From: Anaerolineae bacterium
GTDB taxonomy: Bacteria > Chloroflexota > Anaerolineae > Aggregatilineales > Phototrophicaceae
Reading direction: 5' to 3'
Length of the DNA stretch: 41,272 nucleotides
Assembly: GCA_016788625.1 (NCBI GenBank)
Contig: JAEUQX010000318.1
Coordinates: 1-41,272 of the forward strand
Made by a program: the position numbers and the translations under genes. Below, piece after piece: positions 1 to 41,272 of the stretch. The notes under the pieces are model-generated. The model worked only from the letters and a program-made list of their open reading frames with translations. It did not search any database and was not told where the DNA came from. Position 1 is the first letter of the stretch, and each line of letters begins with the position of its first letter.

Positions 1-52
1 GAGAAATGCAGTACGTTTCTGTCCATTGCATCGCTGGCATGTAGTTTAAACG

Positions 53-88
53 AGAGACGCCGTAGATTGCTACGGCGTCTCTTTTTTT
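53..88 (+). terminator. Intrinsic terminator of an upstream plus-strand unit
   Basis: A perfect 13-bp stem (53-65 with 70-82) closes a 4-base ATTG loop and runs into seven T residues (82-88). It reads as a strong Rho-independent terminator for plus-strand transcription entering from the left. The gene it serves lies outside the window; stops at 42-44 or 47-49 could be its end, but the frame cannot be decided. It may also stop the minus-strand gene ending at 94, although the T tract on that side is short. Confidence 0.85.
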
Positions 89-93
89 GTCGG

Positions 94-2220
94 TTAGGTC
101 TTCGGGCGGTTTTTGAGGATGAAGTCGCGTGGGTCGATGTAATTGGCGAGCAGGTTGTTCAGATTGCGCGCCGGCCAGTGTTCCGGGTTGGTCTCCAGCA
201 GTCTTGTCGGGCTGAGGTCGAAGTGCAGGTGATAAGCGAAGCGCCCAAAGGCGTTGCCAACCTTTGCTACGAGTTGACCACGTTTCACACGGTCGCCCAC
301 CTTGACGGTCAATTGCTCGACGTGCCCATAACGGCTGTAAAGGACTTTGCCATTCGCCGTGTAGAGTGGATCGTGCTTAATGATGATGACGTTGCCCCAG
401 GTCGGCAGTCGCCCGGCGAAGGTGATCACCCCGCTGGCACAGGCATAGAGGGGGCTGCGAGCGTCGGCGTCGCGCGGCAGGTTCAGGTCTGCGCCAGTGT
501 GATACGCTTCCTGGGGCGTTCCCTTAAAGTACAACTGTGCGAAGGGGCTGGCATCGCGCCATTCACCCGGCCAGACTCCTGCCAAACGCCGTTCACTATC
601 CGTGCCAACAGGAGAGTCGTAACCGTCGGCGATGTTCACGCCGGGGGGCGGGGTTGTGCCGCCGCCAGACGAGGGCAGCACCTGCCGCCAGCGCACAGCG
701 TCGAAGGCGATTTCTTTGCCTGTTTCTCCGGTCAGGTCGTTTAGGAATACCGTGCCCGCTCCCGCTTTGGTTCGATCAAGTTCGAACACTCCTAACGGCA
801 CCCAGATGTTGTTGTGGCGCGACTGATCGAGGTTGATGACGATCTCACTCGTTGTGCCCTGCACATTGGTGATCTTGAAGCGCGCATTCTGCGAAGACGA
901 ATGGCGACCCGGTACAAACGTCGAGATTTCGTAACGTCCAGAGGCAGGCAGCGTCGGAGTCCAACGCGCCCATACCTTGCTGGTCTGTGCTTCTGTGGCT
1001 TTGTACAGCACCTGCCAGCCCCATGTGCCTTGAAAGCTGTTGAATTCGGGCTGATTGGTATAGCTGCCACTGGCAAAGCCGCTGTCGTTCGGGCGGATGA
1101 CGATCTCTGCGCCGAAACCATCGGCGGGTGGGGTAGGGGTAGGGGCGGGGTTGCCGACGCTGATTGGCTGGTTGATCACCTTCCAGCCTGCCGGGCTGAA
1201 GGTACCCAGTCGCCACCAGCTCAGGCCAGGGGCGCGGTGACGCTGGGTCGCGAGCGTGACGGCTGTCGCCATGTCTTCTGGTACGGCGTCACCATCCAGC
1301 ACCGGGATAATCGGGCGGCCATAACTGCCCCAGATTTCATAGGTTTCGCGCAAAACTTCTTCCGGTGTACGGCGGAATGTTGCCCAGTAATCCTGCGGGT
1401 GGATGCTGTTGATGAATGGGAACCATTCCTGAGGGAAAATGCTGTCGAAATGCGCCCGGCGGGGATCAATTGACATGCCGATGTGGAATGACGCGGGGAG
1501 TCCTCGGCGCAGACGTGTCATGAAGGGACGAATGCCGCTGCGCCCGCCCTGCCAGAAACCGTCATAAGGTTCAACATCCAGAATGAGCGACTTGACGCCG
1601 GGTCGTTTGCACGCCTGAATCAGCAGGTCTGTTTCGGCGTCAGTATGCGTCCCTTTCGGCACCGACCAGGCATGGAATTCCATGTTGTTGCGGCTGAGTA
1701 CTTGTACCCAGCGATCGATGCTGGCGACACCATCAATTGCAAGTGCGCGCTTCGTGTCCCAGAAGCCCTGCCACTGCGCGCCGTTGCGCGGCGTCGCGTC
1801 GGCGATCTTCACCCACATCTGGGTGACGTTGGGCGCGACTGCCTTGATGTTGCGAACCACATCTTCAATCGTGTTCTCGGGCAGCACATCGCCTTTCCAG
1901 TGCCATACCGCGATCTTGCCGTCGTAGGGTGTTGCCTGCTGCGGTGGAATTGGGGCAGGGGCAGCGATACTTTCAAAAGAGATCACCGATGTGGAGACCC
2001 AGCCCCCAACCGTCCCTTGTTCCAGCCACAACCAGCCATCCGGGCGGCGGCTGGCGGGGTAGTGCTTCACGACGGAATTGTTTCGAATGTCACCGATATC
2101 ACGGTAGGTGGTGCCGGGGCCATTACGCAGATTGACATATGCGGATGGTGTGCGCGCCAGGGCGAGCTGCCCCGCGCCCGCATTGCTCGGTTTCGCTACA
2201 GGGGGAGGGAAGGTGCTCAT
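94..2220 (-). CDS. SH3b / glycosidase-like / golvesin-like / M23 metallopeptidase protein
   Basis: A 708-residue multidomain protein, probably a cell-wall endopeptidase. Residues about 23-85 form a bacterial SH3 domain (YVNLRNGPGTTYRDIG, then GGWVSTSVI). Residues about 100-350 look like a TIM-barrel glycosidase-type domain with a DVEPYDG strand. Residues about 370-515 resemble a golvesin-type beta-sandwich. Residues about 560-700 are an M23 (LytM-type) zinc endopeptidase: the metal ligands H574 and D578 (HTGAD) and H664/H666 (HLH) are present, so the catalytic domain looks intact. The start is fixed by an in-frame TGA directly before the ATG and by a GGAGG site 8 bases upstream. No signal peptide or membrane segment is visible, which is odd for wall-binding domains. 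It stands alone, with 116 bases to the next gene. Domain names in the middle are by resemblance; the M23 call is firm. Confidence 0.85.
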   Translation of the reverse strand: MSTFPPPVAKPSNAGAGQLALARTPSAYVNLRNGPGTTYRDIGDIRNNSVVKHYPASRRPDGWLWLEQGTVGGWVSTSVISFESIAAPAPIPPQQATPYDGKIAVWHWKGDVLPENTIEDVVRNIKAVAPNVTQMWVKIADATPRNGAQWQGFWDTKRALAIDGVASIDRWVQVLSRNNMEFHAWSVPKGTHTDAETDLLIQACKRPGVKSLILDVEPYDGFWQGGRSGIRPFMTRLRRGLPASFHIGMSIDPRRAHFDSIFPQEWFPFINSIHPQDYWATFRRTPEEVLRETYEIWGSYGRPIIPVLDGDAVPEDMATAVTLATQRHRAPGLSWWRLGTFSPAGWKVINQPISVGNPAPTPTPPADGFGAEIVIRPNDSGFASGSYTNQPEFNSFQGTWGWQVLYKATEAQTSKVWARWTPTLPASGRYEISTFVPGRHSSSQNARFKITNVQGTTSEIVINLDQSRHNNIWVPLGVFELDRTKAGAGTVFLNDLTGETGKEIAFDAVRWRQVLPSSGGGTTPPPGVNIADGYDSPVGTDSERRLAGVWPGEWRDASPFAQLYFKGTPQEAYHTGADLNLPRDADARSPLYACASGVITFAGRLPTWGNVIIIKHDPLYTANGKVLYSRYGHVEQLTVKVGDRVKRGQLVAKVGNAFGRFAYHLHFDLSPTRLLETNPEHWPARNLNNLLANYIDPRDFILKNRPKT

Positions 2221-2336
2221 TCAAATTCCTCCAGGACTGCCAATGAATCAAACGCTAAACAAACATAACGCATTGTGCGCACGTTTGCGACTGCACCAAT
2301 GTCATGCTGTAACCGATATGAAACGGAGTCTGAAAG

Positions 2337-2768
2337 TTACGGTGTGTGTTTGTGCGGCGTAGATCCCTGCCATCCCACAGGATAGAGGGCAATATCCAGC
2401 GCTGTCCAGAACTGGCGCGCATCGTGTTCATTGAGCCGCACGAGCCAACTTTGTTCACCGACCCAGCCTGACAGTTCAAAGCCACCTGTCTCGATCTGAT
2501 CAACATTGATGTGTGTGGTGATGGTTGGCAGGTCGGAGGCGCGCAGCGGGGCAGTAGTCACCAACGCCGTTACCATGTCAGATTTTTCTGGGAATAGGAA
2601 GCGGGTGAGGTGAAACCAGAGCATCTGCGCCGCGCGTTGTGACAGGACCCGCGTCCATCGTGAGGAGTCTTCCGCTGTGCCGCCCATGACAATCGAGTCA
2701 CTGCTGGCCTTGCGGCTCACGAACAGGTTGGTGGAGTAACCATACGCGATTTTTTGTTCGTCTGCCAT
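2337..2768 (-). CDS. Conserved-looking hypothetical protein downstream of selD
   Basis: A 143-residue protein I do not recognise. It has no signal peptide, no membrane helix and no cysteines that suggest metal binding. The sequence alternates predicted beta strands and helices, with a tryptophan-rich second half (GWVGEQSW, FWTALDIALYPVGW). An AGAGGT site lies 9 bases before the ATG. It follows the selD stop by only 30 bases on the same strand with no terminator between, so the two are probably cotranscribed from the selD promoter. That placement might hint at a link with selenium metabolism, but nothing in the sequence shows it. Confidence 0.7.
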   Translation of the reverse strand: MADEQKIAYGYSTNLFVSRKASSDSIVMGGTAEDSSRWTRVLSQRAAQMLWFHLTRFLFPEKSDMVTALVTTAPLRASDLPTITTHINVDQIETGGFELSGWVGEQSWLVRLNEHDARQFWTALDIALYPVGWQGSTPHKHTP

Positions 2769-2798
2769 CGTGACTTACCTCTCGACGCTAAACTCACT

Positions 2799-3848
2799 CT
2801 AGTTCTTTTGAACGCGCAGAACCCCACTGCCGGCCAACGCTCGCCCGATGATTTCCGCAGTTTCTCCAACTGCCTGGAGCGCCGCTACCAGTGCTGCTGC
2901 GTCTTCTGGCGCGACCGCGATCAGCAGCCCGCCCGATGTCTGCGGGTCATAAAGCAGGTCGAGGTCAATGTCGCTGACCTTCTCGCCAGCCCGCACCCAT
3001 TTCTCGAAATACTCGCGGTTTCGGCTCATGCCGCCGGGAAAAATCTCTTGTTCGGCGTAATTTCGTGCGCCGGGCAACCACTGCAGCGCGTCGAATTGAA
3101 TCTCGAAGTCCGCCGCTGAAAGGTGCGCCATCTCGTGCCCGTGCCCAAGCAGACTGTAACCCGTGATGTCGGTCATCGCATGTACGGTGAATCCGCGCGC
3201 GATCCGTGAGGCATCGCGGTTCAATCGGCTCATACTCTCAATCGCTGCGGCAACATGATCATCCTGGGCGATGCCTCGTTTGAGGGCTGTCGTGATCGTA
3301 CCCGTGCCCAGCGCTTTAGTCAGGATGAGATAGTCACCAGGTTTTGCTCCACCCTTCGCCAGGATGTTCTCCGGATTGACTGTTCCCGTCACCGCCAGAC
3401 CATACTTCGGTTCTTTATCGGTGACGGTGTGCCCCCCTGCGATCACAGCGCCTGCTTCTTTGACCTTATCCGCACCGCCGCGCAGGATTTCCGTCAGGAT
3501 GCTCATATCCAGACCATCCGGGAATGCCACCAGATTGATCGCCATGAGCGGGTCGCCACCCATTGCATAGACATCGCTCAGCGCGTTGGCAGCCGCAATC
3601 GCGCCAAAGGCATAGGGATCATCGACGACTGGCGGGAAGAAATCCACCGTTGAGATGATCGCACGGTCTTCATCCAGGCGATAGACAGCCGCATCATCCG
3701 GCGCATCCAGGCCGACGAGCAGGGCAGTATAATCTTGTGCTGGGAATAATCCCTTCAGCGGTCGCAGCACCTGCGCCAGGTCACGAGGACCAAGCTTGGA
3801 TGCTCAACCTGCACAGGCAGCCAGGGATGTGAGCTTGATGTTGGTCAT
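2799..3848 (-). CDS. selD: Selenide, water dikinase (selenophosphate synthetase), itself a selenoprotein with in-frame TGA
   Basis: Makes selenophosphate from selenide and ATP, the selenium donor for selenocysteine (and for 2-selenouridine in tRNA). The open frame from 3770 lacks the catalytic N-terminus, but reading upstream through one TGA (3804-3806) restores it: MTNIKLTSLAACAG-U-ASKLGPRDL. Sec15 aligns with catalytic Cys17 of E. coli SelD, and K18 aligns with essential Lys20. The full product is 349 residues, against 347 in E. coli. Downstream motifs agree: DDAAVYRLDED, STVDFFPPVVDDPYAFG, AANALSDVYAMGG and the Gly-rich AGGHTV. The start at 3848 is supported by a promoter (TTGCAG-N17-TATACT) about 40 bases upstream; the Shine-Dalgarno is weak. 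Sec at this site is known in other SelD proteins. The organism should therefore have selA, selB and selC, none of which is in this window. A pseudogene is unlikely because every other position is conserved. Confidence 0.95.
3775..3795 (-). promoter_or_regulatory. Candidate bacterial SECIS hairpin after the selD UGA
   Basis: Starting 9 bases after the UGA, the mRNA can fold G-C-U-(U/U mismatch)-G-G-U-C against G-A-C-C-(U)-G-G-C: seven pairs with one mismatch and a five-base CUCGU loop. The loop lies about 17-21 bases past the UGA, the spacing expected for a SelB-binding element. It lacks the G in the first two loop positions that E. coli SECIS elements have. A second hairpin (CGCAG-GUG-CUGCG) lies just downstream. 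Folded by eye only. Confidence 0.45.
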
Positions 3849-3889
3849 ATCGATCTCATTTCATTCTAAAGGCGAATAGCGACAGATAC

Positions 3890-3918
3890 AGTATAGGAAG
3901 CACGACAATACGCTGCAA
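3890..3918 (-). promoter_or_regulatory. selD promoter
   Basis: On the minus strand TTGCAG (3918-3913) and TATACT (3895-3890) are separated by 17 bases, a good sigma-70-type promoter. It predicts a transcript starting near 3883, about 35 bases before the selD ATG at 3848. It supports the long, TGA-containing form of selD over the truncated frame starting at 3770. Confidence 0.65.
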
Positions 3919-3963
3919 GGCTGGCGGTGCGGTCTGCACAATTCGTTGACAAAATCTTTGGGG

Positions 3964-3992
3964 TTGCAGGGGGTATCGTGCTCCCTTATAAT
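3964..3992 (+). promoter_or_regulatory. tRNA-Pro promoter
   Basis: A perfect TATAAT (3987-3992) lies 17 bases after TTGCAG (3964-3969). The predicted transcript begins only a few bases before the tRNA at 4003. It diverges from the selD promoter. Confidence 0.65.
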
Positions 3993-4002
3993 CTGTGGTG
4001 TA

Positions 4003-4076
4003 CGGGGCGTGGCGCAGCCTGGTAGCGCGCTTGCATGGGGTGCAAGAGGTCGTGGGTTCGAGTCCCGCCGCCCCGA
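4003..4076 (+). tRNA. tRNA-Pro (anticodon GGG)
   Basis: A complete 74-base cloverleaf. The acceptor stem CGGGGCG pairs with CGCCCCG. The D arm is GCGC...GCGC. The anticodon stem CTTGC/GCAAG holds loop ATGGGGT, giving anticodon GGG (proline, codons CCC/CCU). The T arm GTGGG-TTCGAGT-CCCGC has one mismatch-free five-pair stem except at its outer edge, where G-C pairing holds. The discriminator base is A and the CCA end is not encoded. It has its own promoter and terminator. Confidence 0.96.
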
Positions 4077-4091
4077 CTTTCCCGACCTGAT

Positions 4092-4144
4092 AAGAAAACA
4101 CCCGCTGTTGTGGCAATATGACCAATAACAGCGGGTGTTTTCTT
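4092..4144 (+). terminator. tRNA terminator, usable in both directions
   Basis: An 18-bp perfect stem (4092-4109 with 4127-4144) encloses a 17-base loop. The stem ends in TTTTCTT on the plus strand and AAAA at its start, so it can terminate the tRNA-Pro transcript and also block leftward transcription. Confidence 0.8.
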
Positions 4145-4170
4145 GATATTCCCTGCTGAGATGATAAACT
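4143..4170 (+). promoter_or_regulatory. Possible promoter of the peptide ABC transporter
   Basis: TTGATA (4143-4148) and TAAACT (4165-4170) are 16 bases apart, just downstream of the tRNA terminator. A second TAAACT follows at 4183-4188. Either would give a leader of about 140-160 bases before the binding-protein ATG. The match is moderate. Confidence 0.35.
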
Positions 4171-4270
4171 TCTGTCCTGTGGTAAACTCTCCACGGAAAT
4201 TGAACCTGCTGCACTGGTAACGAGTATTGTGTGTAGCGACCGCTACTGTGGCCGCAGCGTTCGATTGGGG

Positions 4271-4302
4271 GATTCTCTTCACGAACGCAGTTCGAGAGAA
4301 TC
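4271..4302 (+). promoter_or_regulatory. Leader hairpin before the binding-protein gene
   Basis: GATTCTCT (4271-4278) pairs with AGAGAATC (4295-4302). Inside, CGAAC (4282-4286) pairs with GTTCG (4290-4294) around a GCA loop, with a three-base bulge on one side. The hairpin ends 24 bases before the AAGGAG ribosome site. It has no T tract, so it is not a terminator; an mRNA-stability or regulatory role is possible. Confidence 0.45.
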
Positions 4303-4338
4303 TACTTAGACAAACGTTTCAATTCTAAGGAGTAAAGC

Positions 4339-6069
4339 ATGAAGAAATTGTCTCGTTATTTGCTGGTCGGTGTGGTCGGCCTGCTACTCGCGGCGTTGAT
4401 CATCCCGGTCATGGCGCAGGATGCTGCGCCGGGCGAGGGTGGCATCCTCATCGAAGGCAACTTCGGTGGTGATCCCGCGACCTTCAATCCTCTGCTGGCT
4501 TCGGATACCACTTCGACCCGCGTCGCTGGTTTCCTTTTCCCGGCGTGGATCGGCGTTAATCCCCCGGTTGGTGCTCTGGAAGCCAATGTTGACGGCGCGC
4601 TCGTCACCGCGTGGGAAATCTCTGAAGATGGTCTGACCTACACCTTCACCCTGCGCGATAACTGGACGTGGACCGATGGCACGCCGATCAGCTCGGCGGA
4701 CATCAAGTATCCCTGGGATGCGATTGTCAGCGGTGTCGTAGATACCCCGCTGGTCTATCTGGTCGACCTGATCGAATCGGTCGAAGCCCCGGATGCGACC
4801 ACGATCGTGGTCAAGTTCACCGATGTTGGCTGCACCAATCTCGCCAGTGCGGCTGTGATTCCGGTGCTGCCTTCGCATGTCATGCCCAGCGATTTCGCGG
4901 CTCTGAACGAACTGGCGTTCAATCAGGCTCCGGATGTCACGGGCGGCGTGTTCAGCTTCGGTGAATTCCGTGCCGGTGAACAGGTCAGCGTCCTGGCTAA
5001 CCAGAGCTACGGCGGCGCGATCGATGGTCAGGTCCTCCCGACGGGTTGGATCTACAAGGTTGTGCCCGATCAGACCGTTCTGGTCGAGCAGTTCCTGGCT
5101 GGCGAAACCAACCTGATCGATGGCCCGGCGGTCAACCGTCGTTCGGACATCCTGGCGGCTGCTGATGCGGGTGACGTGCAGGCCTACCAGTTCCCCGGCA
5201 ACGCCTGGGACTATCTGGCGCTGAACTTCGCCGACCCGGCCAACCCGCAGAGCGCGACCGACGAAAATGGCAACCCGATTGATCAGGGTAACCATCCGCT
5301 GTTCGGCGATATCGCCGTCCGTCAGGCGATTGCCCGCGCGATTGATGTCGACTCGATCATTCAGGGCGCGGTCTTCGGCTTCGGCACCCGTATGTCCTCG
5401 TTCATCATTCCTGCCTCGTGGGCTTTCGACGCTGATCTGGCTCCCATTGGCTTCGACCCGGCTGATGCCGCTGCCCGTCTGGATGCAGCCGGTTGGGTAG
5501 ACGACGATGGCGACCCAGCGACCCCGCGCGTTGCTCAGGGCGCGATGTATGCCCCGGATGGCACGCCTTTCACCTTCACGCTGTACACCAATGAAGGCAA
5601 CACACGTCGTGGTGCCATTGGTACGGTCGTGCAGGATCAACTGCGTCAGATCGGTCTGGATGTCGACTTCCAGGCGATTGACTTCAATACCCTGCTGGAC
5701 ATCATGGATGCCCAGACCTTCGACGCTTTCATCCTCGGCTGGCGCAATGGCTTCCCGGATGACCCCGATGCTACGCAGCTCTTCACCCCGGCTTCGGACG
5801 TGGTCGGCAGCGGCAGCAACAATACCTCGTGGAACAATGCCCGTTTCACCGAACTGAATGAACAGGCTCGTACCCTGGCCGGCTGCGACAACGCCGCCCG
5901 CGCGGAGATCTACGGCGAAATGCAGGCGATCTTCCAGGAAGACCTGCCTTACATTCCGATGTTCGCTATTGAAGGCTTCTATGGTGCCAGCGCTGCGGTG
6001 AGCGGCTTTGGCCCGTATCCGAGCCAGATGTACTGGAACGTGGAGACCTGGACGCTGGCGACTCCGTAG
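4339..6069 (+). CDS. ABC transporter substrate-binding protein, family 5 (peptide/nickel type)
   Basis: A 576-residue extracytoplasmic receptor of the SBP_bac_5 (OppA/DppA) family, which delivers oligopeptides or similar solutes to a membrane permease. Residues 1-26 are a signal peptide (MKKLSRYLLVGVVGLLLAAL, cleavage after VMA). No lipobox cysteine is present, so it is probably a secreted or otherwise held protein. Typical family features follow: GGDPATFNPLLASDTTS, LTYTFTLRDNWTWTDGTPISSADI, VRQAIARAIDVDSII and FILGWRNGFPDDPDA. Two cysteines (in DVGCTN and LAGCDN) may form a disulfide. AAGGAG lies 6 bases before the ATG. It heads the unit binding protein-permease-permease. Substrate cannot be told from the sequence. 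Confidence 0.93.
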   Translation: MKKLSRYLLVGVVGLLLAALIIPVMAQDAAPGEGGILIEGNFGGDPATFNPLLASDTTSTRVAGFLFPAWIGVNPPVGALEANVDGALVTAWEISEDGLTYTFTLRDNWTWTDGTPISSADIKYPWDAIVSGVVDTPLVYLVDLIESVEAPDATTIVVKFTDVGCTNLASAAVIPVLPSHVMPSDFAALNELAFNQAPDVTGGVFSFGEFRAGEQVSVLANQSYGGAIDGQVLPTGWIYKVVPDQTVLVEQFLAGETNLIDGPAVNRRSDILAAADAGDVQAYQFPGNAWDYLALNFADPANPQSATDENGNPIDQGNHPLFGDIAVRQAIARAIDVDSIIQGAVFGFGTRMSSFIIPASWAFDADLAPIGFDPADAAARLDAAGWVDDDGDPATPRVAQGAMYAPDGTPFTFTLYTNEGNTRRGAIGTVVQDQLRQIGLDVDFQAIDFNTLLDIMDAQTFDAFILGWRNGFPDDPDATQLFTPASDVVGSGSNNTSWNNARFTELNEQARTLAGCDNAARAEIYGEMQAIFQEDLPYIPMFAIEGFYGASAAVSGFGPYPSQMYWNVETWTLATP

Positions 6070-6094
6070 TCGCGGCTCGTGTCAGTCAAGAGTT

Positions 6095-6116
6095 TGGGGG
6101 CGGGCGACTGCCCCCA
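6095..6116 (+). promoter_or_regulatory. Intergenic hairpin between binding protein and permease genes
   Basis: TGGGGGC (6095-6101) pairs with GCCCCCA (6110-6116) around an 8-base loop, 26 bases after the binding-protein stop. There is no T run. Such hairpins commonly stabilise the binding-protein message relative to the permease genes. Confidence 0.55.
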
Positions 6117-6181
6117 TCTCTCCATCACAGGCTGGACTGCATCCCGTCCCGCCTTAAGCGCCTCAGCAGAAGGAAAGCGGC

Positions 6182-7255
6182 ATGATCAAGTACATTATCC
6201 GACGCCTCATACAAGCAGTCCCCACTTTTTTTGGAATTACAATCCTTTCTTATATGCTGATGTCCGCAGCGCCGGGTGGTCCCGCAGCGGCGCTGACGTT
6301 TGACCCCAAGCTCACGCCTCAGCAGCGCGAACGGGTAGCCGAGCGCATGGGTGTGAATGATCCCTGGCCAGTCCAGTATTTCCGCTGGTTGGTCGGTGAT
6401 GATTGGGTGCTTTATGACCGTAATGAAGATGGCATCGCGGAAGAACCGGGCGAGCGCAGGGGTATTCTGCGCGGCGATTTCGGGCGTTCATTCTATCAGC
6501 GGCGAGCGGTCTCCGATATCATCGTGGAGCGCATTCCGGCCACTCTGGAGCTGGGCTTCTCCGCCCTGGTTGTAGGGCTGCTGATTGGTATCCCGGTGGG
6601 TATCATTGCAGCCGTCCGGCGTGGTGGTTGGTTTGATACGGTGACGCGGGTCATGGCAGTGATATTTAATGCGATCCCGATATTCTGGCTTGGCCTCATC
6701 CTGATCTTGTTATTTGGTGTGATCCTGCCGGGTTGGTTGAACGCAGCAAATCCAACCCTGTTCCCTACTGACGACCCCATATTACCGATGGGCAGCCGCT
6801 GCCCGACCACACTGGGTGGATGTCCGCCCATTCATCAACGATTGGAATTCCTGATTCTGCCGACCTTCGTGCTGGCGACGGGCACAATTGCCGGGTATTC
6901 GCGCTATATGCGCGCCTCGATGCTTGACGTAATCGGTCAGGATTACATCCGCACGGCCAAGGCCAAAGGCCTCTCGTCGCGCAATGTCTGGTTCCGGCAT
7001 GGCGCGCGCAATGCCCTCATCCCGCTGGCGACTTTCCTTGGGCCGGCGATCACGGGGCTGTTGAGCGGCGCGGCAATTACAGAGACCATTTTCTCATGGC
7101 CGGGCTTAGGACGCATGGCCGTCGGCGCGGTGCTGCAGTTGGATTACCCCATCGTCATGGCGGTGGTGATCGTGTCGGCAATTGCTACTATTCTGGGGTT
7201 CATCCTGTCCGACATCATGTATGCGCTGATCGACCCGCGCATTCGCTTCAATTAG
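6182..7255 (+). CDS. ABC transporter permease, OppB/DppB type
   Basis: A 357-residue inner-membrane permease that forms half of the translocation channel. An N-terminal helix (residues 9-29) is followed by a long extracytoplasmic stretch and a core of about five helices. The EAA loop that contacts the ATPase is present near the C-terminal third (YIRTAKAKGLSSRNVWFRHG followed by ARNALIPL). The protein is slightly longer than E. coli DppB (339), with an insert containing DRNEDGIAEEPGER, which resembles a Ca-binding-like acidic loop. AAGGAAAG lies just before the ATG. It is followed after 12 bases by the second permease. Confidence 0.93.
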   Translation: MIKYIIRRLIQAVPTFFGITILSYMLMSAAPGGPAAALTFDPKLTPQQRERVAERMGVNDPWPVQYFRWLVGDDWVLYDRNEDGIAEEPGERRGILRGDFGRSFYQRRAVSDIIVERIPATLELGFSALVVGLLIGIPVGIIAAVRRGGWFDTVTRVMAVIFNAIPIFWLGLILILLFGVILPGWLNAANPTLFPTDDPILPMGSRCPTTLGGCPPIHQRLEFLILPTFVLATGTIAGYSRYMRASMLDVIGQDYIRTAKAKGLSSRNVWFRHGARNALIPLATFLGPAITGLLSGAAITETIFSWPGLGRMAVGAVLQLDYPIVMAVVIVSAIATILGFILSDIMYALIDPRIRFN

Positions 7256-7267
7256 GAGAGCATTGGA

Positions 7268-8230
7268 ATGGCAACTCAAAGCCAACCCCAGAATGTCGGG
7301 GTCGTCAAGCTGGATGTGAAGGATGATCGCAAGGTCGGCGAGTCGCTGACTACTCTGGCGCTGCGGCGGCTGCGGCGCGATAAGCTGACGCTAATGGCGC
7401 TGGCGACCATTGCCTTCCTGGCATTTGTCTCCATCACAGCTCCTCTGATCGAGCGCTACATCCTTCAGGTGGATTACCGCTCGACCAACATCAGCGAAAC
7501 CTTCTTGCCGGTTGGCACTCCGGGGCACATCCTGGGTACGGATGACCTGGGCCGCGATCACTTGGCGCGCCTCCTGTACGCCGGGCAGATTTCGCTCGGT
7601 ATCGCCTTCACTGCCGCGCTGCTCTCGCTGGTGATTGGCATCACCCTGGGCGTGGTGACAGGCTACTACGGCGGGATCGTAGACGATATTGTCAACTGGG
7701 TGATCACCACGCTAACCTCGATTCCCAGTCTGTTCTTGTTGTTGATTGTCTCGGCGGTCATTCTGCAAAACCCGGATCTGAACCGCTCATTCCTGGGCGG
7801 CCCCTTCGCCCTGATCATGATCCTCGGTTTGCTGGGCTGGACGGGCACGACACGCCTGGTTCGCGGTGAGACGCTCTCGCTTCGGGAGCGTGAATATGTC
7901 GTCAGCGCCCGCGCGATTGGCGCGTCACCGCTGCGTATCATGTTCGTTCATATCATCCCGAATCTGTTCTCGGTCGTCATCATCACGTTGGCGCTCGACA
8001 TCGGCGGTCTGATCCTGGTCGAATCGGCACTGAGCTTCCTCGGGTTGGGTGTAAAAGCGCCGCTGGCAAGCTGGGGCAATATGCTGACCAACGCGCAGAC
8101 CTTCTTCACCAAAGGTGTGCATCTGGTCTTCGCGCCGGGCATCCTGATTGTGATCACGGTACTGTGCCTGTACGTGATTGGCGACGGTATTCGCGATGCT
8201 TTTGACCCGTATTCGGTTGACAAGAAGTAG
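7268..8230 (+). CDS. ABC transporter permease, OppC/DppC type
   Basis: A 320-residue permease, partner of the preceding one. It has a soluble N-terminus of about 45 residues, a first membrane helix (LMALATIAFLAFVSITAPLI), the OppC N-terminal consensus HILGTDDLGRDHLARLLYAG, and the EAA loop VSARAIGASPLRIMFVHIIP. GGAGAGC lies before the ATG. The unit ends in a terminator, and neither OppD- nor OppF-type ATPase follows, so the nucleotide-binding subunits must be encoded elsewhere. Confidence 0.93.
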   Translation: MATQSQPQNVGVVKLDVKDDRKVGESLTTLALRRLRRDKLTLMALATIAFLAFVSITAPLIERYILQVDYRSTNISETFLPVGTPGHILGTDDLGRDHLARLLYAGQISLGIAFTAALLSLVIGITLGVVTGYYGGIVDDIVNWVITTLTSIPSLFLLLIVSAVILQNPDLNRSFLGGPFALIMILGLLGWTGTTRLVRGETLSLREREYVVSARAIGASPLRIMFVHIIPNLFSVVIITLALDIGGLILVESALSFLGLGVKAPLASWGNMLTNAQTFFTKGVHLVFAPGILIVITVLCLYVIGDGIRDAFDPYSVDKK

Positions 8231-8270
8231 GGCATAACTGCCGCCGCCCGAAACCTTCTGAGGCCAAGAG

Positions 8271-8304
8271 AAGACCGATGTAGTGAATCTGCATCGGTCT
8301 TTTT
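8271..8304 (+). terminator. Terminator of the ABC transporter unit
   Basis: AAGACCGATG (8271-8280) pairs with CATCGGTCTT (8292-8301) around an 11-base loop and ends in five T residues. It closes the transporter operon and lies directly against the 3' end of the convergent lipoprotein gene. Confidence 0.85.
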
Positions 8305-8305
8305 G

Positions 8306-8812
8306 TTAGGGGCGTTGTTCCTGTAATTGCGTGTTTAGCTGCGTGAGCAGGTCGGACTGGGCAGTGGCGGCAGCTTCCAGGCGGGTATTCAGTTCTGCCA
8401 GGCTCGCATTGATGTCGGTTTCGCTGCCGTTGATGTAGCCCTGAAGGAGCAGCAGCGCATCATCCATTGCGGTCGTCATTTGCGTGTGTGCGTCTGCCGC
8501 GCAGTCTGGCGCAGTTGCCTGGTACGCCGCATCGCGCAGGGCAATCAGTTCTGTCGTGTTCGTATATGCCTCAGCAGGTGTCTTGCCAGCCGCTTCGTTC
8601 AGCCTGGTCTGGTAATCTGCCAACAGCCGCGTCGTGACCTGCAGCCAGCTTTCGAGCGGGCGCGTTGTCTCGCAGCTTCCAGTGAGCAGCGGGGCAGGGG
8701 GAGCGGCAACCGTTAGTGCAGGATGCGGCGTGCTCTCCGTTGGTACGTCCGCCATCGCGCAGCCTGCGAGCAAAAACAGGCCAATCAGCAGGGATAATAT
8801 TATCCTAGCCAT
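8306..8812 (-). CDS. Putative lipoprotein, helical
   Basis: A 168-residue secreted protein. The N-terminus is a lipoprotein signal with lipobox LLAGC (Cys18), so the mature protein should be anchored to the outside of the membrane. After a short Pro/Thr linker it is mostly helical and rich in Ala, Thr, Gln and Leu (for example LLADYQTRLNEAAGK and SLAELNTRLEAAATAQ), with two further cysteines that may pair. No family is recognised. Its start overlaps the end of the LCP-family gene by 8 bases, so it is translated as the last member of that operon. Confidence 0.75.
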   Translation of the reverse strand: MARIILSLLIGLFLLAGCAMADVPTESTPHPALTVAAPPAPLLTGSCETTRPLESWLQVTTRLLADYQTRLNEAAGKTPAEAYTNTTELIALRDAAYQATAPDCAADAHTQMTTAMDDALLLLQGYINGSETDINASLAELNTRLEAAATAQSDLLTQLNTQLQEQRP

Positions 8813-10685
8813 CTGTCTCTCCCACAGGCAATACCGCGTTTGAGGTACACGATGAATAGTCTGCGCCCAGGATCACCCGGAAGTCCGCCGTGCGATTCGG
8901 GTCGGGTTCAATACGCACATTTTCCGGTCTGACGTTGAGCAGGCTGGCGAGTTCGTTCAGGCTGCTGCCCTTCGTTTGCCCCGTGTAGTCGATCAGGACA
9001 GTCTGCGGGTAATCGGTTGTTTCGGCGTTTCCTGCGGCGATAGCCGAGAACCCTTCCCACCCCAGCACATCGGCGCCGACGCGATCCCAGTTTGCATTGC
9101 TCGTGCCATTGTAGACCTCGATGGTCGCCGACTGCACAAGTATCTGACTTTCAGTTGGCGGTTGGTAGAACTCGGTCATCAACTGTGATACGGGTTCATA
9201 ATTGGGAAGCTGCACATTTGAGCCATCTGGCATCGTCCAGGGCGTGGTGTGGTAAAGCCGCGCCATCGTGAAATGCTCGATGCGGTCGGGGTCGAGATTC
9301 AGCGCGTAAGGCAGCAGTCCAATCATGTCTTCAAATGCCAGATTGGTCTCCACCACCCCCGTAAGCTGCGCCCAGAGCTGGGGAAGCTGTGTTACCAGTC
9401 CATTGCCGCGTGCCTCTCGCCACATGGCACGCAGAAGCTGCTGCTGGCGGCGGCCACGATCAAACTCGATACTGCTGTGGCGCGAGCGGGCGTACCACAG
9501 CGCGCTACCGCCATCAAAACGGTAGTAGCCAACGGGCAGGGTATACAGGCTGGTCTCGTCGTCAAAGACTGCTTCCGGCGGCGGCGGGGCATCGACCAAT
9601 TCGTAGTCCTGGAGTGCACAGTCTACCACGACATTCACGCCGCCGAGCGAGTCGATGATTTCCTTGAAGCCGCTCAGGTCAACACGGACATAGTAATGCA
9701 CGTTGATGCCGAAGTTGTAGAGAATGGTTTGCCGCAGCAGGCCAAATCCGCCGTCCGTCCAGCCAACGAGATTACCGCGTGTGTAGGCCAGATTCATACG
9801 CTGCATCGTCCAGCCTGGAATGAAGACCAGCAGATCGCGGGGGATGCTCAGCATCGAGACGGTGCCTGTCGTCCGGTTCAGCGAGACGACGATCATCGTA
9901 TCCGTGCGGTCAACGTTGTCGTCGGTGATTTCACTGTCACCGCCGAGCAGGATGATGTTCACCAGATCGTAGCCCTGACGGTCGATCAGCGGCACTTTTG
10001 TCGGGATGGCTGTTGGCGCAACGATGTTCGGGTCGGCATCTTCAGGCAAGAACACCGTTGGCAGCGGGCGCGGCGTGGCCGACGCTGCGGGGGCGGGTGG
10101 GATGGTTGGCGCTGGCGTGAAGGTCAGTGTTGGCAGCGGTGTTTCCGTCGCGGTCGGCTGAATAAGTGTTGGTGAGGGCACGCTCGTGTTGAGCGCAGGC
10201 AGTGTGATTTCCAGCGCGCGCGGTGTGTTGGTGGCAAAAACCTGCGCGACGACAACTGGTTCCGGCGTGGCCGTTGGCTCTGGCGTTTCCGTTGCAGTAG
10301 CGCTGGGTGTCAATGTTGGTGTATGCGTGGGTGTGTTTGTGGCGGTTGAGGTTTCAGTGGCGGTCGGTGTTGCGCTGGGTGTCGCTGTAGGCGTTGGTGT
10401 TGCAGTGAGTGTTGCTGTGGGTGTAGTAGTTGGCGTGTGTGTTGCGCTGGGTGTCAGCGTTGGAGTCAGGGTGTGGGTCGTGAAGGTGGGCAGGACGGCA
10501 GCATAGGTGGCTTGATAGTCATCTGCACGCCCGCTGAAACTCTGCTGTTCCCCCACATAGCGGGTGACGGCCTGCACGATGCCGACGCTGAACCATATTG
10601 TCGCGATGATCAGCGCGCCGGGCAGCAGGCGAAAGGCCATGAACCGAAACAGACGGCGAAACAAGGATGGCTTCTTCACGGACAT
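8805..10685 (-). CDS. LytR-CpsA-Psr (LCP) family protein with Thr/Pro stalk and LytR_C domain
   Basis: A 626-residue membrane-anchored enzyme of the family that transfers undecaprenyl-linked glycopolymers to the cell wall. Domain order: cytoplasmic basic tail; membrane helix 22-44; Thr/Pro-rich extracytoplasmic stalk about 68-235; LCP catalytic domain about 240-425 with TDTMIVVSLNRTTG, MLSIPRDLLV and the Arg/Asp-rich ARSRHSSIEFDRGRRQQQLL; and a LytR_C domain about 520-615 (ATIEVYNGTSNANW). The ATG at 10685 has AGGA upstream and fits the membrane topology; an upstream TTG at 10724 is less likely. It lies third in the operon after the kinase and the Ig-like protein. The polymer it attaches is unknown. 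Confidence 0.9.
   Translation of the reverse strand: MSVKKPSLFRRLFRFMAFRLLPGALIIATIWFSVGIVQAVTRYVGEQQSFSGRADDYQATYAAVLPTFTTHTLTPTLTPSATHTPTTTPTATLTATPTPTATPSATPTATETSTATNTPTHTPTLTPSATATETPEPTATPEPVVVAQVFATNTPRALEITLPALNTSVPSPTLIQPTATETPLPTLTFTPAPTIPPAPAASATPRPLPTVFLPEDADPNIVAPTAIPTKVPLIDRQGYDLVNIILLGGDSEITDDNVDRTDTMIVVSLNRTTGTVSMLSIPRDLLVFIPGWTMQRMNLAYTRGNLVGWTDGGFGLLRQTILYNFGINVHYYVRVDLSGFKEIIDSLGGVNVVVDCALQDYELVDAPPPPEAVFDDETSLYTLPVGYYRFDGGSALWYARSRHSSIEFDRGRRQQQLLRAMWREARGNGLVTQLPQLWAQLTGVVETNLAFEDMIGLLPYALNLDPDRIEHFTMARLYHTTPWTMPDGSNVQLPNYEPVSQLMTEFYQPPTESQILVQSATIEVYNGTSNANWDRVGADVLGWEGFSAIAAGNAETTDYPQTVLIDYTGQTKGSSLNELASLLNVRPENVRIEPDPNRTADFRVILGADYSSCTSNAVLPVGETDG
10257..10484 (-). repeat. 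Thr/Pro-coding low-complexity repeat in the LCP gene
   Basis: Imperfect short repeats encode runs such as TPTATPSATPTATET (residues 68-143). On the plus strand they create long open frames of Val-Gly-Val-Ala, which are artefacts. The encoded stretch is a rigid, probably glycosylated stalk. Confidence 0.85.
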
Positions 10686-10755
10686 ACACTTTTCCTGAGC
10701 GTTCCAAGCAGACGAACGCTGCAAGTTTAGCGCAGTCGTAGCGGATAAGCGATGC

Positions 10756-11676
10756 TCATTGGATGATCACAGGGATAGCACAGGTTTCAAGTGTGTCACC
10801 CTGCCGCGTTGCAACCTGCAATCGTATCCAGTAGATGCCCGCGCCATAGATCGCGGTGTCGAATTCGGTGACTGTGCCATCGATGACGGCAGTTTCGCTG
10901 CGCGCATAGAGCGTATAGACCGTAGCGAAATCAGGCCGGACTTCAACGTTATAGTACGCGAATCCATCACCTGCCGCCGTCCCGCGTACGGCGACAACGC
11001 CCGATACCACCTGACCAGGCAGTGGGCTGATGATCTGCACAGCCGCGCTGCCGCATCCCTCTGCATCCAGGCCGCTCACAAGTGTAACCGGAGGTGTCAC
11101 GGTCGGCGTGATACTGGGGGTCGCTGTCGCGCTGGGCAGTGGCGTTCGGGTTGCTGTTGGCGTGTGTGATGGCGTGAGTGTCGCTGTCAGCGTCGGCGTT
11201 GCGCTGGGACGGCGAGTCGCCGTTAGTGTTGCCGTTGGGGGAATCGTCGCTGTTGGTGGATTGGGTGTAGCGCTGGCACGGCGTGTTGGCAGCGGCGTCG
11301 CTGAAGCCGGGCGCTCGGTTGCTAGAGTCGCGGCAGCCGTGACCGACGGGCGCACTTTCGTTACCGCTGACGCTACAGTTGGCGTTGCAGAGACTTCCCG
11401 GACACTTGTGACGGTTGCCTCAACAGCGGTTGCGGATGGCGCGGGTGTGGGTGATGCCGCCTCGGTCGGCGCTGCGGTAATCGTTGGCGGCACTGTCGTG
11501 GGCGTGGCCGTTGGCTCCTGTACCATACTGGCGACGGTGACCGTTGTGGCCTGCGGGGTAGGAGCAGCCGAGGAAGTATTGGAGAGCGACAAAATGATCG
11601 CGAAAGCGATGGCAAAGGCCAACATACCAATAGCGGCGATGGCGACGATGAATTCGTTTCCTATATCGCGCTGCAT
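10756..11676 (-). CDS. Single-pass membrane protein with Thr/Pro stalk and C-terminal Ig-like domain
   Basis: A 306-residue protein. Residues 8-31 are a membrane helix (FIVAIAAIGMLAFAIAFAII), 39-198 a Thr/Pro/Ala stalk, and 212-306 a beta-rich domain (VQIISPLPGQVVSGVVAVRG, then YYNVEVRPDF and YWIRLQVAT) of the Ig-like or bacterial surface type. Two cysteines (C208 and one near the C-terminus) may form a disulfide. The ATG overlaps the TGA of the upstream kinase by one base (TGATG), so translation is coupled. The stalk matches the one in the next gene, suggesting that both reach across the wall. Function unknown; an adhesion or sensing role is possible. Confidence 0.8.
   Translation of the reverse strand: MQRDIGNEFIVAIAAIGMLAFAIAFAIILSLSNTSSAAPTPQATTVTVASMVQEPTATPTTVPPTITAAPTEAASPTPAPSATAVEATVTSVREVSATPTVASAVTKVRPSVTAAATLATERPASATPLPTRRASATPNPPTATIPPTATLTATRRPSATPTLTATLTPSHTPTATRTPLPSATATPSITPTVTPPVTLVSGLDAEGCGSAAVQIISPLPGQVVSGVVAVRGTAAGDGFAYYNVEVRPDFATVYTLYARSETAVIDGTVTEFDTAIYGAGIYWIRLQVATRQGDTLETCAIPVIIQ
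11083..11562 (-). repeat. Thr/Pro-coding low-complexity repeat in the Ig-like protein gene
   Basis: Encodes residues 39-198, with units such as PTATPTTVPP and PTLTATLTPSHTPTATRTP. It is similar in kind to the repeat in the LCP gene, and the two could recombine or misassemble. Confidence 0.8.
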
Positions 11677-14600
11677 CAATTGTCCTTCACGTTCTCAAGT
11701 GCGGTCTTAACGGGCAGGGCGCAGTAGAAAATACTGCCGATGTTCGGGCGAGTCTCGGCCCAGATACCGCCGCCATGTGCCTCCGCCAGCGCTTTGGCTA
11801 TCGAGAGACCCACGCCTGTGTCGCCTAACCCTGGAACAAGCGGGTTTTCTGCCTTGTACTTACGGGCGAAGACGCGCGGAACTTCATCGGGCGGAATGCC
11901 GCCGCCGCGATCTTCGACTGAAATCAGGATGCAGTCTGTCGGTGTCGACAGATTACCGTTGCTGGAAATCTGCACATCCTGGCGGTGCGCCGTGATGAAT
12001 ACCTGGCTTCCTGGCGGCGATGCGAGGTAAGCATTGGTCAGCAGTTCCTTGATGATCTGTGCTACTGCATCCCCATCCGCGCGAATGCTTGGCAGATGAT
12101 CATCAATGTTCAGGTTGACCGCCAGACCTTTTTCGCGGAATTCGTAGGTGGAATTGCTGATTGCATCTTCGATCAGCACGACTATATCGATGGTCGCCGC
12201 CAGCAGGATCAGACGGTTCGTATCCAGGGCGGTGATGCGGGTAAGGTCCTCCAGCATGAAGGTCATGCGGGTCATGTTGGCGGCCACGCGCTGCAGGAAT
12301 TTGCGCTGCATTTCGCCGATGATCCCGGCTGTCTCATCGAGCAGCAGGTCAATGTAGCCGATCACCGAAGTTAATGGCGTGCGTAGTTCCTGCACCATAC
12401 CGAGGAACAGTTCCGGATCATACTTCTGGATGTTGCGTTCGATCAGCGGCACATCCGCGTTCGCCCGAACCTGAAGCACATCCATCTTGTTCTGCGTGGC
12501 GGCAAGCTGAGCGCGCGCCTCGTTCAGCTCGCGCTCAAGTTGATTGCGCTGGCTGGAGATTTCCTCGATCATGCGCGTCAGCGAACCAACACCCTCATCG
12601 CCAAGTTGTTGAATACGTTCGCGGTCACCGTCGCTGCGTGCCAGCAAGAGGTTATGCTGCGTTTCGATTGCCTGCTTTTCGGCCAGCAGGTGATCGTGCT
12701 TGAATTTCAGGTCGCTGTTCTCGTCAGCAAGCTGCTGTAACCGTGCCTGCAACTTGATCTGTTCTTGGTGGGCTTCGGAGAGTTCGATTTGATAACCTGA
12801 TGTTTCTGCGATCAGGCGTGCTCGCTGCTGTTTGCCCAATTCCAGGTTGACCAGGGCCTCATCGCGCTCGGTTTTGATCTGATCACGTTCTCGTGTCAGC
12901 GCTTCACGATCCGATGCAATGTGGCGGAGTTCGTTCTCCAGCGCCTGAATGCGGCTGGCACGTTCCTTTTCACGTGCGATGCCCTCTTCAAACTGTCGCC
13001 GCTCATTCACCAGTGCATCGCGCTCCAACGTGAGCGTGTCCAGACGCGCTTGCAGCGTTGTACGCTGCTCGGTGAGCTGTGCGATAAGCTGCGCAAAGCC
13101 GGATGGCCCGGTCTCGATGCCCAATGCGCGAAGCTGTACACCGATATCGTTGAGTTTGCCGTTGAGTTGTTCGCGTTCAATCTCTAACCGTGACTTTTCC
13201 TGAATCATGCGGTCGAGGATCGCCTGCACACTCGTTGGCTGCACAGCGGCGCGCAACTGGTTCAGCTCGTTCTGGATGACATCCCGCTGAATGAGTAGAT
13301 CATCTTTTTCGCGCCGCAGCACCTCGATCATCGTCTTCAGTACCGCATCGTTACTCGACGCGGTCGCTCCGGCCAGCGCTGTTTCCGCCTGTTCCAGCCG
13401 CTGTGCCAGCCGGTCACGTTCCTCGCGCAAGTGCTGTTGTTCATCGTTCAGCACCAGGATGCGCTGCGAGACGCTCAATCCTTCTTCGGTGTCGCCCATG
13501 ACAGAGACGACGCGGTTACGCTCGTGGTCAAGTTCGACCTTCAGCGCGGTGACCTGCTGCGAGAGCTGCGTGATCTGATCACGCGAAGCTTGTAAGCTGG
13601 CCTGCATCTCGTTGCGTATTGCCAGTACATTCGAGTCGCTGATGTCGTCCATCGGGACGCCCTGCACCAGAGCCTGAATCGCGCGTTCCTCCGCCTTCAG
13701 GCGTGCATCCCTGGCCTGGAAGCTCAGCGCCAAGAGGCTGCCTGCGATGATACCGATGCCTTTGAGCAGTTCTCGCTCGGTTTCTTCTAGTTCGCGCCCG
13801 CTGTATGGCAGGCCAACCATGAAGACGGCTACCAACTCTTTGCCATTCATCAGCGGTTGGAAGTAGGTAGTGCCATACTGCTCAATGTCCAGGCGGTTAT
13901 AGAGGTCGCGCAGTTCCTCGGCATTGCGGTCCGGGAAGATCGGGCGCTGCAAGTGGCGTTCGACTGCATTGACCAGCGTCGGTTGGTTTTCCAGGTTGAG
14001 TGCCATGCCGATAATCGGCTGCTGCGTGACTGCATTATAGGCTGCAGTGACGTCGGCATAGTTGGCATCTTCGAATGTCAGCAGCGCGCCAATATCGGCC
14101 TTGAGCACCTCTAGCCCCGCCGTCACGACGCGCTGCGGGATGCTCGTCGGGTCGGCATTTTCGAGGATTAACCCCAGTGTTTTGAGCAGTTGAATCGAGT
14201 CGCGCTGAACGGGTGAAACGACTGGGGCGGCGGCTGTGAATGGCAGGATGTTGCCGGTGCTGGGCGTGAAGTCAGTTTCATCAACGGGCGGCGCTGTGTA
14301 CGTGATAGGTATGGATGACTGCTGCAATATCTCTGCTTGCAGGTGCGAGATGACCATGCGATAGAGGATGACAGGCACGAAGGGGAAAGCTGCCAGCATC
14401 GCCAGCCGCGCTGCGCCTGTGTAATCTCCAATCAGTCCGCCTTGCACGATTTGGACAAATGAGATGCTGTAGCCGATGAACAGGATGGCGAAGAACAACA
14501 GCTTGAGCGGTGCATCGGTGATCAGCCGGAAGTTTATGATGACGACCAGACCTGCCATCAGCGCAAGCAGTGCGGGTAGGAACGTCCAGGCCACGCCGAA

Positions 14601-15143
14601 GCTTGTCAGGTTAAAGCTGCTGCGCTCGGCAATATCCATCCACTGACTGCCGGTGAGGATGTACGCGCCGATGAAGACGAATGATAGCAGCAGAAGAACG
14701 ATGTTTGACGAGCGCGACCAGTTGGAATGATCCGCGGTGATGAACGCCCAGCCAAGCAGCAGAATGATGATGACGTTTGCGGCACGTTCGAGCGGCGGCA
14801 GGATGACATTGATTCCTTGCCCCTCGATCACGGTATAGAGCGCTCCCAGCATGACGATGACCCAGGTGAGCAGCACACAGACGAGCGACACCAGGTAGCG
14901 CCCTGTGTCGCGTTCCTTTGGCCGCCGCCATCGTTCACCCAGCACCATGAACAGCGCAGCCTGAGTCAGAACAATCAGCGCGATGAAGTAGATGATGTCG
15001 CCTGGCGAGTTGACGAACAGGTTCAGGAAGTCCAGTGGCGCTCGTAACAATTTACCAATCCTGGGATACCGTGCATAAACCGTCAACGCATAGTATAGCA
15101 TAGTGAGAGATTGGCGCATCTGTTTGTTGGTTAAGGTCGTCAA
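11676..15143 (-). CDS. Seven-TM sensor histidine kinase-like protein with GAF, long coiled coil, and Gln in place of the phospho-acceptor His
   Basis: A protein of up to 1155 residues. Seven membrane helices fall near 49-68, 82-104, 121-137, 147-164, 183-205, 212-234 and 245-263. A GAF-like domain covers about 318-470, a coiled coil about 475-895, a HisKA-like region about 905-970 and a HATPase about 1000-1150. The ATPase motifs are intact: N box (KELLTNAYLAS), G1 (DRGGGIP) and G2 (GVGLSIAKALAEAHGG). The H box reads MVQELRTPL where kinases have SHELRTPL, so Q918 (CAG) replaces the phospho-acceptor His. It may be a pseudokinase, a scaffold or an ATP-dependent switch. The start is uncertain: 15143 is a TTG, with ATGs at 15119 and 15101 and a TATACT inside the 5' end. 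It is first in an operon with the Ig-like, LCP and lipoprotein genes. Confidence 0.88.
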   Translation of the reverse strand: MTTLTNKQMRQSLTMLYYALTVYARYPRIGKLLRAPLDFLNLFVNSPGDIIYFIALIVLTQAALFMVLGERWRRPKERDTGRYLVSLVCVLLTWVIVMLGALYTVIEGQGINVILPPLERAANVIIILLLGWAFITADHSNWSRSSNIVLLLLSFVFIGAYILTGSQWMDIAERSSFNLTSFGVAWTFLPALLALMAGLVVIINFRLITDAPLKLLFFAILFIGYSISFVQIVQGGLIGDYTGAARLAMLAAFPFVPVILYRMVISHLQAEILQQSSIPITYTAPPVDETDFTPSTGNILPFTAAAPVVSPVQRDSIQLLKTLGLILENADPTSIPQRVVTAGLEVLKADIGALLTFEDANYADVTAAYNAVTQQPIIGMALNLENQPTLVNAVERHLQRPIFPDRNAEELRDLYNRLDIEQYGTTYFQPLMNGKELVAVFMVGLPYSGRELEETERELLKGIGIIAGSLLALSFQARDARLKAEERAIQALVQGVPMDDISDSNVLAIRNEMQASLQASRDQITQLSQQVTALKVELDHERNRVVSVMGDTEEGLSVSQRILVLNDEQQHLREERDRLAQRLEQAETALAGATASSNDAVLKTMIEVLRREKDDLLIQRDVIQNELNQLRAAVQPTSVQAILDRMIQEKSRLEIEREQLNGKLNDIGVQLRALGIETGPSGFAQLIAQLTEQRTTLQARLDTLTLERDALVNERRQFEEGIAREKERASRIQALENELRHIASDREALTRERDQIKTERDEALVNLELGKQQRARLIAETSGYQIELSEAHQEQIKLQARLQQLADENSDLKFKHDHLLAEKQAIETQHNLLLARSDGDRERIQQLGDEGVGSLTRMIEEISSQRNQLERELNEARAQLAATQNKMDVLQVRANADVPLIERNIQKYDPELFLGMVQELRTPLTSVIGYIDLLLDETAGIIGEMQRKFLQRVAANMTRMTFMLEDLTRITALDTNRLILLAATIDIVVLIEDAISNSTYEFREKGLAVNLNIDDHLPSIRADGDAVAQIIKELLTNAYLASPPGSQVFITAHRQDVQISSNGNLSTPTDCILISVEDRGGGIPPDEVPRVFARKYKAENPLVPGLGDTGVGLSIAKALAEAHGGGIWAETRPNIGSIFYCALPVKTALENVKDN

Positions 15144-15156
15144 ACCTTAGGAACAG

Positions 15157-15185
15157 TTGACGGGTTATTGCCATTCGGCTACACT
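15157..15185 (+). promoter_or_regulatory. Promoter of the Nudix/serine hydrolase pair
   Basis: TTGACG (15157-15162) and TACACT (15180-15185) are 17 bases apart. Transcription would start near 15192. This excludes the TTG at 15168 as the Nudix start and leaves GTG 15192 (leaderless) or ATG 15222. Confidence 0.55.
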
Positions 15186-15221
15186 GCTGGCGTGGTATTG
15201 AGCGAGGCACGACTTCCAGCG

Positions 15222-15695
15222 ATGATGCGACAGGTTGCGACACTGCTTCAAAAGGCCCCCTGGTTTGCAGTTTTTGCACAATCGATCTGGCGTATCAAGC
15301 AGCCGAAGTTCTCGGCTGGCGTCGTTGGCGTTGTGTTTGACCAGCAAGGGCGTGTGCTCCTTGTTGAGCACGTGTTTCACCCCTATGCCCCCTGGGGACT
15401 GCCTGGCGGATGGGTAGATCGGGCTGAGCATCCTGCCCAAACAATTGAGCGCGAGATGCTGGAAGAACTGGGTTTGAAGGTGCAGGTTGGCCCCATCCTG
15501 CTCGCCGAGATCGACGGCAATCACCTCGACATGGCTTATCTGTGCAGTATGTCCGGCACGATCAGCAAGCTCAGCCGCGAGCTCCTCAATGTTGGCTGGT
15601 ACGATGCCGACACCATGCCCACCTTGCTCTCGTTCCATCGCCGCGCTATTCATGCTGCGCATACATTCCAAGAGAAGCTCGTAAAACCCCTATGA
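15222..15695 (+). CDS. Nudix hydrolase
   Basis: A 157-residue pyrophosphohydrolase of the Nudix superfamily, which cleaves nucleoside diphosphates linked to another moiety. The Nudix box is a full match to GX5EX7REUXEEXGU: GWVDRAEHPAQTIEREMLEE followed by LGL. An amphipathic N-terminal helix (MMRQVATLLQKAPWFAVFAQ) precedes the fold. ATG 15222 is chosen because the promoter predicts a start of transcription near 15192; GTG 15192 or TTG 15168 would add 10 or 18 residues. The stop overlaps the ATG of the next gene (ATGA), so the two are translationally coupled. Substrate cannot be assigned. Confidence 0.9.
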   Translation: MMRQVATLLQKAPWFAVFAQSIWRIKQPKFSAGVVGVVFDQQGRVLLVEHVFHPYAPWGLPGGWVDRAEHPAQTIEREMLEELGLKVQVGPILLAEIDGNHLDMAYLCSMSGTISKLSRELLNVGWYDADTMPTLLSFHRRAIHAAHTFQEKLVKPL

Positions 15696-17329
15696 GTGTT
15701 ACAGGACTCGGAACGAAACGCCGCCGTCAGCAGCTGCCGATTCTGCGCGTAATGTCGCTGTTGCTGCTTGTTGCTGCTGTTGGCCTCTTCGTTTTCTATC
15801 TCGTGCGTTTTAGTCAGCAGCAGGAACGTCTGGCTGCTGATGTCTCCGTAGCCGGCGTGCGGGTAGGCGGGTTGCTCACGCGCGAGGCGTTGGCGGAACT
15901 GGAAGCGTCTTTCGCGGAGCCTGTTGTGCTGTACTACAACACCTCGCCAATTCTGCTAGACCCGGGCAGTGTCGGCTTTCGGCTGAGCGCCGAGGCGATG
16001 CTGGCGGCGGCCACCGCAGCAGGTGATCAGCAGGGCGGCTTTTGGGTGCGCTTTGCCAACTATCTGTTGGGGCGCGAAGATCAAACTGTAGTTCAAGTGC
16101 CGCTGGCTGCCGAGTATCAGAACATTCTGTTGGAGCAGGTCCTGCGGGACATCGGCGCACGCTATGATCAACAGTCTGGTCAGGCGCAGTATGACTTGCA
16201 GACTCTGACGCTGCTCCCTGGTTCAGAAGGCTATCAGTTGGATGTGGCGGGTGCGATGCCGCTGTTGGATGCTGCTTTGCGCAGCGCGACGAACCGTGTC
16301 GTTAATCTGCCGGTTCAGCGCTCCGATGTCAATGTAGGCAATATCGCCACGTTACAGCGCATGATCGAAGACTATCTCGACTCGCAGGGTTTCATCTTCG
16401 ATGGTCAGACGACTGTTGCTTCGGTCTTCATCATGGACTTGAAGACAGGTGAAGAAGTCAACATTCTGAGTGATGTGGCTTATTCGGCGGCCAGCACCAT
16501 CAAAGTTTCCATCATGATTGATTATTTCCGCAGTTTGTGGAACGCGGTCCCCCAGGATGAAGCCTGGCTGATGGCAAATTCGCTGCTGTGCAGTAACAAC
16601 GCCTCATCAAATCTGATGATGCAGATCATCGGCCAGCGTGTTAGCGGCGTGCAGGACATCTTCGCAGGTATTGCCAATGTTACTGAGACCATACAATATC
16701 TTGGTGCGCGCAATACCTATATCACCGCGCCGTTCGTTTTGGGTGTGGATGGGCAGGTGTTGGGGTCAATCCCCGCTCCTCAGACCAGCCCGAATCCCAA
16801 CTTTAACACCAATGCAGATGCCTATAACCAAACGACTGCAGAAGATCTGGGCACACTTTTTGGCATGATCTATGACTGCGCTCAGTACGGTTCTGGATTG
16901 ATGACGGCATTCCCGGAGGGTGAAGTCACCCAGACCGAATGTCGCCAGATGCTTGAACTGATGAGCGCCAACGATTTGCAGCGCTTACTTCAGGGCGGCA
17001 TCCCGGAAGGCGTGCGCATCTCACACAAGAATGGCTGGATCTTCGACATGACGGGCGATGCGGGTATCGTCTTCTCGCCCAATGGTCGGCACTATGTGAT
17101 TTCGGTATTCCTGTGGGAGCAGGCAGAATTTCAGGATTATGAGAAACTCTGGCCATTGGTTGAAGGAATTTCCCGCGCTGCATGGAATTACTTCAACCCG
17201 GATCAGCCGTTGATCGCGCCTCGTACAGATCTGCCCGTCACCGCACAAGAGTGTGAGGGCAATTTCCTTCCCCCTGGGCCAGAGTTCGTTGACCTGAATA
17301 ACATCAATGGTTGGCGCGAGGGGCAGTAG
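15692..17329 (+). CDS. Membrane-anchored beta-lactamase-fold serine hydrolase with N-terminal PG-binding domain
   Basis: A 545-residue protein. Residues 17-38 are a membrane anchor; about 50-210 resemble the PG_binding_4 (YoaR/VanW-associated) domain (VSVAGVRVGGLLTREALAEL). The C-terminal part is a class A beta-lactamase/penicillin-binding fold: S268-T-I-K271 is the SxxK nucleophile motif, S301-N-N303 stands for SDN, and H445-K-N-G448 replaces the usual KTG. Together these suggest an extracytoplasmic peptidoglycan-processing or related serine hydrolase rather than a drug-degrading lactamase. The ATG at 15692 overlaps the Nudix stop. It converges on the RsbW-like gene with 6 bases between stops and no visible terminator. 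Confidence 0.87.
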   Translation: MSVTGLGTKRRRQQLPILRVMSLLLLVAAVGLFVFYLVRFSQQQERLAADVSVAGVRVGGLLTREALAELEASFAEPVVLYYNTSPILLDPGSVGFRLSAEAMLAAATAAGDQQGGFWVRFANYLLGREDQTVVQVPLAAEYQNILLEQVLRDIGARYDQQSGQAQYDLQTLTLLPGSEGYQLDVAGAMPLLDAALRSATNRVVNLPVQRSDVNVGNIATLQRMIEDYLDSQGFIFDGQTTVASVFIMDLKTGEEVNILSDVAYSAASTIKVSIMIDYFRSLWNAVPQDEAWLMANSLLCSNNASSNLMMQIIGQRVSGVQDIFAGIANVTETIQYLGARNTYITAPFVLGVDGQVLGSIPAPQTSPNPNFNTNADAYNQTTAEDLGTLFGMIYDCAQYGSGLMTAFPEGEVTQTECRQMLELMSANDLQRLLQGGIPEGVRISHKNGWIFDMTGDAGIVFSPNGRHYVISVFLWEQAEFQDYEKLWPLVEGISRAAWNYFNPDQPLIAPRTDLPVTAQECEGNFLPPGPEFVDLNNINGWREGQ

Positions 17330-17335
17330 CCCGGC

Positions 17336-17749
17336 CTAGACCTTCTTCTTCATGACCAATGAATTGCGCTGCCCATCGTGCATATAGTTCACTTCATCCA
17401 TCACATTCTTGATGAAGTAGATGCCCCACCCACCGGTCTTGCGCGCTTCGAGCGGTTCTCCGGGATCGGGATCGGGGCGGGCGAGTGGATCAAACGGTGG
17501 TCCATCATCCTTGATGGTGATGGTGAAGAATGTTGAGTCTGTCTGGCAGATGAGTTCGATGTAACCTGCATCTGGCTGTCCGCCGTAGGCGTGCTCGATG
17601 ATATTGGTGCAGGTCTCGTCAACAGCAAGGTAACAGTGATGAACCGCTTCTTCGTTCAGGCCTGCCTGGCGCGCGGCATTCACCACAAACTCGCAGGCAC
17701 GGGGTATCTGATCGAGAACACCAGCGATTGTCAGGCGATTTTGTATCAT
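17336..17749 (-). CDS. RsbW/SpoIIAB-type anti-sigma factor serine kinase
   Basis: A 137-residue cytoplasmic GHKL ATPase of the partner-switching type. The N box is DETCTNIIEHAYGG (N49), G1 is KDDGPPFDP and G2 is GGWGIYFIKNVMDEV. Such kinases bind a sigma factor or another target and phosphorylate an antagonist STAS protein. The STAS gene lies 41 bases upstream on the same strand, an order (V then W) typical of rsb modules. No sigma factor or PP2C phosphatase is in the window. Confidence 0.87.
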   Translation of the reverse strand: MIQNRLTIAGVLDQIPRACEFVVNAARQAGLNEEAVHHCYLAVDETCTNIIEHAYGGQPDAGYIELICQTDSTFFTITIKDDGPPFDPLARPDPDPGEPLEARKTGGWGIYFIKNVMDEVNYMHDGQRNSLVMKKKV

Positions 17750-17790
17750 ACGCCCCGCCGCTCTTTCTTGCTGCGAATTGCGGCAGCAGG

Positions 17791-18123
17791 TTAGAAGCTA
17801 CCCAGCGCTTCAGCTTGCGTGCCAAAGATTTGAAAAATAGTATCGAGACCAGCCATTTCCAGCACTTCTCGAACGCGACTAGAGGGCTGTGCCAGGCGTA
17901 AGTCGCCGGGGCCGCGCACTTTTTTCAAGGCAGAGACGATTTCCCGCAGTCCTGCGCTGCTCATATAATCGACACCACCGAGATCAAGCACCATATGCAT
18001 GTGCCCATTTTCAATCTCGTTCGACAGGGCTTCCCCTAACTGATTAGCATTCATGCTGTCAATGCGCCCGCTGACCTCAACCAGCGCAACGCTGCCCTGC
18101 ATCGAGATACTCACATCTAACAT
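17791..18123 (-). CDS. Anti-anti-sigma factor, STAS domain (RsbV/SpoIIAA type)
   Basis: A 110-residue single STAS domain. It has the strand-helix pattern of the family and the phosphorylation loop VDYMSSAGLR, where S56 aligns with the phosphorylated Ser of SpoIIAA. Unphosphorylated, it should sequester the RsbW-like kinase encoded next. GGAGG lies 6 bases before the ATG. A minus-strand TATACT at 18190-18185 could be the -10 of its promoter, but the -35 is poor. Confidence 0.9.
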   Translation of the reverse strand: MLDVSISMQGSVALVEVSGRIDSMNANQLGEALSNEIENGHMHMVLDLGGVDYMSSAGLREIVSALKKVRGPGDLRLAQPSSRVREVLEMAGLDTIFQIFGTQAEALGSF

Positions 18124-18225
18124 TACCTGCCTCCACTCTGGTTGAAGCGCTTGTCTAACGCCTGATCTTTCGACAATGCGCGAAAGTATACCGCCATGCC
18201 GCTGCGAATTCTAGAGGGGCAGCGG

Positions 18226-18231
18226 TATAAT
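18226..18231 (+). promoter_or_regulatory. TATAAT, likely -10 of the small membrane protein gene
   Basis: A perfect -10 hexamer without a convincing -35 at the expected place. It argues that translation starts downstream at ATG 18272 rather than at the start near 18230, which would overlap it. Confidence 0.4.
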
Positions 18232-18271
18232 GGGCAGTACCAATTCCTCTGGCTGTTATGTGGGTGTAGAT

Positions 18272-18550
18272 ATGGATGGTGGCAGTATTGTATTGCTCAG
18301 CATCGTGCTGGGTACGATCTTTTTCATCTTGCAGCGCACAGAAAAACAACGCAAGCGCGGCGTCCAGGTCGTGATGGGCGGGCTTGGGCTGCTGATCATC
18401 TGGTATGTTGGAATGCGGCAGTACTGGGGCGAGCTTGTCGTCGCGCTGCTCATCGCCCTGGTTTTCAATTTCCTGTTCTGGGTATTGATTGGGCGCTATA
18501 ACCCCGTTGGCAGCAGCGACGACATCCGGGTGCTTGGGCTGGATGACTAA
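18272..18550 (+). CDS. Small membrane protein, unknown
   Basis: A 92-residue protein with three likely membrane helices: MDGGSIVLLSIVLGTIFFIL, VVMGGLGLLIIWYVGM and LVVALLIALVFNFLFWVLIG. A short basic loop (RTEKQRKRG) follows the first, and an acidic tail ends the protein. I do not recognise a family. An in-frame start at 18230 would add 14 residues but sits on the probable -10. No clear ribosome site is seen. Its 3' end abuts the Mrp terminator. Confidence 0.6.
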   Translation: MDGGSIVLLSIVLGTIFFILQRTEKQRKRGVQVVMGGLGLLIIWYVGMRQYWGELVVALLIALVFNFLFWVLIGRYNPVGSSDDIRVLGLDD

Positions 18551-18586
18551 AAACGGGCGCACATGCCGCTGCTGATGTGCGCCCGT
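18549..18586 (-). terminator. Terminator of the mrp gene
   Basis: A 12-bp stem (18553-18564 with 18575-18586) encloses a 10-base loop. Read leftward it is followed by five T residues (18553-18549). It lies 12 bases past the mrp stop and overlaps the end of the convergent small membrane protein gene. Confidence 0.85.
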
Positions 18587-18598
18587 CAGTTGCGTGAT

Positions 18599-19651
18599 CT
18601 AGCCGATGATATTCAACGGAATCACATCCGCGGTGTGCAGCATGACCACGCTGACTCGCGCCGCGACGGTCTGCGCCAACTTCTGGAAGGCCTGCCCCGC
18701 TGGTGTGTCGGGCTGTGTGACGACCACCGGACGCCCGAAGTCGCCGCCTTTGCGCACTTCGGCGTCGAGCGGGATGCGTCCCAGGAAGGGCACGCCGCGC
18801 TGCTGTGCCAGCTTTTCGCCGCCACCTTCGCCAAAGAAATCACCCGCCATGTTCTCGACTACGCCCAGGGTGGGAACATTCAGCGTCTCGAACATCGCTA
18901 TGCTGCGCAGCGCGTCCGAGACCGCTACATCCTGCGGTTGTGTGACGATAACTGCGCCCGTCAGTGGGAATGACTGCGCCAGTGACAGCGGTGCGTCGCC
19001 AGTTCCAGGTGGCAGATCAACGATCATGTAATCGAGTTGTCCCCAATTCACGTCAGTGAAAAGCTGGCGGATTGCGCTGTGCAGCATCGGCCCACGCAGG
19101 ATCATTGGCTTGTCCGGACTGGTCAGGAAACCGGTACTCATGACTTTGATGCCATACGCTTCCAGCGGCACCATCTTGCCGTCGACCACCTTCGGGCGGC
19201 CAAAGCCCAACCCTGTCATCGTCGGGATGTTCGGGTTCAGGATGTCGCCGTCGATCAGACCAACGCGCGCACCCGCATCGGCCAGGGCTGCTGCCAGATT
19301 GGTCGAGACCGTGCTTTTGCCTACGCCGCCCTTGCCGCTGGCGACGGCAATCAGACTGCGCATCGGCACATCCAGTCGCCCGTGAATCTGACGATCGGTT
19401 GGCACCTGTGCGTCCCAGCGAATATCGAGCTTCTCAATGCCCGGCACATGTCCGATCACTGCGGCGTTGCAGCGCTCCAGAAAAACATTCTTGAGCGGGC
19501 AGGCGGGCGTCGTCAGCACGATGGTGAAACGCGCGACGCCGTCCTGAATCGTCAGGTCGCGTACCATGTTCAACGAAACAATATCACGATGCAGTTCAGG
19601 CTCAATCACCGTACTGAGGGCGGCCATGACCTGTTGTGTTTGGTCGGTCAT
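18599..19651 (-). CDS. mrp: Mrp/NBP35-family P-loop Fe-S carrier lacking the CxxC motif
   Basis: A 350-residue protein with an N-terminal MIP18/DUF59 domain (about 1-95, with C51 in TTPACPLK) and an Mrp ATPase domain. The deviant Walker [10 protein letters not shown] covers 106-114, and DGDILNPN and VDLPPGTGD follow. The family carries and transfers Fe-S clusters; the mitochondrial member Ind1/NUBPL serves complex I. Here the stretch that normally holds CPHC between ENM and FGxGGG is shortened to [13 protein letters not shown] (266-278), with no cysteine, so the bridging [4Fe-4S] site looks absent. It has its own promoter-like TATAAT and terminator, next to nuoI-nuoCD-nuoB. A role in complex I maturation is an inference from position. 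Confidence 0.9.
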
Positions 19652-19695
19652 CGTATCTCCCGTTCATCGACTCGTGAAATCTCTACAGTGGAATA

Positions 19696-19701
19696 ATTAT
19701 A
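19696..19701 (-). promoter_or_regulatory. TATAAT, likely -10 of mrp
   Basis: On the minus strand a perfect TATAAT lies 45 bases before the mrp ATG. TTGATA occurs 24 bases upstream, too far for a normal spacer, so the -35 is unclear. It separates mrp from the nuo unit. Confidence 0.4.
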
Positions 19702-19752
19702 AGCAGGATCATAAAAATCCGGCAGTATCAATAGTTGCTGTTGAGGGAAATC

Positions 19753-19776
19753 AAAAGGGGCGATTGATGTCGCCCC
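19753..19776 (-). terminator. Terminator of the nuo cluster
   Basis: Leftward reading gives GGGGCGA-CATCAA-TCGCCCC followed by TTTT, 9 bases after the nuoI stop. The stem is 7 bp and GC-rich; the T tract is short. Confidence 0.7.
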
Positions 19777-19785
19777 CTGGTGTTT

Positions 19786-20634
19786 CTACTTTTCAGACTT
19801 GCGCTGGCGGATTTTCTCCAGCATCGCAGCCTTGTCGAACTTCTTCTTCTCGCCTGCCGCGGCAGGGGCTGCTGGTGCAGCAGGAGCAGCAGCGCGTTTG
19901 GGCGCGGGGGCTTCCGCCGCCGGAGCTTCAACGGCCGCAACCGCAACGGGCTGCGCAACTTCAACGAGCTTGGCTGGCTCGAAGGTCATATTCTCTTTGG
20001 TTGGTGGGACGGGTGTTTGGCCCGCCTTCTTCATCGACTTAATGATGTCGGAATGTTCCCAACCGCCACGCGCAGCAGCTTCTTCCAGAGCGGTTGTTGG
20101 TGCAATGCTCTTCCAGTAGCTGCTCGGCTTGGAGAGTTTCTGCTTGTCGTGAATATGGTGACGTGTGCGGTCGTAGCTGGCCATTTCGTAGTCGTGATCC
20201 ATCTTGATCGCGTCGAACGGGCAGAACTCCGCACAAAAGCCGCAGTTCATGCAGATATCGATGTCGATGAAGAATGCCTCCGGTTGTGGTACGGGGCGCC
20301 CCGTCTCCGGGTTCGTACCGCGCACAATCCAGATACACTGCGGCGGGCAGACCTTTGCGCAGATGCCGCAGCTCGTGCACCAGTCTTCGCCCATGCGCGA
20401 GGCATCCTGATCCTCGGTGACGAGGAAAGGCACGAAGCGGAAGCGCTCCGGCACAGCGATCTTTTCGTCCGGGTACTGAACGGTGAACGCGCCCTGCGTG
20501 TTCAAACCCTGGCGGACGCCGAAGTTTTCCTGCCGCATATACTTGCGACCCGCATAGCGCACATCATCGACATACGTCGCGAAGAAATGTTTGAATGTTA
20601 CCCAAAGGCCTTTGGCAATGCCTTTTCCGTACAT
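19786..20634 (-). CDS. nuoI: NADH-quinone oxidoreductase subunit I with C-terminal Ala/Pro tail
   Basis: Complex I peripheral-arm ferredoxin subunit carrying clusters N6a and N6b. Both [4Fe-4S] sets are intact: C86-TSCGICAKVC96 and C128-MNCGFCAEFC138. The canonical subunit ends by about residue 190. Beyond it lies an extension of about 90 residues: an Ala/Pro/Val-rich linker ending in [18 protein letters not shown] (262-279). Nearly the same peptide ends NuoB. GAGGAG lies 6 bases before the ATG. It is the last gene of iscX-nuoB-nuoCD-nuoI; a 7-bp GC hairpin sits in the 51-base gap to nuoCD. Confidence 0.96.
   Translation of the reverse strand: MYGKGIAKGLWVTFKHFFATYVDDVRYAGRKYMRQENFGVRQGLNTQGAFTVQYPDEKIAVPERFRFVPFLVTEDQDASRMGEDWCTSCGICAKVCPPQCIWIVRGTNPETGRPVPQPEAFFIDIDICMNCGFCAEFCPFDAIKMDHDYEMASYDRTRHHIHDKQKLSKPSSYWKSIAPTTALEEAAARGGWEHSDIIKSMKKAGQTPVPPTKENMTFEPAKLVEVAQPVAVAAVEAPAAEAPAPKRAAAPAAPAAPAAAGEKKKFDKAAMLEKIRQRKSEK
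19798..19851 (-). repeat. Coding repeat: shared C-terminal peptide, NuoI copy
   Basis: Encodes [18 protein letters not shown]. The NuoB copy (22569-22622) differs at one residue (K/Q), while seven other codons differ only synonymously. The protein sequence is thus better conserved than the DNA. Confidence 0.85.
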
Positions 20635-20658
20635 GGCTGCTCCTCGTGAGTTCGATCA

Positions 20659-20679
20659 GGGGCGCGTTTTCTGCGCCCC
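20659..20679 (-). promoter_or_regulatory. Hairpin between nuoCD and nuoI
   Basis: GGGGCGC (20659-20665) pairs with GCGCCCC (20673-20679) around a 7-base loop. It lacks a U tract in the transcribed direction, so mRNA stability or processing is more likely than termination. Confidence 0.5.
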
Positions 20680-20685
20680 GGCGTG

Positions 20686-22548
20686 TTAACGGTCTGTCTC
20701 ACCCAATACAATGTCGATGCTGCCCAGAATGGCGACCACATCCGCGACCTTGTGACCCACGCACATGGGGCCGAGCGCGGTCAGGTTGATGTAGCTTGGG
20801 GCGCGAACATGATAGCGCCAGGGGTTCTGCGGGCCTTTTTCGTCGCCTGCTGATACCACGTAGTAACCCAGTTCGCCCTTCGGATTCTCGACGCGACCAT
20901 AGGACTCACCTACTGGCACGCGCGGCGTGTGCTGCTTGTTACCCGCGAAGATTTCCTGGCCGTGCGTCTTTTCCAGCCGCGGCAGAAGCTGCTTGAGGAT
21001 GCGAACGCTCTCGCGCATCTCGTCCAGTCGGATGATGTAGCGGTCGTAGATGTCGCCGTTGTAGCGCACTGCTACGTCAAAGTCGAGTTCCGGATAGATG
21101 CTGTATGGCTCAGCCCGGCGTACATCATAGGGCACGCCGCTCGCGCGCAGCAGTGGGCCGGCCGCGCTGTAGGCAATCGCCATATCCGGCGGTAGGTAGC
21201 CGACGCCAATGGTGCGGCTCTTGATGATTTCGCTGTCGGTCAGGAACGTATCGAGTTCATCAATCGAACGCGGGATACGTTCATTGATCAGTTCGGTCAG
21301 GTAATCCATGGTGTTGTAGTCGCGCACCATGTCGTTGACCTTGACCGCGACGCTGCGAATGCGTTCCGGCAAATCCTTGAACACGCCGCCAAATCGCATG
21401 TAATTGCACATCATGCGGCTGCCCGCTGTCGCTTCGAAGAAGTCGAGAATTTTCTCGCGTTCAGCGATGGCGTATAGGGCGGGCGTGAAGAATGCGCCCA
21501 GGTCGTTGAGCAGGAAACCAATCGCCCAATAGTGATTGACGATTCGAGTTAGCTCGACCATCAGCACGCGGATGACTTCCGCACGGTAGGTGGGTGGGCT
21601 ATAACGCGCTCCCTTGGCGAGGAGCTGCTCGACGGCCAGCGCATAGCCCAGGTTGTTGCTCATACTCGAAATATAGTCGAGGCGGTCGGTGAAAGGCATG
21701 TTGTGCAGGAAGGTGTTGCGTTCACCGATCTTCTCGTGGTTGCGGTGCAGGTAGCCCATAACCGGTTCGAGCGACTCGATCGTCTCACCATCGAGCGTGA
21801 CGATCATGCGGAAGACACCGTGCGTGCTAGGGTGATGCGGCCCCATGTTGACGACGAGGCGATCTGTCTTGAGTTGGTCGTCGCTGCCAAGGTGCTGCAC
21901 ACTTGTCCCGAGGCCGAGGTCGTTGTAGAGCGTTTCTTCGGAAACGTCGCTCAGCTTGCTCAGATCGAGATCTGCCGGGTAGTTGACGTTTTTGCCGTAG
22001 ACGTTCATCTCTTCAGCACGCCGTACCCAGCCTTCCGGCCAGCGGCTCTCGAACGGCTTGTGGTCTTCTTCGTAGTAGGCTTCGTGCCAGTCCTTCCGCA
22101 TCGGGTGACCGTGGAAACCTTCCCACAACAGAATGCGTTTGAGGTTAGGGTGACCAGGGAATTTGATGCCGTAAAGATCCCAGGCCTCGCGTTCCTGGAA
22201 ATCCGCACCTGGCCAGACTTCGACGAGTGATGGGATTTCGGCAGCATTGCGGTCGGTCTGTGCCTTGAAGACCAGCGCGCTGCCACCCGTCGTGCGGTAG
22301 GCGTGATAGACCATCTCCATCGAGTCTTCGATGCCGTGATAGTCTACGGGAGTCGCGCTGGAGAGGTAGTCGAAACCAAGCTGGTCGCGCATGTAGGTGG
22401 CGACTTCAACGAGACTGTCCTTGTTGACGATCACACCGCTGTAACCCTGGCGAGAATCGTCTTTAACGGCATCCGGGAACTGCTGCTTGAGCAGAGCAAC
22501 CGCGCCCTGAACATCCACCTGTTCAAGCATCGTGGCCTTGTCGGTCAT
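20686..22548 (-). CDS. nuoCD: NADH-quinone oxidoreductase subunits C and D, fused
   Basis: A 620-residue fusion of two complex I peripheral subunits. NuoC covers about 1-210 ([20 protein letters not shown]). After a short linker, NuoD covers about 225-620, the 49-kDa subunit that lines the quinone site ([42 protein letters not shown]). The conserved C-terminus ends in [11 protein letters not shown], so there is no Ala/Pro tail here. The ATG lies 5 bases after the nuoB stop; its ribosome site AAGGGA overlaps that stop, so the two are translationally coupled. The N-terminus reads [11 protein letters not shown], echoing the NuoB tail. CD fusions are known from enterobacteria and others. Confidence 0.96.
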
Positions 22549-22553
22549 TGTCG

Positions 22554-23486
22554 TTATCCCTTGCTGGCTTTGCGCTGGCGAATCTGTTCCAGCATGGCTG
22601 CCTTATCGAACTTCTTCTTTTCACCACTGGCAGGCGCGGCAGGTGCTGCTTCGGCAACTGCTGCAGCGCCTTCACCAGCGCGCTTGCGGGCGAGCGCTTC
22701 ATCACGTTTGCGCTGGCGTTCAGCCTTGGCCGGGTCATCGGCTTCCGCAGCGGCGGCAGGCGCGGCGGCCTTTGGCGTCACCTTAGAGAGGACGGGGGTG
22801 CTGACGGGTTTGAGCGGCGGCAGCTCGCGTACACCATAGGGCAGTCCTTTGGCGGCGAGTTCGGCCTGGCGGCGGATCAAATCCATCTGGCGCGGGTCAA
22901 TGATGTCCGGGCCGAGGATCGGCACTGGCGTAGGCTCGGACGGGCCGACACCGTACCAGGGTACATCATCCATGTTGGCGAGTGACTGGCCGTCGATCTT
23001 CTTCTGGAGCGCGATCAGACCATACAGCAGCGCCTGTGGGGTGGGGGGGCAGCCCGGTACGTAGACATCTACCGGGACGTACATGTCGATGCCGGAGACG
23101 ACGTTGTAGCCTTCCTTGAACGGGCCACCACCACTGGCGCAGGCGCCCATCGCCAGGACGTACTTCGGTTCGGGCATCTGGTTGTAAAGACGCACGATCG
23201 GCACGACCATCTTCTTGGTCACAGTGCCGGAGACGATCATCAGATCGGACTGGCGCGGGCTGGCGCGCATGACTTCCATACCGAAGCGCGACAGATCATA
23301 GCGCGAAGCCGCGGTGGCGATCATCTCAATCGCACAGCACGCCAGGCCGAAGAGCAGCGGCCACATCGAGGAGCGGCGCGTCCAATTGTAGAGTTTGCTC
23401 AGGCTGGTGATGGCGACGTTGCCCTGCATTTCGTCTGGAATGGGGAACTCGGTGTTGTTTAACTCGCGCAGGTCGAGCTGTGCCAT
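22554..23486 (-). CDS. nuoB: NADH-quinone oxidoreductase subunit B with long C-terminal tail
   Basis: Complex I subunit carrying cluster N2, the last electron carrier before quinone. Ligands C50, C51, C116 and C146 are present ([23 protein letters not shown]). The core ends near residue 180; typical NuoB proteins are about 160-220 residues, so this one of 310 has roughly 100 extra. The extension holds a Pro/Ala linker, a charged helix ([20 protein letters not shown]), another Ala/Pro stretch and the terminal [18 protein letters not shown] (289-306). The ATG shares a base with the TAA of the IscX-like gene (TAATG). Confidence 0.96.
22569..22622 (-). repeat. Coding repeat: shared C-terminal peptide, NuoB copy
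   Basis: Encodes [18 protein letters not shown] near the end of NuoB; it matches the NuoI copy at 17 of 18 residues. A weaker echo (DKATMLEQV) is encoded at the start of nuoCD about 25 bases away. Confidence 0.85.
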
Positions 23487-23701
23487 TAGGAATTAACCTC
23501 CTCATACCACTCCCGCAAGATTTCGTTCAGGATGCCCTCGTTAGCCAGCCCAGGGTCATCGGCAAAATTGGGGAGCGTCACGACATACTGATGAAGCTGA
23601 TCGAGACCAATGTTCTCAATATCCGCTGCCGGATATGTTTCACAAAGTGCCAGGACGATTTCGTATGTGCTTTCCCAGTGCAGGGTAGGCGCCTCGTCCA
23701 T
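23486..23701 (-). CDS. iscX: IscX-like protein (Fe-S assembly accessory)
   Basis: A 71-residue acidic protein that follows the E. coli IscX pattern along its length: [18 protein letters not shown], then [33 protein letters not shown]. IscX binds the cysteine desulfurase IscS and tunes Fe-S assembly. Here it leads the nuoB-nuoCD-nuoI unit rather than closing an isc operon; its stop overlaps the nuoB ATG, so the two are coupled. No Shine-Dalgarno is seen, and TAATCT lies just before the ATG, so a leaderless start is possible. One cysteine (C20) is present. Identification is from the sequence pattern alone. Confidence 0.8.
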
Positions 23702-23710
23702 ACGTTAGAT

Positions 23711-23729
23711 TACCGCAAAACCGGCGGTA
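23711..23729. other. Small hairpin between aldehyde dehydrogenase and iscX genes
   Basis: TACCGC pairs with GCGGTA around a 7-base loop within the 62-base gap. It has no T tract. It may be an mRNA structure at the 5' end of the iscX-nuo unit. No convincing promoter for that unit is visible here. Confidence 0.35.
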
Positions 23730-23763
23730 TGGCGATTAGAAATGCTCATCCACATCTGCTTAA

Positions 23764-25251
23764 TTACTGTTCGCTCAGAATTGAGTCGGTGTCGATCTGG
23801 GCGCGCTGCAACCGCCCGCTGTAATCGACGTAGACCGACTTCCATTCCGTGAACGAGTCTAACCCGACCAGTCCAGCCTCGCGCATTCCATTGCCCGTGC
23901 CGCGCGTGCCGCCAAATGGGAACTGGATTTCCGCGCCTGTCGTTCCGTGATTGATGTAGACAATCCCTGTGGTCAGGTCACGGATAGCGCGGAAGGCGGC
24001 GTTTACGTTCTCCGTGAAGATGCTGCTGGACAGGCCATACGCAACTTCGTTGTTGACCTCGACAGCTTCTTCCAGGTTGTCGACCGCGATGACGGACAGT
24101 ACGGGGCCGAAGATTTCCTCACGCGCCAAGCGCATATCGCGAGTGACTTCCGTGAACAGCGTGGGTGCGTGGAAGTATCCTTTGCGATCGGGACGATAGC
24201 CCCCGATGACCAACTGCGCGCCTTCGTGCTTGCCGATTTCGACGTATTTCTCGACCTTGTCGCGGCCTTTCTGATTGACCAGCGGCCCCATATTAACCGT
24301 TTCATCCAGTCCACTGCCGAGTTTGAGGCTGCGCGCTTTCTCAACCAATGCTTCGACCAGTTGCGCGTGAATGCCCTTCTGAACGATCAGGCGACTGGTG
24401 GCAGTGCAGCGCTGGCCGGTGGTGCCGTAAGCGCTCCAGGTGATTGCCTCGACGGCCAGTTCCAGATTGGCGTCATCGAGGACGATGATGGCGTTCTTGC
24501 CACCCATCTCCAGGGTAACTTTCTTGCCAAGCGAGGCAGCCTGGGTATAAACCTTGAGACCCGTCTCGGTTGAACCCGTGAAGGAAATGATGCGGACATG
24601 CGGGTGGTTGACCAGCGCCGCTCCCGTCTCGCCCGCCCCTGTCACAAGGTTAAGGACCCCAGGCGGCAGGCCCGCTTCTTCAAACACTTTGACGAAGGCC
24701 GCGCTCACGGCAGGGGTATCCTCGCTGGGTTTCCAGACGACGGCATTGCCAGCGATCAGGGCAGGCAGCATCTTCCAGCTCGGCACCGCAACCGGGAAGT
24801 TCCAGGGGGTCACGAGACCAACCACACCTACTGAGTCACGCAGCGCCATGCCGAATTTGTTCGGCATTTCGACGGGCGCGGTATAGCCGAGCATACGCCG
24901 CCCTTCGCCGCCCATGTAGTACGCCATGTCGATGGCTTCCTGCACGTCACCGCGTGTTTCAATCAGAATCTTGCCCATTTCCTGGGTCATCAGCCGGGCG
25001 AGTTCTTCTTTGCGCTCAGTGAGTACCTGCGCAAAGCGGAACAGGATTTCACCCCGGCGCGGGGCAGGTGTGAGCCGCCAGTTCTTGTAGGCTTCGCGCG
25101 CAGCCTGTACCGCATCGTCCACATCTTCGGCAGTGCTGAGAGCAGCTGAAGTCAGGACTTCTTCGGTTGCAGGGTTGAGCGAATCAAACGTCTGCCCGGA
25201 TGCGGCTTCGACCCATTTCCCGGCGATATAGTTTCGTACAAGTTCACCCAT
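23764..25251 (-). CDS. Aldehyde dehydrogenase family protein
   Basis: A 495-residue NAD(P)-dependent aldehyde dehydrogenase that oxidises an aldehyde to the acid. Catalytic C282 (GQRCTATSR), general base E248 (LEMGGKN), N151 (TPWNFP) and the nucleotide-binding SFTGSTETG are present, and length is normal. The C-terminal TGAEIQFPFGGTRGTGNGMR places it near semialdehyde dehydrogenases, but the substrate cannot be fixed. It is a single-gene unit with a strong promoter (TTGACA-N17-TATACT) and a leader of about 70 bases. An inverted repeat upstream of the -35 suggests regulation. Confidence 0.93.
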   Translation of the reverse strand: MGELVRNYIAGKWVEAASGQTFDSLNPATEEVLTSAALSTAEDVDDAVQAAREAYKNWRLTPAPRRGEILFRFAQVLTERKEELARLMTQEMGKILIETRGDVQEAIDMAYYMGGEGRRMLGYTAPVEMPNKFGMALRDSVGVVGLVTPWNFPVAVPSWKMLPALIAGNAVVWKPSEDTPAVSAAFVKVFEEAGLPPGVLNLVTGAGETGAALVNHPHVRIISFTGSTETGLKVYTQAASLGKKVTLEMGGKNAIIVLDDANLELAVEAITWSAYGTTGQRCTATSRLIVQKGIHAQLVEALVEKARSLKLGSGLDETVNMGPLVNQKGRDKVEKYVEIGKHEGAQLVIGGYRPDRKGYFHAPTLFTEVTRDMRLAREEIFGPVLSVIAVDNLEEAVEVNNEVAYGLSSSIFTENVNAAFRAIRDLTTGIVYINHGTTGAEIQFPFGGTRGTGNGMREAGLVGLDSFTEWKSVYVDYSGRLQRAQIDTDSILSEQ

Positions 25252-25328
25252 GAAAAAGGCTCTCTTTCACGACAAATAAGCCTGCTGCAAAACACGTATT
25301 GTACGGGGTGAAATGAGGAACATGTGCA

Positions 25329-25357
25329 AGTATAAGTTTCGTCGAATCGTTTGTCAA
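25329..25357 (-). promoter_or_regulatory. Promoter of the aldehyde dehydrogenase gene
   Basis: On the minus strand a perfect TTGACA (25357-25352) and TATACT (25334-25329) are separated by exactly 17 bases. This is the closest match to consensus among the promoters I found. Confidence 0.8.
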
Positions 25358-25362
25358 GAAAT

Positions 25363-25405
25363 GCACAATCGGCGCGTGGACTACAACGTGAATTCACGAT
25401 TGTGC
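25363..25405. promoter_or_regulatory. Inverted repeat with nested palindrome upstream of the aldehyde dehydrogenase promoter
   Basis: GCACAATCG (25363-25371) and CGATTGTGC (25397-25405) form a perfect 9-bp inverted repeat. Overlapping its right arm is the 12-base palindrome CGTGAATTCACG (25387-25398). The left arm ends 6 bases from the -35. It may be an operator, or a weak terminator for the kinase gene ending at 25462 (ATTTCTT follows the stem). Confidence 0.5.
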
Positions 25406-25431
25406 CGCTTATTCTGCTGCCTGAGTTGACC

Positions 25432-25456
25432 GGGTTCGCGGGAGCGGATCGAACCC
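25432..25456 (-). other. Hairpin just after the sensor kinase stop
   Basis: GGGTTCG (25432-25438) pairs with CGAACCC (25450-25456), five bases past the kinase stop. No T run follows on the minus strand. It may protect the 3' end of the message. Confidence 0.35.
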
Positions 25457-25461
25457 AGAGA

Positions 25462-26577
25462 TCAATGCGTGTCTGCAATAGGCAGGCGGAACGAGAAGCT
25501 GCTGCCCTGGTCCACCTCGGTTTCGACGTGTATTCGTGTTTTATGGCGTTCCAGGATGAAACGGACGATAGCGAGGCCAATGCCCATGCCACCATACCGC
25601 TTGGTTGAGGAGCTGTCTACCTGATAAAACGAATCGAAGATGTGTGCGACATGGTCGCGCGGGATTCCGATACCGAAGTCGCGGATGGTAATTTCGACTT
25701 CGCGACTGTGCCGGCGGCAGGTGACCTCTACCGCTTTGCTGCTGAATTTGAGCGCGTTGTCCAGAATGAGTTGAATGGCAATCGCCAGCCGCTGTTTGTC
25801 ACCAAGCACGGGTGGAAGCTCATCCGGGATCGAAACCTTGATGCGTTCGACCTGGCTCTTGTGTTCCCAACTGCGCCGCAGGTTACGTATAGCTGAATCT
25901 ACGACTTCGCGCAGCAATACGGCTTCCAAGTCGCGTTTTTCAAGGCTCTCATTGATCAACTCGTTGAGCAGCGTGATATTGCGGACGACGGCTTCCAGGC
26001 GGGTGGTCGCGCCCATCGCCAGTTCTACCAGGGTCGTGTTATCCCCGGTATCTTCAGCCAGCAGGGCTACCGCTGACTTGACCTGGAGCAGGGGGGTGCG
26101 GAGTTCATGCGCGACATTACGGACAATCGCGTTTTTCAACAAATCAATCTCTTCTGAGCGGCGTCTTTCCATCTCCAGTTCGCGTTGCAGGCTTCGGGTT
26201 TGTTCCGCAAGCGCGTTGTTGAGTTCGGCCATCCGCTGCTGTTCTTGGTGTGCCCGAACCAACGGCGTGATCAGGAGGCTCAACTGGCGAGCTGGCATGG
26301 GAGGCAGGACAACATCCGCGCCGCTGAGATCATGGCTGTTTTCACTGAGGAGAACCAGCAGAGGGCGTTGGTATGGCGGACAGATGTCGCAGAACGCGGA
26401 CACGAACGCGCGTGCCGATTCGCCGGAGGATTCCACTACTAGGGCATGAAAAGCCTGAGATTTGTGCAGGCGGGCCGTCTCATCGGCAGAAGAGACACGC
26501 GTGCCATCACCAGGATCGAACGAAATGTCGAAGTATGCGATGCGGAGGGCCGCTTCAATGCCGTTCACGTACGCCAT
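25462..26577 (-). CDS. Soluble sensor histidine kinase with degenerate receiver-like N-terminus
   Basis: A 371-residue cytoplasmic kinase. Residues about 1-108 look like a receiver-type alpha/beta domain without a clear phospho-accepting Asp (FHALVVESSGE where receivers have LxxxD). A short coiled coil (110-150) leads to HisKA with intact H157 (NVAHELRTPL), and a HATPase with an N box (LILDNALKFSS), G1 (RDFGIGIP) and G2 (GMGIGLAIV). It should autophosphorylate, unlike the kinase-like protein encoded at 11676-15143. No partner response regulator is adjacent. The Shine-Dalgarno is weak. Confidence 0.9.
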   Translation of the reverse strand: MAYVNGIEAALRIAYFDISFDPGDGTRVSSADETARLHKSQAFHALVVESSGESARAFVSAFCDICPPYQRPLLVLLSENSHDLSGADVVLPPMPARQLSLLITPLVRAHQEQQRMAELNNALAEQTRSLQRELEMERRRSEEIDLLKNAIVRNVAHELRTPLLQVKSAVALLAEDTGDNTTLVELAMGATTRLEAVVRNITLLNELINESLEKRDLEAVLLREVVDSAIRNLRRSWEHKSQVERIKVSIPDELPPVLGDKQRLAIAIQLILDNALKFSSKAVEVTCRRHSREVEITIRDFGIGIPRDHVAHIFDSFYQVDSSSTKRYGGMGIGLAIVRFILERHKTRIHVETEVDQGSSFSFRLPIADTH

Positions 26578-26656
26578 TGGTGTTTCTCAGGTTGTTCACT
26601 ACTGTTGTGTTGCGACTTCAATCGTATCACAGATAGCCCTCTCACACAGATAACAT

Positions 26657-27856
26657 TCATTTACATTTGCCGATGGTCTGGCAAAGCTGATTAATATGCA
26701 AGCGATCATGCTGGGCGGTGAAGTGCGCCATTTCCAGGAAGGTGGTCGGGCCAAAGATACTGTGGCGGGCACGCCGCTGCCAGGGGTTGTTTTCGGCGGC
26801 AGTCTGCAACCAGGCGAGGGTTTGCTGCCGTTGTTCGCTGAAACTGCGCGCGGCTCGGAAGCCATCTGACTCACATGCGGCGGCGTGCTGCGGACCAGGC
26901 GGTGGCGGCGGGCTGACCAGGAACGGATTGTCTTCCGCGATGATGCGTTCCAGTCGTGGGCGCTGTACTTTGGTTTCACTTTCAACGAGGTGGCAGATGA
27001 TCTGAATGGGTGACCATTCGTCCGGGTCAGGGTGCTGCGGCCAATAGTGCGGCTTGGCGTCTGCCAGCGTGCCGAACACAGCGCCGATGTTGCCGCGCAG
27101 TTCGGGTTCGATCATTTCAGGCTTCAGCATCTGAGGCGTGAGTGTATCCAGCCAATCTGTGTCAAGGATCTGATTGTAGAAGTCTTGCAGGGTACCACTG
27201 CTGGCAATTGATGGTGCTGCGCCGTTGTGGAGGACGTGGTAGGCCTGCAGGCCAGCGCGCAGAGCAGGGGCGATGTCATTGTGAGGATTGTCGCCAACCA
27301 TGAGCGCCTCGTCTGGTTCTATGCCAACGCGCGCAACAATCTCAGCGAAGTAGGCAGGATCTGGTTTGGTGAAATGCATATTCCCTGCGTGGGTGACGAG
27401 GGCATAGGCGGAAAAATCATCGGGGATGCCTGCCCAGTTCAGCCGCTGGCGAATCGCTTCTGGTGGATAGAGTGGATTGGTCGCGATGACCAGAGCGCAG
27501 CCACGATCTTGCAGATGCTTGATGAGCATGGGGACGAATTCGCCGCATGGCTGCGTGTAACTGCGTAACCGCGCATAATCCTCGGCATAGAAGGTCGCAA
27601 AAGACGCCTGAACAGCCTCTACGCTTCTTCCCATGCTTGCTGCGATTGATTCGGTGGCAAGCTCCAGATTGGTGCGGTGAAAGTCGTGCGGCGAGGTCAT
27701 GGCACGCATGGACTTTAGAATCGCCTGCGAAGTGTTGTCGATGCCCCACTGTCGTGAAAAATGCTGCTCGATCAGCGCCAGGTAAGCCGGGATCGATTTG
27801 TCATCCGGGTTATGCAGCAGTGTGTTATCAAGGTCGAGCAATACGGCTTTAATCAT
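26657..27856 (-). CDS. HAD-family hydrolase fused to a DinB/YfiT-like domain
   Basis: A 399-residue fusion. The N-terminal part (about 1-235) is a HAD phosphatase: nucleophile motif D8-L-D10-N-T, motif II ATNP, K164 in TKPDP, and GDNPHNDI with D189 and D194. The C-terminal part (about 258-397) resembles the four-helix DinB superfamily, with candidate metal ligands in CHLVESE (H289) and in AHFTAQHDRLHINQ. DinB-type enzymes are metal-dependent thiol or transferase enzymes, often linked to detoxification. The ATG at 27856 is chosen because it overlaps the previous stop by 8 bases and begins right before the HAD motif; a start at 27886 is possible. Substrates unknown. Confidence 0.85.
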   Translation of the reverse strand: MIKAVLLDLDNTLLHNPDDKSIPAYLALIEQHFSRQWGIDNTSQAILKSMRAMTSPHDFHRTNLELATESIAASMGRSVEAVQASFATFYAEDYARLRSYTQPCGEFVPMLIKHLQDRGCALVIATNPLYPPEAIRQRLNWAGIPDDFSAYALVTHAGNMHFTKPDPAYFAEIVARVGIEPDEALMVGDNPHNDIAPALRAGLQAYHVLHNGAAPSIASSGTLQDFYNQILDTDWLDTLTPQMLKPEMIEPELRGNIGAVFGTLADAKPHYWPQHPDPDEWSPIQIICHLVESETKVQRPRLERIIAEDNPFLVSPPPPPGPQHAAACESDGFRAARSFSEQRQQTLAWLQTAAENNPWQRRARHSIFGPTTFLEMAHFTAQHDRLHINQLCQTIGKCK

Positions 27857-28205
27857 CGTCGGTTTCAAGCGCTTTCCAGAACACATCTAACCCAGGGCGT
27901 TCAGCGTTGCACTGCGAACACCCTGTGAATGCATCCTCAATGTCAACACGGTGCTTGATGCAGGAGGCCGTGACCTCAATCCTGCGTCCCAGGCCTAGCA
28001 GGCGCGGTTTGATCGTCAATTTCAATTCCAGATGCGGGCTGGCGTTAGCATTTCGAATATCCGGCACGGTGCACTGCGAACAGTCAACCGGACGCCATTG
28101 CATGGACGCCGGGTTATCGCGTGCTAACCGACACTCCTGAACATTTCGCCCACGGTGAAAATCTTCGTAGTAATGCGCGCATTCTTTTCCGGCCGGTGTA
28201 CGCAT
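27849..28205 (-). CDS. Small Cys-rich protein, possible zinc or metal binder
   Basis: A 118-residue protein I cannot place in a family. Seven cysteines are arranged with two CSQC motifs (DCSQC in the middle, GCSQC near the end), plus KEC, QEC and ASC. The first half (HYYEDFHRGRNVQECRL, WRPVDCSQCTVPDI) reads like a compact metal-binding module. The second half has beta strands (LELKLTIKPRLL, RRIEVTASC). It has no signal peptide or membrane helix. Its stop overlaps the HAD-DinB start by 8 bases, so the two are coupled. Confidence 0.75.
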   Translation of the reverse strand: MRTPAGKECAHYYEDFHRGRNVQECRLARDNPASMQWRPVDCSQCTVPDIRNANASPHLELKLTIKPRLLGLGRRIEVTASCIKHRVDIEDAFTGCSQCNAERPGLDVFWKALETDDD

Positions 28206-28251
28206 GACCTATCCTTAGTCTGAAACGACCTCGAATTGATTGTAGCGAATT

Positions 28252-31074
28252 TCAGCCCAGATTGAGCCACTTTCGCGCTGCCTTGGGGAGCGCCTCTAAT
28301 GCGCCATACTGGACGGTACAATCGGGCAGCGCCTCCAGAAATTCCTGTCCGTATTTCTTCGACATGATGCGGCGGTCAAATATGGCGACAACGCCGCGAT
28401 CGGTCTCACTGCGAATGAGTCGGCTAAACCCCTGGCGAAATCGGAGAATGGCATCGGGCAGGTTGTAGTTGTTGAATGCATCATCATAGGTCTCCGCGCG
28501 GGCAGCGAAGACGGGTTCATTCGGCACCGAGAAAGGCAGCTTGGTGATGATCAGTCCGCTGAGTGAATCGCCCGGAATATCGACCCCTTCCCAGAAGCTC
28601 TTTGTGCCAAGCAGAACCGCACGGTTGGTTGACTTGAAAGTGTCGAGCAGATTCTGCCGACTGCTGGCTTCTGTCTGATCATAGACCTTGATGTCGCCCA
28701 GAGAAAGCCTCGGCGTGATGGTCTGTGCCGTCTGACGAAGCTGGGTGTAACTGGTGAACAGCACGAGCAGTCGCCCGCCGAGGGCAGCGGCGAGTTCAAT
28801 GATGCCGCGTTCGACCATTTGTTGGTAGGCGGTACGCTCATTTGGGTCGGCCATGTCATTCGGGATATAGAGCAGCGTCGAAGAACGGTAGTCAAAGGGT
28901 GAGGCGATTTCTGTCGTCGAAAAGTGATCAGCCGCGAGACGGTGGCGGATGTAGTCGAAGTTGCCATTCGCCCGCAGGGTAGCACTGGTCAGAATCACTG
29001 TATCCTTTTTGTCCCAGATGTTCTGTTTGATGTGTGTCCCGACATTGAGGGGCGCGGTGTTGAGCGACAGGTACTCCAGGTTTTGCCCTGAGTTGATCCA
29101 GTAGATTGTGTTATTGTCAGGTTCGCGGATGATTGCATTGAGTGCGCCGCGCGTCTTAGAGAGAAACTCGGCGAAAGATGAAAGGCTGCTCACCAGGTTA
29201 TCAAAGTCTGGAATAGCATACTGTTTGAGCCGGGCAAGACCCTGAATGAGATACAGCAACCGATCGTGGATCGCCGCGAAGTATTCGTCCAGTTCGCTCC
29301 AGGTATTCTGCACCGCGCCGAGGGTGCCTTTCGTGTACAATTCGGGGGTGAGCCGAACCTGCGCCGCGTAATCACCGCCGCGACTGTCGTTTGTCAAACG
29401 CTTGAAGATGTTGCGGAAGTCGATGAACAGCGAACGTATGCCGGCTTCCATTCCTGCTGCGGCCTCACTGACGGTATCGACAAAGGCTGTGAACTGCGTA
29501 AGGTGCTTGGCAGGGATCACTGGCGTGGCGTTGGCGAGGAGCGTGCCAAGCAGCCCGCGACGCTTCGTACCCAGTTCGCTAAGGCGGCGGCGCAGTGCGG
29601 TTTCATCGATGCGCAGGCTGAGGGTGCTGGTGGTAGCATCTTCGAGCTGGTGGGCTTCCTCAATGATGAGATGGCGATACGCAGGCATTATGGGGTTGTC
29701 TTCCATGCTGTCCGAAACGAGGAGGGCATGGTTGATGATGAGGAGCTGTGCCGATTCCGCGGCCTTGCGCGCCCTATGAAATGGACATGCTCCGCCCATC
29801 ACCCCCTCACAGGTCTCTGCGCTGCATCCTCCATCGGCGGCGCTAAGGCGTGCCCAGGCAGCGTGTTCGGCTCCGCCGCGCAGCGAAAGCTCACCCTTGT
29901 CGCCGCTGCTGCTTTCTAACAGCCAGACGAGCACTTTTGCGAGAACGCGGAGTTCGTCGAGCGATTCGGGCCCGCGCTGGCGGGCTGCTTCCAGGCGGCG
30001 CGGGCAGAGGTAATACTCGCGATCTTTGAGCAACGCAGCAGAAATGGGCTGGTCAAGGGCTGCATTTACGGTAGGGATGTCTTTGAGCAGCAGTTGTTCC
30101 TGTAAAGTGCTGGTATTGGTGGAGATGACGACGCGCTCCGCGTTAAGCTGTCCCCAGCGCGCGGCAGGGAGCAAATAGGCGATGGACTTTCCGCTGCCAC
30201 TACCAGCTTCAATCAATGCTTGTTTGGTGCCGTTAAAGGCTTCGGCAACCGCGTGCAGCATCTCGACCTGCTGATAGCGCTGCTGGTAACCGGGAATCTG
30301 TTGGGCGAGAGTGCCTTCGCTGTTCATCATCGCTGTCAGATCGGCGATTGGCAGCAATTGGCGTGTATTGTTGGGCACGAGAGGTGGCGCGGCAGGCGCA
30401 GGACTGAATATATTGAGCGGCATGAGCTGTGGCGGGGCAGTGTCCAGGCCATGTTCATCCAAAGCGGCTTCAAATACGCGCCTGCTGGTCCAATCAAACC
30501 CAGTGGATGCATGGATGATTTCGCGCAGCGTTTCTGGCGGGAGTTCGAGCGCGCGCTGCCAGAGCGCCCAGTATAACAATCCTGCGGCGCGTGCATCTTC
30601 CAATGCGCGGTGGGCTTCATCAAGTTGAATGTTGGCAAACTGACACAGACTGGAGAGGTTGTAGCGGGGCGCACGCGGCAGCAGCACTGGCGCGAGATCA
30701 AGTGTATCCAACGAGAGATTGCTCTGGAAAAGACCGAGGCGCTGCAAGAAAGCGAGGTCGAAGGCAATATTATGGCCGATAATTGGCGCGCTGCCGACAA
30801 AAGCGCGAATGGCCGGGATAACTTCGATGATGCGCGGTGCGGGCGGTCGGGCAGGTTGTGTCGCTGTGCCTGGCCGTGCCTGGAAATCCTGGTCGGTGAT
30901 GCCCGTGAGGAAGGTGATATAGTCGGGTAAGGGGCGGTCAGGGTTGATCAGCGTGGCGTATTCATCAACGACCTGTCCGTCAATCAGACGGACAGCCCCG
31001 ATTTCAATGATGGCGTCCGCGCCGGCGTCCAGTCCGGTGGTCTCCAGGTCGAGTGCTATTAATTCGCCGCGCAT
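28252..31074 (-). CDS. dinG: DinG-family helicase with N-terminal DEDDh exonuclease
   Basis: A 940-residue DNA repair enzyme. Residues 1-175 are a DnaQ-type 3'-5' exonuclease with D9, E11 (DLET), H101-N-x-x-x-D106, and H155/D160. The superfamily 2 helicase follows: Walker A GSGSGKS (291-297), box II EEAH (472-475) and C-terminal motifs (TKSFWEGVDIPGD, RFRQGFSRLIR). Four cysteines, C357, C417, C422 and C430, are spaced as in the XPD/DinG Fe-S domain. The length matches the exonuclease-DinG proteins of Firmicutes (about 930), which are generally described without a cluster, so having both is of note. Upstream lies a minus-strand TATACT (31134-31129) with a poor -35. Confidence 0.93.
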   Translation of the reverse strand: MRGELIALDLETTGLDAGADAIIEIGAVRLIDGQVVDEYATLINPDRPLPDYITFLTGITDQDFQARPGTATQPARPPAPRIIEVIPAIRAFVGSAPIIGHNIAFDLAFLQRLGLFQSNLSLDTLDLAPVLLPRAPRYNLSSLCQFANIQLDEAHRALEDARAAGLLYWALWQRALELPPETLREIIHASTGFDWTSRRVFEAALDEHGLDTAPPQLMPLNIFSPAPAAPPLVPNNTRQLLPIADLTAMMNSEGTLAQQIPGYQQRYQQVEMLHAVAEAFNGTKQALIEAGSGSGKSIAYLLPAARWGQLNAERVVISTNTSTLQEQLLLKDIPTVNAALDQPISAALLKDREYYLCPRRLEAARQRGPESLDELRVLAKVLVWLLESSSGDKGELSLRGGAEHAAWARLSAADGGCSAETCEGVMGGACPFHRARKAAESAQLLIINHALLVSDSMEDNPIMPAYRHLIIEEAHQLEDATTSTLSLRIDETALRRRLSELGTKRRGLLGTLLANATPVIPAKHLTQFTAFVDTVSEAAAGMEAGIRSLFIDFRNIFKRLTNDSRGGDYAAQVRLTPELYTKGTLGAVQNTWSELDEYFAAIHDRLLYLIQGLARLKQYAIPDFDNLVSSLSSFAEFLSKTRGALNAIIREPDNNTIYWINSGQNLEYLSLNTAPLNVGTHIKQNIWDKKDTVILTSATLRANGNFDYIRHRLAADHFSTTEIASPFDYRSSTLLYIPNDMADPNERTAYQQMVERGIIELAAALGGRLLVLFTSYTQLRQTAQTITPRLSLGDIKVYDQTEASSRQNLLDTFKSTNRAVLLGTKSFWEGVDIPGDSLSGLIITKLPFSVPNEPVFAARAETYDDAFNNYNLPDAILRFRQGFSRLIRSETDRGVVAIFDRRIMSKKYGQEFLEALPDCTVQYGALEALPKAARKWLNLG

Positions 31075-31231
31075 GTGCCGGCTCCCCCGTGTAAATGTGA
31101 TTGCGGTTCATTCGGTGAATGTGCGCGGAGTATAACACACCTGCGATCAAAAACGCTCCGCGTGTACGACAGCGTGACGCCGTATTGAGCTGTGAAAGTC
31201 ACCAGCGGTGGCGGACGAGGTTAGAGCGAAC

Positions 31232-31948
31232 TCACTCTTTCAGGATGTATTCCTCAAAGGCTTCGGCGGTCCAGGGCAGTGCTGGTTTGAAGAATTCCTG
31301 GTAGATGGCCTGGGCGTAGACGCGGATTTCATATTGGGCATCGTCCGCCATGCGCAGCTTAAGGAAATGCATAAGGTTATGTGCGTCTACTTTGGCGACC
31401 CAGGTGTAATAGACATTGAATCCCGGTAGGAAGAAACGTGCCATCTCCTTGGAGACGCCCGCTCTGAGGGTTTCTTCATAAAGCGTGTAGCTCTGTTCGT
31501 AGTGTGCCAGGAGCTTCTGCGTCAGCAGCGCGTTGGTCTCTGCATCGACTTCGCCTTCGCTGGCCTGTTTATTGCTGGCGGCCTGCTTACGCCAGACCGG
31601 AGGGACGTAGAAATCATTCTCCTCAAACGGTGTATAACGGCCGGACTGTGCATTGAAGTTCCACACCCGGTGACGTGCCCACTGCCACCACGTCACGAGT
31701 GGCGCGCGGACACGGAACTTGAACTCGACCATCTCAAACGGCGAGGTATGGCGATTTCGCAGCAGGTAAAAGAGCAGCTTCTTGTCCTTCTCATCGCCTT
31801 TGCTCTCGCCCAGGAAACTGACGCGGGCGGCGTTGACAATCGCCAGATCGCCAGATACGCCTGTGGCGGGATGCGGCAGCATGTCGATGAGTTCAAGCCA
31901 CCCTTTATCGAGCAGGGGGACACGTTTGCCAATCAAGTTCTCTGTCAA
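31232..31948 (-). CDS. thyX: Flavin-dependent thymidylate synthase
   Basis: Makes dTMP from dUMP using methylene-tetrahydrofolate and FAD, replacing ThyA. At 238 residues the ThyX signature is complete: RHR (92-94), seven residues, then S102 (ARHRVWNFNAQSGRY). RHTSPFEMVEFKF and the C-terminal AHNLMHFLKLRMADDAQYEI are also typical. It lies 18 bases after the PqqD-like gene and ends a run of closely spaced genes starting at yebC, so it is likely part of that operon. Confidence 0.95.
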   Translation of the reverse strand: MTENLIGKRVPLLDKGWLELIDMLPHPATGVSGDLAIVNAARVSFLGESKGDEKDKKLLFYLLRNRHTSPFEMVEFKFRVRAPLVTWWQWARHRVWNFNAQSGRYTPFEENDFYVPPVWRKQAASNKQASEGEVDAETNALLTQKLLAHYEQSYTLYEETLRAGVSKEMARFFLPGFNVYYTWVAKVDAHNLMHFLKLRMADDAQYEIRVYAQAIYQEFFKPALPWTAEAFEEYILKE

Positions 31949-31966
31949 GTTGTCACTCCGAGTATG

Positions 31967-32341
31967 TCAGGGCTTTAGCCAACCAGATGCGATTAAGCTG
32001 CGGTGCGTTTGCTCTGCGTCCTGGTCTTCCTGTGGGAAGCAGAGGTGATAGGGCGGGTCAACGGGATGATCGAGCTGGAACATCAACCCTTCGCTGCACA
32101 ATACCATCAGCACCATGGGAGCGGCAACGAGCATCGAGTCGGTGGATTGGTGCAGCCAGCCTGCCAAATCGCCCGCGATGACCCGCAGCGTGGTTCGTCC
32201 GTCCGCGCGCAACCAGACTTCGCTGCTGAGCGCATCCAGCATAATGAGGCGATTCTGATAACGGTTATGGACGGCAACCGAGTCTGAGAGCAGGGTATAC
32301 ATGCCGTCGCGTTGCGGGTATTGATCGAGCGATGAAGCCAT
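31967..32341 (-). CDS. PqqD-like small protein
   Basis: A 124-residue protein whose middle fits the PqqD/RRE pattern: a buried strand (RLIMLDALSSEVWLRADGRT) followed by helices (TLRVIAGDLAGWL). PqqD domains bind leader peptides of ribosomally made natural products and present them to a modifying enzyme. No radical SAM enzyme or precursor peptide is visible nearby. It sits 9 bases after ruvA and 18 before thyX. The assignment is moderate; it may be a structural relative with another task. Confidence 0.65.
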   Translation of the reverse strand: MASSLDQYPQRDGMYTLLSDSVAVHNRYQNRLIMLDALSSEVWLRADGRTTLRVIAGDLAGWLHQSTDSMLVAAPMVLMVLCSEGLMFQLDHPVDPPYHLCFPQEDQDAEQTHRSLIASGWLKP

Positions 32342-32350
32342 GAGATTAAC

Positions 32351-32926
32351 TTAAGCGAAATATTGCAGTGCCAATCGCACCCGATCCTCGACATTGGGTG
32401 GCGCATTAGATGGTAACGATTGTATAGCGGTTTGTGCTTCTACGATACTGTAGCCGAGGGCGACGAGCGCGTCGAGGACATCGGTGTTGATGTCGTCGAA
32501 TCCTGCGACGGGGGCGGTGTCGAGGCTGAGTTTCAGTTTATCCTTCAGTTCGATCAGGATTTTCTGCGCGGTCTTTTTGCCGATGCCTGGCACACGGGTG
32601 AGAATCTCGTCACGTCCGGCAATCACAGCGTTCTTGATGCTGTCGAGGCTGAGTGTACTGAGGATAGCGAGTGCCAGCTTGGGGCCGACGCCGTTGACCG
32701 TCAGCAGAATCTCGAAGACCTCACGTTCAGAAGTGGTCGCGAAGCCGAACAGGGTCATCGAATCCTCGCGCACGATCAGGACTGTATGCAGGAAATTCTC
32801 GGCGTTAGGCTCAAGCCGTTCAAGCGTGGGGTGTGGCACGAATACTTTATAGCCCAAGCCGCCCGCCGCAATGACTGCGTAGTCGCGACCCGTTGAGAGA
32901 AGCTGCCCCTGAATACTGGCGATCAT
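32351..32926 (-). CDS. ruvA: Holliday junction branch migration protein RuvA
   Basis: A 191-residue DNA-binding subunit that holds Holliday junctions for the RuvB motor. It has the N-terminal OB fold (MIASIQGQLLSTGRDYAVIA), the helix-hairpin-helix region (LLTVNGVGPKLALAILSTL, LTRVPGIGKKTAQKILIELK) and the C-terminal RuvB-contact domain. ATG overlaps the ruvC stop by four bases (ATGA). ruvB is not in the window. Confidence 0.96.
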   Translation of the reverse strand: MIASIQGQLLSTGRDYAVIAAGGLGYKVFVPHPTLERLEPNAENFLHTVLIVREDSMTLFGFATTSEREVFEILLTVNGVGPKLALAILSTLSLDSIKNAVIAGRDEILTRVPGIGKKTAQKILIELKDKLKLSLDTAPVAGFDDINTDVLDALVALGYSIVEAQTAIQSLPSNAPPNVEDRVRLALQYFA

Positions 32927-33423
32927 GTGTCCTCGTCCGTCAGGTATTGATAACGTGCGCTGTGAATATCGGTTATGGCTACGGCGAGCGCGTCCGCCGC
33001 GTCGTCCGGTCGCGGGATTTCGTCGAGGTTGAGCAGCATCCGCACCATCTCCTGCATCTGTGGCTTGGGGGCGCCGCCATAGCCCGCGATAGACTGCTTG
33101 ACATTGTTGGGCTTGTATTCTGCGATAGGCAGTCTCGCCGTGGCCAGTGCCAGCAAGATAACGCCGCGTCCCTGGGCAACTGTGATCGCAGTCGTGACGT
33201 TTTTGGCAAAGAAGAGTTCTTCTACACCAGCGCGGTCAGGCTGGTAGCGTGTGATCAGCGTGCTTACACCGTCATAGATCAGCTTGAGGCGTTCCCACAT
33301 CGGCAGCGTGGGCGCCGTGCTGATGACGCCGTAGGCAATAGCCTGGAGCGAACCATCGTCATGTTCTTTCACCAGGCCATATCCTACGGTGGCCGTGCCG
33401 GGGTCAATGCCCAGACTGATCAT
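32923..33423 (-). CDS. ruvC: Crossover junction endodeoxyribonuclease RuvC
   Basis: A 166-residue Holliday junction resolvase. Acidic catalytic residues are in place: D7 in LGIDPGTATVGYG, the E pair in AGVEELFFAKN, and the Asp set in RPDDAADALAVAI. Length matches the family. It overlaps ruvA by 4 bases and yebC by 1 base. Confidence 0.96.
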   Translation of the reverse strand: MISLGIDPGTATVGYGLVKEHDDGSLQAIAYGVISTAPTLPMWERLKLIYDGVSTLITRYQPDRAGVEELFFAKNVTTAITVAQGRGVILLALATARLPIAEYKPNNVKQSIAGYGGAPKPQMQEMVRMLLNLDEIPRPDDAADALAVAITDIHSARYQYLTDEDT

Positions 33424-34175
33424 CAGGCTGTCTCAAGTGCGGCGATGAGATCATCAGTGATCAGCAGGTTGGACGCGACGGACTGCACATCGTCGAGTTC
33501 TTCCAGGCTTTCCAGCAGGCGCATGTTCTGTAAGGCTTTTTCGATTTCGAGTTCGCTCTCGTTCTTCGCCTGCCAGCGCAGTTCGGATTCGCCGATCTGA
33601 TAACCTGCGGTAGACAGCGCCTGTTCGACTGCGCCATATTTGTCGCGAGGGGTATAGACGACGATGATGCCATCTTCATCCACGACATCATCCGCGCCAG
33701 CTTCTGCGGCGACCATGAAAACCGAGTCGAAGTCGATATTTTCGCCAGTAAGTTCGATGCGACCTTTGCTCTCGAACTGCCATGCTACCGAACCCGCAGA
33801 GGCCAGACTGCCGCCTGCACGGTTCAGAACGCGCTTGACATCAGCGAGGCTGCGATTCTTGTTGTCGGTGAGGACATCTATGAGGTAAGCGACCCCATCC
33901 GGGCCATAACCTTCATAGGTGATTTCATCCATGCTTTCGCCTTCTCCACCGCCTGCACCGCGCGCGATGGCACGCTCGATGTTGTCTTTGGGCATATTGT
34001 TGGCTTTGGCCTTCGAGATGGCGATTTTGAGTTTGGGGTTGGCGTTTTCGTCACCACCGCCTTCACGGGCAGCGATCATGATGTCGCGGGCGAGGCGGGT
34101 GAAGATCTTGCCGCGCTTCGCATCTTCTGCGCCTTTTTTGCGCTTGATGGTTGACCATTTGCTATGACCTGACAT
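33423..34175 (-). CDS. yebC: YebC/PmpR family DNA-binding regulator or translation factor
   Basis: A 250-residue member of the TACO1/YebC family: MSGHSKWSTIKRKKGAEDAK, then KANNMPKDNIERAIARG and YEGYGPDGVAYLIDVLTDNK. Members act as transcriptional regulators and, in recent work, as factors that relieve ribosome stalling at proline stretches. The latter would fit a genome with Thr/Pro-rich proteins, but that link is only a suggestion. GGGAG lies 8 bases before the ATG. It heads the ruvC-ruvA operon, as in many bacteria. Confidence 0.95.
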   Translation of the reverse strand: MSGHSKWSTIKRKKGAEDAKRGKIFTRLARDIMIAAREGGGDENANPKLKIAISKAKANNMPKDNIERAIARGAGGGEGESMDEITYEGYGPDGVAYLIDVLTDNKNRSLADVKRVLNRAGGSLASAGSVAWQFESKGRIELTGENIDFDSVFMVAAEAGADDVVDEDGIIVVYTPRDKYGAVEQALSTAGYQIGESELRWQAKNESELEIEKALQNMRLLESLEELDDVQSVASNLLITDDLIAALETA

Positions 34176-34217
34176 AACAATTCTCCCTCAGGAAACAAGG
34201 CTTCTGGATTGAAAGCG

Positions 34218-34247
34218 ATTATACCTAAAGCAGGGCAGGGGCGTCGA
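34218..34247 (-). promoter_or_regulatory. Promoter of the yebC-ruvC-ruvA operon
   Basis: On the minus strand TCGACG (34247-34242) and a perfect TATAAT (34223-34218) are 18 bases apart, predicting a leader of about 35 bases before yebC. Confidence 0.6.
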
Positions 34248-34279
34248 GACGGTGAATGTGGGAGCAGTGCCGGCTATGC

Positions 34280-34285
34280 TATAAT
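34280..34285 (+). promoter_or_regulatory. TATAAT, possible -10 of the FecR-like membrane protein gene
   Basis: A perfect -10 hexamer on the plus strand, 97 bases before the GTG at 34382, divergent from the yebC promoter. No good -35 is found at normal spacing. Confidence 0.35.
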
Positions 34286-34381
34286 GAGCGGGCAACGGGT
34301 TACGCATAATCCGGTTGCGATATGGGGTGCTGCTGCGCCAACATGGCAGTATATGATCAGGTTGTATAAGGGTATTGAATA

Positions 34382-35698
34382 GTGCTGAAGCCTGCTGCGA
34401 CGGTGACGGAACAGGTGTTACGACCCAGCTATGATCCACAACGACGGGCGTGGGGGATACTGCTGCTGTCGTTCGCTGCATTTTGTGCGATCTGTGTGGT
34501 TGCTGGTGTCAGCATTAGTTATTTTCTGTTCCAATCGACTGTATCACTGGAGAGTCTGCTGCGCGTAGGGCGCGGCACAGGGGTGGTCAGTGGTCAGGCC
34601 GTGTATAGCGAGCGCGTACTGGTGCTGGGCGACACACTAAGTACGGACGGGCAGTCTCAGGCAACAATATTCTTTACCGATACACAATCTGAAAATCGTC
34701 TGATCGCAATGGTGACGCTCAAGGGCGGCACAGAAATGAGTTTTCGGCGGACGCTGCGCCCACGTTTTGACTGGGGCAGCAGCAGCTATGGTATTGAGTT
34801 GGAGCGACTGAGCGGCGAACTGGATGTGTTTGTCATGCCGTTCTTGCAGCGTGATGTGCGGCTGACCATCCGAACTGTGCCTGGCGATCTGATCGACATT
34901 CAATCGAGCGGACAGTATCGCATCAGCGCGACCGAGACGCGAGCGCGTGTTGAAAATGTGAATGGCAGTGCTTCGCTCATCCCAGCTAATCAGAATGTTG
35001 GCCGTAGTATCCCGGCGAATAACCAGGGAATTGTAAATTATACGGGCGATGCCACATCTGTGCTGACCAGCCCAGCGAAGGTTAATCTGATCACCAGCAG
35101 CACGTTTGAGGATCCAGATGTAATCGCTCAGTCATGGGTGTGTTCCAATCGCGAAGACACTCCGCCGAGCGGACGCTATTATCTGGAACGCACCAATGGC
35201 CGCATGGTGATGCGGATGCTGCGCGCGGATGGTGCCACTTCGAATGGTGAGACGCGCTGCCTGACTTCGTTCGGCCAATATGGTCTGGACGTGGCTGCAT
35301 ATACGTATCTGGAACTGCGAGTGATGTTTAACATTCAGTACCAGTCGCTCGAGGTTTGTGGGACACAGGGCAGTGAATGTCCGCTCATGCTGCGGATTGA
35401 TTATCGAGACCAGCAGGGTGCATCGCGGCAGTGGATACACGGCTTCTATTCGCGCCCAAATCCACAGCTCAATTACCCGCTGTACTGCCTGAGCTGCACG
35501 CAGGAACACGAACTGGTTAACGCAAGTACATGGTATACCTATGACACAGGTAACCTGCTCAGTTTCTTTGCGCCCGGCGAACGTCCCATCTCCATTGTCA
35601 ACGTGCAGTTCTACGCGTCTGGGCATCAGTATGATGTACTGGTGAGCGATGTGTCGCTTCTGGCGGGCAGCACGGATGACCCGACAGCGCTCAACTGA
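34382..35698 (+). CDS. Single-pass membrane protein with FecR-like region, unknown
   Basis: A 438-residue protein. A cytoplasmic tail of about 23 residues precedes one membrane helix (about 24-49), and the rest should be extracytoplasmic. Residues about 60-215 resemble a FecR-type beta barrel (LVLGDTLSTDGQSQATIFFT, GELDVFVMPF, ISATETRARVENVNGSASL). The C-terminal half is a beta-sandwich-like domain with several cysteines (VCSNRED, CGTQGSECP, CLSCTQ) that may form disulfides. The start is GTG with AAGGG 9 bases upstream. Its stop overlaps the convergent radC stop by 8 bases. No function is recognised. Confidence 0.75.
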   Translation: MLKPAATVTEQVLRPSYDPQRRAWGILLLSFAAFCAICVVAGVSISYFLFQSTVSLESLLRVGRGTGVVSGQAVYSERVLVLGDTLSTDGQSQATIFFTDTQSENRLIAMVTLKGGTEMSFRRTLRPRFDWGSSSYGIELERLSGELDVFVMPFLQRDVRLTIRTVPGDLIDIQSSGQYRISATETRARVENVNGSASLIPANQNVGRSIPANNQGIVNYTGDATSVLTSPAKVNLITSSTFEDPDVIAQSWVCSNREDTPPSGRYYLERTNGRMVMRMLRADGATSNGETRCLTSFGQYGLDVAAYTYLELRVMFNIQYQSLEVCGTQGSECPLMLRIDYRDQQGASRQWIHGFYSRPNPQLNYPLYCLSCTQEHELVNASTWYTYDTGNLLSFFAPGERPISIVNVQFYASGHQYDVLVSDVSLLAGSTDDPTALN

Positions 35699-36386
35699 AG
35701 GCTAACCCCATTGTCTTGAGCGAACGCCATTCCTGCTGTCCAATGATCAGATGATCAATCACCTGTATATCGAGGAGTTCGCCCGCTGCGATGATCGTTC
35801 GGGTCAGTTCGATATCTTCCGGTGAGGGGGACGGATCGCCGGAAGGGTGATTATGGACGAGAATAAACGCAGGGCTGTTGCGGGTGATCGCTTCCCGAAA
35901 CAGTTCAGCCACGCGGAGAATTGATGTTTGCAGCGTGCCGATGTATACGGTCGGGATGGCAATGACTCGGCGTGATGCATCCAGCAAAATGATGCGGATA
36001 TGTTCCTGCGGCAGATAGGCCATGTCCATGACGAGCGCGGCAGCATCGGCGGCGGCGCTGATCAAAGGACGGTATTCCACGGGGCGACTATTGATGCGCT
36101 GCGCGAGTTCTATGAGGGCAAGAATCTGCATGATCTTGGCTTCACCCAGGCCGGGTATTTCATCTAGCTGCGCATATGATGCCTGCGCCAGCCCTGCCAG
36201 CCCCTCGAAGCGCGCCAGGACGCGACCTGCCAGATGTACGACATTCTCTTGTGCGCTGCCCGTTCGCAGGATGATGGCGAGCAGTTCGGCGTTCGAGAGA
36301 TTCTTGGCGCCGTAGTGCATCAGGCGTTCGCGTGGGCGTTCACTTTGCGGCATGTCGCGCAGGGGCAAATTGGTTTTGGGGGGCAT
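35691..36386 (-). CDS. radC: RadC family protein (JAB/MPN domain)
   Basis: A 231-residue protein with an N-terminal helix-hairpin-helix (LDEIPGLGEAKIMQILALIE) and a C-terminal JAB-type metalloprotease-like domain with VHNHPSGDPSPSPEDIELT (HxHP and Asp). RadC is widespread; its role in repair or recombination is not settled. ATG 36386 gives the usual family length. An ATG at 36431 would add 15 residues, but it lies on a TACAAT that may be the -10. Confidence 0.92.
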   Translation of the reverse strand: MPPKTNLPLRDMPQSERPRERLMHYGAKNLSNAELLAIILRTGSAQENVVHLAGRVLARFEGLAGLAQASYAQLDEIPGLGEAKIMQILALIELAQRINSRPVEYRPLISAAADAAALVMDMAYLPQEHIRIILLDASRRVIAIPTVYIGTLQTSILRVAELFREAITRNSPAFILVHNHPSGDPSPSPEDIELTRTIIAAGELLDIQVIDHLIIGQQEWRSLKTMGLAFS

Positions 36387-36447
36387 TGAGATACACCGCG
36401 TTACTGTGAGATGATGTTGGGATTGTAGCATGGAACGGGTGGTTGTT

Positions 36448-36476
36448 TTGCGCCCGACTAGGGCGACTGATATACT
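36448..36476 (+). promoter_or_regulatory. Promoter of the zinc-ribbon membrane protein gene
   Basis: TTGCGC (36448-36453) and TATACT (36471-36476) are 17 bases apart, giving a leader of about 50 bases before ATG 36533. Confidence 0.45.
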
Positions 36477-36532
36477 GACGATAGGTTGGCAAGCGGCTGC
36501 TCTGAGCAGAGTTGCGGGCGTGGAGAAATACT

Positions 36533-37087
36533 ATGGCTGAGCTGTTGGGCATATCTGAGGATGTGGCGCTGATTATCACGGTCTATGGTGTGGTGATCGT
36601 AGCGGCATTCTGGCTGGCGATGATTGTGTGGGCCTACCGGGATATGCGGGCACGCTCGCGTGATCTGTTCGCTCAGTTGGGCGTGGCGCTGCTGGTGGCG
36701 CTGCTGACCGTGCCGGGCTTGCTGATCTACCTCCTGCTGCGCCCGCGTGAAACTCTGGGCGAGGCGTATGAGCGTTCGCTGGAAGAAGAAGCGCTGCTGC
36801 AAGAGATCGAGGAAAAGCCTACTTGCCCTGGCTGTGGGCAGCGTACCCAGGTGACGTGGCAGGCCTGCCCGCACTGCTTCACCCGGCTGAAGAAACCGTG
36901 CGTACACTGCCGCCAACTTCTTGAATTGTCCTGGCAGGTATGCCCGTACTGCACGACCCCGCAGGTCAACCAGAATCCTGAGCCTGCTGTCATGACAACC
37001 CGCTATGTACGGCCATCCAGCGTTCCAGAGACGAGCGGTCAGCGGGCCGCCCAGGCGTTGGAATTCGTCGATGGCGATGATATGTGA
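36533..37087 (+). CDS. Membrane protein with double zinc ribbon
   Basis: A 184-residue protein with two membrane helices (about 11-34 and 49-69) and a cytoplasmic tail. The tail holds four CxxC pairs: C98/C101, C112/C115, C123/C126 and C137/C140, which form two zinc ribbons (TCPGCGQRTQ, ACPHCFTRLKKPCVHC, VCPYC). An acidic coiled segment (RSLEEEALLQEIEEK) connects membrane and ribbons. GGAGA lies 6 bases before the ATG. Such proteins are common in Chloroflexi and Firmicutes, with no defined function; scaffolding at the membrane is possible. Confidence 0.82.
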   Translation: MAELLGISEDVALIITVYGVVIVAAFWLAMIVWAYRDMRARSRDLFAQLGVALLVALLTVPGLLIYLLLRPRETLGEAYERSLEEEALLQEIEEKPTCPGCGQRTQVTWQACPHCFTRLKKPCVHCRQLLELSWQVCPYCTTPQVNQNPEPAVMTTRYVRPSSVPETSGQRAAQALEFVDGDDM

Positions 37088-37112
37088 GCGCGAAGTCAGT
37101 CATCGGACAAGT

Positions 37113-37150
37113 AAAAAAAACAGGCGAACATGCTGTATGCTGCTCGCCTG
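37113..37150 (-). terminator. Terminator of the eno-pyk operon
   Basis: Read leftward, CAGGCGA (37150-37144) pairs with TCGCCTG (37127-37121) around a 16-base loop, followed by eight T residues (37120-37113). It lies 37 bases after the pyk stop and also marks the end of the convergent zinc-ribbon gene. Confidence 0.85.
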
Positions 37151-37187
37151 CAATGGGAATGTGCTAACCTGATTCCTGAAACTTCGG

Positions 37188-38660
37188 TTACTGCAGGATG
37201 AATCTCCCGCCTTCTCCGACGGTGTGAATCTTGAGGAAGTTAGTCTGGCCGCCGATGCCAAACGGAACGCCCGCGATGATCACCAGGCTGTCCCCCTGCT
37301 TGACAAGGTTCGCTTCTTCGGCAGTACGCACCACCGTACCAATCATTTCATCAATGGTGTGAAATTCCGGGATGAGCAGCGGTATCACGCCCCAAACCAA
37401 TGCCATGCGGTGATAGGTCAGTTCGTTCGGCGTCACGCACAGGATCGTTGTGCTGGGGCGTTCTTTGGCGAGGCGGCGAGCCGTGTAGCCTGTCAGGGTC
37501 GAGGTGACGATGGCCTTTGAGCCGAGGACTTCCGCGATCTGACAGGTTGATTGACAGATAGCATCGGAGATAGCCTCTTTCCCTTCGGCGTTGGGCTTGT
37601 AGATATTGTGTGGCCCGCTGCTCTTTGACCAGATGCTCTGTTCCGCGATGACGGCGATGCGCGCCATGGTTTCGACGGCGACGACGGGGAACTTGCCTGC
37701 AGCAGTTTCGTTGCTGAGCATCACGGCATCCGTGCCGTCCAGGATGGCGTTGTAGACATCGCTGGCTTCCGCGCGGGTGGGGCGAGGGCTGTCAACCATC
37801 GAGTTGAGCATCTGTGTGGCGGTGATGACGGGTTTGGCGGCGATGTTGCAGAGCTGAATGATGCGTTTCTGATGATAAGGCACTTCTTCAGCAGGTGTTT
37901 CGACGCCGAGATCGCCACGCGCGACCATGATGCCGTCGGATACGTCGATGATGCTCTGGATATTTTCCAGCGCTTCGTGCTTTTCGATTTTGGAGATGAC
38001 GGCGACTTCACCGCCGAGATGACGGATCAGCCAGCGCAGCTCGCGGATGTCTTCGTGCGAACGGACGAAAGACATCGCCAGGTATTCTGTGTTCTGCTTC
38101 AGAGCGAACTCGATGTCCTGGCGATCTTTTTCGGTGATTGCGGAGAGTGTGAGGCGTGCGGTTGGCGCCATAACACCCTTGCGTGAGGTCAGCGGCCCGC
38201 CGATGACAACCTGGCAGATCAATTCCCTCGGGGTCGTGGCGGTCACCTGAAGTTCGAGATTGCCATCATCCAACAAGAGCTGCATTCCGGGACGGATGTC
38301 GCGAACGAACTCCGGGTGCGGCAGTGAAATCAGGCTGTTTTCGCCGGGAACATTGTCCAGGGTGAAGGTGATCGTATCGCCTTCGTTGAGCATCAGCGGT
38401 TCGCTGGCGATCTTGCCGATGCGAATTTTGGGGCCTTGAATATCGCAAAGGATGGCGACAACCGCGTTTTCTTCGCGGGCAACCTGACGAACGCGGGCGA
38501 TGGTTTCACCATGCGTGGCATGATCGCCGTGCGAGAAGTTGATGCGGGCGACGTTCATGCCACTGCGGATCATCTGCCGAATCGTTTCCGGATCACGGGA
38601 TGCTGGACCAATCGTGGCGACGATCTTGGTGCGTTTGTCGGTGAAGGCGTTTCTAACCAC
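37188..38660 (-). CDS. pyk: Pyruvate kinase
   Basis: A 490-residue glycolytic enzyme that makes pyruvate and ATP from phosphoenolpyruvate and ADP. The family motifs are present: TKIVATIGPASRDPETIRQM, NVARINFSHG, DIQGPKIRIG, the active-site Lys in VAVISKIEKHEAL, VARGDLGVE and TATQMLNSM. The C-terminal domain is intact (VTSTLTGYTARRLAKERPS). Start is GTG with AAGGA 9 bases upstream. It follows eno by 44 bases without a terminator, so the last two steps of glycolysis are cotranscribed. Confidence 0.96.
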   Translation of the reverse strand: MVRNAFTDKRTKIVATIGPASRDPETIRQMIRSGMNVARINFSHGDHATHGETIARVRQVAREENAVVAILCDIQGPKIRIGKIASEPLMLNEGDTITFTLDNVPGENSLISLPHPEFVRDIRPGMQLLLDDGNLELQVTATTPRELICQVVIGGPLTSRKGVMAPTARLTLSAITEKDRQDIEFALKQNTEYLAMSFVRSHEDIRELRWLIRHLGGEVAVISKIEKHEALENIQSIIDVSDGIMVARGDLGVETPAEEVPYHQKRIIQLCNIAAKPVITATQMLNSMVDSPRPTRAEASDVYNAILDGTDAVMLSNETAAGKFPVVAVETMARIAVIAEQSIWSKSSGPHNIYKPNAEGKEAISDAICQSTCQIAEVLGSKAIVTSTLTGYTARRLAKERPSTTILCVTPNELTYHRMALVWGVIPLLIPEFHTIDEMIGTVVRTAEEANLVKQGDSLVIIAGVPFGIGGQTNFLKIHTVGEGGRFILQ

Positions 38661-38704
38661 TTTCAGAGTCCTTTCGTCAGGTGCCCGCCACGCAATTGCG
38701 GCAG

Positions 38705-40108
<1,404 letters not shown>

Positions 40109-40112
<4 letters not shown>

Positions 40113-40131
40113 GTCAGAATCGTGGACATGA
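40109..40131. promoter_or_regulatory. Inverted repeat between the divergent eno and cysteine desulfurase promoters
   Basis: TCATGTC (40109-40115) and GACATGA (40125-40131) form a 7-bp dyad with a 9-base spacer. It overlaps the eno -35 and ends 16 bases before the -35 of the desulfurase promoter, so a bound protein could affect both. Confidence 0.4.
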
Positions 40132-40146
40132 TGACAAAATCTGAGA

Positions 40147-40176
40147 CTGACAGGGGATGCGAGATTCAGCTAAAAT
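40147..40176 (+). promoter_or_regulatory. Promoter of the cysteine desulfurase gene
   Basis: CTGACA (40147-40152) and TAAAAT (40171-40176) are 18 bases apart, predicting a transcript from about 40183 and a leader of about 30 bases. Confidence 0.6.
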
Positions 40177-40211
40177 CGGCACTTCAGATGGGTGATGGAG
40201 TAGTAACTGTA

Positions 40212-41272
40212 ATGGAACGACGGACGGTTTATCTCGACCATTCGGCCTCAACCCCGACGAGCGCGACGGTACTAGACGCGATGCTGCCTTATTTTGCGAC
40301 CGTCTATGGCAACCCGTCATCATCTCACTGGTTTGGTCAGCAGGCTGAAGCGGCGATTGAGGACTCGCGTGAGCGTATTGCACGGGTGTTGAACTGCACG
40401 CCGGGTGAAATTGTGTTCACCAGCGGCGGCTCGGAGAGTGATAATCTGGCAATCCGCGGCGTGGCCTGGGCGCTTCGCAAGACACGCGGCGCCACACATC
40501 TGATCACGACACCCATCGAACACAACGCGGTTCGCAAGACGGTTGATCAACTGGCGGAAGTGATGGGGTTCACGCAAACCGTCATTCCCGTGAGCGCCTA
40601 CGGTATTGTGGATGTCGAGGATTTCGCATGTGCCTGCCGGAGCGACAGCAGTCTGGGGAGCGTGATGCTCGCCAACAACGAAATCGGCAGTATCCAGCCG
40701 ATAGCGGCGTTGGCTTCATTGGCGCATGAGCGCGGCGTGCTGCTGCACACCGACGCAGTGCAGGCAGCGGGACAAGTTCCTCTGGATGTGCAGGCCTTGG
40801 GTGTTGATCTACTCAGCTTGTCCGCGCACAAGTTTTACGGGCCGAAAGGTGTTGGCGTACTCTATGTGCGGAAGGGCGGCGAACTCGTTCCCAGCCAAAG
40901 CGGCGGCAGCCATGAAGAAGGGCGGCGGGCGGGGACGCACAATACCCCGCTTATCGTGGGTATGGCGTTGGCACTGGAACAGGCGTATGCCGATTTTGAC
41001 GCGCGGACTGCGCATTATCGGGCACGGCGCGATCAGTTGATTGACGGGGTGCTGCGGCGTGTTCCCGGCGTTGAGCTGACCGGACATCCATCTTTGCGGT
41101 TGCCCGCACACGCCAGCTTTGCAATTGAAGGGGTAGACAGCACAACGCTGCTGATGCACCTCGACAGACGCGGTATCGCGGCCAGCGGCGGTTCGGCCTG
41201 CAAGACGGGGAATCCGGAACCGTCGGAGGTGCTGCTGGCGATGGGTTATTCACATGAAGCCGCTCTGGGTGG
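40212..41272 (+). CDS. Cysteine desulfurase (NifS/IscS family), 3' end outside the window
   Basis: A PLP enzyme that takes sulfur from cysteine for Fe-S clusters, thio-modified tRNA or cofactors. The frame is open from ATG 40212 to the window edge, 353 codons; the family is about 380-400 residues, so only a short C-terminus is missing. Visible motifs: LDHSASTP, the PLP-contact GGSESDN, TTPIEHNAV (H104), HTDAVQAAGQ, the PLP Lys K207 (SAHKFYGPKG), the HNTP loop and the active-site cysteine C330 (ASGGSACKTG). GGAG lies about 11 bases before the ATG. It could supply sulfur to Fe-S assembly (possibly with the IscX-like protein) or selenium to SelD; neither is shown. Confidence 0.93.
   Translation, partial: MERRTVYLDHSASTPTSATVLDAMLPYFATVYGNPSSSHWFGQQAEAAIEDSRERIARVLNCTPGEIVFTSGGSESDNLAIRGVAWALRKTRGATHLITTPIEHNAVRKTVDQLAEVMGFTQTVIPVSAYGIVDVEDFACACRSDSSLGSVMLANNEIGSIQPIAALASLAHERGVLLHTDAVQAAGQVPLDVQALGVDLLSLSAHKFYGPKGVGVLYVRKGGELVPSQSGGSHEEGRRAGTHNTPLIVGMALALEQAYADFDARTAHYRARRDQLIDGVLRRVPGVELTGHPSLRLPAHASFAIEGVDSTTLLMHLDRRGIAASGGSACKTGNPEPSEVLLAMGYSHEAALG

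Follow-up and report, generated by a model that had tools for sequence, protein, structure and literature searches.

An in-frame UGA codon, predicted to encode selenocysteine, in the selenophosphate synthetase gene of an Anaerolineae bacterium

In the window (the whole 41,272-nucleotide stretch of DNA that was analysed), a plain search for open reading frames finds the selenophosphate synthetase gene selD as a frame of 323 aa at positions 2799-3770, starting at a GTG codon. The same frame continues upstream through one TGA to an ATG. The question raised by this locus is therefore whether the TGA is read as selenocysteine (Sec), which would restore the catalytic loop of the enzyme, or whether it marks an error, a dead gene or merely the region ahead of the true start. 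We are almost certain that selD encodes a Sec-containing selenophosphate synthetase in which UGA is decoded as residue 15. The reading frame, the exchange of UGA with Cys codons, the hairpin that follows the UGA, the Sec machinery and the further selenoprotein genes can all be read in the DNA, and from these we infer that Sec is actually incorporated and that the enzyme is active.

The selD frame and its product

The features of the gene and of its immediate surroundings are as follows.

2799..3848, minus strand: selD, selenophosphate synthetase, full-length frame of 349 aa with one UGA taken as Sec (TIGR00476; AIRS and AIRS_C domains)
3846..3848, minus strand: ATG start of the long form, read from the sequence; a Met lies at nearly the same position in several close relatives
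3804..3806, minus strand: in-frame TGA, predicted Sec15, equivalent to E. coli Cys17, from the sequence and from the occurrence of TGA or Cys codons only in 109 relatives
3795..3797, minus strand: codon for Lys18 of the UxxK motif, equivalent to E. coli Lys20, from the frame and the alignment
3768..3770, minus strand: GTG codon picked as the start by a plain ORF caller, which is also the apical loop of the SECIS hairpin
3890..3918, minus strand: weak promoter candidate found by eye, TTGCAG-17-TATACT, with 8 of 12 consensus matches
2337..2768, minus strand: gene that follows selD after 30 bases and encodes a 143-aa protein unmatched in Pfam and NCBIfam
4003-4077, plus strand: tRNA-Pro (GGG), directly upstream of selD on the opposite strand

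The TGA at 3806-3804 is the sole interruption of the frame that runs from 3848 to the stop codon at 2801-2799 on the minus strand. When it is read through, the protein begins MTNIKLTSLAACAGUASKLGPRDLAQVL, of which the mechanical ORF loses the first 26 residues. The earlier note had described this frame with its motif CAGUASK, had matched U to Cys17 and K to Lys20 of E. coli SelD, and had pointed out that ordinary gene calling would truncate the gene; all of this agrees with the sequence and with the alignment to the E. coli structure. Its claim of a good promoter ahead of the long form fared less well, as no sigma-70-like site passes a consensus scan on the minus strand and the best candidate found by eye, listed above, is only suggestive as the selD promoter.

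The protein as a whole scores 386.5 bits against NCBIfam TIGR00476, where the cut-off is 125, which places it in the family, and both the AIRS and AIRS_C domains are present. The segment U15-A-S-K18 supplies the catalytic Sec or Cys and the Lys (UxxK or CxxK) that characterize the N-terminal loop. Without a gap, the read-through N-terminus aligns to the Se-binding loop of the solved SelD chains 3u0o (E. coli) and 2yye (Aquifex aeolicus), and on this alignment the agreement is far beyond chance. E. coli SelD is homologous over its whole length (E=2.5e-69), with Cys17 and Lys20 in the places of Sec15 and Lys18, but it has Cys at the Sec position and a nearby Cys19 rather than the upstream Cys12. 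The A. aeolicus enzyme (PDB 2yye, 2zau, 2zod) has the same domains, aligned over residues 4-339, and the same N-terminal loop (SSGCAAKVGP compared with CAGUASKLGP here), although it has no counterpart of the extra Cys12 that precedes Sec by three residues in the protein studied here. We take the native A. aeolicus enzyme to carry Sec at this loop position, the crystal form being a Cys mutant.

In the proposed mechanism, SelB together with Sec-tRNA-Sec would bind a hairpin just 3' of the UGA, which would then be decoded as Sec15. Sec15 and Lys18 would lie in a mobile N-terminal loop that handles selenide, and the AIRS core would bind ATP. The selenophosphate formed would supply SelA, the maker of Sec-tRNA-Sec, so that SelD would be a product of its own pathway, as in many bacteria.

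Downstream of selD, the gene for the 143-aa protein recurs close to selD in 16 related loci, some of them in genomes with a Cys-type SelD (L032, L033 and L036), and it could be a selenium-linked gene. The tRNA-Pro upstream is the only Rfam match at gathering cut-offs across the window.

The hairpin downstream of the UGA

3760..3777, minus strand: bacterial SECIS hairpin, GGCGCAG-GUG-CUGCG(A)CC, nt 30-47 counted from the U of the UGA, with 7 pairs, one bulged A and the loop GUG

The model of the bacterial SECIS element (bSECIS) describes an apical loop of 3-9 nt on a stem of 4-16 bp, with a G in the first two loop positions and a distance of 16-37 nt from the UGA (PMC13188914). The selD hairpin, with an energy of -7.5 kcal/mol, agrees with this description. 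Like other bacterial elements, such as those of the E. coli formate dehydrogenase type, it has a small loop that begins with GU, a stem of 4-16 bp and a loop located 16-37 nt from the UGA, but at 33 nt the loop stands near the far end of the permitted distance.

Pairing was assessed over 93 distinct UGA loci. The paired cells for the 7-pair hairpin numbered 522, compared to 395 +/- 9.7 (maximum 419) in 200 synonymous shuffles that preserved the protein and the codon choice of each gene. This test ignores relatedness, for which a gene-wide scan partly controls, and in that scan the hairpin ranked first of 3,786 windows along selD (z 13.7 against a gene-wide spread of 2.1). Several of the pairs vary on both sides (pair 33-43, for instance, is GC in 59, CG in 7, AT in 6 and TA in 3), and the eleven Cys-type genes show weaker pairing at the hairpin positions.

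The element became visible by this position-specific scan and not by the folding energy of the whole region. Folded as a single sequence, the 57 nt that start at the UGA favour another structure at minimum energy and give no signal (z -0.12), and the mean folding energy is mildly below that expected from synonymous shuffles (mean z -1.2). With the fold restricted to nt 14-54, leaving out the first 13 nt, the hairpin belongs to the best structure; on a footprint argument, a ribosome paused at the UGA would leave these nucleotides uncovered.

The position of the hairpin also bears on where translation starts. A functional product beginning at GTG 3770 without the Sec loop, for instance a regulatory isoform, is conceivable as the frame is open from that codon onwards. 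However, this GTG is the apical loop of the SECIS hairpin itself, the shortened product would be without the catalytic Sec/Lys loop and there is no second SelD in the genome, and we therefore consider such a start very unlikely.

Codon exchange and Cys12 among related genes

SelD-like matches were found in 284 of 298 genomes searched from the class Anaerolineae. Among the matches listed, exactly one TGA is present in each apart from five, of which one spans residues 44-343 only. The codon at the Sec15 column was compared in 109 loci from Chloroflexota, Firmicutes, Acidobacteriota and others, drawn from the class-wide search and from named public contigs, two sets that partly overlap. TGA occurs in 98 of them, TGT in seven and TGC in four, with no other codon found, and the Lys three residues further on is kept in every row of the aligned relatives shown. 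The TGA is kept within the genus, the family and the class and swaps with Cys codons only, which at the codon level is the textbook Sec/Cys exchange. Thus selD has the in-frame TGA over a conserved Cys, present as TGA in other organisms as well, by which a bacterial selenoprotein is recognized. Alignment to known Sec-SelD proteins, which the earlier note had proposed as a check, supports Sec at the TGA.

The Sec-SelD proteins of other Anaerolineae and Chloroflexota MAGs (L049, JAIOHM010000022.1; L053, QUBZ01000053.1) are 71-76% identical and share the same UGA, the motif CAGUA(S/A)K, the SECIS region and the downstream genes, with ordinary divergence as the only difference. Among prokaryotic selenoprotein families, Sec-SelD, with the motif UxxK, ranks second in breadth of occurrence (PMC13188914), and in 223 reference genomes Sec is found in 19% of the SelD genes, invariably at this position (PMC4561486).

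A different case is that of a close relative, 68% identical (L056, near 3001-4032), which has TGC in place of TGA. Its downstream sequence still folds as a SECIS-like hairpin, which is what a recent change from Sec to Cys would lead one to expect.

This distribution can be set against the explanation that the TGA arose by a sequencing error or a nonsense mutation, with selD being either a pseudogene or an inactive gene truncated at the N-terminus. A lone in-frame stop in one MAG would look identical, but here a further 97 loci, most of them assembled independently, also have TGA at this codon, and the remainder have Cys codons only. Furthermore, the frame is otherwise intact and the gene is the only SelD copy of a genome that also holds Sec machinery and several selenoprotein genes, and an error or a dead gene is accordingly extremely improbable.

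The Cys12-x-x-Sec15 pair, which the earlier note had singled out, is present in the sequence. Cys12 is typical of Chloroflexota SelD and is missing from most other phyla sampled, and it would therefore be dispensable for catalysis in general. In the class sample it was found in 25 of the 26 UGA-type loci compared to one of the four Cys-type loci, three of the four being from one genus. It may be that Cys12 and Sec15 of the Chloroflexota enzymes close to a selenenylsulfide, which would protect or regulate the enzyme under oxidation or accept selenium from a carrier. We hold this to be a rather doubtful proposal, and a lineage effect alone could explain the distribution of Cys12.

Selenocysteine machinery and the use of selenium

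The source genome is a draft MAG of 6.64 Mb in 744 contigs, with Anaerolineae MAGs as its nearest named relatives. The earlier note had made Sec in SelD dependent on the presence of Sec machinery, and SelA, SelB and tRNA-Sec are all represented in this genome. The tRNA-Sec, with the anticodon TCA, scores 70.8 bits (gathering cut-off 47). The selA gene scores 448.5 bits and is interrupted by a contig end, whereas the N-terminal GTPase part of selB (293.5 bits) and its C-terminal part are found at two different contig ends. As both are cut by contig ends in this fragmented MAG, selA and selB are only presumed to be intact here; full-length selA is found in relatives.

Alternatively, the UGA could be an ordinary sense codon of the organism (e.g. 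for Trp), with no recoding, but we give this next to no credence, as no evidence in its favour was found, the tRNA-Sec of the genome has the anticodon TCA, no further in-frame TGA occurs in the rest of SelD or in the SelA and SelB parts, the UGA is placed at the catalytic Cys/Sec column and not at Trp columns, and neither tRNA-Trp(UCA) nor frequent TGA at Trp columns was seen in the genes examined.

Co-occurrence was examined in 26 genomes. Both SelA and tRNA-Sec are present in all thirteen genomes with a UGA-type selD, and neither was found over cut-off in any of the eight genomes without a convincing SelD. The four Cys-SelD genomes are divided, with SelA and tRNA-Sec in one, tRNA-Sec only in another and neither in the remaining two. 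The 26th genome (G232) falls in none of these groups, as its SelD match was not typed by codon; SelA and tRNA-Sec are both present.

Two observations concern the Cys-SelD genomes. One of them (G222, contig C15) has tRNA-Sec without a detected SelA, which is perhaps an assembly gap or perhaps decay of the Sec trait. Two genomes of the same order, G107 (L032) and G270 (L031), have a Cys-type SelD with no SelA, tRNA-Sec or SelU over cut-off; the orphan SelD in these genomes may provide selenophosphate for a different purpose, the Se-cofactor trait being one candidate.

Other genes with an in-frame UGA had been suggested as a check on the Sec reading, and three family searches gave at least four in the source genome (the list is not exhaustive).

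Contig C79 (L142): Prx-like protein with FGUIHC (UxxC), single in-frame TGA at the known redox position
Contigs C293 (L143) and C275 (L144): one CMD/AhpD-like protein each, with CHYU and CLYU respectively (CxxU), single in-frame TGA at the known redox position in both
Contig C585 (L145): SelW-like protein with CAAU (CxxU), single in-frame TGA at the known redox position

Prx-like, AhpD/CMD-like and SelW-like proteins all figure, with these motifs, among the known selenoprotein families (PMC13188914), and the four genes are likely to be selenoprotein genes. With several UGA genes at redox positions, the organism probably uses Sec in several proteins. When formate dehydrogenase was searched for in the genome, the only matches were to molybdopterin oxidoreductases, below threshold and lacking TGA, and FdhA is thus not evidently a selenoprotein in this genome. 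Zhang et al. (2006), who had already counted selenoproteins of Chloroflexi, discussed Sec-SelD as the keeper of the Sec trait where FdhA is missing (PMC1794560), an idea that fits the source genome since no Sec-FdhA was found there. The selenouridine trait (SelD with SelU/YbbB) was also considered as a use of selenophosphate and was rejected, as SelU (TIGR03167) has no match over cut-off in the source genome or in 25 relatives.

Our literature search found no dedicated selenoprotein survey of Anaerolineae, although general surveys of selenium and work on formate dehydrogenases of deep-sea Chloroflexi turned up. Selenoprotein genes are usually misannotated (PMC4561486), and the Sec-SelD arrangement is itself already well known and often missed by automatic gene finders, so that no concept is changed by this locus. 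What is corrected is the annotation: without recoding, the enzyme seems to miss its catalytic residue and the genome seems unable to use selenium. Across Anaerolineae, a mostly uncultured class, Sec-SelD with a SECIS element is the usual form.
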